From Peribolospora baueri (Eukaryota; Basidiomycota; Peribolosporomycetes; Peribolosporales; Peribolosporaceae): 64,000 bases of DNA. Shown one piece after another: positions 1-64,000 of this stretch. The notes under the pieces are model-generated. The model was not told the DNA's origin. It made no database searches and was given only the letters and a program-made list of their open reading frames with translations. A program made the translations under genes and the position numbers. Positions within the stretch are counted from its first letter, which is position 1; each line of letters opens with the position of its first letter. The stretch is taken from contig JAMDHS010000049.1 of NCBI GenBank assembly GCA_029717555.1, positions 100,270 to 164,269 on the forward strand, read 5' to 3'.

Positions 1-3000
1 GGTCGCGCTCGCGTGCAGCTTGAATGCTGATGGCGATGCTCTTGACGCTAAGGCTAAGTAAGTTGATGTACCGGGGAGGGAGGGCGGGTGTTCTCATTTG
101 CGGGTTTAGGAAAGCGCGACTGATGGGGACGTCGATCGCTATTTATGTCCGATTCTTTCCATTCCGTTTCACGATGCGCAACGAATGTACGACCGACGCT
201 GCAACAGCTTGCCAGCCAACACCTGCCCTTCCCAAGGCTCTCTAAAAAATTTCAACACCATAGAGGAATTCAAGAAGGCCGACAAGCAAGCCATCTTCGA
301 TGCTCTCGCCGACGAGGTCTGTGTCTATCGTCTTTTGCTCTTCCCTGCACGTTCACTTGGATTGCTATCGGACTGCTATCCTTTCAAGCGATCGTATGGT
401 AGAACAATATCGCTCACCAGGATGCTTCTTTTGCAACTCGACTTTGACCCTGTCTCCATGTGCGCACAGATCTACGAAGCTTTTAAGACCTCTCCTGACC
501 CCGTATCCTACATCACCCGTTTTCTCGTGCTCACCTTTGCCGACCTGAAGAAATATCGCTTCTTCTACTGGTTCGGATTCCCCGCTTTCATATCCAAACC
601 GGCCTGGGAAGTTGAAGTGGCCGAAAGCCGGACTGAAATTGAGGGAGGCCTTGCTGGATGGAAGGGAATTCAAGAGCTGGGCCCGCAGAAGGTGAGGGCG
701 TTCGTCGACCCGCGTGCGAAATGATGACACATTGAAGTGCTTTACCACACACCGGACTCTTTTCCATTCACAGACAGCCGCGTTACAAGAAGCCATTGCG
801 AGCCATAGAAGAGCGCTCGATGCGGCCTCGGCGGACGGCGCCTTCTTTCTCGTCAAACCCTCCTCCTCGTCTTCGTCTGATTGGGTTGTTGGCAAGATTG
901 TCGACTATGATGTCTTCTTCAAGGACGTGCCTGAGTCAGAGGTAAGCATGGGCGGTCAAAAGCCCGTGCATCCCTTGTGCTCGCTGCTTCAGTGCTGAAG
1001 ACGAAGTCAAATCCGACGCTCACTCGTTTTCCGTTTGTCCACTTGGCCGCTCTTTCAGTGCCTTGTAGTATTCGTAGATCCTTCCGCCCAGCAGAATCTT
1101 CCTGGATGGCCGCTACGTAATGTGCTCACCCTTCTCAACATCCGCTTCGGCGTGCGTCGGGCGCGAATCGTGTGCTGGAAGGACGAGCTCAGCGCTGCGG
1201 ACTTTGGTCAGGGAAGCAGGAGCACGTTGGCTTGGGTCAAGCTGCCAGAAGGCGCCCAAGAGAATGGTGGGCTATGTTTCTCTTTGTTCCAACTAGCCCC
1301 GTTTCCCCTAATGTGCAGGCTCACAATGTTCTCGTTCCGTGTCACGAATCAGCGAGTCAACATGCGAGGCCGCAAGCTGTGGGATGGGAAAAGAACGCCC
1401 ACGGCAAACTTGGCCCGAAGATGGCGGATCTGGCGCCCATGATGGATCCGAAGAGGTTCGTTCCTAATCATAAACACTTTCCTTTGCTCCTTCGCTCGCA
1501 TGCGTCGTCGCTGAGCAGCTCATCCTGATATTTTGTGGTCCCCGCTGTTTTATTATTCCCCGCTCGATCAGGCTGGCTGACCAAGCTGTCGATTTAAACC
1601 TCAAGCTTATGCGTTGGCGTATCCTTCCCAGCCTAGACCTGGAAAAGGTCCAGTCGGCCAAATGTCTCCTCCTCGGAGCTGGAACGTTAGGCTGCTACGT
1701 CGCTCGGACGCTCATGGTAGGCGCACGCCCTGAGCGTTCATTCCACTCTTGCTCAGGTGGAGAGGCGCGCTGATCCGATAGTCTCGTCTGTCTTCATTCG
1801 ACTCCATTTACAGGGCTGGGGCGTACGCCAAATCACGTTCGTCGATTCGGCTCGCGTCTCGTTCTCGAACCCTGTTCGCCAGCCGCTGTTCGAATTCGAG
1901 GATTGTTTGGAGGGTGGGAAGCTTAAGGCGGCCTGTGCCGCGGAGCGGCTCAAGAAGGTGTATCCTGGAGTGGTGAGTGTCAATTGCCACCCTGCTTCGT
2001 ATGCCTCCGGTTTGGCCGGTGTATGCACTGATATCAATCTATACCCGCGCGACGTCAATATTCTGTATCCTCGTTCACCGAACAGAACGCAACAGGTCAT
2101 CATCTCTCCATTCCCATGCCGGGACATCCGGTTCCCGAGGTTTCAGTGGCGCAAACCGAGAAGGACGTACAGAAGCTCGAGCAACTGGTAGATGAGCACG
2201 ACGTCGTCTATCTGCTCATGGATTCCCGGGAGAGCAGGTGGCTCCCGTCACTTCTCGGAGCGGCAAAGGGGAAGGTGCGGGGTTTGCTGTCGCTTTGCCT
2301 TTCTTTGTTGTGACTCAACTTTTGCCCTGCTGAGTCGCGTTCAATCTAACCATCTGGTCTTACTTATGTGCACAGCTTGTCATGGACGCCGCTTTAGGTT
2401 TCGACACTTACCTCGTTATGCGTCACGGAGCATCGCCGGATGGGCAGATAGACGAGGATCAGATGAAAAAGCCCCCTGCAGAGCGCAGGCTCGGATGCTA
2501 TTTCTGCAACGACGTCGTTGCGCCTACTGATGTGAGTGTCTTCTCGATCGACCTTAAAGAAGCGCGGAGTAAGGCAGACTGGGAGGAAAGGACCATTAGT
2601 CTAACGGGCTCTCTCACGTTCGTTCCCTTGTGCTGCTGTATAGTCTTTGACGGACCGTACGCTAGATCAGATGTGTACCGTTACGCGCCCCGGTCTAGCG
2701 GCCCTGGCGGGTGCGTCGGCGGTCGAACTAATGGTTTCGGTCTTGCAACATCCGAAGGGGTGAGCGCGTCTCTTTCACCACGAAAGGGCCATTTACCTTT
2801 ATCGTCGGAATGTTCATAACAGGCTGATCTGATCTCTTTCGTGTCATTTTGGATGACTTGACAGCGTCGCCGCTCCTGCCTCTTCTTCGCCCAACGAGGC
2901 GGCCCCCTCCGCCACGGCCTACAAGGATTCGTCCTCCGGAGCGACCTCGGGCTCTGTGCTGGGTCTAGTGCCACACCAGATCCGAGGCTACCTCTCCCAA

Positions 3001-3240
3001 TTCTCCAACATGCTCGTCACCGGACAGGCCTTCTCTCAATGCACCGCCTGTTCCTCTCGCGTGGTGGACGAGTATCGCGCGGCCGGGTTCAGCATGCTGC
3101 TCAACGCTTTCAATGACGACGGGTACTTGGAGCGGCTCACTGGGCTGGACAAGTTGCGGGAGGAGGGAGAGAAGATGATGGAGAATCTGGACTGGGAGGA
3201 AGAGGAAGAAGAAGGCGAGGGGGAGGGAGAGCTGCTCTAA
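1..3240 (+). CDS. ATG7: Autophagy E1-like activating enzyme Atg7 (5' partial)
   Basis: E1-like enzyme that activates the ubiquitin-like proteins Atg8 and Atg12 for autophagy. The gene enters from the left. Exons that keep one frame are about 19-57, 208-316, 470-691, 774-941, 1059-1266, 1353-1455, 1572-1716, 1814-1972, 2086-2274, 2376-2531, 2644-2759 and 2865-3240. The N-terminal domain shows [19 protein letters not shown] and LPGWPLRN. The adenylation domain shows the nucleotide-binding GAGTLG and [14 protein letters not shown]. The catalytic cysteine lies in MCTVTRPG, with its codon at 2674-2676. The C-terminus has GLVPHQIRG, a CxxC pair (CTAC) and a Glu-rich acidic tail. No stop or frame break is seen once splicing is applied. 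The first residues and the start codon are upstream of the window. Identification is firm; the first exon boundary is inferred. Confidence 0.95.
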
Positions 3241-3749
3241 TCTAGCACCATCACCTCTTATACCTTGATACCATGGCCAAGACGCTGTTCAGCCCGTCAC
3301 CCCTTTCGTTGTTTCTCACATCCATTCACGTTTTGCTACGTTCAGCGATTGCCCGAAATGGTATTCCGTAACGACACACTGCAACGTTCCACGCCCGTGA
3401 TCAAGTTTCAGGCCCGATGGGATCTGTAGGCGATAAGCTGGGCGGAGGAGTCGCCGGAAGCCGGAAGCCGTCGTGTCAGACAGGCGTGACGTTGGGGAAC
3501 GCCTGCGCTAGACGCTGCTCTGCCACATCCTCGACAATACCCTTCCGTAGTCGTCTCGCAACTCTTTCGATACCCCGGGCCAAATTCCGAACATTAGAGT
3601 ACAGTCTATCAGAATGGGGCGAAGAAGGAGAGTGGTACAGAACCGAGAACGATTCGTTCGAACCAGCGGCGATAGACAGAAATGCCCCGTAATCATCTCT
3701 GGCAGAGCGACAATCCACATGTCCAGGCGCCCCTGCATCTTCGGCTAGC
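3241..3749. other. Convergent intergenic region, ATG7 / pirin 3' ends
   Basis: This holds the 3' ends of two converging genes. On the minus strand a second reading frame (3862 down to 3476, 128 codons) runs through it, overlapping the last pirin exon in another frame. It is discussed under findings and is not called as a gene. No terminator-like structure or RNA gene was recognised. Confidence 0.5.
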
Positions 3750-5854
3750 TCAGAGCCTGCGACGGCCACCAATGGACGACGCCCAGCCGGAGGCGTTCTC
3801 GAAGCCATTCTGGCCGAGTTGGACTGAATGGGAGGAGGGCGGTGTGCGGCAGACATCAGCACCAGTGTGTGCAGAAAGCAGAAATTGCATCGGAAGAGGG
3901 GTTAAGTCGAAGCCTTGGTTGGGCTACTCACAATCCTGCATGGCCTCGATGATCTCCTTGCGAGAAGTCATGACGAAGGGACCGTACTGCCGGGCAAGTC
4001 AGGAGTAAAGACGGTGTCAGCACCTCCCTGAAGCCATGGACAACAAGTTTTTTAAATGGGGGAGGAAGACACGCCAAAACGTACCTGCACAACCTCCTGA
4101 TCGAGGGGCTCCCCAGCAATGACGACGAATCTAGCACCCTCGCTCCCTGTAGCCTCCACGACCTCCACACCGTCTTCCTGAGGCAGGGTGGAAGGATCGA
4201 CGGCCTTCTCGGTGAAGGCCTTGTTAGTAAGGACGAGGGTGTGGAAAGGCGGGTAGGCTTTGAGGGGGTTGGACGTCGAGGTGCCGACGTTAATGGAGCC
4301 TGAGAGCGTATAAATGAAAGCATTCCAGCCCTGTTGTGTCCGGCGAGTCGAGCGACAGGCGGTGCGGAAAGAATTAAGCGTCAGAAAGACCGTGGCAAAG
4401 AGAGGCAACAAGAAAGGGTTGAGCAGGAGGAACGAAAGTGAAGAAGGCTCACCTTGGGCAATCTTTGGAAAATCCGTCCGCCCTTCTCGAGATTCACGTC
4501 GAAATACCAGCACCCTCCCTTCTCCGGGCTCCGCACGGGGCTCTCCACGCCGTGGCTGACGCCTGAGATGACCTTGACCTCCCAACCGTGTCCCTCTTCC
4601 TCTTCGCTGCCCTGCGAGGCGTCCAACTTGGCCAGCTCCTCTGTTGATCGCGGCTTGGCTGTCGGAATCTCCGAGGCGCGGTACTCTTGGTAAGAGGGAG
4701 GGGCCATCTTTGCGTGCGCGGGCAAATCGACCCTGAATGCGAGGGGTGAAAAAGAGAAGGGACGTCAGGACTAGCGGAGCACGATGGATTGAGAGGATCG
4801 TGCGTGACGGCTTACCAGAGCTGCAGGCCGACTGGGTCAGGAAGCCGAGTCGGAGGGTTGGTGGACTTGTCCCAATGCAGCGGCATTTCGGCGTGCATGA
4901 TCTGCGAGCGGAAAAAGCGAGCGATCAGAGCAAGAACACCGATTACTGCACAAGGTGCATGGCTCCAGAGACAGAGCCATAGTCAACACTCACTCCTCTT
5001 CCAGCGATCATCCATTGAAGATCGCCAACGCCGATGACACCCTTGTGGCCAGCAAAGTCCTCGTGCTGGAATTTGCCCTGGTTTTCGGTAAGGCATCATT
5101 TATATCCACAACAAAGAGTCAGCGCCATGCGAAGAGAAAAGGCAACGAAGACGACACCGGGCGAATCACACGCATGAACGCACATCGGTCATATAAGTGA
5201 CTGTAGCTTGACCACGGTGCGGGTGGTCAGGGAAGCCGGCACCTTCGCTAACGCAGAAGTTGTCGAGCATCAAGAAAGGGCTAAGGTTGCGGAGTGACGG
5301 GGTGCCAATGGAGCGACGGACAACGGCGCCCTTGCCTTCGGGCGTCTGCGAACGGTGAGAAAAGGCGCCAGAAGGGGCAGGCAGGAGACCACAGATGAAG
5401 AAGACGACACCTCATGTCAGTTTGCCTGTTCTGGAGGAGTCGCTAGGCAGCTCACCCCAAGCCCATTCTTTAACTTCCACCGAGAACGTCCACCTGAAAT
5501 CTTCCAGCTCATGTCACCCAAGGTGGGGCTCTCCATCGCCGCCGGGACGGGCGCCTCGCCTGTGGCGGTCGAGCTCTTCGTAGTATTTGCAACAGCAGCA
5601 GCGGCAGCCCCTACAGAAGCAATAGAAGCTCCGCTCACCTCGATGGCCTCGACCGCCTTGGCTACGGTGCGCGAGAGGAGACGAGCGGCCATGTTCCGAA
5701 TGTCGTGATCGATCGGTCGGGACGGGTTCAAGTCCGTGTTGATAGCGGTGCGGGGAGAGAACGCGGGAAGATTGGATCGCCTAATGAGCACGAAAGCGAG
5801 AAGAGCGGCAATCAAGGAGGTGAGAAGCGCGAACTTGGACAAGGGTAGTGACAT
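3750..5854 (-). CDS. Pirin family protein with N-terminal hydrophobic segment
   Basis: Pirins are iron-binding bicupin proteins; members act as nuclear cofactors or quercetin-dioxygenase-like enzymes. Exon 1 (5854-5456) starts at an ATG and encodes a hydrophobic stretch at residues 8-24, then an Ala/Ser-rich linker to about residue 110. Later exons carry the pirin core: FLMLDNFCVSEGAGFPDHPHRG with the metal-ligand HPHRG, GKFQHEDFAGHKG, GDLQWMIAGRG, IMHAEMP, and near the C-terminus YGPFVMTSRKEI. The last splice joins MQD to FQLGQNGFENASGW, ending at the stop at 3750-3752. The extension of about 110 residues with a membrane-anchor or mitochondrial-targeting look is unusual, since many pirins start directly at the cupin. 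Some intron edges are approximate. It faces RPS21 across a 341 bp divergent promoter. Confidence 0.88.
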
Positions 5855-5900
5855 GGAAATAGGAAAGAAGAGGCGTCTCGCCGTTCACTGCTCACAGGTA

Positions 5901-5910
5901 CCTTTATATG
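5901..5910 (-). promoter_or_regulatory. TATA-like box upstream of pirin
   Basis: On the minus strand the sequence reads CATATAAAGG, about 47 nt upstream of the pirin ATG. It is the only clear TATA-like element in the divergent pirin/RPS21 spacer. Its function is inferred from position only. Confidence 0.4.
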
Positions 5911-6043
5911 TACACTCGACAGCGTGCGGAGTGGGCTGACCAGCTACGCCGGTGGTCCGTCCGTCCGGCTGACATCAGCGACTCCGGTCGGGGATAAGCC
6001 GGAAAAATGGATGTTCGGCTGTTCGGCCGGCCCAGGGAGCAAC

Positions 6044-6085
6044 AGGGTTAGGGTTATAACAACTGCTACAGTTCTGTGACCCTAA
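6044..6085. promoter_or_regulatory. TTAGGG (Tbf1/telobox-type) motifs upstream of RPS21
   Basis: AGGGTTAGGGTTA is seen at 6044-6056, and an inverted copy, CCCTAA, at 6080-6085. These lie 110-150 nt upstream of the RPS21 start codon. TTAGGG-type sites bound by Tbf1-like factors are known in ribosomal-protein promoters of several fungi. A role here is inferred. Only two and a half units are present, so this is not a telomere tract. Confidence 0.5.
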
Positions 6086-6195
6086 CTCGACCCCCAGCCA
6101 AGGATGCCGCAGCAGGCTCTTCGCGCCCGGTCCATCATCGGATGGCCTAGGCAGATGAGCCAGATCGAACGTTTCGCACATCACTCAAGGCCAAG

Positions 6196-6906
6196 ATGGA
6201 AAACGACAAGGTGCGTAGGGTGGACGAGCAAGTGGGCCAGAGAAGTGGAGAGCCGAGCTTGCGAGACGGATGCCATGTGCGAGATTGGTAGGGAGGGCCA
6301 CTTCGACTGACGACCTGTTTGCTTGCTGCTCTTGCGCCGTTCGCCTTGTGGATCGTCATCTCTCCCTCCTCGTCCGTCCGCACCTTGTATGAACACGACG
6401 ACTGAAACGCATGACAGGGCGAACTCGTCGACCTCTACGTCCCGCGCAAGTGCGCCGCCACCAACCGGATCATCCAGGCCAAGGACCACGCCTCCGTGCA
6501 GATCGTCGTCGCCGACGTCGACGAGTCCGGCAAGATGATCCCCGGCAAGAACACCACCTTTGCGCTCTCCGGCTTCGTTCGCGCTCAGGGCGAGAGCGAT
6601 GACTCTCTTAACAGGCTTGCCACCGAGGCTGGTCGTGAGTGTCTGGTTTTCAGTGTGATTCGGTGGGAAGCGGGGAATGTGTGCTAGACTCGGCTGGGCT
6701 CGAAGGGAAGGGCTGAAGAAGAGACGAGGAGATGGGGGTTGGGGTTGGGGCGAGGGAAAGGGAAAGGAGGCCGTTGTAGTTGCAACTGCCGCCATCTCAT
6801 CGCCGACAGTATGCTGTCGGACGTGGCTGATCGTTTTCGCATTGAACTTTTTTCGTTTGCCCCCTACTCTCCAGTTCTCCGCAACGTTTGGAGCTACCAG
6901 AAGTAG
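6196..6906 (+). CDS. RPS21: 40S ribosomal protein S21 (eS21)
   Basis: Small-subunit ribosomal protein. Three exons (6196-6210, 6418-6634, 6875-6906) splice to 264 nt, coding for 87 residues, which is the usual eS21 length. The protein begins [17 protein letters not shown] and continues with [16 protein letters not shown]. It ends [12 protein letters not shown] before the stop at 6904-6906. The first exon is only 15 nt. An intron placed just after the start is common in fungal ribosomal-protein genes. Both junctions are phase-consistent, and a GTGAGT donor opens intron 2. TTAGGG motifs lie just upstream. Confidence 0.96.
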
Positions 6907-8424
6907 ACGACCCACCTTCTCCGACGGGGTGGTTTGGAGGGATGGCGCCAGCTTGTACAATACTCGAGTGCAGTGGGAAGCCCGATCTACATCTATTCCC
7001 GAAGCTCGTCCATCCATCATCGTCTGGCTTGTACGTCCGAGAGAGTAGCAAGCGACCTTGGCATACGTCGGGCAAAAAGTTTTGTGAGAGAAATTGGGCG
7101 TTCGTTCGTGACGTTTTTTTCCGCGGATACTACGGAGGAGACGCGACGACGGTCGAGGTCTAGGATCCGAAAAAAGTGGGCGCCGCCTGCGTGGTCCGCT
7201 CTGCGAGCGTGCATGGCGTCGCTCTCAAGTCGGAGAGGACGGAAGACGGTCGGTCGGTTGCTGACCTGACCGAGTCGACCGACCCGGTGACCGCGCCCCG
7301 TCGACGTCTTTCTCTATCCCGGGGAAGGGCCGCATGGTGATCGTGTGCGAGACTAGCGAAGAGAAGATGGGGTAGGAGGGTGAACGACGATCAACTCATC
7401 AGCGTACGTCCGCAAGGCAACGTGAAAAGAAAAGAAAAGAAAAGAAAGAGGGGAGGACAGGGGAGGGTAGGACAGGGGAGGGTAGGACAGGACCACCACG
7501 TGATCTTTGGGCGAAGCTAAGACAGACATCGACTGAGGGAGGGGAAGGGACGGCCCGCATTGCTGCTCCCATTTCTTGGGCGCAGTGATCAAAAAGAAAA
7601 GGTGCCAAGGACGCGACGCGACGGGCCAAGAGTTCCCTCTTCTCAAGTTCGGTTCTCATCCGTGAAATCTCCATCGATCTTGGGGGTCAGGGCGTAAAAA
7701 AAAAAAAGAAGACTGATGTACAGGCGATGTAGTGCGAGCGAGTGAAGAAAGGGAGGCGCGAGGGAAAGCGAGAGGGGAACGAGACCTCTTATAGGGAACA
7801 GGAGGGAGACGAGGAGGGATAGGGCTGGAGGGGATGCTCCGGATAATAGGAGACGGGCATAGAACGGTACGAGCGTTTGCGAGGTCGTGGAGAAAATATA
7901 AAGACGGGGGGGCACAACGGACGGCATACGAAAGGGAGGAAAGGAACGACGAAAAGAGAGAAGAGAAGAGGGGGGGGGGGGCATCAAAACACACTCGCAA
8001 GGAGTGCAGATACAGGACGAGCAGAAGAACGGATTCCACGAGCACACGCACGGACTTCCAAAAAGAAAAAGGGAGGAAAAAAAAAAAAGGCGAGCGAGCG
8101 AGCGAAGGGAGGAGCCGAAAATCCAGAATGAAGATCGACGGCAATGCGATGGATGGGATCGGGCCTGAAAGAGGAGGAAATGGATGTGGACCTGGACGGA
8201 CAGGCGAGGGGAGGTAGGGGTGGAGAAGGGTTGGAAGAGAGGAATGGAAAGGGGGAAAAGGAAGGGTATGGCGAGGCCCGACGGGGTGCGAGAGCGTACA
8301 TCCTGCGAACCACACTACGACCGCTACGGCCATCGGCCGTAGACAACCGACGGCGACGACGGCTGCCAAGAAACAAGAGAACCCACGGTCCGAAGGGGGT
8401 GGTATATGAGCGGCGCTCCACCGC
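6907..8424. other. Purine-rich spacer between RPS21 and the histidine kinase
   Basis: About 1.5 kb without a supportable gene. The plus strand becomes strongly A/G-rich after 7400, with an AAAAG run, a short tandem repeat at 7453-7492 and a G run at 7971-7981. Long open frames on either strand here are Arg/Gly-rich or Ser/Pro/Phe-rich, as expected from a purine-biased strand, and show no domain. This is probably the 3' side of both converging genes. Confidence 0.55.
7422..7492. repeat. AAAAG microsatellite followed by 15-16 nt GA-rich tandem repeat
   Basis: Several AAAAG units run from about 7422 to 7450. They are followed by about two and a half copies of a unit close to GGACAGGGGAGGGTA. 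Seen directly; no function is inferred. Confidence 0.75.
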
Positions 8425-11400
8425 TCAGCTGCGAAGGGACCCCATTCGGGTGGCGGCGGAGCGCTCGAGCGTCTTGCGGAGCGTGTTGAGCAGGTCGAGC
8501 TTCTTGAGCGGCTTTGCGACGTACCTGGGGGCGAGGGAGGCGTAGGCGGAACGTTTGGTCAGTACGGAGAACCTCGCCGATCCGGATACCAAGCGACGCC
8601 AGGCGATACGGCCGAACACTCACTCGTCCATGCCGGCCATCATGCATCGCTCTCGGTCGCCGATCATGGCGTGTGCGGTGAGTGCGACGATGGGCGTCCG
8701 CTCGGCGCCCGCTTCTTCCTCCCATTTTCGCTGTGTCACAAACGAAAGAAAGAAAAAGGACAAAGGTGGGCGACGAACGCAGGCAGCCACGACCGGGGCG
8801 AGCGTTCCACTCACGATGATCTCCGTCGCTTCGATACCACCCATAAACGGCATGCTCACGTCCATGAGACTGAACGGACAACGCAACGGCAAACGAGTCG
8901 TCCGTCAGCAAGCCAGCACCATATCGACTCGCCGCCGTCTCTCGTAAAAAAAAAAAAAAAAAAGACCACCACGTCGAGCCGGCACTCACATGACGTCAAA
9001 CTGTCTTCGCTTGACGGCCTCAACGGCGAGGGCGCCATTGTCGACCACCTGGACCTTGTGACCGGACTTTTCTAGTATCTTGCACGCCAGCTTTTGCTGT
9101 GGGACACAATCGCAGGGAGGGGAGAGATGAATGAAAGCACGCGTCAGTCCGACACCTCCCCATGGCGGCGAATGCGAGAAAAAAACTCACGTTGACCACG
9201 TTGTCTTCGGCCAGGAGGATATCAAAAGACACGTCGTTCCTCGTCTCGCCGACCTCGGAGGTAGAGCTTTCGAGCGAAGGCATGAGGGCGTAAGAGAGGT
9301 CGGCCAAGCTGGTGGGCGTGTTGATGTAGGAGGAGATACCGTAGTCGAGGCAGTAGGTGAGGTTGAGCTGGAGGGTGGCGGGAGAGACGAGGTTGATGGG
9401 AATGTAGCGAAGGTGTTCGATGCTGCGCAGGCCCTCGACGACGGAGAGCGAGTCGGCGATGATGGCGTCGATCCGCGGCGTACCTCTCCTACGCTGGGCC
9501 GCCTCCTCGAGCGAGTGGACGGTGGTGACCTTGAGCTGGAGGTCCTCGAGCATGAGTCGGACTTTGGTGGTGTCGTGAAGCGTGTCGAGATAGAAGATGT
9601 TGCGACCGGCGTAGGGCTCGATCTTGTGGGCCACCGTCTCGTCGGAGATGTGGTCGAGCTGGACGAGCATGGTGAAGAAAAAGTCGGAGCCCTGGCCGTA
9701 GTTGGAGCGGACCCACAAATCGCCTCCCATGAGGTTGACGAGCCGGCGAGAGATGGAGAGACCGAGACCGGTGCCGCCGTATTTCCTGGTCGTCGAGCCA
9801 TCGGCCTGGCAGAAGGTGTCAAAGATGAGGTCGAGCTTGTCCTGCTTGATGCCAATGCCGGAATCGGAGGCGCAGAACTCGAGGAGGGCGTGGGTGGGAG
9901 AGACCATCTTGTCGAGTCGGCACTTGAGCGCCACTCGTCCGCCGGCGTCGGTGAACTTGACCGCGTTGCCGATCAGGTTGGTGATGATCTGCTTGAGACG
10001 CAAGGCGTCGCCGACGATGGCGTCGGGACAGTCGGGAGCCACCTCGTACATGAGGTTGAGTTTTTTCTGCGTCGCGCGGACGGACAGCGTCTTGAGAACG
10101 CTGAAGACGACGCCGCGGAGGGAGAAGGGGATCTCCTCTACGTCCATTCGGCCAGCCTCGACTGGGAGGGGCGACAAGATGGAAGAAAGGAACGAACGAA
10201 CGAAAGAACGAAACGCGGTTAGACAACAAGTTGGCAGCGAAAAGCTCGACCAGACTAGATAAAACGGCGAGCTCACTCTTAGAAATATCCAAAATATCAT
10301 CAATGATGGCCAACAAGTTACTCGCCAACGTCGAAACAGTGACCAAATTCTCTCTCTGGCCGCGGGAAAGGTCAGATTCGAGGGTGAGAGAAGTCATGCC
10401 GATGATACCGTTCATCGGCGTCCGAATTTCGTGGGACATGTTCGCCAAGAATTCCGACTTGGATCGGTTCGCAAGCTCCGCCGCTTCTCTGGCCGCCGTG
10501 TTCTTCTGGATCGAGTCGCGGAGCGAGTAGACCATTTGGTTGATCTTTGTCTTTAGCGAGTCCATCTCACCGCTCGCCTCGACGGTGACGAATCGCGTAA
10601 AGTCGCCGTCCGTCGCCGCGGCCGTGATTTGAGCAAAGGCGCGCACTTGAGAAGTGAGGTTGTTTGCCTATCGGAGACGGTCGGTCAGTTTCAGACGATA
10701 GCCCTCTCTCGACAAGGAGGATAAAAAAGCGTCGATGGGACTCACCATAATGTTGACGTTCTCCGTAATCTCTTCCCACGTACCCTCCAAGTCGTTCTTT
10801 TCCGCCTGCACGCCGAGTTTGCCCTCGGTACCTACCTCCCTCGCCACACGCGTCACCTCCGAGGCGAAAAAGGACAGCTGATCGATCATCGAGTTGATAG
10901 TATTGACAAGATCGAGCATCTCTCCAGCGACGGGAATGGTAACTTTTTGAGTAAGATCACCTCTAGCGACGGCGGTGGTAGCGTGAGCGATGGCACGGAC
11001 TTGGAGGGTGAGGTTGGAGGCCATGGTGTTCACCGAGTCGGTAAGGTCCTTCCACGTCCCGCCGACGCCTAGCACCGTCGCCTTTCCGCCTAGCTTTCCT
11101 TCCGTTCCCACCTCTTTGGCCACACGAGTGACCTCGGTGGAGAACGTGCGGAGTGACTCGACCATGTTGTTCACCGTCGACTTGAGCTCGAGGATCTCCC
11201 CTTGAGCGTCCACTTCGATCGTCTTGTTCAGATCGCCGCGGGCCACCGCAGTGGTGACGGCGGCGATGGACCGCACTTGGCTCGTCAGGTTGCTGGCCAT
11301 CGTGTTGACCTTTTCCGTGAGCACCTGTGTGCGGGGGGATCGGATGGATGGATGGCCGAAAAGGAGGGTAAGCACACGTCACGACGACGGTCGAGGAAGA

Positions 11401-14313
11401 GCATCTCACCTTCCACTGCCCCTTGACATCGTACACATTCGCCTGTCCACCAAGCCTACCCTCAGTGCCAACTTCAAGGGAAACGCGAATAACCTCATCC
11501 GAAAGCGTCTTGAGTTGTCGAACCATGTTATTGACCGTCATCTTCAAGTCCAACATCTCTCCTTTGACGTCGACGGTAATAAACTCTGTAAGTTCGCCCT
11601 CGGCCACACATTTTGTTACCCTTGCGATCTCTCGTACTTGAGAGGTCAGATTGTCGGCCATCTTGTTCACCTATTGGAGCAGTTAAAAAAAAGGGAGTCA
11701 GCCATGTCCCCGTGACGAAAACGACGGGCAGCTTGGGGGGCAAATCACATTCTCCGTCAAGTCTTTCCAAGTGCCTTCGACGTTCGGTACGTGAGCCTGT
11801 CCGCCCAGTTTTCCGTATGTTCCGACTTCCATAGACATTCGAATGACCTGTTAAGAAGAAGAAAAAAAAAAGCCGGGTACTGACTGACGGTCAGCTGTAC
11901 TGTACACAGCAGCGGTGGGCTTGTGATGGGACGGGACGACGCACCTCGCTGGCAAAGATCCTGAGCTGACCGACCATCGAATTGACGGTTTCCTTGAGCG
12001 TCGCCATCTCACCCTCGACCTCAATGTCGATGGTCCGCGTGAGGTCGCCCTTGGCGACGGCCGTCGTCACCATTCCGATCGAACGCACTTGGTCCGTCAG
12101 GTTCAGACACATCCGGTTCACCTGCGATGCGAGGGTGAAGGAGAGCGAAAGAAAAGCAAAAAGGAAATGAGCGGGATGAAGAGAAGGGAACACGACGACA
12201 GGCTCCGGCTCGGCTCACGTTAACCGTCAATTCCTGCCAGACACCCTGCACGCCGGGCACGTGAGCCTGACCTCCAAGCTTTCCCTGACTTCCGACTTCC
12301 TTGGACACGCGAGAGACCTCGCTAGCAAAGATACGTAGCTGTCCGACCATCGAGTTGACGGTGTCCTTGAGCGTCGCCATCTCGCCTTCGACTTCGATGT
12401 CGATCGTGCGCGTTAGGTCACCCTTGGCCACGGCTGTGGTGACCATGCCGATCGAGCGCACTTGGTCGGTTAGGTTGAGACACATTCGGTTCACCTGCGA
12501 GGGTGAGGAGAGCGAAAGAAAAGAAAATCAAAATGAGCGGGATGAAAGGAAGGGAACACGACGACAGCGCTCCGCTCACGTTGACCGTCAATTCCTGCCA
12601 GACACCTTGCACGCCGGGGACATGTGCCTGTCCTCCAAGGTTTCCCTGACTTCCGACCTCCTTGGAGACGCGAGAGACTTCGTTGGCAAAGTGACGGAGC
12701 TGGTCGACCATGACGTTGATGGTAACCTTGAGGTCTAGTATCTCACCGTCGGCCTCGACGTCGATCTTTTTCGACAAGTCTCCTCTGGCGACGGCTTTGG
12801 TGACGAGGGCGACGCCGCGGACCTGGTTGGTGAGGTTGGCGGCAAGACGGTTGACGACGTTCTTCAGCTCCTCCCACCGGCCTTCCATGCCCTCCACCTC
12901 GATCTGGCCGCCCAGCTTGCCCTGGGTGCCGACCTCGAGGGAGACACGAGTGACCTCTGCGGCGAACGTGCCCAGGCGGTCGACCATCTGGTTGATGATG
13001 TCCTTGAGCTCGACCATGACATGGCCCTGCACGGGCACGGTGATCTTTTGAGTGATGCGCTGGGAGAGATCACCAAAGGCGACAGCCTTGCAGACGCGCG
13101 CAATCTCCTGCACCTGCGCCTTGAGGAGGCGGAGCTCCTCGCTGGCGGAGAGGCCGCTCTCGTCAGAGTACTTTTCGCACGCCTCCACGGCCAGTTCCGG
13201 TCCGATTTGGCCGTTGCCGGCGGAGAGGAGGACGGGCCCCTCGGTGCTCATGCCGAGCGGATAGGAGAGCGGGTACTGGGAGGACTGCGGGTGAGCGTCG
13301 GAGACCGGGTAGGGCGGGAGGCCGCCAAACTCCCTTCGCCTCTTGGTGGCGGAGGAGGAGGCGGAGGAGAAGGAGCCGTGGCTCGAGCCGGGGCTAGTGC
13401 CGCGGTGGTCATGAGTGTGGGCCGCCTCGAGGGTCGCCGCGCGGTCCTCTGCCTTCCAGAGACGCTTGACGAGCCGGTTGAGGGCGTCTTCGACGACGTC
13501 CATGCGCGGGTCATAGTCGAGCCCGTGATAGTAGGGCAAGGGAAGAGCGAGTGGCGAGGAAGCGTGCCCGGGGACGGTGGCGGCGTCGTCGACGCCGTTG
13601 GGTCGCTTGACGTGGTCATGCGAGTCGGCGGCCGTGGCGGCCTGACGGTCGTCGGTGATCGTCTCCGTTTTGGCCGTCGCGGCCTCCTCTGTCGGCGGCG
13701 GGGCGTCTGGATCGGGGACGTCGGTGTCGAGCACCTTGGTGCCTTGCTCATCCTCGTCGAGCATCTTGGTGCCCTGCTCATCCTCGTCCTGTATGTCGAC
13801 GCGAATGAGGCCGGCGCGGATACCGGCCTCTTCGGAGTATTTGTCGTGCTCGCGCTCGAACGAGGTGCCTGCGGAAGTGGGCGGGTCTGAATCCGGGGTC
13901 AACAAGGGCGTTGGGGGCAGGGAAGGTGGACGCACACGATCGGCGTCTGGGTGCGGTGGATTTGATTGACGTCGGCCGCCGCCGCCGCGGCCGACGACGA
14001 CGCTGGCGGGGGTGATGGGGAGAGAAGACTCGCCTTTGCCAAGTGGCGGGCGCTCGACGGGCATGGACGGAGGGGGCCCATGGTGGTAAGTTTGGGAGGA
14101 GGAGGAGGACTTGCGGAAGGCGGAGGAGGAGAAGGGGGAAGGGGAGAAGCGGGAGTCGGGGGAAGATGCCTCGACGGCGAGGAGGAGGGAGGCGAGGTGG
14201 TCGAGGAAGTCGGCGGGGAGGGGGTTGGGCAAGGGTGCGGTGGTGGCGCGGGGGGCGTACGGGGAGGAGAGGTGGGTCCTCGACGGCCCGGCGGTGGCGA
14301 CGTCGGCGGCCAT
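8425..14313 (-). CDS. NIK1: Group III (Nik1/Os-1 type) hybrid histidine kinase with HAMP repeat array
   Basis: Cytosolic two-component kinase of the HOG osmo-stress pathway; this family is the target linked to phenylpyrrole and dicarboximide fungicides. It starts at the ATG at 14311-14313 and has about 1,600 residues in roughly twelve exons. Order: a disordered Ser/Pro N-terminus of about 350 residues; eight HAMP-type units (cores such as [14 protein letters not shown] and [13 protein letters not shown]); an H-box with [10 protein letters not shown]; an ATPase domain with [19 protein letters not shown] and [13 protein letters not shown]; then a receiver domain spread over small 3' exons ([19 protein letters not shown] with the phospho-acceptor Asp, [19 protein letters not shown]). 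It stops at 8425-8427. HAMP units 3 and 4 come from a tandem exon duplication. No transmembrane segment is seen. Exon borders at the receiver end are approximate. Confidence 0.93.
8946..8963 (+). repeat. Poly-A run inside a histidine kinase intron
   Basis: A run of about 17 A (poly-T on the coding strand) lies within a small intron between receiver-domain exons. It probably serves as the polypyrimidine tract of that intron. Confidence 0.7.
11946..12579 (-). repeat. Tandem exon-plus-intron duplication in the HAMP array
   Basis: The coding exons at 12494-12219 and 12121-11946 encode the same peptide apart from one Asp/Glu change ([10 protein letters not shown] versus [10 protein letters not shown]), but differ at many third codon positions. 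The introns preceding them, 12579-12495 and 12218-12122, also align closely: both contain GTCGTCGTGTTCCCTT, TCATCCCGCTCATTT and CTTTCGCTCTCC. The intron match is at least as strong as the match at synonymous sites. Confidence 0.8.
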
Positions 14314-14871
14314 TGGGGGCGGGGGATGAGGGGGGAGAAGTGGAGGCCTTAGGATGAGAGATGGCGTCGATGGCGATGAACAGGACAGGTCTACTTGGTG
14401 AGTGAGGGGGGAGAGATATCTACGGCGGGGCCGGGGCGAGGGCGGAGCGAGCCGGCGGGTGGTCTAGAGACGGAATGCCGGTTCGGGAGGAAGGAGGCAA
14501 AGGGGATGATGGTAGAGGAGGGCGGCGGCGGGGAAGGGGGGTAGGTGATGATGATGATGATAAGGTGGTGGTGGTGGTAGCGGTGATGGAGATGGTGTGG
14601 TAGTGGTGGTAGTGGTGGTGGTGACGATGATGGAGATGGTGATGGTGATGGCCGCCGTCGTCGTCGTCACCGCACAGACGGACGGAGGTGGCGGGGCGAG
14701 GAGAAAGGCGGATGGAGAAGGGGGCCGTGCAAGGTGAAGGTGAGAGAGAGGGAGAGAAAGAGGAGAGAGCGACGGCAGTGGATAAAATGCCGGTGCCGAG
14801 TTGGGCCGAGCTTGGCGTCGGGGTATAGACGCGCCGCGCAGGCAACAGGCAGCAAGAAGGCACTCCCTCCC

Positions 14872-14898
14872 TCCGTCCGTCCGTCCGTCCGTCCGTCG
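14872..14898. repeat. CCGT microsatellite
   Basis: Six to seven perfect CCGT units. The same motif recurs near 39820-39838 and, as its complement, at 40485-40502, so this tetranucleotide is favoured in the genome. Confidence 0.8.
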
Positions 14899-15934
14899 TA
14901 TGCGCTCCAGAGAGGGGAAGGGGAAGGAGAAGGGAGGCGAGAGGAGGAGAAGGAGAAGGAGGTCGAGAGAGGGGATAAAGGTTGGGATGGGATGGAGGAA
15001 GGGAGAGAGAGAGAAAGCGAGTACGAGGCGAGAGGGGCGAGGGAGAAAGAGGGAAGAAATCGCGCGGGGGAAAGCGGGAAAGCAAAAGCGACGGGCGAGG
15101 ATAGGCTAGGCGAGGAGACCAGACAAGACTAGGAGACGAAACAAGAGGGGGCCGATAATCCTAGACAAGAGGCGTCGAATCGTTGGACCAGCAGCGAGGC
15201 ATCGAATTGAACCGGAGCGGACGGGGATGAGAATGGACTAGAGAAGGGGGACCAGAAACGGCGGATCGCAAATAGCCCACGCCGGAGCGAGGGAGCGCAA
15301 GAAAGAAAGAGGATATGGATATGGATATCATACGAACAAGAAAGAAAGAGGCAAGACATAGACATGGATACGATATGGATTCGGATACGAGCCCGAGCCC
15401 AACGCATCGGCGCGACCGGCCAAGGCGAGGCCGAGCGAGACACAGAAAGACTACAGACTGAGAGAGACAGACTCTTTCACCTCCCTCTCCATCGTCGCCC
15501 CCCTCCAAACCGCCCACTCGGTCTGCAAGCCAGAGCAGATTCCATCAGCATCCTCCTCGCCAGCCTAGCTAGCGTCTCGCTAACGCAGCCAGCCGTGCGG
15601 TAGTTACTCTAGTTAGTCGGCGCACTCTGCTCGCATCCCACAGATGACGTCGTCGTCGTCGTCGTCCTTCCTCCTCGCCCCATCTCATTCGCACTCCACC
15701 CTTTTCATCCTACCCACCCACCCTCCCTCCCATGGCCGCCGGCCTCCACATCGTTGCTGCGCTGCGGCAGGCGCCCGTCCATGCTCGCCGCAGTAGACAT
15801 AGACAGACAGACAGATAGACAGACCAGACCTCTGACCGTCCGTGGCCTTGGCCTACTTCATGCCCGTGCACGTCCTTTCCTTAGCCGTCCGCCGATCTCG
15901 CACAGCCATATATGGACAGACAGACAGACAGAGC

Positions 15935-16020
15935 AGGCGCAGGCGCAGGCGCAGGCGCAGGCGCAGGCGCAGGCGACACAGACACAGACACAGACACAGA
16001 CACAGACACAGACACAGACC
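15935..16020. repeat. Compound hexanucleotide repeat (CAGGCG)n-(ACAGAC)n
   Basis: About seven CAGGCG units run directly into about seven to eight ACAGAC units. Both are multiples of six, so any frame through it is open and gives dipeptide repeats. It lies in non-coding DNA upstream of NOT4. Confidence 0.85.
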
Positions 16021-16865
16021 CAGACCGGAAAAGACGAGAGGAGATGAAAGAAACGAGACAGACTAGCAAAGAAGCATCGAAGCCAAGGAAGCAACGAAAG
16101 CAAGGAATCGACGCACCTCTCCTCAAGTCGTCGCCTCTCCATCCTGAGTCTTGTCATCGTTATCATGTCCTGTCCTCTTCTCTCCTCTCTTTTCTTCCTC
16201 TCCTATCCTCTCTCCTCCTCTCTTCTCCTGTCCGCCCGCCCGCCCGGCGCTTCTTGCACCGACGCCTCCTCTTCCATCTCCCGCACTCGAACGTGTAAAT
16301 ACCCTTCCTCCCACAGACTCGCCCCCAATCGAATCCACTCGATGGCCAGCCCACACCGCTCACGATCGCCCGACGTAAGCGTCGATCTCCAACGCTCGAC
16401 GTAAGCGTCCATCCCCGACGCGTCCCTCCTGTACTCGTCGTCGTTCATTTCGACCGAGTTAGGGTTACTCCTCCTCCGGTCCCTCTCGCTCTCGCTCAAC
16501 CAACCATCCATCCCTTCATCGTCCTCCAAACCCCCATCCTTCCCTTCTCCCCTTCTTCAACACCCCTTTCCTCTTTGTTCTCCCCACTCCACTCGGTCCA
16601 AACACACCTAGCTACCATCTCTGCGGCCCTTCCTTGGCCTTCATCCCATCCGGCCCATACGCCGACCAGCCTCCCATCGGCCGTCCGCCACCGTCCGCTG
16701 GCCCCCGTCCCAACACCCAACTCGGCTCACCACTCCCACCACCGACACCGATCTCGTTCGTCCCTTCTACCTCACCGCCTCCCTGCCATCGCTTCCTCTT
16801 TCTCCTCTTCCCCCAAGCCCCGATTACTCCCAACCCTCCTGCTCAACCACCCACGCAGCCAAGCC

Positions 16866-19800
16866 ATGCCAAAGCACTCCGCCGCCGCACACCCTCTTTC
16901 CACCTCCAACTTTCCCTCCCTCGGCGCCGTCGGCTCCTCTTCCTCTTCCTCCTCCTCCGCCCCCACCGCCACCGCCACCGCCGCCGCCGCCGCCGCTATG
17001 GGCTCGCATGCCAACGGCACCGGCGCAGGCGCGGGGGGTACACCGGCCGCCAACGGCTTGCCCCCTCCGCCCGCCAAGTGGGACGTGTCGCAGGCGCAGA
17101 TGGCCGGCTTGCAGGATGCTTACTGGTCCGACGAAGAGGTGAGTTCAATGGCGATCGATCAGAACTGTTTTTTTTCTTCGTCTTTCTTTCCTTTGTTTCG
17201 GATCGACCATTCGTTGGGGGGCCGCTTTCCTTCCCCCTCTTCCCCCTCGGTGGCGCAGCAAACCCTGGCCGCAGGGGCGCATCTGCCGGAGAGCCGATCG
17301 GCGACCCGACCAGAGCTCGTGTCGAGGTCTCCGCGGGCGATGGATGATGGCCTCGACGTGGGAGACGGAGAGTTCGACCAACCGCTGACGAAGCTTTCTT
17401 TATCTTGCGCTCTCACTCAGGAGGACAACGAATGCCCGCTATGCTTGGAAGAGATGGACATCTCGGACACCAACTTTAAACCGTGCCCTTGTGGATACCA
17501 GGTGCGTCCAGCTTTTTTTCCTCCTTCTTTTTATCCCTTCATCGCCCTGACCCGTACCTCCGGTTTCAACGTCCCCCAAGATATGTCGTTTCTGCTGGCA
17601 TCACATCAAAGAGAACCTCAACGGTCGCTGTCCAGCCTGCCGACGCCTCTATTCCGACCAGGCCATCGAGTTCAAGCCCATGACTGCCGACGAGTGAGCA
17701 CATCTCGTTCTGTTTCGACTCGGTGCCCTGGCCGCCGATCATTTACACTCTCTCCTCCCGCCACTCAGGATCAAGAAGCTGACGCAAGCGAAAAAGCAGA
17801 AGGAACGCGAGAAGAAGGAGCTCGAAGCGATGAATCGGAAGCACTTGGCCGAAGTGCGGATCGTGCAGAAGAACCTGGTGTACGTCGTCGGCCTCAGTCC
17901 CAAGCTCACCAAGGAGGAGCATCTCCCTGCGCTTCGGAGCAACGAATATTTTGGGCAGTACGGCCGGATCGCCAAGATTGTGATCAACAAGCGATCTGCG
18001 CCGTCGACGTTGATGATGGGCACGTCAGAAAGCCAAGTGGGCGTCTACATCACCTATCACCGAAAGGAGGACGCGGCGCGGGCGATCGTCGCCATCGACG
18101 GCAGCAGCTACGACGGCAAAGTCATCCGAGCCAGTTACGGTACGACAAAGTACTGTACAAACTATCTTCGAAATCAGCCTTGCACGAACGCCAACTGCAT
18201 GTACTTGCATGAACCTGGTGAGGACGGCGATACGTTTACCAAGGAAGACTTGGCTACGCTGTGAGTTTCTCTTTCCTTTTCGTCCGTCGCCTCGCCTCTC
18301 CCGTCATTCTGGCCTCCGCCGGCTGATCGCGTGTCCCGGCTGGCTTGACAGGAAACACGCCATGAAGGACACGGAGCACAAGTTCAAGCCTGCGCCTTCA
18401 GCCGCTTCCGTTAAGAAGCTCCACGAGGACGCGGCCGAGGCGTCTGCACTGCCGAAAACGGCATCATGGGCATCAACAAACAAGCCAGCCAGCCAGCCCA
18501 CGACTCCGATCTATCCCAACGGGCCAGGCCTCCCCAATTTGTCCGGCGCCCGCGCCCCCCGAGCGCCGGTCGGAAAAGCCGTGCAGGCCCATCAGCAGCA
18601 GCTCAGTGCGAAGCAGATGCACCAGCAGCACTTCCCTCCGCCAACCACTTCCGGGCCCCTACCACCCGCCGCCGCCGCCGCCGCCAAGTCCAAGGCCGCA
18701 CCTCTGCAGATGGGACGGAAACGATCGACGTCCGTCGCCATGGCTTCACCGGTCAAGTCTTCCTCGTCTGCCGTCGCGCAGCAGAAGGGCCGTACAGCTT
18801 CTGGTCCAGCACCGAACGAACCAGCGCTGTCTTCTTCGACCCCGGCTCCTTCCTCTACGTCCGCTGCTGCTCCCGCCTCGACGACGCCCACCAAGGCTTC
18901 TGGCGCCGGCGCCGCTCCCCCAGGTCTCTCGGGTTCGAAACAGGCGCTGACAGCCAATCCATCTTCGTCGTCGTCCGTCTCCGCTCGCGCGCCTTCACCG
19001 TCAGCGGAGCAAGAAACCGCTGCTGCCCCGGCTGCAGAGTGTGCGCCTCCCACATCACCGTCCAAGTCGACATACCAGGTGTCTTCACAGGCACAAGCTC
19101 TGCTGGATGATCTCAAGGCGCGCCGCGAGGCGGAGCCGGATCTTCCGAATCCGAGCCCCTTCCCGGACTTTGATCACACCTTAGCTTGTTTCCAGAACGG
19201 CGGCGATTTCAGCTTCACCCTCAACATTCCCACTTCTTCGTCGTCGTCCGGCTTGAAAGGGGGGAATGGCGGTCAGGACAACGCTTTGGATGGGTCAGAA
19301 CCGTCGACGGCGACGACGACAACAACAACGACGACGGCAGCAGGCCCAGGCAACATTCACAACAACCCGCCGCCAGGGATCATCGCAGCGGGCGCCGCGT
19401 TCTCAACGTTGGGAGGAACGCCGCCGCCGGGCTTTGCGGCGTTGCGCGCCGTCGGTTCACGAAGCGCGTCTCCGTCGCCGTTCTCCTACTCGTACTCTGG
19501 TTCCTTTGACCCGTTCTCGGAATCGGCGGGCACGTCGATCAACTCGCCCTTCTCGTCGATCGACGAGATGCAACGCACCTTGACCTTGGACGCACGGCGT
19601 ACCGGAGGCGACGAGGCCACAGAGCCTCCCGACGCCGACGGCCCGAGCATGGGCGGCAGAAAGTCATCGAGGTTTGACTTTGCGAGGAGGAAGAGCTCCA
19701 GCTCGTCTGCACAGGCTTCTGGCACTTTGTTTGCCTCGAGCTTGACCGGCCTCACCAGCATGGCGGCGGCCAACTCTCCACACTCGTCCATCCAGCACGT

Positions 19801-20922
19801 CTTGTACGGCTCTTCGTCGTCGCCCGACTTGTACACCACCGGTCCGCTCCAGAGGCAAAAGTCTCTCGCCGATCTCTACGGCGAGGCGGCCTCGGCGGCG
19901 GGTGGCGGCGAGCCTCTGTCTGTGACCAAGGACATGCGCGACGCTTTGGGCATCGGCGGTGGTGGTGGCGGAGACCAGACTGGACTAGGCTGGAATGTAG
20001 GCGGTGGCGGCGGCCGGGACGGCATGATGATGGCCAACAACAACGGCGGGAGGCAGTCTCCCTACGCCGGCTTGCCGCCCAACCTCGGCCGTCAGCTCAT
20101 GGGCGGCGGCGCCGGTGGTGGCGGTAGTCAGCTACCGCCTGGCATTCCTCCTTCCATCTTCCGCGGCGCCAGCAGCACTCCCCCTCCGCCTGGTATCGTT
20201 CCCCGCACGCAGCAGACCCAGACCCAGTCCCAGTCCCAGTACGGAGAGCAGCAGCAGCAGCAGCGGCACAGTGGCGCTATTGGTGGTGGCACCCCGGCTT
20301 GGCTCGCCGAGCTTCAGCTCCAGCAGCAGCAACAGCAACAGGTACAACAGCAGCACCTGCGAATGGGCAGCGGCGCGTATGGCGGCGATAGCGGACACGT
20401 CCGCACCGGCTCCGGCATGATTGGCGGCAGTGTGAACGGCGGCGGTGGCTTGGGCAGGTCGAGCGATCCACTACTCGGGCAGATTCTTGGCATGGCCGTC
20501 GCTAACGGCTCCACCGCGGCGGCGGGCGCCCAAGGCTATGGTGCCGGTTACGGCGCCGGCGCTGGCGGCGCAGCGGCCAGGCAGAGTGGTGAGCATAGCG
20601 TCGTCAGAACTTGGGACGGAGGCGGGGGCGGGAGCTCCACTAGTTGGTCAAATGACTCACTCGTTCCTCCCATTTCGCTCTTCCCTCAGACCTCCCGTTC
20701 TTCGACCCAGCCATCATGTCCGTCTCCCGTCCATCCTCCATCACCGCCAACGCCTCGGCCGCCAACTTCCCCGGCTTCTCCTCCCACGTCGCCGTCCGCT
20801 CCTACCAGCAAGCAGCCGAGCCTTATCCTTCCGCCAACGATCAGAACGCCGCCGCCGCCGGCCTCGGCACATACTCTGGCCAGGGCATCAACGGACCCAG
20901 TTTGTATTCTAGCGTGGCCTGA
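16866..20922 (+). CDS. NOT4: CCR4-NOT complex E3 ubiquitin ligase subunit Not4
   Basis: RING E3 ligase of the CCR4-NOT complex, active in co-translational quality control and mRNA decay. Exons 16866-17138, 17421-17501, 17581-17693, 17769-18260, 18352-20588 and 20690-20922 splice to 3,429 nt (1,142 aa). The RING is C4C4-like: ECPLCLEEMDI, CPCGYQICRFCWHHI and GRCPACRRLY. A coiled linker (IKKLTQAKKQKEREKKEL) leads into an RRM (NLVYVVGLSPKL, FGQYGRIAKIV, GVYITYHRKEDAARAI), followed by a CCCH finger (CTNYLRNQPCTNANCMYLH). The remaining two thirds is disordered, with Ser, Gly, Gln and Pro tracts including GGGGGG and QQQQQQ runs. The last splice gives DLPFFDPAIM and a C-terminus ending LYSSVA. The start was chosen as the first ATG before the conserved N-terminus. 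Confidence 0.95.
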
Positions 20923-21393
20923 TTTGACCTCATCATCCCTCCTTCGGTCAACTTCTCTGTCTCCCCTCTCTTCCCTCCCCTCCCTTCCTCCATCTCACAC
21001 TCTGATTGTCGGACGGCCGGGCCCCTTTCTTTCGTTTTGCGGCCCAATATGGCAATTCCCATCTCAACCATTCTTCACCAGACCTGCCTTGCCTGCCTAA
21101 ACCGTTCCCTTTCGCGTGACTTCACGTCAGAACCACGGGGGGTTCCGTCTCCTAAGCGGCGAATGAGTAAAAGATGACGACGACGGCGGCGGCGGCGGGC
21201 GGCGTGTGCGATGCAATATTTTTTTTTTTTTTGCCAAGTTCAGTTCGAGCCACACGCACTCGTCGTGTCCATCCATCTATCGTACACGGACTCGACTCCC
21301 GCGCTATCCATCCTAGCCACCGCTCCTCCATCGTCCCTTTCTTCCCCTACCTACCTACCTACCTACACCTCCGCTCGCTCGCTTACTGGCTCG
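20923..21393. other. Convergent intergenic region
   Basis: 471 bp between the NOT4 stop and the stop of the minus-strand giant gene. It holds a T run at 21220-21231 and short ACCT repeats near 21350. No gene or RNA was recognised. Confidence 0.5.
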
Positions 21394-24300
21394 TCATGGC
21401 CCCTCTTCCCAAAGCGTGCTGGCAAACATCCTGACGAGCATGTTCCCATCCCTCTTCCAATCCCTCACCATCCCCACCTCTCTCGCCGCTATCCGCACCT
21501 CCCATTGCGTCTCGAACCGGCGGTACAGCTCCGCGGCGATCTGGTGTCGTAGAACACGCGCGGCCTCACGTACGCCGTAAGCGTCCGCGTCCGCGTCCTT
21601 CGGAGAAGGAGCGGCGAACCCGAGCGCCTCGTCGAGAGCTTCGTCCGGGTCGTACCGCTCCGGGGAGCAGAGTCGTCGGAGGATGGGGACGAGGTCGTCT
21701 GTGTAGAAACGCGCGCGCCCCAACTTGTCGGGCAAGACAGCGAGGAGAAAGGGTTGGACTGGCGCCGGTAGACGAACCATAGAGTCCACGAGCGAGCCGA
21801 GCTTCTTCGCGATGGGGCCATGGCGAGAGTCAGAGTCTCGGATCGCGCCGCCTGGGAGGTGCACCGGCCAGGGAAGGAGGAAGACCTGTGCGGCGAAGAG
21901 GAAGGACAAGTCAGACGGCAGGGCACCGCAAACCGCCAGGCCTGTTTAAACGGGACTCGGCCGCGGGCGGCGGCGACTCACCTTGATGCGCAACAGCGCG
22001 TCCAAATACAACAGCCGGCCATTCGCCACGTCGACCTGGTCTTTGGCCGTCGCGCGCATGGAGCGCGTAAGAGCACCTTCAAAGTCTTTTAGCAACGGCA
22101 CGACACGCTCTATCCACACCTTCGATCCCAAGTTGCCAGCCGCCGCACCCGCCCACTTCGTTCCGGTCCGGGACGTCTGGAGGAGGCCATGGTCGAGGAT
22201 CTGATCGAAGAAGAAGAGGTACCGGAGCTTGTAGGGTGCGTCGGAAGCAAAGAAGAGGTACTCTGGCCCCAGCGCGCGCAGTCCCAGGCGGCGGATGGAG
22301 TCCTGAAGGGCTCGCACAGTCAGAGGCGCATGTCTCATCCAGCTCGGCAGGGCAGCGTCATTGGAGTCCGAGGCCGCCGTGTCGGGGAGCTGGAAGGCTA
22401 CAGGATGAGCGAAGCGCCCCTGACGGAACGCTGTACTGATCGTTGCGGTCGTTTCCGTGCCCTCCGAGGTAGAGAGATCGGAGTTGTAGTGGTAAGTGCT
22501 GAGGAAGGTCTCCCCCTCGCTCGTGGTACGCCAGCCTTCTTCCTCCCTGTCAAGGGAAGAAAGGAAAGGCTCCACTTTGACCGCCTCGAAAGGCTCGAGA
22601 ACGCGACGCTCCAGGGTCGCCAGCAAGACGCTCCGCTCTGGAAGGAAGCGAGTCCAGTTTTGGAAAATTTTGCGTACCGTCTCCACGAGCCCATCCGGAC
22701 AGGGAAAGCTGAACTCGCGCTCTTCTTCACTAGCGCCGTGACGGACGAGGAAGGTCTTGAGCCAGCGAGAGTGGGACTGAGTTTGGAGCTTTACCACAGG
22801 CTCGAGTACCCGGATGACGTACCGTCGTCCGACGCCGAGCGACAAGCCTTCGGGATGCATTTGGAGGAGCGCGTCGGCGATCTGGTTCTGCAGATCCAGA
22901 GTCGGCATGCCTACCTCTCCTCGCTCCGCCTTGAGCCAGGTGCTCTCGCTCGGCTCGAAACCTCCGTTGCAGACGCCGGACAACCCGACAAATGATTCAA
23001 GCGATGTCCAAACGATCTCCGGGAGAAATTCTGCCGGGTGCGATGTGATGATCCGCTGAAGGCTTTCGATGGTCGCGACACGCACGCTGACGTGGGGAAC
23101 TTCCTCATAGAGTCGGACAGTGAGCCGGACCACCTCGTCAAGCGTCACGACGGGCCCCAGGCAGGGCAAAATCTGAACGAACGCCTTGAGTGTGGATACC
23201 TTGACAACCGGGTCGAGCTTCTCTCTCTCCTCATCCGTCTTCGCCGCTTTCCAAGCATCCGCTTGCAGACTCCACAAGGCCACGCAGTTGTCAATCCAGA
23301 GCTGCAGGGTGTCGCGCCCGACGGGAATGGGCAATCGTTTGAAGAGGCCTGGGTGAAAGACGTTCCGATGGAAGCTCGACAGAGCTGGAGATTTGAGGAG
23401 CTCCGTCACGAAAGAAATCGCCCAGGAAGCGTCGTCCTGCAAGGCGAGCGCCGACAGGAGCGGGATGTGATGCGCGCCCCGAGCAGCCATGACGGCCGAG
23501 TCCGATGCCGTTTCCCCCGGTTCACAGTAAGAGGAGAGGGTTTGGACGACGAGCGAGAACTCACGGGCAGGCAAAACATTCCTCCGCCCGGCGGTACGGA
23601 TAAGCGCCAGAACCGTGGGGCGCGTTAGTATGTTAAGGCTAACGCCAAAGTTGCCCGTGACACATACGCGCGAAGCGAAGGACAACTGGCGTCCTTGTTC
23701 CGCCAGACCCTTCGCAGCCTTCGACCAATCCCAGTTGCTCGCAGAAGGCGTCTTGGCGCGGTGACACTGAAGGGCGAAGCCAAGGAACAGCTCGACGAGA
23801 TCTCGACTGGCGAAGCCGGCCCTGACGGTGATGGCAAGACGCTTCAAGAGCACCGCATCTCTGTCGTCTTTCCGCGAAGGCCAGCCGTATGGCTTCGGGG
23901 GACAGCAAGAAAGGAGGTCGATCGAGCCGGATCGGTCGAAGCTCTCACGCACTTCCGAAGGTGAAGGGAGGACTGAAGGGAGCAAGTCCTCGCCCAAGAT
24001 GCGGATGTCAGAAATAAGGTCTGAGGTGTCCGCGCAGGAGAGGGAGTCGAGCAGCCACAGCCGATAATCCAATTTGTCATCGGAGACCACTGAAGGCCCG
24101 TAATGTTCCCACAATCGCTTGACCTTCGCCCGCCGCTCCCTCGGGCTCCGAACATCCTCGAGCCACCGGTTCAGGTCTGATTCGGCGCTGTCCTCCCACT
24201 GTTTTCGTTTTCCGAAAAGATATGACTGAAGAGCGTCCTTGGGTGGAAGGACGGCCGCCTCGAGGCGCTCGAATAGTACCGGCGAGATCTCGCGGAGCGA

Positions 24301-27300
24301 CGGCTGCCCGCGGTTGGCGCGAAGCTTTCCTCGTCGTCGAGGCCTCTTGGCAACTCCGACGCGGAGGCGCGGGTCGTGAAAGATGCGATTCGAAAGCCTG
24401 TCGACATAGCGATCAGACCTCTGCAGCACCCGCTCCCTCGCGTGTCCGCACTCCTCCAGGAATCTGCCCACCACGCAGGCTAACCTGGAGGGCACTACGA
24501 CGCGGTCGAGGCCCGTGTCGAGCGGGGGAGGCATCAGCTTGTTAGAGGATGAGCTTTGAGTGTAGTCAATGAAGACACCATCGACTTGAATGGCCAAGTA
24601 GTCCTCAATGCAGTGAACGAGGGGATCGAGAAGCAACGCGGCCATGCGCTCGACGTCTTCAGCAGCGGCATTATACCGGGTGAGTTGCACGAGCAGGGCG
24701 ACCCTCTTGTGGACGACCTTGAAGAGCATCGTCCCGACACGTTCGTACTCGTCGTCTCCATAGTCCGGCTCTATGCATGCAAGCCTGGTCTCGGCAACGA
24801 AGATCTTGATGGCCTCATGAGACGAGCGCAGCTCCTCCTCTAGCTCCGCCAAATCCGCTTTTCCGTTGCGTTGCATGGTATACAAACTCTTCCTTCCGCC
24901 CACTAGCGCGTCTGACAAAGCCAAACTTAGCGACGGGATGACGTGATATCTGGCGACCGACCCATAGACCGTCCGGCGCGCCTGGACGTCCTTTCTGATT
25001 CGCTCGAGGCACCACCGCAGCGTGTTGAGGAAGAGCTGAGGGTTTCCAGCCGCAACGTTCGCGGCCAAGAGGAGGACGACATGGACGTTGAGCTGCCTCA
25101 GCGACGCTGTCTTTGAGCGGGTCGCATCACGCTTATAGTTGGCGATCGCTGCCACCGTGGAGCTTTGGCTTTGATTTTGGGTTTGGCCTTGGCCGATCCG
25201 AGGTGCGCCCTCCCACCAAGCGCGCACAATAGCCTCATTCACCCGGCCCACGCGCTGGCGAACCTCAGCTTTCGAAAGGCCTCCTTCGCTTTCCCACGCC
25301 TTACAGTCGTCATAGGCAAAACAGCCTGCATAAGACATGCCACCCGTTTTGGGTAACACCTTCGACGCGAACCCAACCTCGGGCCACGAGACGGGGCAGA
25401 GGCCGTGACCTGAGACGATCGAGGGCGACGCAATGAGCGCGGAGAGAAGAGCGTGGGCCTGGGAGGAGAGGAGCATCGTGAGAAGGAGCGGGTGGAGGCC
25501 CCTGGTGCGACCGAGAGATAACGGCAGACCGGAGAGCATCTCCCTCCCTTGTGCGAGCCGAGCGTCGGAACCTACACCAAGGGCCGAGGAGGCCTCGGAG
25601 CGCACCTCGTCCGATGTGCTAAGATCCACTGATGAAACGAGCACGCCCGGCTCGCGGTCTTTCCCTTCTCTTCTCCTCGCCTCAGCGCCGTCGGCATCAA
25701 GAAGCAACCTGATAAGCTCCCACCTCCACTCCCTCGGCACCGTCCAACACACGCCCAGGAGCGGGAATCGTTCCTCACTGCATTCCCATATGTCATCCAC
25801 CTGTGTGTGGGTTGAGCCCCGCTGGTCGTCCGTGGAGAGGTCGAGCTCGTCGGCGGCGATGTTGGAAGCAAACCATCGGAGAATGGCCCGGGCGTCGGCG
25901 GCAAGGGCTTCGAAGCGCTGATGAAGGCTTTGCGCGGAGGCAGAGGAGGGCTGCGGGGCGACTTGGCTCGACTTGCTCGCCCTCTCCATCGATTTGAGAG
26001 CAACCTTGGCCTTGGCCCAAACGGTCACCGCAGTCAGCAATGCCCTATGTACGAAATACCAGCTCCACCCGTGTTCCGTCGTGCTACTAGACGCCTCGTC
26101 GAGAGAGGCTACCGAAGCGGAGACAAAAGAGACCAGGCGGATGGTCGTCTCGAGGTCGGAGAGCGTGTGAGAACTCGCGTCCAACGAGGGCGCGGAGGTC
26201 GACCATTCCGGAATCTGCTCGAGCGCGCGCCTCCCTCTTCTCCTTCTCTTCTCCTTACTACCCCTCTTGACTCCAGTGAAGAACACCTCGTCGGCAAGAC
26301 GAAAGAGGTGGCAGACTCGTGCAACGGGCGTGGAGAGGCCAAGGGGATCGTCCAACGGTCGGCGATCGCGCTCGTCTTCAAAGACGTCTTCATCGTCGTC
26401 GGTGACGGACCCTTGCGCCAGAGCTTGAAGTTGATGCCGGTCAGCCTCGGTTCGTCGCACGACGAAGCTTACATAAGCATTGATGAGGGCAATAGCGAAC
26501 CGTCGCGGAAAGGATAGTCCTGCTGGCGTCGTTTCCTTCGTACTGTCGGTATCGTGGTCCCCGCACCGAGCCCACACTGGCAGGAAGGCGTCCAACGTGC
26601 TCCCGCCGACCCGTGCAGCATTGGAGAGAACATCGAGATCGAGAAGGCTCGTGATGAGCGTGTTCACCGTCTCCACCCTGAGCGAGGTGAGCCCGGCAGC
26701 CCCGCTCTTCGACAGCCTCTGGCCGTCGCCTCTCGCTCTGTCGCTTCCGGGATCGACAAACTGACGAAGGACGAGGTCAGCTGCGAACCAAGGATGGTTG
26801 CGAGCAATGCAGGCCCATGTTCTGGGCGACAAGTGTTGCCTGACATGACGATTAGATAGGAGGCGCTCCAGGAAGGGAGGCGAGAGGGCGGGGAAGAGAC
26901 GCTGGAGAAGGGAGAGGTCGGCGCGGTCGGAGAGTGGAGGGGGCAATGTTGTGAACTTGTCGTGCTGAGCTCCCTCTTGAGTTGAACCGCCTGGAGCGGG
27001 GCGCAGGAGGTGAGAGAGGACCTCCTCCAAAGCGGCGGTCCTTGGATCGTGAGAAGAGGACTGTGTGAGAGGCGTGATCGATAGGCCATGGTACTCCTCG
27101 CCGAGGCCGCGAACGAGAGCGTCGAGCGTCTCCCAACTGAGCGAGTCCATAAGCCGCAACAGACCTAGGGGGCCACCTACGCGGCCAAGGAGGATTCGGT
27201 AGGGCACGCCTCCGTTTGCGGCTTTCCCGCCGATCGGCTTATCGCTATGCCAGAGTTTGGAAAAGAGCACTGCCGCCGCTTTCCTAATCGCGCGCGAGGC

Positions 27301-27624
27301 GGCTAGAGAAGGATGAGAGAGAGCGTGCAGCGCCCATTCCGGGCTGGAAGAGGCGCGGAGGAGGGTTACGTAGTCGTCCGGGTGGAGGGCGTTCTCCTCT
27401 CCAGGAGGCAAGGAGGACCTGTCGGGGACGAGGAGAAGGGCGTCAAGGTGTTGGACGAGGGGAGAGGATGGGCCGAGGGAGGCTGGATCGGGGAGGTGCG
27501 TGCGGAGGGCGCGAATCAGATGTGCGCGGGCGCGGTTTGGGGCCAAGGAAGAAAGAAGGGCTGGCGAGAGCGCTTGAAGGAGCGCGGAGGGCACCTGGTG
27601 GCCATCATTGCCGTCGGTCGCCAT
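21394..27624 (-). CDS. Very large helical-repeat protein, unrecognised (about 2,044 aa)
   Basis: One exon (27624-21982) encodes about 1,881 codons without interruption; a single intron leads to a final exon (21885-21394) ending STLWEEGP. I chose the ATG at 27622-27624 (MATDGNDGHQVPSAL), because the in-frame extension upstream has only a TTG. Composition is rich in Leu, Ala, Arg, Ser and Glu with many amphipathic helices, as in HEAT/ARM superhelical scaffolds. Landmarks are LVHCIEDYLAIQVDGVFIDY, a basic patch RPRRRGKLRANRGQP, RLWLLDSLSCADTSDL, and ILPCLGPVVTLDEVVRLTV. I see no catalytic motif, membrane span or signal peptide. Length and style resemble ribosome-biogenesis or tRNA-modification scaffolds such as Urb1 or THADA-like proteins, but this is a guess. 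Confidence 0.85.
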
Positions 27625-28069
27625 GTCGTTTCTTGGTCGGGAGGACGTCGTCACGTCGTGGTTCTTTACCAGTATGTGTTCTCGGTGTATTTCGCACGTC
27701 GAACTTTGTCGGTCGTCGTGGTTGTTGGCCAAGTCGGACTCGAGTCGTTCGAGTGTCTTGCCTGAGTCAAGTCAGCCCGTTTGCTCGAACTGCGGAATGA
27801 GCGGCTAATATTATTGTACGTAATTATACAAGGTAGGCATGACTGGATCACGACTTGTCCCCATAGCCCTACACTTTCACATAGCCACCTCGCTGGCGCC
27901 CATTGCGCCTCTTGCCGGCGGCCGGCATCTACGTGTACGTGCACGTGACAGAGGCGCACGGGCCCAGGGACTGGATGTCGATCACCTCCAGGTGCCGATC
28001 CACGTACACGACACGCTCCTACCGCTCCTCGAAAGGAGAGGCCAGACAAGGTCGTATTCGCCCGTCACC
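27625..28069. promoter_or_regulatory. Divergent promoter region, giant gene / aprataxin
   Basis: 445 bp between two divergent starts. It contains a short AT-rich patch (27806-27835, including ATTATTGTACGTAATTATAC) that stands out from the GC-rich surroundings. It is a plausible core promoter, but no specific factor site was recognised. Confidence 0.4.
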
Positions 28070-29622
28070 ATGTCCCAGCCGTCATGGAGGAGCGCTCTCA
28101 GACAGTATGCCAAAAACCCACGGCCGGTGAGTGCGGAGGAGGGGGAGGAGGACGACGACGACGACGACGACGACGGTGGCACTCAGACCCGAATGTTCCG
28201 CCACCCTGCACCGCTCTCACTCTCAGCAGACCTCCCTGCCTCCTGGGGTCTATTTTTCTTCGGACGACTACACTGTGAGTGTGCGGGTGCGGGAGAATAA
28301 GCGAGTTAGTCGGTTGTGCGGTAGCAGACCGGCGAAGGATAACGCAACTCACGTACACGTCGTCTACCTGTGCACTCCTCTCCGTCCCCGGCCCCCGCCC
28401 TTGTCTTCCTGACACACAGATGACCATTGCGGATGGCTACCCAAAAGCACAATTTCACTACCTCGTCCTCCCTCGTCTCCCCTTTCTTCTCCCCGCATCC
28501 TCCTCCCGTACTCTGCATTCTCCGCCGTCGCTCTCTACCGCGGGCGGCAAGCTCACGTTTGGCGCCGTCGCCAACGCCTCTCGCACCCTGCCCGCATCAC
28601 ACCTCTCCTCCCTTTCCTCCCTCCTCTCCAGTACCTACGCCGGGGATGTACTCGACAAGCTCCATGCTGCAGCGAAGGAAACGGAGAGGAGGTTGAAGGG
28701 AAAGATGAGGGAGCGCTTCGGCGGTCGGACGTGGGCCGTCGAGTTGGGCTTCCACGCCGTGCCGAGCATGGACCATGTGCATCTGCACGTGAGCCGTCGG
28801 ACGAAGACACTCCCTGAACGACCGTATGTGGTGGGGAACCGAGCGCGCTCATCGAAGGCTTCCTTAATTCGTCCCTCTCCCTCCTATGCTCAGGTCATCT
28901 CCTCCGACCTCGTCTCCCCTTGCCTAAAAAACAAGAAGCACTACAACTCCTTTCGCCCCGACGGCGGATTCTGGATCCCTCTTGAAGACGTGATGAGATG
29001 GGTGGCCGAAGGGAGCAAGGCGGTAGGTCTCCGCACGCATTCAGCGTCGCTTTTCAAAGCAACCCCGTCTTTTCTTCGCTTCATCATCCCGGATCCCTCT
29101 CTCAACTGCTTTCCTTTCTCCTTCACCCAAAAGCTGCCCCACCCTCCGACATATTACAACGATCTTCTAAAGCAACCCTTGGTTTGCTTTCGAAAGCCCC
29201 CATCGCCAGCGCGGTGCGCGTGCGGAGGGAAAGCCGAGTTTTCGTCGATGCCGAAGCTGAAGAAACACTTGGAAGAGGGGTGGAGGGCGGAGTTGAGCGG
29301 TCGGGATGCGGTGGCGGTGACCGAGAGCGGCGTCAGTAGTTTGGCGCACGACGTCTCCCTCTCCACGGCACGGACGTCGACGACGGGACCGGTGGCGGCG
29401 CCATCCAAACGGAACGGCTCGGAGAGCGACGAGGATGATGATGAAGATGGCACTGGCGACGCGGCGGGAAGGACTAGGAGGGGGAAGAGGACGAAGAGGA
29501 CGAAATCCGAGCGCGCCGACGATCCAACGCAGGCCTCGATCGGGGGCCCGTCGAGGCGACTTGAACCTCGACCCGGGGCGCAAGGGGCGGAGGACAGGGA
29601 GAGCGAGACGGAGGAAGAGTGA
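28070..29622 (+). CDS. HNT3: Aprataxin-like DNA-end repair protein (HIT domain plus C2HE zinc finger)
   Basis: Removes 5'-AMP from abortive DNA ligation ends. Exons 28070-28126, 28230-28274, 28420-28788, 28894-29022 and 29134-29622 splice to 1,089 nt (362 aa), with all junctions in phase. The HIT domain shows HYLVLPR near residue 48 and the histidine triad MDHVHLHV, which is completed across the exon 3-4 junction. It is followed by KNKKHYNSF, typical of aprataxin, and a zinc finger with RCACGGKAEFSSMPKLKKHLEE. The tail after about residue 270 is disordered, with an acidic SDEDDDEDGTGD run followed by a basic RTRRGKRTKRTKSER cluster that may serve nuclear localisation. The start ATG opens MSQPSWRSALRQYA. 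Confidence 0.92.
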
Positions 29623-30466
29623 AAGGATCCACCCCGTCAAGTCGTCCTTCAGTCGAGTCCGAGTGCAAGAAAATAATAATCAAAAAAGCGTTGCTCGTCG
29701 CGAAAGCCATTTCCTTACTGGGGGGCGGACGAAAAGCGGGGGACGAACATGATGGTCGAACGGGGAGGAAGCGAGCCCACTCTGAGCGAAGTCGAATCCG
29801 AGCATATTGTATCTCGGAATAACCATTGAAGTCCAACAGTTCGTATGGTTTCTTTTCGGCAGCGTCCAAAGAAGACGTCATGTATTTTCCCGACCTCTTC
29901 TCTTGAAAACAAAACGGCCCGAAAGTCATCGACGATGAATGGAACATATCGTCCGGACGCCATCTAGGGCGTGAGCCCGAATGACGCGGTCTTTCTTCGA
30001 TACTACCTCTCTTTTTTTTCAAATTCATAGGATATACTCATCGTACTACTCATGTGAGAAACGAGAAAGAGTTTGGAATTCCAAACGTGTGGGAAGAGAA
30101 GTCTTCGGCCAAAAACCGACGTCTGTTTGATGAAATGACGATGACATCCTCCTTCTGGTTCAAGAGGATAAATATCTATCAAACAGAGAAAGACCTGAGG
30201 CGCAAGTAGATCGCGGAAGCCATCGGTGCGTTCCAAGCGAACAATGATCGGAGACTTCCCTCTGCGGGGGGCCGGGCCGCTGCCAATAGCCAGCATATTG
30301 GCAGCAGGGTCGAGGTGGCGCTAAGCCGCAAGAGACGGCCGTCGAGGTCCAAGGGATTGCCAAGGTGCCAGGCGGCGCGCCACCGCTCGTGTGCACATCG
30401 CACGTACGCTGGAGTGCCAAAAGCCATCGGGTGGAGGGCCCATGCCGTCTGCGTCGACGGCTGAGG
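29623..30466. other. Intergenic region downstream of aprataxin
   Basis: About 840 bp between two converging genes. The part from 29640 to 30180 is AT-richer than its surroundings and has no supportable exon. Minus-strand frames here lack motifs. No RNA gene was recognised. Confidence 0.45.
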
Positions 30467-30958
30467 TCATGTCGTCGTCCCCTGCCTGCGCGTTCGCCCC
30501 TGGGCGAGCGGTTGCAGTTGTTGTTGTTGTTGTTGTTGTTGCTGTCGTCGTTGCTGTTGTCGCCGTCGGTGGTGATCAGCCAGGTCGTCGCGCTCGACGC
30601 GGGCTTTGCGGATGCAGTGGCGGACGTAGAAGGCGAGCGTCTAGACGAGCGCGTGGGGTGGCGATGGGAGATGGTGGGGAAGAAATAGGCGGGGAAGAGG
30701 TAGATGCGGGACGGGCGGGTTGAGGAGCGGAAAGAAGGGGAGCGGAAGAAAAGCGAGCGTTTGCGCATGGCCAAACCGACGGACTGGACTGCCGCACTCG
30801 AGCGAGAAGGACGGCGAGAAAAGGACGGAGGAGGGCTGCTCACTCACCACGGCCATAGAGAAGGCGGCGGCGGGGGCTAACCAGCCTCGGCGGCGGTGCC
30901 TTGGGGCGGAGAAGTTGCGAAAGAGGCGAGTTGGGCCGTTGACGTCGTCGTTCTTCAT
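30467..30958 (-). CDS. Small spliced membrane protein candidate with Gln-rich tail (94 aa)
   Basis: Two exons, 30958-30848 (37 codons) and 30640-30467 (57 codons plus stop), join in phase 0 across a GTGAGT donor and a CTAG acceptor preceded by a long pyrimidine tract. The product begins MKNDDVNGPTRLFRNFSAPR. It has a single hydrophobic span, WLAPAAAFSMAVTLAFYV, that is completed only by splicing, then a basic segment RHCIRKARVERDDL and a QQQ tract. A basic N-terminus, one span and a basic C-side suggest a mitochondrial or ER single-pass protein. The frame has an upstream ATG at 31033 that could add 25 residues. I recognise no family. Support is the splice logic and the clean membrane span. 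Confidence 0.45.
30520..30545 (-). repeat. CAA trinucleotide run (Gln tract if translated)
   Basis: About eight to nine CAA units on the minus strand. In the proposed small gene they give polyglutamine. Other frames would give poly-Asn or poly-Thr. Confidence 0.75.
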
Positions 30959-32405
30959 CGAGGAGCCAAGCAAGATCGGGCGGGGAGGGATCGTTGCTAT
31001 CTTATCTGGAACAGCATGGAGAGACGACACCACGGCGCACTGTAATGCATGTAAAGTATGTACAATATGCGCTTTACCGCGACATCGCAGTACACGCCGG
31101 CGGCTCTCTTCCCCAGCTTCGGCCTTTTCTCGGGCCGGGAAAAAATAACAGTCGGGCTCTAGTCAAGGTAGACGCGGGGTTAAGGAGGGAGCGCTAGCGG
31201 CGATTAAGGTTCAGTCAATGCTTGTTGTCATCCTCTCTCGTCTCTGCTTTCGCTCCCGACGCGGACGCGGACAACCGGCGGCGCACCCGGGGTGACTGAT
31301 GATGTCACGGACGGCGACGTACATTCGCTCGCTCGACACGCGTCCGGAGGGGCGCAGAGTGGGTAGGAAAACACGCTTCTTCCTCTCGAGGTGGTGAACT
31401 GGAAGAATTGAATTCGTGCCGCGGCAGACGCCGTCCATGCACCGTCCATCCGTTCGTCCGTTGTGACGACGTGTAACCGCCGTGGTCAGGCCCATCGCAT
31501 TCGACGCCCACCGCCCACCGCCGCGAGCCGCGCGGGTGCCTCTTTCCACCCGCCCATGACGAAGCCGGCGAAGGGGAGGGTCGAGTGCGCGTGGGCCTGA
31601 ACCGTCTATACACGTACGTACCTACGAATGGCGCACCAGTCGGCGGTCCCTTCCTTCCTTCCGTTCCTTCTGCGTACCGCTCGTCGTGCATACAGTATAC
31701 TAGTGTGTGCTGCGCGTTGCCGAGCGGAAGGAAGGAAGGAGGCGTGCGAAGGGAGTGATGGTATGCAAGCACCGAGTCGAATATCTCGGCCGCATGTGTG
31801 CTCGCGACAGTCGGAAGCCCTCCTCCATCGTCCAGCCGGCTCGGCTCATCTCCGATCCTGCTGGCCGCCCCCTGCGCGCCTTTATTTACGGTCCGCGCCC
31901 GATGGGTTGGGGTCGGGCGACGCCATGCCGGCCGGCGCCCAGCCGCCCCACGGTTAGGGCCGTCGGACGACAAACAAGACGGCGCGCGGCGAGCCGAAAG
32001 AAAAGAAAAATAAATAAATAGGCGACTAACCGAACCGAACCGAACCGAGCCCAGCCGAGCCGAGCCGCATTTTCGCATCTGCGTCCCTGGTCTGCAGAGT
32101 CTGGTCCGCCAAACCGATCAAGTAGTGTATGCACGTCCTGTGTCGTGTGTGCGCGTAGCCTCTCCTCCTTCTTCGCCTGGCTCGACGTCTCGCTATGGAG
32201 AGGCGCCGTCGGTTGTGACGGGACGGCACGGACAGCGGTGCGCGGTGCGCGGCCGCGGTCTGTCTGTTGACCTGCACGTCGTAAAGTACGGTACGTAGGC
32301 GCACGTCACGCGGCACATGACCCATATGGACCGTACCGTACATCACATGCAACTAGATGGTGGGCGCGGCGGGCGGCGAGGGCGCAAGCAAGTGTTTTTT
32401 TCTTG

Positions 32406-32432
32406 GAAAGAAAGAAAGAAAGAAAGAAAGAA
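32406..32432. repeat. AAAG microsatellite
   Basis: About six to seven AAAG units. The complement of this motif recurs at 33325-33365 and 34165-34207. Confidence 0.8.
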
Positions 32433-33324
32433 ATTAAAAAAAATGGCTCGCTTCCTGGGTTGATAACGGCTTGCGTGCGTGCGGGCGTCGGACGCGCAAC
32501 AAGTCGTTGCCGGTCGGCGCTGGCCGTCGTAACACTCCGCTTGGCTTCGGTCGAGCGAGGGCAAGCACGGCCCGCGCGCACTGTATGAACGACGGCTGGC
32601 GTCGGCACATGTGCGCATCTCCTCCTTCCTCCCTTCCTTTCTTCCATCGGCGATCCCAGTAGAGTGGTCAAAGAAAGAAAGAAAAAAAAAAAAAAAGGAG
32701 CCCGAATGCATCCGGCGCGTGTTGCCGTAGGGCGAAGGCGAAGGAGAAGGAGAAGGCGAGCGGAGCGGGACTGGACTGGCCATGTAGCCAGTCAGCGTGG
32801 GTTTTGCGGAATTGCATCCTTCCATCCGACGACGCTGGACGTCCCGGTGGTGGTTCGATGAGGTTGTGGAGGGCCGTAGGAGGCCGGGCTGCCTTTTCTG
32901 TGCTGTACCGACGGACCGACGCGCTATGTGTGCCTGTGTGTGTGCCTGTGTTTGTGTCTTGTCTGTCTGTCTGTGTCCGTCTGTCTGTGTCCGCCGTCAC
33001 GCTCCCTCCCTCTCGCGCGCGCGCGCGCGGCGGAGAGTTGCTATCGGCGGGTCGGCACGAGACATGGAGCGTTGGTGGGGAGGGAGGCGCGCGTCAGAGA
33101 AGAGAAGAGAGGAGGGGTGATCCGTCAGTCGAATGGAAAGAAAAAGGCAAGGGAGGCGACGTTGGGTTGGGTGTTGGGAACGACAGGGGCGCATGAGAAA
33201 ACATGACCGGTATAGAGACGTGGGACGGGCGACGAGCGGCGCGGGCTGGATAAGCGGTCCGGAGGAGCGAAGGAAAGGGAAGGAAGGGAACGAGATGCGA
33301 CGGTGGGCGTGCTTGCTTGCCGTC

Positions 33325-33327
33325 TTT

Positions 33328-33363
<36 letters not shown>

Positions 33364-33365
33364 TC
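33325..33365. repeat. TTTC microsatellite
   Basis: About ten TTTC units, followed by two GTTC variants. Confidence 0.85.
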
Positions 33366-34164
33366 GTTCGTTCAACCGTCTTCCCACCCCCTTCCTTCTT
33401 CCTTCCATCCAACGCAGTGGAAAGAAGAAAACAAAACAATCGAAAGGATTTGTTTGGGCGAACGAGCGACGACGGCGGAGCAGCGACGACGACGATGATG
33501 ATGATGACCTAAGGAAGGCCCGCTCCGATACGCCGCTCCTTTCTTCCTTCTCTTTCTTCCAGCACTCGTCGTTGTCGCCGTCGCCGTCGCCGTTCGTTTA
33601 CTCGTCCGACGACGACCCACTACTCGTCTTCGTCTCCGTCTCCGTCTCCGTCTCCTTCCTTCTCCCCGTTCCCTCCCTCCCTCTCCTCGTCCTCCTCACC
33701 CCCCACTCACCCGCCCGCCCCTTCCCGCCCTCCTTACAAACCTTGCCCGTCGCTCCCCCTCTCCTCGTCTCATCACGCTTGCTTAATTGCTTGCAAGTGC
33801 ATTTCTTAGTCCCCTTCTCCGGCCCCATCCCCATCGCCCTCCCCGCCGGCCCGCCTACCCGCCTGCCCGCCTCGGACGGCCCGACTTTGATTTCTTCTTC
33901 TTCTTTCTCCTTCCTTCCTTCCCTCTTTCTTCTCTTCCCGCCCGCGCTCCATCTCCCTCCCTCCTCCTCCGTCCTGTCCCCCGCCCGCTCTCCCACTCCC
34001 TCCACTCTTCCTCCCCTAACCCTTCCTTACCGCCGCCTACACCACGCCCTCTCTATCCGAACCGCGCCTCCTCCTCACGCAAGCCAACTTTTGTCAGCCA
34101 GCTAGCCCGCCAGCCGAGGTGAGTGGGTGAGAGAGTGAGCGGGCCAGCTTTTTCGGTCTCCTTC

Positions 34165-34207
<43 letters not shown>
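34165..34207. repeat. TTTC microsatellite
   Basis: About ten TTTC units in the CT-rich region upstream of the PUF gene. Confidence 0.85.
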
Positions 34208-35190
34208 CCTTCCCCTTCGTCGCGCCCGTCGCACGCCTCCTCTCTTTCTCTTCTTAACCTTCCAATCCACCCGCCTCTCCTGTCCGGCGAGCGCTGTGGT
34301 GTTCGACGATGGCGCCGTCGATCCGCCGACCGTCGCCTTGTTTCTTCCCCCCTTCTCCATTATTATTTTTTTCTTCTTCTTTTCCACCTACCTCCCCCCG
34401 TCGTCGCCGTCGCCGTCTCGCCCTCGTACGGTGGCCATGTCATGTCATGTCGGTCGCCGTCGCACCCAGTTCTCAGAGTGCACGGCCCCCTTCTCGTTCT
34501 CGTTCTCGTCCCCGTTCTCCTTTTCCTTTTTCTACCCCGACCTCTTTTCCTTCTCCTCCTGCTGGTTCCCTCTCCTATTCCTTTGGCCGCTGGTTACCCT
34601 TCCCTCGTCCCTCTCCAACCATCCGTCACCTGGCTACCCCGCTCCACTCCAACCTCACTTAAACTCCATTCCCGCGCCCCTTTCCGGTTTCTTCCCACTC
34701 TTCTTTCTCCGCTCCCCTCATTGTCCCTTCTCCCTCCTTCTTCCATTCCACTTTGTCACCTCTCCTTCTCACCCCTCCTCCCTTCTATCGTCTCTTTCGC
34801 TTACCCTCCCCTCTTCCCCTCACCGCAGTCTCCTTCACCGCCTTTGCGCACCCCTCAACGCGCTTCCTCCCCTCTTCCTTTCCCTCCACCCTCCTCTTCC
34901 GCTGCACCCCTCCGCTCGCCCGCCATCGCGGGTTCCACTCGTCGCGTTTGAAGGTGAGCATAAAGACGGCACCCCAAGGGTAAGGGGCGGGAAAGGCGAA
35001 GTGAATGGATGGGAACGGGAGGGAAGGCCACCGAAGAGGAAGGGAAGGAGGTGAAAGCCAAGCTGGGTGGTGACGACGGAAGAAGCGCGTTGGAAGGGAC
35101 ACGCACGCGACGAGCGACGAAGACTCTTTGCCCGGTTGACCCGTCGTCGTCGGCTGGCCTTTGATCGCTGACCATTTTCCTCCTTTATCT

Positions 35191-35285
35191 TTTTTTTTTT
35201 TTTTTTTTTTTTTTCCTTCTATCTCCCTCTCCTCTCTTTTCTTCTATCTCCCTCTCCTCTCCTTTCTTCTATCTCCCTCTCCTCC
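35191..35285 (+). repeat. Poly-T run and 25-26 nt pyrimidine tandem repeat just before the PUF start
   Basis: A run of about 24 T (35191-35214) is followed by three copies of a unit close to TTCTATCTCCCTCTCCTCTC, ending about 20 nt before the PUF ATG. A CAG lies immediately before the ATG, so the tract could also be the 3' end of a leader intron. Confidence 0.75.
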
Positions 35286-35304
35286 TCTCCCCGCCGATTT
35301 CAGC

Positions 35305-37250
35305 ATGTCAAGCAGCGGCAAGAGCGAGGGCGGAAACTCTTCACCACCACCATCACGGCCCACGCCCTCCACTTCTGGCGCCACTAGGACCCTTTACGGC
35401 TATCGCACAAACTCTTTCTCCGGTATCCCTGCCTTGGCCTCATCCAAGAACCCGTTCTCCTTTGGCGCAAGACCCCAGGGCCAGCGCAGCGCTAGCGGCT
35501 CCGCCGAGACCGGTCACTTCTCTCACTTTCCCTCCTCCAGCCCTTCCTCTTCCACCGCCGTCTCTCCGCCCAGACGCGCTGGCACCGAGGGTCCCCCGAC
35601 GCCCACCCGCGGTGCCACCGCTTCCACCCCCATCCACGGAGGCCCCTCCACCGCCGGCCCGACGCGCTCGGCGTCCATGACCAGCGCCCACTCTTCCAAC
35701 CCTTCCGTCTTCGGTGGCCTCTCCAACCTCGGCGGCGAATGGGGCGCCTCCACTCTCTGGGGTCGCGCCCCTCCTTCGAGCACCGCCGGCGGTAGCGTTC
35801 CGGGCAGCGACAGCGGTCCCACCGTCAGGACGCCCGCCGGCGCCTCTCAACTTCCGACCTCTAATGGCTCCGCACCGCCGGCCGAGACGTCGTCCGGCGC
35901 CGCTTATAGGTCGCCTCTCTTGGGCGCCGAGGCGTCCTCCGGCTCTTGGACTCCCGGCCGAGGGCCTCACACGTCCACCTCTTGGCCCAGCGACCTGGCC
36001 AGTCCCACCGGCGACTTTGCCCTCGATCCACAGGTCAGTCCGACGAGGTCCAAGACGGCTAGCATCGACCATGGGGTGAATCGTCCCAGTCCGCCTCGTC
36101 TTCGTCCACTCCTCCCCTCCTCTTTGGACTCGGAGCGCTGACCCGTCGTCTTTCCTTGCTTCCATCGCGTCGCTTTCATGCGCAACGCCTTCCACGCTCT
36201 CCCCTCTTCACCCACAGTCCTCCAACTTTCAGGCCCGTCAACGTCAGGCCGCCGCCGCCGCTGCCCAGGCGGCCGCTTTGGCCGTTCACGCTCCGCACGA
36301 CGATCAGCAAAAACGGATGCACTCCGTCGTTCAGGTCGCGATCGACGATGGAGATCAGACGCCCCCCAGCCTTCGTCACCCCCCGGCTCAAGTCCCGCAG
36401 GCTTTCGACGTCCCGCCGAGACCGACGTCCACTCCACCCGCGGGCCTCAACGCCGCGAGCGCGGTGCCATTCATTCCCCAGTCTCATCAGTCGGTCCCCC
36501 AGCAGGCACCCCCTATACGGTCCATCTCCATGGACCAGCCGCCCAGCCAGCCACGCCGTCCTGAAGCCAGCGAGAGCGGCCTCCGCATGCATCCGATGGG
36601 GCCCGAGGCCGACTTGATGCTCGGCTTCCGCGCAATGACCACCGCCGATGACTACCCAGCCTACCCCGCCCCCCCCGCCGCTTCCCATCAGCCTTCGCAG
36701 CAGCAGACGCCCATGACCCAACTCTCACCGTCGCAACAGCCCGAGCACCAGCACCAGCACCAGCACCAGCAGCACATGCATCGACCCCGCCACGTCTCCG
36801 GCCCATCTCCGGTGTATGGCTACCCCATGGAAGCCTACGCCCCGACCGCGCCTCAATACTACCTTCCCGGTACACCCAGCCCGGAGACGTACGCCGGCGA
36901 ATACGGTGTCGACATACCCGGATACGAATCTTACCGTCCCACGTCTGACCCGTATGCCTCTGCTGGCCCCATTCGTCCCATGTTCCCTCCGCCTGCGCTC
37001 GCCTCGGCGGGTCCGAGCGGCCCGATGGGGCGTCCGCCTCCGCCCCCGCCCCCGCCGCCGATGCACCCCGCCGCCGGACTGCCGCGCAGCCAGTCGGCCG
37101 TGCAAGTGTACGACTATTCCCCGTACATGGCCGCTCGGCCACCCTATCCACCCTACGGCCCGCCGCCGCCGATGATGGTGCCGGCGCCGCCACCCCATAT
37201 GGTCTACCCACCTCCGAGTCCCCTCGCGCCCAGCAACCCTGCGGTGGCCG

Positions 37251-37281
<31 letters not shown>

Positions 37282-39065
37282 GAACCTGGACGAGAAAAAG
37301 CGCAATCTGCGTACCCACCAGATGTTGCTCCAGCAACAGCAACACCAACTCACCCACCAGCAGCAGATGCTTGCCGCCAGCATCCGGCGGCAGCACTCGG
37401 TACCCGAGATGGGTCCCTCCCAAGCGGCCGCCGCCACAGGCGCCGTCGGCTTCCATCCCGGTCCTCCCCAGCTCGCTCATCCTCAAGCCCACCACCATCC
37501 CTCCCACCCTCACGGCCCTCCCATCCATCCCGCCCACCCTCACGCCCATCCAGGCGCTCCCCACCGCGGCGGTCCCCAGCCCCGACCTCACATCGTCGGC
37601 GCACCCGGCCGTCGACCGTACAGCATGGGTGACAACCCCCTGCGCTCTTCCTTGCTCGAAGAGTTCCGCAGCCGGCGCACGCGGCGGTACGAGCTGTCGG
37701 ACCTGTTCGGACACGTGGTCGAGTTCAGCACCGACCAGCACGGCAGTCGGTTCATCCAGGAGAAGCTCGACCCGGCGACGACGGAGGAGAAGGAAAAGGT
37801 GTTCGAAGAGATCTCGCCCAACGCTTTGCGACTCATGGAAGACGTGTTCGGCAACTATGTCATCCAAAAACTCTACGAGCACGGCACAGAGGAACACAAG
37901 GCGATCCTCTCCGACCAGATGGAGGGCCACGTGCTCAGGCTCTCCCTCAGCACGTACGGCTGCAGGGTGGTCCAGAAGGCGCTCGAGCATGTCTCGCCCG
38001 AGAGACAGGTCTCCTTGGCCATGGAGCTCGCCGAGCACGTGCTCGAATGCGTCAAGGACCAGAACGCGAACCACGTCATACAGAAGATTATCGAGCTCGT
38101 CCCCGTGCGTCATCGCTCCTTCCCTTCCCGTCTTCTTTCACCGCCGCGTTGGGCTTCTCTGAGTCTTCGTCTCGCGCGTATCGTTCTCTGACACCCGTTT
38201 GTTTTCTGCTCGTCCGCTCGTCCGTCCGCCCTTCCTTGGACACAGTCCGATCGCATCCAATTCATCCCTCACGCCTTCAACGGGCAGGTGTACCAGCTTG
38301 CCGCGCACTGTTACTCGTGTCGCGTGCTCCAGCGGATATTCGAGCATTGCTCCGACGCGCAGAGTCGGCCGCTTCTTGACGAGCTCCAGCGATCCACGCA
38401 GACCCTCATTGAGGACCAGTATGGCAACTACGTCGTCCAATGGGTTCTGGCCAAGGGCTCGCGCGAGGACAAGGTCATGGTGATCTCCAAGGTCCGAGGT
38501 CAGGTGTTGCAGCTGTCCAAGCACAAGTTTGCTTCGAACGTCGTCGAGGAGGTGATCCGCGCCGCATCGTCGAACGACCGTCAGGCGCTGCTCGACGAGA
38601 TTCTCGCCGTCAGGCCGGACGGATCGTCACCGTGCGTGGTGATGATGAAGGACCAGTACGCCAACTACGTCCTCCAGCGCTTCCTCGAGGTCGCCGAGGG
38701 AGAGCAGCGCGCCGTGCTCGTCAGCCGCATCCGGCCTCAGCTCGCGAGCATGAAGAAGTACTCTTCTGGCTACGCTAAGCATCTCACTGCCAGTGAGTGC
38801 CTGCCCCCACTTTCCATCGCTCTCACACACGTAACGTGCCCGCAATGCCGAACGCTGACGTTGACGATCGATGCGCCCTCGCTTCCCCTGCTCGTCTCGT
38901 CCGAATGCAGTCGAAAAACTTCTAGACGATGGACCTGGCGAGCTGCCTTGTCCCGGGCGGGCCTCGTCGACAGCGATCGAGGCGACACCCGCCGTATCCT
39001 CCTCCGCTTCCACGCCCGCCGACCTCGGTGCCTCAGCGAGGAGCGCTCTGGGCGAGTCTCGATGA
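35305..39065 (+). CDS. Pumilio (PUF) family RNA-binding protein
   Basis: Sequence-specific 3'-UTR binding repressor of mRNAs. Four exons (35305-36033, 36218-38104, 38246-38792, 38911-39065) splice to 3,318 nt (1,105 aa), with every junction in phase. The first 700 residues are disordered: Ser/Pro/Gly-rich, then an HQHQHQHQ tract, poly-Pro and poly-Ala runs. The Pumilio domain occupies roughly residues 715-1080 with eight repeats. Visible cores include [84 protein letters not shown] and [11 protein letters not shown]. The C-terminus ([15 protein letters not shown] plus a Ser/Ala tail) comes from the last exon. The ATG at 35305 was chosen because the frame upstream translates only a poly-pyrimidine tract. 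Arrangement fits the Puf3/Pumilio class; the exact orthologue is not decided. Confidence 0.94.
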
Positions 39066-40900
39066 GCGTCATTGCGCCGCTTTAATCCCCCCCCCCCCCC
39101 GCGGCGCCCTTCTTCCCTGTGCCCAATTCTATGTCCACCCAAAGACGACAGGCCGTCGCCGACGGACGCTCTCAGTCCTCCGACGCGCCTCCGACCCCGA
39201 CTTTCAGGACCTTCGAACCCGAGCGCGCTTCTGCCTGCAACCAATAATCTCACGGCTCACTACAAGTTTCTGTCGCATCCAAGTAGTTCCGTTCCGGTCA
39301 AACAAGTGTCGCGACAGTCGCCCTCCCTTCTTTCCGCCACAACTCGGTCCCCGTTCAGCAACTTGCCTCTTCATCACCGCGTCGGCTTTTTCGTTCTTGT
39401 CCATCATGCGCATCGTTCCCATTTGCTTGGGTTGGGCCTCGTCCACCGCCGCCGCCATCGTTTGGCCATCTTCACCTGCTCGCTCTGTCCACCGGCCGAG
39501 GACGCACGGGTTTTCTCTTCCCCCGCTTCTCGTTCAGCGGCCTCGCCTGCATCTGAGCTCTATTTCATTTAGCCCCGCTTTCGTTTCCCTCATCATCATC
39601 CACTAGCATCGTTCTTTTCGCTCTTTTCAAAACCTTTTCTTCCCCTTCCCCTAGTTCAAGCCCCTCCGTCCCTCCGATCCGACTCTCGCTCGCTCCGCCT
39701 CGGCCCTTCGCATCGCAGCAACCTCCCGAACCAAGCACTTCCCCACCGCTTCAACCCTTAATTCCCTTCGCCAACATGGCCTCCGGTCGGTCCCGATCCC
39801 GGACGCCTCTCCTCCGTCCGTCCGTCCGTCCGTCCGTCGTGGGCGGTCTGCTCGCCGCCGTCGTCGCCGCCCCATCTCCCTATTTGCTCGCTCTTTTCGT
39901 CGCCTCACTCACGGCGCACGTCCGCTCGCTTTCCCTCGCTCCGTTCCCTTTTTTTCGGTTTCCTTCCCCTTCTTGCTTCCGTTCTTCCCTCCGTCGCTTT
40001 TTCTCCGTCCCTCATCGAATCGTGTCTTTCCCTCGTTCTCGTCGTCGGCAGTCGTCGATATGGACCTTCGGCTACCAGGCCAACCCGCATCTGAGCACCA
40101 CCTTCCCTCCGTCCCTCTTTCTCTGCCTCTCTCTGTCTCTTTCTCGTTTTCCCCTCTCTCTTCTCTTATTTCCTCGTCATCGCCATCGCCATTGTACATA
40201 AAACCAACCTCACGTCACGTCGCGGTCGCATCCCGATTACCCTCCGTACCTACCTCCCTCCTCCACCTTGCTCGCACCCGCCAACGACAACGACTCACAG
40301 AATCACTGCCCCCACCGCCCCCCCCCACCCCTCCTGTCCCACTTAGCTTATCATCCCCTCCGACCCGACAAAAGACGAGAAAATCGAAAATCGATTCCAT
40401 CGCTTTCAGTCTTTCCGTCCGTTCGCGTCCCTGTTTGCCACCCTGGGCCTGTCCATTCCTGTCCGGTTGGTTGGACACGTGGACGGACGGACGGACGGAC
40501 GGCGAGCGCTCGCTCGCTCTCAGTCTATCAGTCTGTTCGTCTTTGGCGACCTGGACGGGCTGGCGCGTAGAGGGAGGGGGGAACTTGTGGTGGCACGCAG
40601 CTCGGACTGGACCGGTCAGAGAGGTCAGAGATGAGTCTTGTATTGGCAGAGAGAGGAGGTATGGATATGCTTGCGAAGAAGGTGGGGGGGGTACTGATAC
40701 AAATGATGGAGAGAGAGGAAGGAGGGACAGGCGGGAGCGGGCGAGGAAGGAGCGGAAAGCGAAAGCGAGCGCGTTCCCAAAGTCCCTCGTCAAGTTGGCT
40801 GCCGAGCCGGACGATCGGTCGGTTTCCACTCGCATTCACGCCGCTTCCTTCAGCTTCCACGTCTTCCATGCTTTCTTCCCTGCTCGGCCATCCGGTGTCA
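39066..40900. other. CT-rich region downstream of the PUF gene
   Basis: About 1.8 kb of mainly pyrimidine-rich plus strand with CCGT repeats (39820-39838) and a complementary GGAC run (40485-40502). Long frames on both strands are Ser/Phe/Pro-rich with no motif. It probably holds the PUF 3' UTR. A C run is at 39088-39101. Confidence 0.45.
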
Positions 40901-41932
40901 TCTCTTTGAGAAGAAGTCACAGCGCTGTCGGTTGAAGCGGGGTAGGAGGACAATTTAGGATCGGGTTTGAGACGCGAGCCAGACGAAGAAATATGGGATT
41001 CCGACGCGCACATTTCTGCACTTGTATCGCCATGTTCGGCCGGAGTGAGTGGAGTGGTTCGTTGACCGGCGGTGCTGCAAACGGTGGCGGGTTCAGTTGG
41101 TATGCCGATTGCTGCGACGGTGAGAACAAGCGACTGGGTGGTGGTTGTGAGAAAGAAATCTAACAAGAATTATGAAAGCGATCGAACGTAATTTGTGTTC
41201 AGCAGTAGAAGAGAAGGGTAGGAGTTAGGCCGCCGGATGAGCATGAAAATGCTCGTAGAAACCGTCAAGCAGCACATATATTCACCGTCCCCGGCTTGCT
41301 CCAACTCGGCCGCGCCTTCGTCCTCGCTGTCGAGGATGACCGCGTCTGACCGAACGGGTTTCCTGCTTTGCCTTCTTTCTTCTCTGTGCCCCTCGGACTT
41401 CTCCGTCGGACATTCAGCCGAATGCCCCATTGCCGGCGCTTGACCACCGATGCCCGCGAGCTGAGCCATCTTCATCGCCTCGGACAAGTCAAAGCTCGAA
41501 AGGCTGCTCTTATCCGACGCGTGTAACCTCCTACCTTCATTGTCATTGTCTCTCTCCGAGCCGACCTCCATCTGTCCTTCTACTCCTTTCAGCGAAGTTC
41601 AAGCCTCGTCCGGGCTTTCGCTCGATTCGGCGGCGAGATGAGGAGAGTGTCCGATGGCGTGTGCGATCATGTCGTCGTCGGAGCGGGAAGATGGACGTAT
41701 GAAGGTGAAAGAATAGTGAAGGGCGTTCGGCGGAGGGTCACTGCCATTTACGAGAAGAGGAAGGGTGCGTTTGCCTTTGTTCAAGTGGATCGTCCCGAGC
41801 GGGACTGTCGACGAGTGCTGGAGCGATCGTTGAAGGGGTAAGCGTGGCGCTGACGCGGTGGGTGTCGTGGCCGTCGCTCCCGGACAAAAGCAGCGCGTGC
41901 TCGAGCTCGGCAGCTTCGCGGCGTAGGGACAT
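40901..41932 (-). CDS. Possible acidic protein with ubiquitin-interacting-motif-like helices (uncertain, perhaps interrupted)
   Basis: Minus-strand frames here look coding in composition. Three short helices match the UIM pattern of acidic residues, hydrophobic, Ala, Leu/Ile, Ser: EAAELEHALLLSGSD (41932 onward), DDDMIAHAIGHS (about 41660), and FDLSEAMKMAQLAG (about 41490). A Ser/Glu-rich segment follows (VILDSEDEGAAELEQAGD), then another across a probable intron (EESMEDVEAEGSG). UIM 2 and UIM 3 share one frame, separated by a single TGA at 41599-41601 with no usable GT donor before it. I could not build one clean spliced model. It may be a decaying gene or two short genes. Confidence 0.3.
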
Positions 41933-42003
41933 GGATATGGAAGGTAAAAGAGATGGAAGAATGTGCGTACTAGCTTGCTGCGTCGCTCAAACTGGCTGTT
42001 CAT

Positions 42004-42540
42004 TAGCGATCGCCGGCGCGTCCTCGTTTACGCGTCCAGACGCGTGACGACGTCTAATCATCTTGTCCCGAGCGTCTGTGACATTAACACCAACACGCGC
42101 CGGGAGCAGCACATTTACGACTGCTCCATCAGGTCCTAGTCCTTCTCGTTCCCATCTCATGCGAGGTACGTGATGGCCGTGGTCGTGACACTCTCGCCTG
42201 TAGCACCTGATTTTGCGTCGTGACCGTGCAAGCAGGGCTCCACTGGGCGCTCGGTAAAATGCGCTAAATTCCGCCGTTCACCGTTCCCCTTTCCCCAGGT
42301 CCACCACGTGGCGATGTTGCAATGATCGCGGTGCGTGCTCGGCCGCAGCTTTGTAGTGGAACGGAGATAAACTAGGTACGCACCTCGCCCATGAAGACAG
42401 CCGGTGACGAGGCGCCTTTGGCTGTGCTCACTGGTGCGTCGTGATGATCTTTTTTGGCGGATTTCAAAAGACTTTAAAGTCTATTCTAAGTGTGGACATC
42501 ACGTATGGCTGCGGAGCTGCAGGCTGATCGCCCCACCTAA
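42004..42540. other. Spacer where the N-terminal half of the MET3 copy should be
   Basis: All three plus frames are full of stops, and base composition is more AT-rich than in coding neighbours. I find no trace of the ATP sulfurylase N-terminal domain (about 170 residues expected). An in-frame TAA (42538-42540) sits directly before the first recognisable MET3 codon. Confidence 0.6.
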
Positions 42541-44413
<1,873 letters not shown>

Positions 44414-45603
44414 TGGGCGGGACGTTCGGACCACCGGCTGGGATGTATGGCTGACTGGCTGCCGCGTTTCGTCGGTACATCCCGTCCTTCGCTCGTCGTC
44501 ATCTTCGGCATCCATTCTTTCTCACACACGGAAAATGTTATAGTCTCGTCCCATGGAAGAGCGCAGACAGACTTAGCTATCTATCTGATCTGTCCGTCTC
44601 GGCGGCTTACATAGATTGCATGGCGTAGCGGAGTGCATTTGCCAAATCTCGATACCATTCGTCCTTCCGTCCGTCTGAAGTCTTCGTTGAGCGCTCATAC
44701 CATACGTACTCGTGCCGCCCCTCCTTGACCAGAAAAAAAGAAAAGGAGAAATCGATCGCCCCAAAGGTTTCTCGAAGCGAGCGGCGGCCTTTGCCCATCA
44801 TGTCGCCGGATGCTTATCCTCGTGTCCGCAGCCTTCTTTTACGCCAGTCCCTCCGCCTCCGCCGACCGACACCGCCTTGGCCAAGGCCTCCGCCTCCGCT
44901 CCCTCCCGCCCGCACGTCGTTGGCTCTTCCTGGCAGCCCACCACGCGCTTAGGAGCCGTGCCCTTGCACCTTTTGCACCTCGCAATCCGATCCGACTCGC
45001 CGCGGCGCTTTCTTCCCCCGCCCTTCTGCCTTGTCCGTCACAGATAAAAGCAGCGTAGACTCTCGCTCGTCCCAATGCAATGGACACGTCTCGACTCGCC
45101 CCTCCAGAGTGGTGCATGTTGCGAAATCTCGGCGTCCCGTTCGAGCCGACGACGCCCTGACGTGCAGGACTGCTCAACCATTGTATCCTTCGTCGACCGT
45201 CCCGTCCCCGAGGCCGGCGCGGCTCCGTGCGACGCCGCATGCTGACGTCGCCACGCGGACGCCTGCATTTCTTCTGCCTTGGACGCCTGCATGTCTCCTG
45301 CCTTGGATCTCGGAAGGGCTTAAATTGATGGTGGCGGATCTGCGTCGCTTTGCCTTTTTCCTCGACCTGACCAGTCGTCGTCGCCGCGCTGGACACAGGT
45401 GGATGGATATAAACTGGTCTGTCCGGCCCCGTTCAAACTGGCCGACCCTTCCGCCTTTCCCCCCTCTCCATAAACATCCTTCCAAAGGACCAGTCAGCTG
45501 TGCCTCGTCTCGTGCGTCGGCTCAGACAGCCCTTCTCTTTCCTACTCTTCCTCCTCTTTTCTTCCCCTTGGCCCCACCAGCAGAATACCCTTACCTGAAC
45601 ACG
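44414..45603. other. Intergenic region upstream of the repeat-tail membrane protein
   Basis: About 1.2 kb. The downstream gene's frame is open from about 45031, but the translation there is Arg/Pro/Ser-rich without a motif, so I treat it as leader. Two copies of a 24-25 nt sequence (GACGCCTGCATNTCTNCTGC) lie at about 45258 and 45282. Nothing else was recognised. Confidence 0.45.
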
Positions 45604-47040
45604 ATGGCGGCCTCGGCTCTCGTCGCCTTGTCCATCGTCATGGTCTTCGCCAACGTCGTCTCTTTCATCGCCATCGGCATCGTCGCCAGACTTCTCAACG
45701 AATTCGCACAGGACATCTCTTTGTTCTCGGGCTCCGTCTCTTCGTTCGGGGGCGGGTCGGTGGACGACTTCAGCTATAAACCGACCGCCATCTTAGCGAC
45801 CTTGTCGGTGCTACTTGTCGCCGCCGTTTTCACCGTCGTCGAGGGCGTACTCTGGGCCTGGTCCGCGCGCGGTGGCAGTGCCGCCGTCGCCAACGACACC
45901 CGCCTCAAGGGATTGCGGTCGCCCAAGATGCATGCAGCGATTCTCTTCTGTCTCACTATCCTCTGGCTAGTCGGAGTTCTCAGCACGACCGTCGTGTCGG
46001 TCGTCAGGTCGTGAGTGACCCAGAATGGGAGAGTGACATGGCACGATAGCGTGTCCGCCAGATCGATGGTCGGAATGGAGGTCTTATCTCGTTGACCTCG
46101 GTATTCTTTTCCTGCGCGCCTCCTTATGATTCGGTCAGACGGGCCCAAGACACGGCTGACACCGGCTTCGTGAGCGTGACTGTAGGCGGGTATACCTCCA
46201 CCGAGTATGAGACCTGGGAAGTGCCTATCACGACGGTGACGAGTCTGGACCGCTTCACCGACATGACCTTCACCCATACTCTAACCGAGTACACCATGTC
46301 CCAAAGTGCATTTTGGACCTGGACCTATTATGGAAATATGAACGGGGCCGCCATTCGAACCGCCGACAACAGCAAGGTCACCAGCGCTGCTCCAACCTCC
46401 ACGCTTGCTCCTCGAGTTCCGGCCAGCCAGCCCACTCCTGCTCCTCGTGTCGTAGTTCGAAAGCACGAAGAGAGGAAGAGGATACGGGAGGCCAGACTTT
46501 CCCAGGAACAAGCGATGCAACGGGAAGCCAAGCTTGCCCAGGAAAGGGCGATCCACGATAAGCATCATCAGCGGGCGCTCAGGCGACGGGATATCGGCGA
46601 CTTCTTCGCTTACCTCGGCGATCCCATTGTTCAAGCTACTGTCATCATCGGTGAGTCACCTATGTCGCAAAATGGCAGTCACGTCGCGTCTATTCCGACT
46701 CGTGCACATCCAGATGATATCTGACCTTCAACGTTTTCTTCTTACTTTCCATTCCTGACCTTCTCCACTAGGTTGGATAGGGTTTGCCCTTGTAGCCAAC
46801 CTGGCACTGCCGCTCATGATTGTCTCATTAATGGCGCCCAGTGACAATTCCGCCGCTCCCTCAGCGCCCTATCTCGCCGCGCAACAGTTTGCAGCGCCCT
46901 ATATGGTCGCGCAGCAGTCTGCAGCGCCCTATATGGTCGCGCAACAGTCTGGAGCGCCCTATATGGCCGCGCAACAGCCTGCTGCTTTGTCTGGATATCC
47001 CGCTAATGCAGGCCATCTAGCCAACGCCAATGCCAGTTGA
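45604..47040 (+). CDS. Four-helix integral membrane protein with C-terminal tandem peptide repeat
   Basis: Three exons (45604-46010, 46139-46650, 46772-47040) splice to 1,188 nt (395 aa) in phase. Hydrophobic spans: residues about 3-29 (ALVALSIVMVFANVVSFIAI), 60-85 (LATLSVLLVAAVFTVVEGVL), 104-132 (ILFCLTILWLVGVLSTTVVS), and about 305-330 (GWIGFALVANLALPLMIVSL), completed at the last splice. Between spans 3 and 4 lies a large Thr/Ser-rich loop (ETWEVPITTVTSLDRF, ending in WTWTYYGNMNGA) and a charged helix (KHEERKRIREARLSQEQ). This pattern is reminiscent of fungal MARVEL-like or tetraspan proteins, but I cannot assign a family. The tail has four repeats of APYMVAQQSA type. The start ATG was chosen at the first residue before span 1. 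Confidence 0.75.
46857..46982 (+). repeat. In-frame coding tandem repeat, about 33 nt units
   Basis: Four units with consensus GCGCCCTATATGGTCGCGCA encode APYLAAQQF, APYMVAQQS, APYMVAQQS and APYMAAQQP. Units 2 and 3 are nearly identical at the base level, so expansion was recent. Confidence 0.85.
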
Positions 47041-48097
47041 TATGAGCTGGTTGGACGATGCAGCACGCTGGCGCGAGTCATTTCCAGTCACAAGTGCTGG
47101 ACAGGGTTAATCTGACGTATATCCAGCTGTAGTGAGCAGCACATAGTCCTTTCGGTCCCTTTCCTTCATCCACTTCTGTCCCTTCTCTTCCAAAGCGCCT
47201 GTCTTGCCTCTCGTCTCGAGCACCCATCTCCTCCGCCGACAAGTGCCAGCCAATTTCTATTCCAGACGAACCAATGCACTCCAAATAAGATACGAAGAAG
47301 CGCAGATGTAGTGTAGAACGACAGAACGAGAGGGTGTTACCGGCGCGCGTTTGGAGAGGAAAGCCTTCGACTCCAAAGCGAAGAGACAGGGAAGCGAGAG
47401 AGATGGACTTGGGACGTTGTAGAGAATGTAGGATCGCACATTGCAAACGAGATGGATGGTATCGAAGATGGGCCGAGAATGATCCTTGTCAAAAAAAGGG
47501 ATAGGAAGGGACAGTGGACAAGCTTCGAGTCAGCGGCGAGACGCGGAAGCAGTTGGCACGAGGCGATCAGGTACGCTGCAAAGTTAACCTCAGAGTCGAC
47601 AAGACTGTGCGACATTTCCTCCCATCGTACTTTGCTCATGCGCACACGTTCCCGTCGAACGGGCGGTGGGTCGGGTGCGACGAGAGGGGACTGACGTTTT
47701 TGCGCCTCAAGGCGGCCACTAGTCGCGGAACTCGTCCGACATGCCCATCGCCACTCCCTTCCTCCTCCAGCAGCAGCTTTGCAGTCTCTATCCTCTTCAG
47801 TACGTCCTTTATCTACTCATCGTCCGCGGAGCTCTTCATATCATATTTCGACGCTATACTTCCTGTCCCCGTCGGGTCAGTGAGAAAGGAAGAAGGTGCC
47901 TGCCTTCCTTGTGTCGGTTCGGTGGTCAATAGCGTCTAAATGAAGAGACGACGGGTCGCTTTCTCTCCGCAGCCCTAACTGAACCCCCTCTTCTGTGTGC
48001 AAGGGGGATAGAAAAGGAAAGAGAAGGCCTGAAGCGTCGAAGCGATTGTTTCTGCCTCTTCCACCCAGCACGACCTCTACACTACATCCCCATCACG
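47041..48097. other. Intergenic region
   Basis: About 1.06 kb. Frames of 80-140 codons exist on both strands but show no motif or splice support. The minus strand carries one plausible-looking short frame (about 47446-47078) that I could not connect to anything. Confidence 0.4.
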
Positions 48098-49058
48098 ATG
48101 ACCTACGTGGACATTAAAGTCGCCGTGGAAGGAGACGCCACATCCTGGACGTTCACCCTGCCTCGCAATGCCAGAGTGAGCCAGGTGTATCGCATTCTCG
48201 AGCGCGAGTTGGGCAAGGTGAGCGCACGCGTGTACCGGAAAATAAAAGCGCCGATGGCGGCAGGGTGGGAGACGGGAGGCGTGGATGGGTGGGGCGGGCG
48301 AGAAACGAACCTACACAGATCGTTGACACAGACTTTCTTGGTCGTTTCTGCTCGCCATTTTCGTACTGGTTAGGCATGTGTCCTGTACTGGAACGGACGG
48401 CCTGTAGGGACGGAGGAGACCGCTGATACGGCGAGATCTCTTCACCTTCAAAGCTTACCCCGTCTTCCACCATCATCTGATTTGTCCCTTTTTATCCTCT
48501 CTGTACTGACAGCTCGGGCTGCTGCCTGCAGTCACCTTCACGGCAAAGGTAAATGTCGAAAAGGGGGAGAATGCGACTCGCGTAGTCGGTTCCCATACCT
48601 TGTCGTTCAACTCCGTGGAGCCGCACTTCGAGGACATTTTGCTCGAAGAAGAGGAAGGAAGCGTTCAGCGGACCACAAAGACGGACAGATGCGGGGACAG
48701 CATGGTCCTCAATTCGGAAAAGGAAGACGTCTCCGAGCTTTCACTGTCCCCTTCTCAGACGAGCGAGAGGGAGAAGAGGAAACGCAAGTCTCTAGATGCT
48801 CTTTCGTCATCCCCACCACCTTCTATGAAGAGGTACTTGCCCGACTTGGCCGCTCCCACAGCTTCCTTGCGTGCCGACATCCCAAGGACACTCTCGTCGA
48901 GCCCTTCGGCTCGTAAAGGCGCGCATATAGTCTACTTCTCTTCTCCATCGACGCCGGCAGGAGCAAGGACCGTATTGGGCGTGGGAATGAGCGCGCACGA
49001 AGCCAAAGAAGACAACATCAAGCAAGTGCCCGCTTTCCTCGTCCACGTTCGCAGCTGA
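48098..49058 (+). CDS. Hypothetical protein with possible ubiquitin-like N-terminal fold
   Basis: Exon 1 (48098-48217) gives 40 residues starting MTYVDIKVAVEGDATSW and a helix VSQVYRILERELGK. The next exon starts at about 48374 with ACVLYWNGRPVGTEETADTA. Strand-strand-helix followed by a YWNGRPV-like strand and a TADTARSL segment resembles the beta-grasp layout of ubiquitin-like domains. The third coding part (about 48534-49058) continues VTFTAKVNVEKG, then an acidic patch (HFEDILLEEEEGS), a basic cluster (SEREKRKRKSLDAL) and a Ser/Pro tail ending FLVHVRS. The second intron's donor was not resolved. The 3' end overlaps the minus-strand gene by about 250 nt. No family assigned. Confidence 0.5.
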
Positions 49059-49781
49059 CATATCCTTCACCGTGTTCAAAGCCTTGACAAGCGCCTCTGT
49101 GTCCGTTCGAAAGGCCTCATGAAGCGCATTGACCTTGTCGTAAATCCAACCGACAGCGTCCGCCGCGCGCTTCATCTCGAGGGTCATCTCCACTGCCTTG
49201 AAAGTATGGTTCTTTGGTCGCTCCCCCACTGGCAGTGTCCCGCACGCACTGGTGCTCAGGATTGTGTGCAAGTCGCAGCTCTCCTCTCCGGTGTTGTCAG
49301 GACCAGCGGAAATATACGCAGGCGAGTTGACGGCGCCCCGCTCCGCAAAAGAGGCCGAATGTACCTCCTCCATCGGCGCGACGGGTACTATGGACGCAGT
49401 CAAGGGGCGTGACTCGCGTATTTCCCTCCTCACGGCCATTTTGACCTCATCGAGAATATCGTTGCGGAGCTCCTTTAGGATATCCATGCGGAACTGGGCG
49501 TCCGTCTTAACGTGTTGCAAGGGAGGAGATGGATGCGGACGATGGGGGGTTCGGGGAGGAGAGGGGAAACAGAGTGAGGCCAGCGCTTGGTGGTGCTTTT
49601 CTACGGTGCGGTCGCCTCGTTCACACGCCCCGCGTGCGTCTCGTCTCTGTTCGCCCCCCCGTCTGGGTCGGCGTCGTCCGTCGTTCAGTGCGAAGGCAGG
49701 CGCGTGAGCGGGTGTCGGCGCTTCGGGCCGGACTCTGGAGACGATGGAGAGAGAGGCGTCGGCGGCGGCGAGGAGGACCAA
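48807..49781 (-). CDS. Hypothetical coiled-coil protein
   Basis: The convincing part is about 49510-49010: DAQFRMDILKELRNDILDEV, KMAVRREIRESRPLT, VEMTLEMKRAADAVGWIYDK and NALHEAFRTDTEALVKALN. These are helical, heptad-like and charged. An acceptor (TTAAG) at about 49512 opens this exon. The 5' part (Arg-rich, 49781-49600) and the 3' part (48990-48807, antisense to the plus gene) are low-complexity or Cys/Arg-rich and less credible. The true stop may be earlier through an unseen intron. No family recognised. Confidence 0.45.
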   Translation of the reverse strand: MVLLAAADASLSIVSRVRPEAPTPAHAPAFALNDGRRRPRRGGEQRRDARGACERGDRTVEKHHQALASLCFPSPPRTPHRPHPSPPLQHVKTDAQFRMDILKELRNDILDEVKMAVRREIRESRPLTASIVPVAPMEEVHSASFAERGAVNSPAYISAGPDNTGEESCDLHTILSTSACGTLPVGERPKNHTFKAVEMTLEMKRAADAVGWIYDKVNALHEAFRTDTEALVKALNTVKDMSAANVDEESGHLLDVVFFGFVRAHSHAQYGPCSCRRRWRREVDYMRAFTSRRARRECPWDVGTQGSCGSGQVGQVPLHRRWWG

Positions 49782-50000
49782 GCTGAATTGGAATTGGATG
49801 ACGGAAACGCGGACAGATGAAGTGCGTGGAAGCCTCCCTCTCCCTCTTCTCTCCCATCCTCTCCCACTCCCTCTCGCCGGTGCATGCTCGGCGCAAGTTG
49901 AGGTGGGTCGAAGGGGGAGACGAAAGCGAGTTGGTCGTGCGTGGCGCGTGGCAGAAGGAGCGAGAGATGGGACTCGTCGACGACGGGCGGTACCTTTACC

Positions 50001-50642
50001 TTTGCGGACTCGGTCGCCAGTTCTCCTTCGTCTTCGTGCCGGCTTGTTGTTGGCTTTGGAAGCTGGCGAGGAATGGTGGGCAAAGAGAAGGATCGGCAGG
50101 GGTCGTCAGCGTGGAGAGATGGGCGTGCAGGACGCACGATATCAAGCGGGCGTCCTTCTTTTCTTTCTCTCTCTCTGTGTGCTCGCATCCAGTCCAAGCA
50201 AGTCCGCTGGGCGCGCTTCCCCTTCGCCTTTGATGCACCATGCGCTTCAGCCCCTCCAGTCGCGCGCTCACAGTCGCTCACCTCGCTCACGGCCGCACAT
50301 CCGCCGTCTCCACCGGACCGTTGCCAGCCTAGGGGACAGCGGGTGGGGAGGGTGTCTCGGGGAGGGTGAGAGATTGGACGGGCGAGAAGGGAGGAGGAGG
50401 AGGAAAATCAGGATCGGTGGTAGACAGACAGATACAGAAGCATGGCCGACGCTCGCTCGCTCACCTGCTCGAATGTTGCCCAAGTCCAGCGAACCGCTTC
50501 CGACTCTTTGGCCTATCGGCACGGCGGACGCGAGCGGGGAGAATGCCAGGGCGAAGAGGAGGAGAAGGGCAGGGAGGAAGTGTGGGGAGCCCTGAGGCGG
50601 TGGGTTTGGCAGAGCTGGCGGTCGTGGGCGTCGAGAGGGCAT
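50001..50642 (-). CDS. Possible secreted protein fragment with signal peptide (weak)
   Basis: The frame starts at ATG 50640-50642. After a Pro-rich N-terminus it encodes a hydrophobic core FLPALLLLFALAFSPLASA with a signal-peptidase-like end, then VPIGQRVGSGSLDLGN. A GTGAGC donor at 50464 and a CCCCTAG acceptor before 50328 give an in-phase continuation (WQRSGGDGGCAAVSEV) open to about 50001, where a GTAAAG donor occurs. Downstream exons could not be followed, and the continuation has no motif. It may connect to the coiled-coil frame further left. Confidence 0.28.
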
Positions 50643-51761
50643 GGTGAGCAGGGGCTTTGGTGCGAGCGAGAGCGGTGGTGGGGAGGATGGCGTCTCCGTG
50701 GATGGGCGGTTGGGAGGGGTACACAGAGGGAAGACAAAGGAAGGCGGACCTGTGCGTTGTGTTGTTGGTTGTTATGGACTGGGGAGGGACGATGTGATCT
50801 GATATCGAAGATGGATGCGACTCGTCCGACGAGAGAGAGATCCCCGCTCATGCTGCTCATTGTCTTGTCTGATTGATCTCGCTGCCGTTCGATAAGACGC
50901 CGGCCGGGCCAGCTCCTCACGCGGGGTCGGCAACGCCATCCGGCCGCCGCCGTTCGGAGACGACCCGTCGTCCGTAACCATCGCTCCTTCAGGCCTGGCG
51001 ATGACGAGACGACGACGGCGGCGTCCACCACTCCCACTCGGCCCGGGCGGCCGGATTCCGGTTGGCAGCGCCTTGTGCTTTCCTCGCGGCGAGGAAACCG
51101 TAAGCGGTAGACTTTGGACAGAGAGAAGGAGACTTTTTCTCTTTTTTCCACCCCTTCCTCACTCCGAACCTCGTCTGCGTCAAGTGGGGAAAAAAGACCC
51201 GAAGGGGCCGGAAAAGCTACCGTGTGCGCCACTCCTAAGTCAGGTCGGAGGTCATCACTCCGCCGTCCATAATCTTGCCTGCTGGCCGACCGACCGCTTG
51301 AGATGCTCATCCAGCTGCTCTCTCCTTCACCTCCTTCCGTCCTCAGTTCTTCAACTGAGCCTCGATTCCGACTCGGCTCCCATCTGACCCTCGCAAAACA
51401 TTTCATACATCCGCACGGCGAAGGGAACGAGAATCGAGGGCGAGGACGATCGACGGCAAGGCACGATCAGGTCATTTATGTAATACACGTATACACCTAT
51501 CTATGCGATATTGGAGTACACAGGCGGCACACGTGGCCCCAGCGTCGCCGCAGTCAATGTTCGGAAGATCTGCTTTGCTCCGTTCCGTGCGACGGCCGAC
51601 TTAGCGTGCTCCTCCATACAACGCACCCTTTTGCGCCACGGCCACCTTCGTAGGCGCAGCCAGAAGAAGAGAAAGCATAGAAGGGACGGGACGCTCGGAC
51701 AGCGTCTCCTCTCCGTCTTCCGCTGAGGTTGCTCCGCCCACTTCACTCGCCCAGAGACACC
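50643..51761. other. Intergenic region upstream of SUV3-HEM14
   Basis: About 1.1 kb without a supportable gene. Frames on both strands are Arg/Ser/Pro-rich. It presumably holds the promoter of the helicase fusion gene. An AT-rich patch at 51471-51513 is the most promoter-like segment. Confidence 0.45.
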
Positions 51762-54700
51762 ATGCGCCTTGCCCCTTCCCCTTCCTCCATCGCCCCCTCC
51801 ATTGCCCGTACCTCCGCCCGGATCATCGCCAGGCCCTACTCCTCCACCTGCGCCGCTCTTGATCATCGGAAGCTAGCAACCGTACGGCCCGGGGAGCCTT
51901 CATATCGGAGCTCATCGCTGTTGCCTCGTGCCGGACATGGTCTACTCCGTCCCTTTCACGCCTCCTCGGAGGCGAGAAGGTCGGCGAGCAAGAAGATGAG
52001 GGAGGCTAGGAGGGAGCAGAGGGAAAGAAGAAATGCCGCCGGCGTACCCGTGTTTCCCGACCTTCCTGTTCAAGACGCCGACCACTCTTCCGCTCGATCC
52101 TCTCCCCAAGCAATGGCGTCACGGCGACCAGCTTTCAAAGGTCCCCCCACGGGCCCACCCGACTTCACCAACCCCGAGCCGACCGGGCTGGCAGGCGTGT
52201 CCCGTCATCTCCTCCGGCAGCTTGAGTCCTTCGTGAGTGACGAGGACGGGGAGGTGGTGCGTCGCCTGGGGACGGGAGGATACGGCGTTGGAGGCAAGGC
52301 CATCGAACGCCTCGTGCGACTTGTCGACCCGGATGCCGTGCAGGTGAAAGGCCCAGAAGGGACGAGGGCGCTGTTGAGAGCGTGGAAGGAGGAAGTGGAG
52401 GGAGGACTCGAAGAACGTAAAATCCGCTACAAGGCGAAGCTCGCAAAGCAGGAGGGAAGCACCGCAGCGGAGAGCTGGGGCGTCATCGCAAGAGACGGAT
52501 CCATCGATGTTAGAGCGGTGGCTGCGTCTTTCGATTCGGAAGGCGCGTTGGCCATCACGCGAACCCTCTTGCTCTCCTTCCTCCACTGGGTCGTCCGTAG
52601 TCTGGCCGCCATGCCCTCCCACCTGTCTACCACCGCTTCCGACACCCTCCAAGCCCACCTTCTCTCCCTGCTGTCCAACACCGACCTTCGCCACCCGCAT
52701 GAATTCTACCCCCTAGCCCGCGCCATCAAGCGCACCATCCACCTCCACGTCGGCCCGACGAACTCTGGCAAGACGTATCACGCCCTGCTCGCCCTCGTTC
52801 GCGCTCGCACCGGCGTCTACGCCGGCCCTCTCCGCTTGCTCGCCCACGAGGTTTTTGAGCGCGTCAACAAGGGCACCATCGCCGCTCCCGGCGTCGTGCC
52901 TCCTCGAGCGTGCAACCTGTTGACGGGCGAGGAACAGAAGGAGGTCGATCCCTTCGCCGGAATCTACGCCTGTACCGTCGAGATGGTCAACCTGAACCGC
53001 GCCGTCGACGTGGCTGTCATCGATGAGATACAGATGATCGGCGACCCTGCACGCGGCTTCGCTTGGACCACTGCCGTGCTCGGCGTGCCCGCCAGGGAGA
53101 TCCACCTCTGCGGCGAGGCGTCGGTGGTACCGTTGATCCGATCGCTCTCCGAGCAGACCGGAGACGATTTTGTCCTTCACAACTACGAGCGCCTTTCCCC
53201 GCTCACCGTCTCCCCTACCTCCCTCTCCAGCGATCTCTCCAACGTCCGCAGGGGAGATTGCGTCGTCACCTTTGCTCGCTCTAACATCTTTGCGGTCAAG
53301 AACGAGATCGAGGCGCGCACCGGCCTCAAGTGCGCCGTCGCCTACGGAGGCTTGCCACCCGAGACGAGGAGCGAGCAAGCTAGGCTCTTCAACGAGAGTC
53401 TCGTCAAGGAGGACGGAGAAGGCCTGTACGACGTCATGGTCGCTAGCGACGCCATCGGAATGGGTCTCAATTTGTGCGTGCCGTTTTTGCCCCGCCCTTC
53501 CCGTTTCTTAGGCGCTTGCTCGCTTCCTCATCTCACCGCAGTGGGAATCGTCGTGATCGTGCTCACACCGTTCCCTTCCTTCGCCTGCCCCCCCGCGCCC
53601 TTAACGCCATCTCAGGAAAATCAATCGCGTCGTCTTCGAGACGGTTTCAAAATGGGATGGCCAACGGATGGTAAGGCTCTCTGCGTCTCAGATCAAGCAG
53701 ATCGCCGGAAGGGCGGGTCGGTACGGCACCAAGGGTGGAGGAGAGGTGACCACGCTCCACGACCGCGACTTGCCCATCCTCGAGGCCGCCCTCGAGGCGC
53801 CCTTGACGGCCGTACCTCGCGCTGCCATCGCACCTACGAGCAACATGCTTTCTTCGCTCGCTCAACAGCTTGCCATCAGGTCTTCCTCATCTCCTCCACG
53901 GCCGTCCGCCTCCGCCTCCTCTGCTGCCGACGAGTCTGCCCCTTCTACCTCGCTGTCCTCTATCTTTGCTCATGTCGCCCTCCTCAGCCAAGTCCGTCCT
54001 TCGACATACTATGTCTCCGCCTTTTCGCAGCAGATGAACATCTCCCCCCTCATCGAAGAACGCAGTCGACAAGCTGGCGTCTCCCTGACGATCGCCGAAA
54101 AGGAGTGCTTCTGCAACGCGCCCGCCAATATCAGAGACGAGCGCGTCCAAGAGGTCATGGGCAGGTTCGTCGAGGCGTACGGGAGCGGGCGGATTGCGAA
54201 CATTGAAGAAGGTGTGGAGGGCTTGGATATGATGGAGGCGCTCGCGGAGATTTGGCAGATGCGCCAAGATACCATACGCCAGAGGGATGAGCGGCTTGCG
54301 CGCGAGGGCCAGGTAGCGGCGACGACGACGACGGCCGACGCGGCCGAAGAGGAAGATGGGGCCAAGGACGTCACCGTCGCTGGCGCCTCAAGCATATCGT
54401 CGCTCGGTCCGGTGGACTTTGATAAGGACCTGCCGCCGGATCGGAGTGCCTTGTCGACACAGACGCTCATGGTCTTAGAGTCCCTACACCGCACGCTCAC
54501 CCTCTATCTCTGGCTCTCCTACCGATACCAACTCACCTTCTGCCATGCCGACGACGCACGGGCGTACAAACTCAAGACGGAGGAGGCGATCGAGTTCTGT
54601 CTTGAGGGCATCCGCTCCGAGCGCAGGAGGCGCGTCTCCAAACGTCTTGCTGAGGCCGCTCAGATGGGCGAGACGCTCACGCCCGGAAAGAGGTGGGGCG

Positions 54701-56959
54701 CGCCGGAGGATGGCGACGTCGGTCGTAGGTCCTCGGGGCGACCGAGGATTGGCGGCTTCTATGAGAGACCGTCGCCCCTCCACGCGCCTTCCTCACAGCG
54801 TTCCTTCCACACCTCCGTCGCGCGGCCCGCTTCCGACCGACTGTATGACGCCCCCCTACCGACGTCACCGCCACAGGCATCGCCTCACACTTTCGCTGTC
54901 CTGGGCGGAGGCATCTCCGGCCTCGCCGCCGCGTACTACCTAGCTCGTACCTTGCGTCGCGGCGACAAGAGGCAGCGGGAAAGCAGAGTCGTGCTCCTCG
55001 AGGCTGGTGACCGCCTCGGTGGGTGGATAGAGTCGAAACGTGTCGAGCTACAGCTGCCCGGCGGAACGTCAGGCGGCGAAGGAGGCGGAGGGACGAACAA
55101 GGTCAGCCTGCTCTTCGAGAGCGGGCCTAGGAGCTTGAGGCCGGCTGGGTTGTCGGGAATGATCGCGCTTGATCTGGTGAGCTCGCTCGCGGATTGGAAC
55201 GTAGCAAAGGATTGAGGAAGGGCTGTGGCCTCTTGCCCGGCGGTGTATGTGTGTATGTTCCTTCTCCGGCCGTGCGCTCGTTCTTAAAATTGATCGTCCC
55301 TCCCCACTTGCCGCCCGGCTTCCTTGGTCCTCGCTCACACTGCATCCCAGATTTCCGAACTTGGTCTCGTCCCCGACCTCCACGTCGTCCCGCGCTCCCA
55401 CCCTTCCGCAAAGAATCGGTTCATTTACTTCCCGGACCGCCTCAACCGGCTTCCCTCTTCCCTTCCATCTCTCCTCGCCTCCCTCTTCCGCCCACCGCCC
55501 GTCCTCAAAGGTGTGGCGTCTGGCGTTCTCAGAGAACCTTTCATTCCGCCCAGCTCTCCCGCCCTAAGGGACGAGTCCGTGGACTCGTTCGTTTCGCGCA
55601 GGTTCGGCCACCCGATGGCGCGCAACTTGGTGTCTGCGGTCCTGCACGGCATCTACGCCGGCGATGCTCGCTTGCTCTCCGTGCGCTCCGTCCTCCCGTT
55701 CCTGTGGAACGCCGAGCGCTCTCATGGGGGTGTGCTCAGGGCTTTGTTGTCTGCCCGTATGCGGACCGAGAGGGGGTTCGTGAAGGAGAAGGAAGGGCGA
55801 ACGGGCAGTGGAGCACGAGAGACGACGGCCCGCGAACAGAAGAGCGCAGACCGGCTAGAGGAGGAGAGATTGAGGGCCCACCTGCCCGAGAGCCTGGCAA
55901 AGGTCATTGGGGGCGCGAGTATCTATTCCTTCCGAGACGGCATCCAGACGCTCATCGACGCTCTGGAGCGGCAAGTAGGGGCGCTCGGCGTTCAAGTTTG
56001 CAAGGGCGCGCTGGAAGGGAAAGTGATTGGCGTCGCTAAAGGCAGCGGGAGTGGTGATCGAGTTCAGGCGAGTACCCCCCCCTCCCCCCTTGCGCCGGCG
56101 TGTCTCTTGTTTATACACGCTCATATAGTAGGAGGAGCATTGACACCCCCTTTCTTGATCTTCGATCCCACTCTCTCCAACCCAGGTGATCACCCCGGCC
56201 GGTCGAATCTCAGCCGACCACGTCATCTCCGCTCTGCCCAGCAACACTTTAGACGGCATCCTTTCCTCAACACCCCTCCGTCTTCCCCATCTAAGCCACA
56301 ATCACGCTGTCGACGTGGGCGTCGTCCATGTCGCCCTCGCGCCCAAGGCAGACGGCGAGAGCGTCCTTCCTGTGCGTGGGTTCGGTCACCTCGTCCCTCG
56401 GTCTACGCCGGATAACGAGGACGGGATCCTGGGTATCGTGTACGACAGCGATTCTTTGCCGACTTTGGACCGGTATGAACCGCAGGATCGAGGTCTTGAC
56501 GTCGTCAGGACGGGCCCGACGACGGTCTCAGCGGTGCAACCGGCCATGGTCCCTACCAAAGTGACCGTCATGATCGGCGGCGCTCACTGGTCCTCCCTTT
56601 CTCTCGATCAACTTCCCACCGAGGCAGAGCTCGTGAATCGTGCCTTGAAGGCCCTCGAGACGCATCTGGACGTCCCCAGGGACGCGCTTCGCCCTCCGCT
56701 TTACTGTGAAGCTAAGCTACACCGCCGGTGCATCCCGCAGTACCTCGTGGGCCACATAGACCGGATGAAAGAACTGGACGCGGCGCTGAGGGCGAGCGCG
56801 AACGACGACGGCCATCTCGCCGGTCGTCTCAGTCTCGTCGGAGCGAGCTACAGCGGCGTGAGTGTGAACGACTGCATCCGGGGCGCCAAGGAAGTCGCGG
56901 AGGCGCTCGCCAGCGGGCGGACGGTGACGGGCTTGGAGCGGTTCACGGTCATGGACTGA
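51762..56959 (+). CDS. SUV3-HEM14: Fusion of mitochondrial RNA helicase Suv3 and protoporphyrinogen oxidase Hem14
   Basis: Four exons (51762-53473, 53616-55176, 55351-56067, 56186-56959) give one frame of 1,588 codons including the stop. The N-terminus is Ser/Arg-rich, like a mitochondrial presequence. Suv3 helicase: HLHVGPTNSGKTYHALLAL (Walker A), VAVIDEIQMIGDPARGF (DEIQ box), LKCAVAYGGLPPETR, VASDAIGMGLNL, QIAGRAGRYG, and the C-terminal LYLWLSYRYQL. At residue about 995 the FAD-binding motif of Hem14 begins (FAVLGGGISGLAAAYYLAR), then LLEAGDRLGGWIES, FESGPRSLRP, and in the last exon VITPAGRISADHVISALP and GRLSLVGASYSGVSVNDCI. No stop lies between the two. A segment just before it, SSQRSFHTSVARPASD, looks like a former mitochondrial presequence. 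Intron 3 uses a GC donor (GCGAGT). Suv3 degrades mitochondrial RNA; Hem14 makes protoporphyrin IX. Both enzymes are mitochondrial. Confidence 0.92.
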
Positions 56960-57595
56960 CTGAGTGAGGACTGCGCACGAGGTTCTCGAAGGTATAGACA
57001 GACGCGCTTTGGGCGCATGGCATGGGCTTCGTTCGGACCCTTCTCTCTCTCTCTCACTCACCGCGTGGGGGAACGGCGGGCGGGCGTTTCTGCATTTCTG
57101 GAGATTGTATTTGTACGACACTGGCACCACCCCTCATGCGATCCATTTTCGGTCTTAGTTATCGACGTCTTGTTCCCGGGCCCCGCACGACGCTAGTCCG
57201 ACAGGAAAAGGAAAAGAAGAGACAGCCTCGAAAACGCTTTGCGAAAACCGTCGTCCATTCGACTTCGGCTTTCCCCTCCCCCCACCTCTTTCCATGCAAG
57301 TTAAGGCAGCGAGGCGACCTTTCGTTCTCATCATCCCTGCAGACCCGGCGGGATTTTGCGACCGTCGATAGGGCCCCCGGGGAAAAGCGTAGGGCGGGGT
57401 TGCCCCCAACTCGAACCGAAACGAACTGAACCAACTCTAACCGAACCGAACCGAATCACATTGCAATCGAAATCCGTCGCCGACGTGCATATGTCTATCG
57501 GACCGACCGACCGACGGCCATTCTATCCATCGCCATCCGTCCCTCCTTCATGTCCTACACCCCCCCCCTCCCGCGCGGTGTGCACGTCCTCTCAC
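56960..57595. other. Convergent intergenic region
   Basis: 636 bp between two converging stops. It contains an ACCGA-type short repeat at 57412-57455, resembling the one at 32030-32066. No gene recognised. Confidence 0.5.
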
Positions 57596-59919
57596 CTACT
57601 CCGGTGGCACCCATCCCTCGCCCACCGCCTTGGCCATCCCCGAAGTCGGCCCGGCTCCGGCTCCCGCCGTGCCGAGCGGAAAGACGGTAGGGACAGCGGC
57701 GGTCATCGCTGCAAGCGTCTCCTGCGCGCTGCTGCCGCCGCCGCCGCTCGCCGCGTCTAACCGAGCGGCGCGCAGCCACCACCACAGCAAGGGTACGCTG
57801 AACACGGCGACGAGCGCGAGGACACGCAAGCCAGTCCGTCTCAACAACTTGACGCCGCCGCCGCCGCCGCCGCCGGCAGTTTCTCCATCCCCCGCCGCCG
57901 CTGCGCTGCTGCCGCCAAAGCGCACAGTGAGAGCCTTGGTCACGGGACCGAGACGCGCCCAAACGCGGAAGACGGAAGCGAGGGCGACGAGGGCGGAGAG
58001 GGACCAGGAGAGCTTTTCGGCGACGCCGGACTTCCTAAACCTCCTCATCTCCCACCAGCCCATCGTGCCCGAGCCGCCGCCGAGACCGATCTTGGCGACC
58101 GCGTCCAAGGGCGCAGAGAGGAGGCTCACGGTCAGGGGCGAGAGGCGGGGGGAGGATGCGAGGAGAAGAGCGAGGGTGCAGGATTCGAGCGGGGAGGAGA
58201 GGAGGGAGAGGCAGAAGGGCCAGAAGATGCGTTGGCGGAGAACGAGGCGGGTGTCGGGGATGTGTTCGTTCATCTTTCGCGCGATGAACATCAAGGGGCC
58301 CGAGAGGAGCAAGGCGGTCAAGAGGGAGATCTGTGGGCCGGAGAGGAGAGGTTATCAGGTCAGGTCAGGCTAAACCTATTCGAGAGCACTGGGCAATACG
58401 AATCCCGTCTCGGCGTATGGGCGGCTCACCTTTGCACCACCTTTCACAGCCGTCCGGGGCCCAAGCTCCGTGACCGCTCTCCTCCAAGCGATCAGCCTGA
58501 GCGCCGCAAGGATAGGGAGGGAGACAACGAGCACGGCGGCGAACACTAACGTGCGGGCATTCTTAAAGCGATCTTGGGGAGGGTGGAGGAGGAGAGGGAG
58601 GAGGATGAGGAACGGGACGAGGAGGGCGGAGAGAACTTGAGAGAGCGGACGACTTGGGACGGAGGAGGGCGGCCGGTGTTTGGAGGAACGAGACGGGGAG
58701 ATGTCTTGTTCGGAAGTGAAAAAGAGGAGAAAGGAGGCCGCCATGGACTGGACGAGCGGCAGACGGAACGAGACGGAGGACGGGGTGGCAGAGCGAGCGG
58801 GATAGGAGTCCTAAGTCAGCCTTCTCTTTTCTTCTCATTGCGCTCCTTCCTCCTTTCAGCGAGGGTGGACTGACCGCGAAAGCCAACACGCTCTCCGCGT
58901 CGGCGAAAGCGAGCGAGAAGAGGAACACAACGCTCGTGGCCCCGTCGACGACGCCGAGTTGGAGCGTCGGATCGTCCAAGGCATGGCGGAGGACTATGCG
59001 GGCCAGCCGAGCGAATGTGCCGCCGCCGTGGCCTCCTCCTCCTCCTCCTCCTCCTCCTCCTCCTCCTCCTCTTCGTCCGAGTCCGGTCCCTCGTCGACCC
59101 TCTTCCAGCTCGCGCGTGAGCGGGGCGGCGCGTCCTGCACGCTCGAGCTCAACTGACCGTTCGCCGTCGTCCGCTTCGCCTTGGCCGCCTCGCCATTCTT
59201 CCGGAGGTAGGTCGCCCTCGTAACCGGCATCGAACATGACGACGTCCTTGGTCTCGCCCTCGACAGCTTGCGAGCCGGCCACTCCACCGGCCATGCCTTC
59301 CCCTTCCGCCTCTCTCCATATCCTCTGCACCCCACCCCCGAACCTCACCCACGCCCATCCGAAAGCGCACTGGGCGGCCGCCTTGGCAGGGGCGAGGACG
59401 GCGATGGCGACGATGGTGCCTCTGTCGAGGACGCGGATCGAGGCGGACATGCATACGAGGGAAGTGAGGAGATAGAGCACAGTTCGGATGAGGGGTACCT
59501 CTGGCGGTGGTGGTTGTGAAGAGGATGAAGACGAGGAGAAGGAGGAGGAAGGGGAGGAGGAGACGCCATGGTGGTGGGCGGCGGGGGGGAAGTAAGAAGC
59601 GCCCCATTCGCCGCCCGCTTCCTCCTCCAGGAGCGGCGGAGAGTGGGTGGGCGAAGGAGGGAGGGTTCGCAAGGTGGAGATGGAGGAGAAGAAGCGGGAG
59701 TGGTGTGCCCGTCCGTAGCGTGGATGGTGATGATGCTTTCAAGCCTGACCCCGACACCTGTCCTGCGTCTGCGCCCGTTCCCGCGCTGCCAGTTGCGGCC
59801 TCGTAGCCGTGGTCTGGTTCAGCGTCGCCCATGGCGTTGGAGTAGGAGGGAGGAAGAGAGACTGAGACTGGGCTGTGGGGACTGCTAGGGTGAGATCGGG
59901 GGGTCTCAAGTGTAGGCAA
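57596..59919 (-). CDS. Polytopic membrane protein, unrecognised
   Basis: The last exon (58330-57596) encodes ISLLTALLLSGPLMFIARKM, PFCLSLLSSPLESCTLALLL and VLALVAVFSVPLLWWWL, ending WVPPE. A middle exon (about 58870-58429) adds VLSALLVPFLILLPLLLHP and LVFAAVLVVSLPILAALRLI. The first large exon carries PLIRTVLYLLTSLVCMSASI, IVAIAVLAPAKAAAQCAFGW, an acidic linker, a run of about 13 Gly, and TSVVFLFSLAFADAE. Altogether there are about six to eight spans. The 5' end is unclear: an ATG-initiated frame from 59919 (YSNAMGDAEPDHGYEAATG) is in a different frame from the membrane exon, and I see no intron between them, only an in-frame TGA at about 59740. The start is therefore uncertain. I recognise no transporter family. 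Confidence 0.6.
59034..59070 (-). repeat. GGA/CCT trinucleotide run coding poly-Gly
   Basis: About eleven CCT units on the plus strand encode a Gly run in the polytopic membrane protein (minus strand). The antisense frames give Ser or Leu runs. Confidence 0.8.
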
Positions 59920-61179
59920 GGCGAGGCAGACGGGCGTTGGACAACGCGTGAAGACGAACGGGCCGGCGAGGCAGGGCGACCGGAGGTGAATGGAGCGGTA
60001 GAAGCGAGGGAGAAAGCCGTCCGACGGGGGCTACAAGATGGAAAGACTGGGAGAGAGACCCTTCTTTCTTTTCTTGCCTCCTTCCTTTCTCGAGCACCCC
60101 TCGCTCGCTCCCTCACTCACGCACGCACGCAAGCACGTACACACTCGCTCGATCTCTCGCTGCCTCACTCGCTCACTCCCTCATTCACTCAGGCAGGCTC
60201 GTCAAGGGCAAGGGAGGGCAGATGCGGGCTCGGAGAGGTGGAGAAGAAGGGCGCGGAGGAATCAGGGCGAGGATGGGAGGGCGAGCGTGGTGGTTTCGGT
60301 CTGGGGAAGATGGTGGGATGGAAGGAGGGAGGTTTGTCGGACGGACGGGCGTGCATGGTGGTAGCCTTAGTCCTCGCCATCATCTTCTAGAGCAGCTTAT
60401 TAGCCTCTCCTTCCTTCTTTCTCGCCATCCATCCATATCCGCCCACCCTTCCCGCCATCGCTCGCATGGACTGAACGGCGGCGAGGGCGATGCAAATATG
60501 ACCAGTTTCCGGGGCGACGGCGACGTCGGCCGGGGCTTAACACGAGCTAGGGCCCGCCGCACAGAGCTAGCCGGGGCGAGGGCGACTGACTGCGCCAAGC
60601 AGCTCGGCGAGGTGAGCGGGCCGTCGGTGGTCGTGCGCTGCGCCCTGCTCTGCTCTGCCAGGGTCGGAGGGGCGGCGCAGTGGGCGATGAAGAAAGAAAT
60701 GTCGGATGGATGGCCGGCAGGCGAACGAAAAACGGGGTCCGGCGGCTGTCTTGGCTGCACACCATCTCGACGCGCAGCCGCGGATACAAATCAGATTCGG
60801 GACAAGCTTCTTCCATCAATGACGAGCCAGCAGACTGAGCCACTCCGAGCCGCTTCGCCCGCGTCCACTTTTTTACGACGACCCCGAGACGACAAGACAT
60901 GACATCCATGCCCTACCTCGACCGATGGCCAACGCCCGCCCGCCGACGACCGGCGGTCAGAATTAGAAGCTCACCGCGGATCCAACCTGCTGCGGACGAC
61001 AGCACCCATAACAGAACAGAACAGAACAGGCCGTTGATGTGCTGCGGCCGGCGACCAACCGCAACCACGTGGAGGGCGCCGCAGTCGCGAACACCGGCGT
61101 CCATTGTGCTCGAGCAATCGTCAACGGCGCGCCGTCGCAGACTGACCGACCAGGCCATCTCGATGACGAGGACAGCACG
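59920..61179. other. Divergent intergenic region, membrane protein / THO subunit
   Basis: About 1.26 kb. It contains ACGC/ACTC-rich repeats at 60110-60190. No gene supported. Frames are Arg/Ala-rich without motifs. Confidence 0.45.
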
Positions 61180-62646
61180 ATGAACGCTGAGGAAGAAGGT
61201 AAGCCAGCCGGTCGAGTCGGATCGACGTAGACGGGAAACGTAGCCCCGGATCATGCTGATCGTCTTTCCGTCGCCGCCGCCGCCGCCGCCGCCCCGGACA
61301 GAGCATCTCATCAAAACCCGCCTCTCGGTGGACGAGCGGCCGCTCAAGAAGCTCGTCAAGAAGCTCGTCGCTCTCGCCTCCCCCGCGCCCGAGGGACAGG
61401 GGCACGACAGGAACGAGGAGGACCTGTGAGTGTTGCACGTCGTCATTCGTCGAGCAGACCGGAGCCGGCCGGTACGGTACGGCAAGCTGATCCCTCCCTC
61501 CTTCCTTCCCTGTCGCCCAGGGAACTTCTTCACCACGCCTTCCTAGTGGACCTACAGTCCTATGAGCTTCTCCTTTCTCGCATGGTCTCCTCTGCCCGGA
61601 CGGCCGAGAAGGAGATCGGGAGGTACGAAGAGGAGCGAGTACGGATGGGTGAGTCGTCGCCGCACGCCTCCTTCCTCCTCGCGGTCGTCCTTCCAACTCT
61701 TTTTTGCTTTCCTTCTTTGGGATGCCCAGAATCCGAGCACCGCACTGTCACTCAGACCATCTCCCGCCTCCATGCCACCCTCTCCTCCGTCCTCCTCGAG
61801 CGAGAACACAAGCTCGCCTACGACCTCGTCGCCCGCTCCATCAGCTCCCACCCACCCCGCTCCGAGTTGGCCACTTCGATCGATCGCCTGCACGAGTCTG
61901 TCGAGGAGCTCAAGGCGGAGAAGGAGGGATACGAGAGCGTGCGCAGAGAGAGCCATGCCAAGTTCTCCGCCGTCTTGGACGGCTTGGTGGCGCTGAGAGA
62001 GAGCGTGGGGGAGGAGGTGGGGAGGAGAGAGAGGAGGGAGGTGGAGAGGGCCGAGGGAGACGGTGACGGTGACGGTGATGGAGATGGAGACGGAGAGGGA
62101 GACGGCGACGGCGATGCCGACGTCAAGGACGCTGACGCCGTTGGCGAGGACCAGCGCGTCGGCGGCGTCGATCTGCATAGCGACGCCGCCGACGCTCCCT
62201 CTTCTTCCCAGACCACACGGCTGACGCGCGAAACGTCAGGCCGTTCCGTCGGTCCGTCAGCCACCATCACTTCCCTCAACCCTACCGCCCCGGCGTTCAC
62301 CTATCGGGGCTCCTCGTCGGCGCCCATGGCCTCCTCCTCCCCGCGAAACGCGTCCAGGACGTCCTCTCCGCGTCGAGGGACGGGCGCCAATGGACCGCGG
62401 CCCGCCGGCTCACAACGGGAGGACGGAGAAGAGGGAGAGGAGGAGGAGGAGGAGGAGGACGTGGAGATGCGCGATGGCGACGTGCGAAGGAACCGGACTC
62501 AGAGAGGCGGGGGCGCAGCCGGGGTCCGTCACGCGACGACGCTTCAACGAGGAGGACGGGAGCAGAGCGACGAAGAGGGAGAGGTGGGCGAAGAGGGCGA
62601 GGGCGAGGGCGAGGAGGGCGAGGTACGGGCGATGGACATTGGCTAG
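61180..62646 (+). CDS. THOC7: THO complex subunit 7 (Tho7/Mft1 family)
   Basis: Subunit of the THO/TREX complex that couples transcription to mRNA export. Exons 61180-61198, 61302-61425, 61521-61648 and 61730-62646 splice to 1,188 nt (395 aa) with all phases consistent. The first exon is only 19 nt. The conserved part is residues about 6-175: EHLIKTRLSVDERPLKKLVK, LLHHAFLVDLQSYELLLSRM, HRTVTQTISRLHATLSSVLL, KLAYDLVARSISSHPPRSEL and IDRLHESVEELKAEKEGYES. This is a long coiled coil typical of Tho7. The tail is acidic and disordered, with a GDGDGDGD run and an EEEEEEEEDVEM run. The C-terminus ends RAMDIG. The Asp-Gly run is coded by a GACGGT-type hexanucleotide repeat. Confidence 0.88.
61272..61293. 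repeat. CGC microsatellite at the end of THOC7 intron 1
   Basis: Seven CGC/GCC units lie just upstream of the exon 2 acceptor at 61301, where a pyrimidine tract would normally be. Confidence 0.75.
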
Positions 62647-64000
62647 GTTCGTTCGTTCGATTGCACCGACGAGCTTGGCACCCTAGTCGCTGTATGTACT
62701 GTACTCCGTGTACGATAACGATACCGCTCGCTCTCGCTCGCTCGACCGACCGACCGACGGCGGATCGATCGATCGATCATTTCGCTCCACCCTTTCGCCG
62801 TCCAGCCAGCTGCGTGCGCGATGCGACTTTGCACTTGGGGCATACGAAATATTGACGGCTCTGTCACGCAATTCTGACACGGACGGGGCCGGGGAGGGGT
62901 GAAGGAAGGGGAAGGGGGAAGGGGGGAAGGGGGGAGTGCGAAGGGGGATCTGACCTCCTGTCATACACATACGTCCTCCCTCCCTCCCTCCCTCTTTCCA
63001 CGCCCCCTTCCCTTTCCAGGCAGGCTGGCATGATATCATACGGCACGGAGCTTCTCCCTTCCCGGACATAATGAACGGACGGAGGGACGGAGGGACGGGT
63101 GGGCCAGTCGGCGTCGCACCGACGACAGTTTCGTTTCGTTCACCCGGCCGCCCGGCCGCCCGCGCACATCCTTTCCGACGTCCTTCCTTCTTCCCCCTTC
63201 CCTACCGTTCATCCCTCGCTTCGCCGCGCCGTCGCCATCCAAAAGTAAAGTTAGCAGCCACTCGGCGGCGCCGCTCGACGTCGCGTCATCATAACTAACA
63301 TCCGCGCTCCCTCCTTTCATTCTATCGATTGGGACGAAACGAAAGCGAGAGAGCGAGAGACTTCCTTCTTTCCTATCTTCTTCTTCTTCTTCTTCGCCGC
63401 CAGACACGGGACGGGCATTTCCATTTATTACTTCTTAGACTCCGTAGCGAGAGCGCGAGCGAACGAAGGAGGGAGAGACGACGTGGATCGATCGCTATTA
63501 GCTATGGACATCGGTATCGGTATCGAGATCGGGTCGAATGGAATGGATGAATGAACGGATGGGGACGAGGCCACGTCGGTCGCCTCGCCACCGCGCAATG
63601 AGACGCTCCGATCCGAGCGACGCTGCACGGCCAAGACGAGGACGGGCAAAAAGCGAAAAGCGGCGAGACGGATCGAGCGAGCGGACGGACAAGCGCGTGT
63701 ATGTGCGACGAGGGTTCGGACGGGGGCCGGGGGGGGGGGGGGTTACGAGGTCATCGTGGACGGTATGCGACGAATGGACGGATGGGGGGTACAAGCACAA
63801 AACGACGAAGCGGCACAGGAGGACCGTAAGAGACCAGAGACGGGACGGGGGACGGACGGACGGAAGGACATACGGACGGGATTGCTAAGTACATGAGAGC
63901 GAAAAGACGCGGACGTTGGAGTACGCGCGCGCACAAGCGGACTGTAAAGGAGCCGACGAACGCGGGAGAGGGGGGGGGGGAGGGGGGGGGGGGGGGGGAG
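62647..64000. other. Simple-sequence DNA at the right end
   Basis: No gene supported. It contains CCGA and GATC short repeats (62740-62780), CCCT units (62983-62995), GGAC units, a CTT run (63376-63395) and two long G runs (63730-63742 and 63968-63999). The G-run at the window edge may mark an assembly-difficult site. Confidence 0.5.

Follow-up and report, generated by a model that had tools for sequence, protein, structure and literature searches.

The genes for the mitochondrial RNA helicase SUV3 and the heme synthesis enzyme HEM14 are joined in a single reading frame in Peribolospora baueri, as an initial annotation of this DNA had claimed. Four exons on the forward strand, at 51762–56959 of the window (the whole stretch of 64,000 nt analysed here, from contig JAMDHS010000049.1), join to 4764 nt and encode 1587 aa plus a stop without any internal stop codon. 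SUV3 comes first and HEM14 second, and the joint lies inside a 1561-nt exon (53616–55176), the length and coordinates of which agree with those given originally. The frame is kept across all three splice junctions, each of them located inside one of the two proteins, and the window holds at least 7 kb of flanking sequence on either side of the gene. We confirm that the fused frame is real, and consider it probable, from sequence, that its product is a mitochondrial tandem precursor which is cut at a retained HEM14 presequence into two working proteins.

Table 1. Features of the SUV3-HEM14 gene; positions are those of the window
Feature	Position	Strand	Basis
Exon 1: SUV3 from presequence through N-terminal region and DEXQ core to start of Helicase_C	51762–53473	+	Reading frame, Pfam
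RPYSST, aa 24–29, N-terminal cutting-motif candidate	51831–51848	+	Motif scan
RPFHAS, aa 63–68, second N-terminal cutting-motif candidate	51948–51965	+	Motif scan
DEXQc_Suv3 domain, aa 312–475	52695–53186	+	Pfam E 5.4e-63; SUPV3L1 structures
Intron 1, 142 nt, GTGCGT..TCTCAG	53474–53615	+	Reading frame
Exon 2, 1561 nt: remaining SUV3, linker, HEM14 FAD-binding start; frame stop-free	53616–55176	+	Reading frame
SUV3_C domain, aa 855–901	54466–54606	+	Pfam; sole match found in genome
Linker, aa 902–997: SUV3 tail and apparent former HEM14 presequence	54607–54894	+	Sequence analysis
M921, sole in-frame linker ATG	54664–54666	+	ATG scan; next ATG 55159, past FAD motif
RSFHTS, aa 966–971, internal MPP/Icp55-like motif	54799–54816	+	Motif scan; likeness only
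HEM14 Amino_oxidase domain, aa 1004–1571, across introns 2 and 3	54913–56908	+	Pfam E 1.4e-31; PPOX 3nks E 9.1e-58
Intron 2, 174 nt, GTGAGC..TCCCAG	55177–55350	+	Reading frame
Exon 3, HEM14	55351–56067	+	Reading frame, genome search
Intron 3, 118 nt, GC-AG type, GCGAGT..ACCCAG	56068–56185	+	Reading frame
Exon 4, HEM14 C-terminus and stop	56186–56959	+	Reading frame, genome search

Both halves have the hallmarks of their families, from which their mitochondrial location is predicted. The first carries the Suv3 DEXQ core, a helicase C domain (Helicase_C, aa 494–608) and SUV3_C, all over the Pfam cut-off, while Suv3_C_1 falls slightly below the cut-off (22.3 vs 22.5 bits); SUPV3L1 structures match most of its core (7w1r, E 5.1e-89). 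The second has the FAD motif GGGISGL and a full-length Amino_oxidase domain, likewise over the cut-off, that aligns to PPOX, whose structures cover most of its core. A search of the 22.1 Mb genome revealed no further copy of SUV3 or of HEM14. Among the matches listed in protein searches, the best for HEM14 were 42–46% identical and the best for SUV3 50–53% identical over at least 90% of the query region, with Tilletia SUV3 proteins reaching 59–63% over approximately half.

Openness of the linker alone was rejected as proof of fusion: the DNA is GC-rich, and a given frame was also free of stops in 538 of 2000 dinucleotide-shuffled versions of the 95-codon linker and in 405 of 1723 stretches of the window. 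The +1 frame likewise has no stop over the linker. Stronger evidence comes from splice phase, from GC3, which is 0.74 both in the linker and in the whole gene, and from codon preference. With preferences trained on the remainder of the gene, frame 0 scored best in the three linker windows (0.45, 0.24, and 0.12, vs 0.10, 0.14, and 0.01 for the best other frame), its margin narrowing toward the joint. That the linker shows the gene's codon preference also argues against an assembly or base error having removed the SUV3 stop or a spacer between two normal genes. Although the assembly consists of 178 contigs, we regard such an error as highly improbable, as one lost stop would leave the missing in-frame HEM14 ATG after 54664 unexplained and comparable joints are seen in relatives.

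In-frame ATG codons are absent from the stretch between 54664 and the FAD motif, leaving HEM14 without an obvious start of its own. M921 is in frame, and one could envisage two products from this locus: alternative splicing or an early poly(A) site would yield SUV3 by itself, and an internal promoter would give a transcript on which HEM14 starts at M921. A scan of 54420–54990, in which a CTRAY branch site was not required since the gene's own three introns lack one, returned five donor-like sites. Two of them are candidates: GCGAGA at 54668, one base off the GC donor of intron 3 (GCGAGT), and GTAGGT at 54725. Spliced to the acceptor TTCCTCACAG, which ends at 54798, they would cause a frameshift and an SUV3 stop near aa 937 or 956. 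The remaining donor-like sites are weak, however, splicing supplies HEM14 with no start, and the first 20 residues from M921 make a poor presequence, containing 4 acidic and 2 basic residues. Two separate products are thus rather improbable.

The presequence-like motif noticed at the joint by the initial annotation stood up to a protein-wide scan. The strict pattern R.[FY][HS][AST][ST] occurs only three times in 1587 aa, at aa 24, 63, and 966, the first two being in the N-terminal presequence region; 0.0265 matches are expected per shuffled whole protein, and 106 of 20,000 shuffled linkers had one. The Icp55 motif as described (PMC8847149) has S or A where RSF-HTS has H. At the DNA level, a degenerate version of the motif was no commoner genome-wide than its reversed control (266 vs 326 matches, with non-coding matches counted too). 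The 40-aa segment ending with the internal motif includes 4 acidic residues and is weakly amphipathic, with a maximal hydrophobic moment of 0.28, compared to 0.55 and 0.61 at the N-terminal sites.

Comparable joints occur in fusions of relatives. HEM14-NDUFAF7 fusions of Ustilaginomycetes, like SUV3-HEM14, link HEM14 to another mitochondrial protein through a presequence-like segment (e.g. RGIHT, RAFSTT), but have HEM14 as the first partner and not the second; in P. baueri, NDUFAF7 is on contig 88, away from HEM14. Protein P0227, like SUV3-HEM14, carries another domain after SUV3 and a cutting-type motif at the joint (RFFSTS), the added domain being BolA instead of HEM14. The same segment has a hydrophobic moment of 0.26–0.65 in HEM14-NDUFAF7 joints (8 measured) and 0.42 in P0227. 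The strict motif is present in 15 of 21 fusion junctions (SUV3-HEM14, P0227, and 13 of 19 HEM14-NDUFAF7 proteins) against 0.11 expected from shuffled junctions, although the 19 are kin and probably reflect one event, so that the 21 represent at most three independent events. The other 6 of the 19 have looser motifs only, and P0012, the junction of which was missed by the script and reads RAFSTS by eye, was left out of the count. By comparison, none of the 119 listed SUV3 proteins that are unfused has the strict motif in its last 100 aa. A looser motif upstream of the FAD motif is of little help: among 134 HEM14 relatives examined, it was found in 12 of the 44 with at least 25 aa there (2.55 expected). 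Nine of these 12 are HEM14-NDUFAF7 fusions, in which it lies at the fusion's own N-terminus, and P0041 and P0044 are the sole cases of plain HEM14.

The initial annotation had offered three outcomes, namely a bifunctional protein, an internal cut, and alternative starts. The internal cut is the best supported, because joints in the other fusions of relatives carry a motif of this kind, while alternative starts, with only M921 available, are less so. The bifunctional outcome, an uncut fusion that, at the inner membrane, tethers the RNA helicase to heme synthesis, would agree with the continuous frame and the weakly amphipathic internal segment. We know of no pathway common to SUV3 and HEM14, and this, together with the cutting-type motif here and in other fusions, makes an uncut product unlikely. 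One compartment could nevertheless hold both halves, as PPOX is reported to face the matrix from the inner membrane (PMC7140478), and topology was not counted against the fusion staying whole. The suggested physical link between RNA turnover and heme synthesis is not supported; if the chain is cut, only an mRNA and a supply ratio would be shared.

In the favoured reading of a cut tandem precursor, one gene would give one mRNA and one 1587-residue precursor, drawn into mitochondria by the SUV3 presequence. The matrix processing peptidase (MPP) would remove this presequence and probably also cut R-S-F-H-T-S, in the HEM14 presequence that was retained, between S and F, following which Icp55 would perhaps trim F. 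The released SUV3 would then serve mitochondrial RNA turnover and HEM14 heme synthesis. Origin by loss of an intergenic stop between tandem neighbours, as first proposed, is plausible in an extended form, in which loss of the SUV3 stop would have been accompanied by that of the spacer and of the start codon of HEM14.

The initial annotation knew of no described SUV3-HEM14 fusion; the kind has precedents, mitochondrial tandem precursors being known from yeasts. A literature search found no report of this fusion, and no other example was present among the matches listed in three protein searches (8000 candidates scored in each; 28 of 28 and the best 120 of 1643 listed for HEM14, the best 120 of 7022 for SUV3), the 1587-aa fusion being within the length limits of the 28-match HEM14 search and the SUV3 search and outside those of the 1643-match HEM14 search. 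Arg5 and Arg6 belong to the same pathway, whereas SUV3 and HEM14 are not known to. Otherwise yeast Arg5,6 is similar, with two mitochondrial enzymes in one frame and an internal MPP cut, and is listed beside Atp25, Etp1, and Rsm22-Cox11 (PMC8847149). Rsm22-Cox11 of S. pombe is likewise a single precursor in which a matrix RNA-related protein precedes one of the inner membrane, and its import is reported to be followed by cutting (PMC12375894); it involves other proteins, and its cutting was tested experimentally while that of SUV3-HEM14 is predicted. Such reported cutting of Arg5,6 and Rsm22-Cox11 further argues against an uncut product. With two mitochondrial proteins per frame and an internal RSFHTS that resembles an MPP-type motif, SUV3-HEM14 would be a new pair on a short list of mitochondrial tandem precursors of a known kind.

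More tentatively, Ustilaginomycotina may repeatedly join adjacent mitochondrial genes so that they encode processed tandem precursors, the downstream presequence being kept as the internal cutting site. If so, SUV3-HEM14, HEM14-NDUFAF7, and SUV3-BolA would amount to a polyprotein-like co-supply of unrelated mitochondrial functions from single genes. Taken with the other two pairs, SUV3-HEM14 suggests that mitochondrial neighbours can tolerate fusion when the downstream one has a presequence: stop loss between them would be survived, since two proteins are restored by the import protease.

Merged gene models may underlie three proteins of Teloschistaceae (P0021, P0023, and P0024) and one of Bifiguratus (P0020). 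Trees were built from hand-chosen proteins and rooted at midpoint. Forks in the SUV3 trees are too weak to place P. baueri (48/60 and 75/95), and P0227 groups with Microstroma. In the HEM14 tree, P. baueri falls with Ustilaginomycotina proteins and three more (99/97), the other 16 of which form a group without it (99/98).

The gene model proposed in the initial annotation for a fused SUV3-HEM14 gene is correct: four exons join in frame into 1587 codons plus a stop, and of the three introns between them two are GT-AG and one is GC-AG (coordinates are tabulated below). SUV3 helicase and SUV3_C domains extend to aa 901, and a complete Amino_oxidase domain occupies aa 1004-1571 (Pfam). The SUV3 half aligns with solved SUPV3L1, best over aa 306-656 (7w1r, E 5.1e-89), and the HEM14 half with solved PPOX (3nks, E 9.1e-58) across three stretches. 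SUV3_C has a single match in the genome (22.1 Mb, 178 contigs), and HEM14 matches in the genome are confined to the fusion locus.

Features of the SUV3-HEM14 gene and of other genes in the window
Feature	Position	Strand
Exon 1	51762-53473	+
Exon 2	53616-55176	+
Exon 3	55351-56067	+
Exon 4	56186-56959	+
Five donor-like sites	54420-54990	+
In-frame ATG, M921	54664	+
Donor-like GCGAGA	54668	+
Donor-like GTAGGT	54725	+
Candidate splice, SUV3 end around aa 937	54668-54798	+
Candidate splice, frame kept	54718-54798	+
Acceptor-like CAG plus RSFHTS codons	54796-54816	+
RSFHTS, aa 966-971	54799-54816	+
Next in-frame ATG	55159	+
PUF-repeat protein	36278-38191	+
Frame with THOC7 and a sub-threshold TrAA12-like match	61426-62646	+

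As had been claimed, no stop interrupts the 95 codons separating the domains. This openness carries little weight by itself, because 538 of 2000 dinucleotide shuffles of the linker and 405 of 1723 stretches of the window are also stop-free in a given frame, as is the +1 frame over the linker. More telling for the joint are GC3, equal in linker and whole gene (0.74 each), and codon preference: with preferences trained on the gene minus aa 881-1000, frame 0 scored highest in three linker windows (0.45, 0.24 and 0.12 vs 0.10, 0.14 and 0.01 for the best other frame). Its lead outside the linker (one tie) proves nothing, since frame 0 belonged to the training there. Unfused SUV3 proteins end a median of 32 residues past the equivalent of aa 901 (quartiles 31 and 76; 95 of 119 proteins, 24 lacking the anchor, the largest values probably mis-anchored), and RSFHTS begins 65 residues past it; the linker therefore accommodates an SUV3 tail of usual length and a stretch the size of a presequence, and a spacer would not fit. 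M921 is the only in-frame ATG of the linker, with none following it before the FAD motif, and HEM14 is translated either through the SUV3 frame or from M921.

Alternative splicing may take place within the linker. Into the acceptor ending at 54798, candidate splices from GCGAGA, which differs at one base from the GC donor that this gene itself uses, and from GTAGGT would end SUV3, the latter around aa 956, and a third would merely trim the linker. The acceptor-like site TTCCTCACAG, directly 5' of the RSFHTS codons, is perhaps an old intron trace or a live alternative splice.

The presequence-like segment noticed at the joint, RSFHTS, fits the strict pattern R.[FY][HS][AST][ST], which was derived from presequence rules and picked once the joint had been seen. 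The fusion protein holds three matches, two close to the N-terminus (aa 24 and 63) and one at the joint (aa 966), against a mean of 0.0265 per shuffled whole protein; 106 of 20000 shuffled linkers contain the pattern. The review PMC8847149 gives the plant motif of Icp55, acting after matrix processing peptidase (MPP), as RX(F/Y/I/L) cut (S/A)(S/T); unlike it, RSFHTS, like RPFHAS at aa 63, has H in place of S/A. Several observations speak against RSFHTS as a presequence: the 40 residues ending with it have a hydrophobic moment of 0.28 (vs 0.55 and 0.61 at the N-terminal sites) and contain four acidic residues, and a degenerate DNA version of the motif shows no genome-wide enrichment (266 vs 326 for the reversed control).

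Among 28 matches to aa 700-1587 (8000 candidates scored) no other SUV3-HEM14 fusion appeared, and 19 of them combine HEM14 with PF02636, the family of NDUFAF7. Thirteen of these 19 carry organism names, the other six being placed by similarity; Violaceomyces, Thecaphora and Pseudozyma flocculosa (taxonomy checked) are Ustilaginomycetes of three orders. HEM14 precedes NDUFAF7 in 19 of 20 rows (P0001-P0019, P0030) by motif and in P0012 by eye, and the joints carry presequence-like segments such as RGIHT, RAFSTT and RGLHTS. Among 120 listed of 7022 SUV3 matches, P0227 alone has an extra C-terminal domain, BolA, with RFFSTS at the joint; it clusters with Microstroma, an Exobasidiomycete (95/88). 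The strict motif lies in 15 of 21 fusion junctions vs 0.11 expected from shuffles, the 21 being SUV3-HEM14, P0227 and 19 HEM14-NDUFAF7 rows (13 with the motif; P0012 was omitted because its junction went unrecognised); as these 19 are kin and probably reflect a single event, independent evidence comes from three fusions at most. Beyond residue 100, the motif occurs a single time across 78201 aa of 119 unfused SUV3 proteins; the final 100 aa of these proteins contain none.

We lean towards a tandem precursor that would be cut by MPP, as in described cases: PMC8847149 presents Arg5,6 as a tandem precursor with tested MPP cutting and names Atp25, Etp1 and Rsm22-Cox11 as bearing MPP-type motifs, and Rsm22-Cox11 is reportedly cut after import, Rsm22 staying in the matrix (PMC12375894). 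An uncut, bifunctional protein is less likely but conceivable, since PPOX reportedly sits at the inner membrane, on its matrix face (PMC7140478). If the precursor is cut, the physical link between RNA turnover and heme synthesis suggested initially would shrink to shared supply only. In searches of the open-access literature no listed paper, judged by title and abstract start, dealt with a Suv3-Hem14 fusion, in line with the initial impression that none had been described, and none dealt with HEM14-NDUFAF7.

P. baueri HEM14 clusters with Ustilaginomycotina rows (99/97), outside the remaining sixteen (99/98); SUV3 trees did not resolve the placement of P. baueri, and protein searches found no close relative. 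Four further HEM14 rows may be merged gene models: P0021, P0023 and P0024 (lichen fungi) have a Nab2-like zinc-finger protein before HEM14, with RPYSTG preceding HEM14 in P0023, and P0020 (Bifiguratus) has a Suc_Fer domain there. In contrast to the HEM14-NDUFAF7 fusions, P. baueri has its NDUFAF7-like gene on contig 88, separate from HEM14. A second PF02636 gene lies on contig 111 (125500-132500; locus L009, genome G000), where local frames hold RTLHSSS and SSFHSSARR and the adjoining frame is, we presume, TIM44-like.
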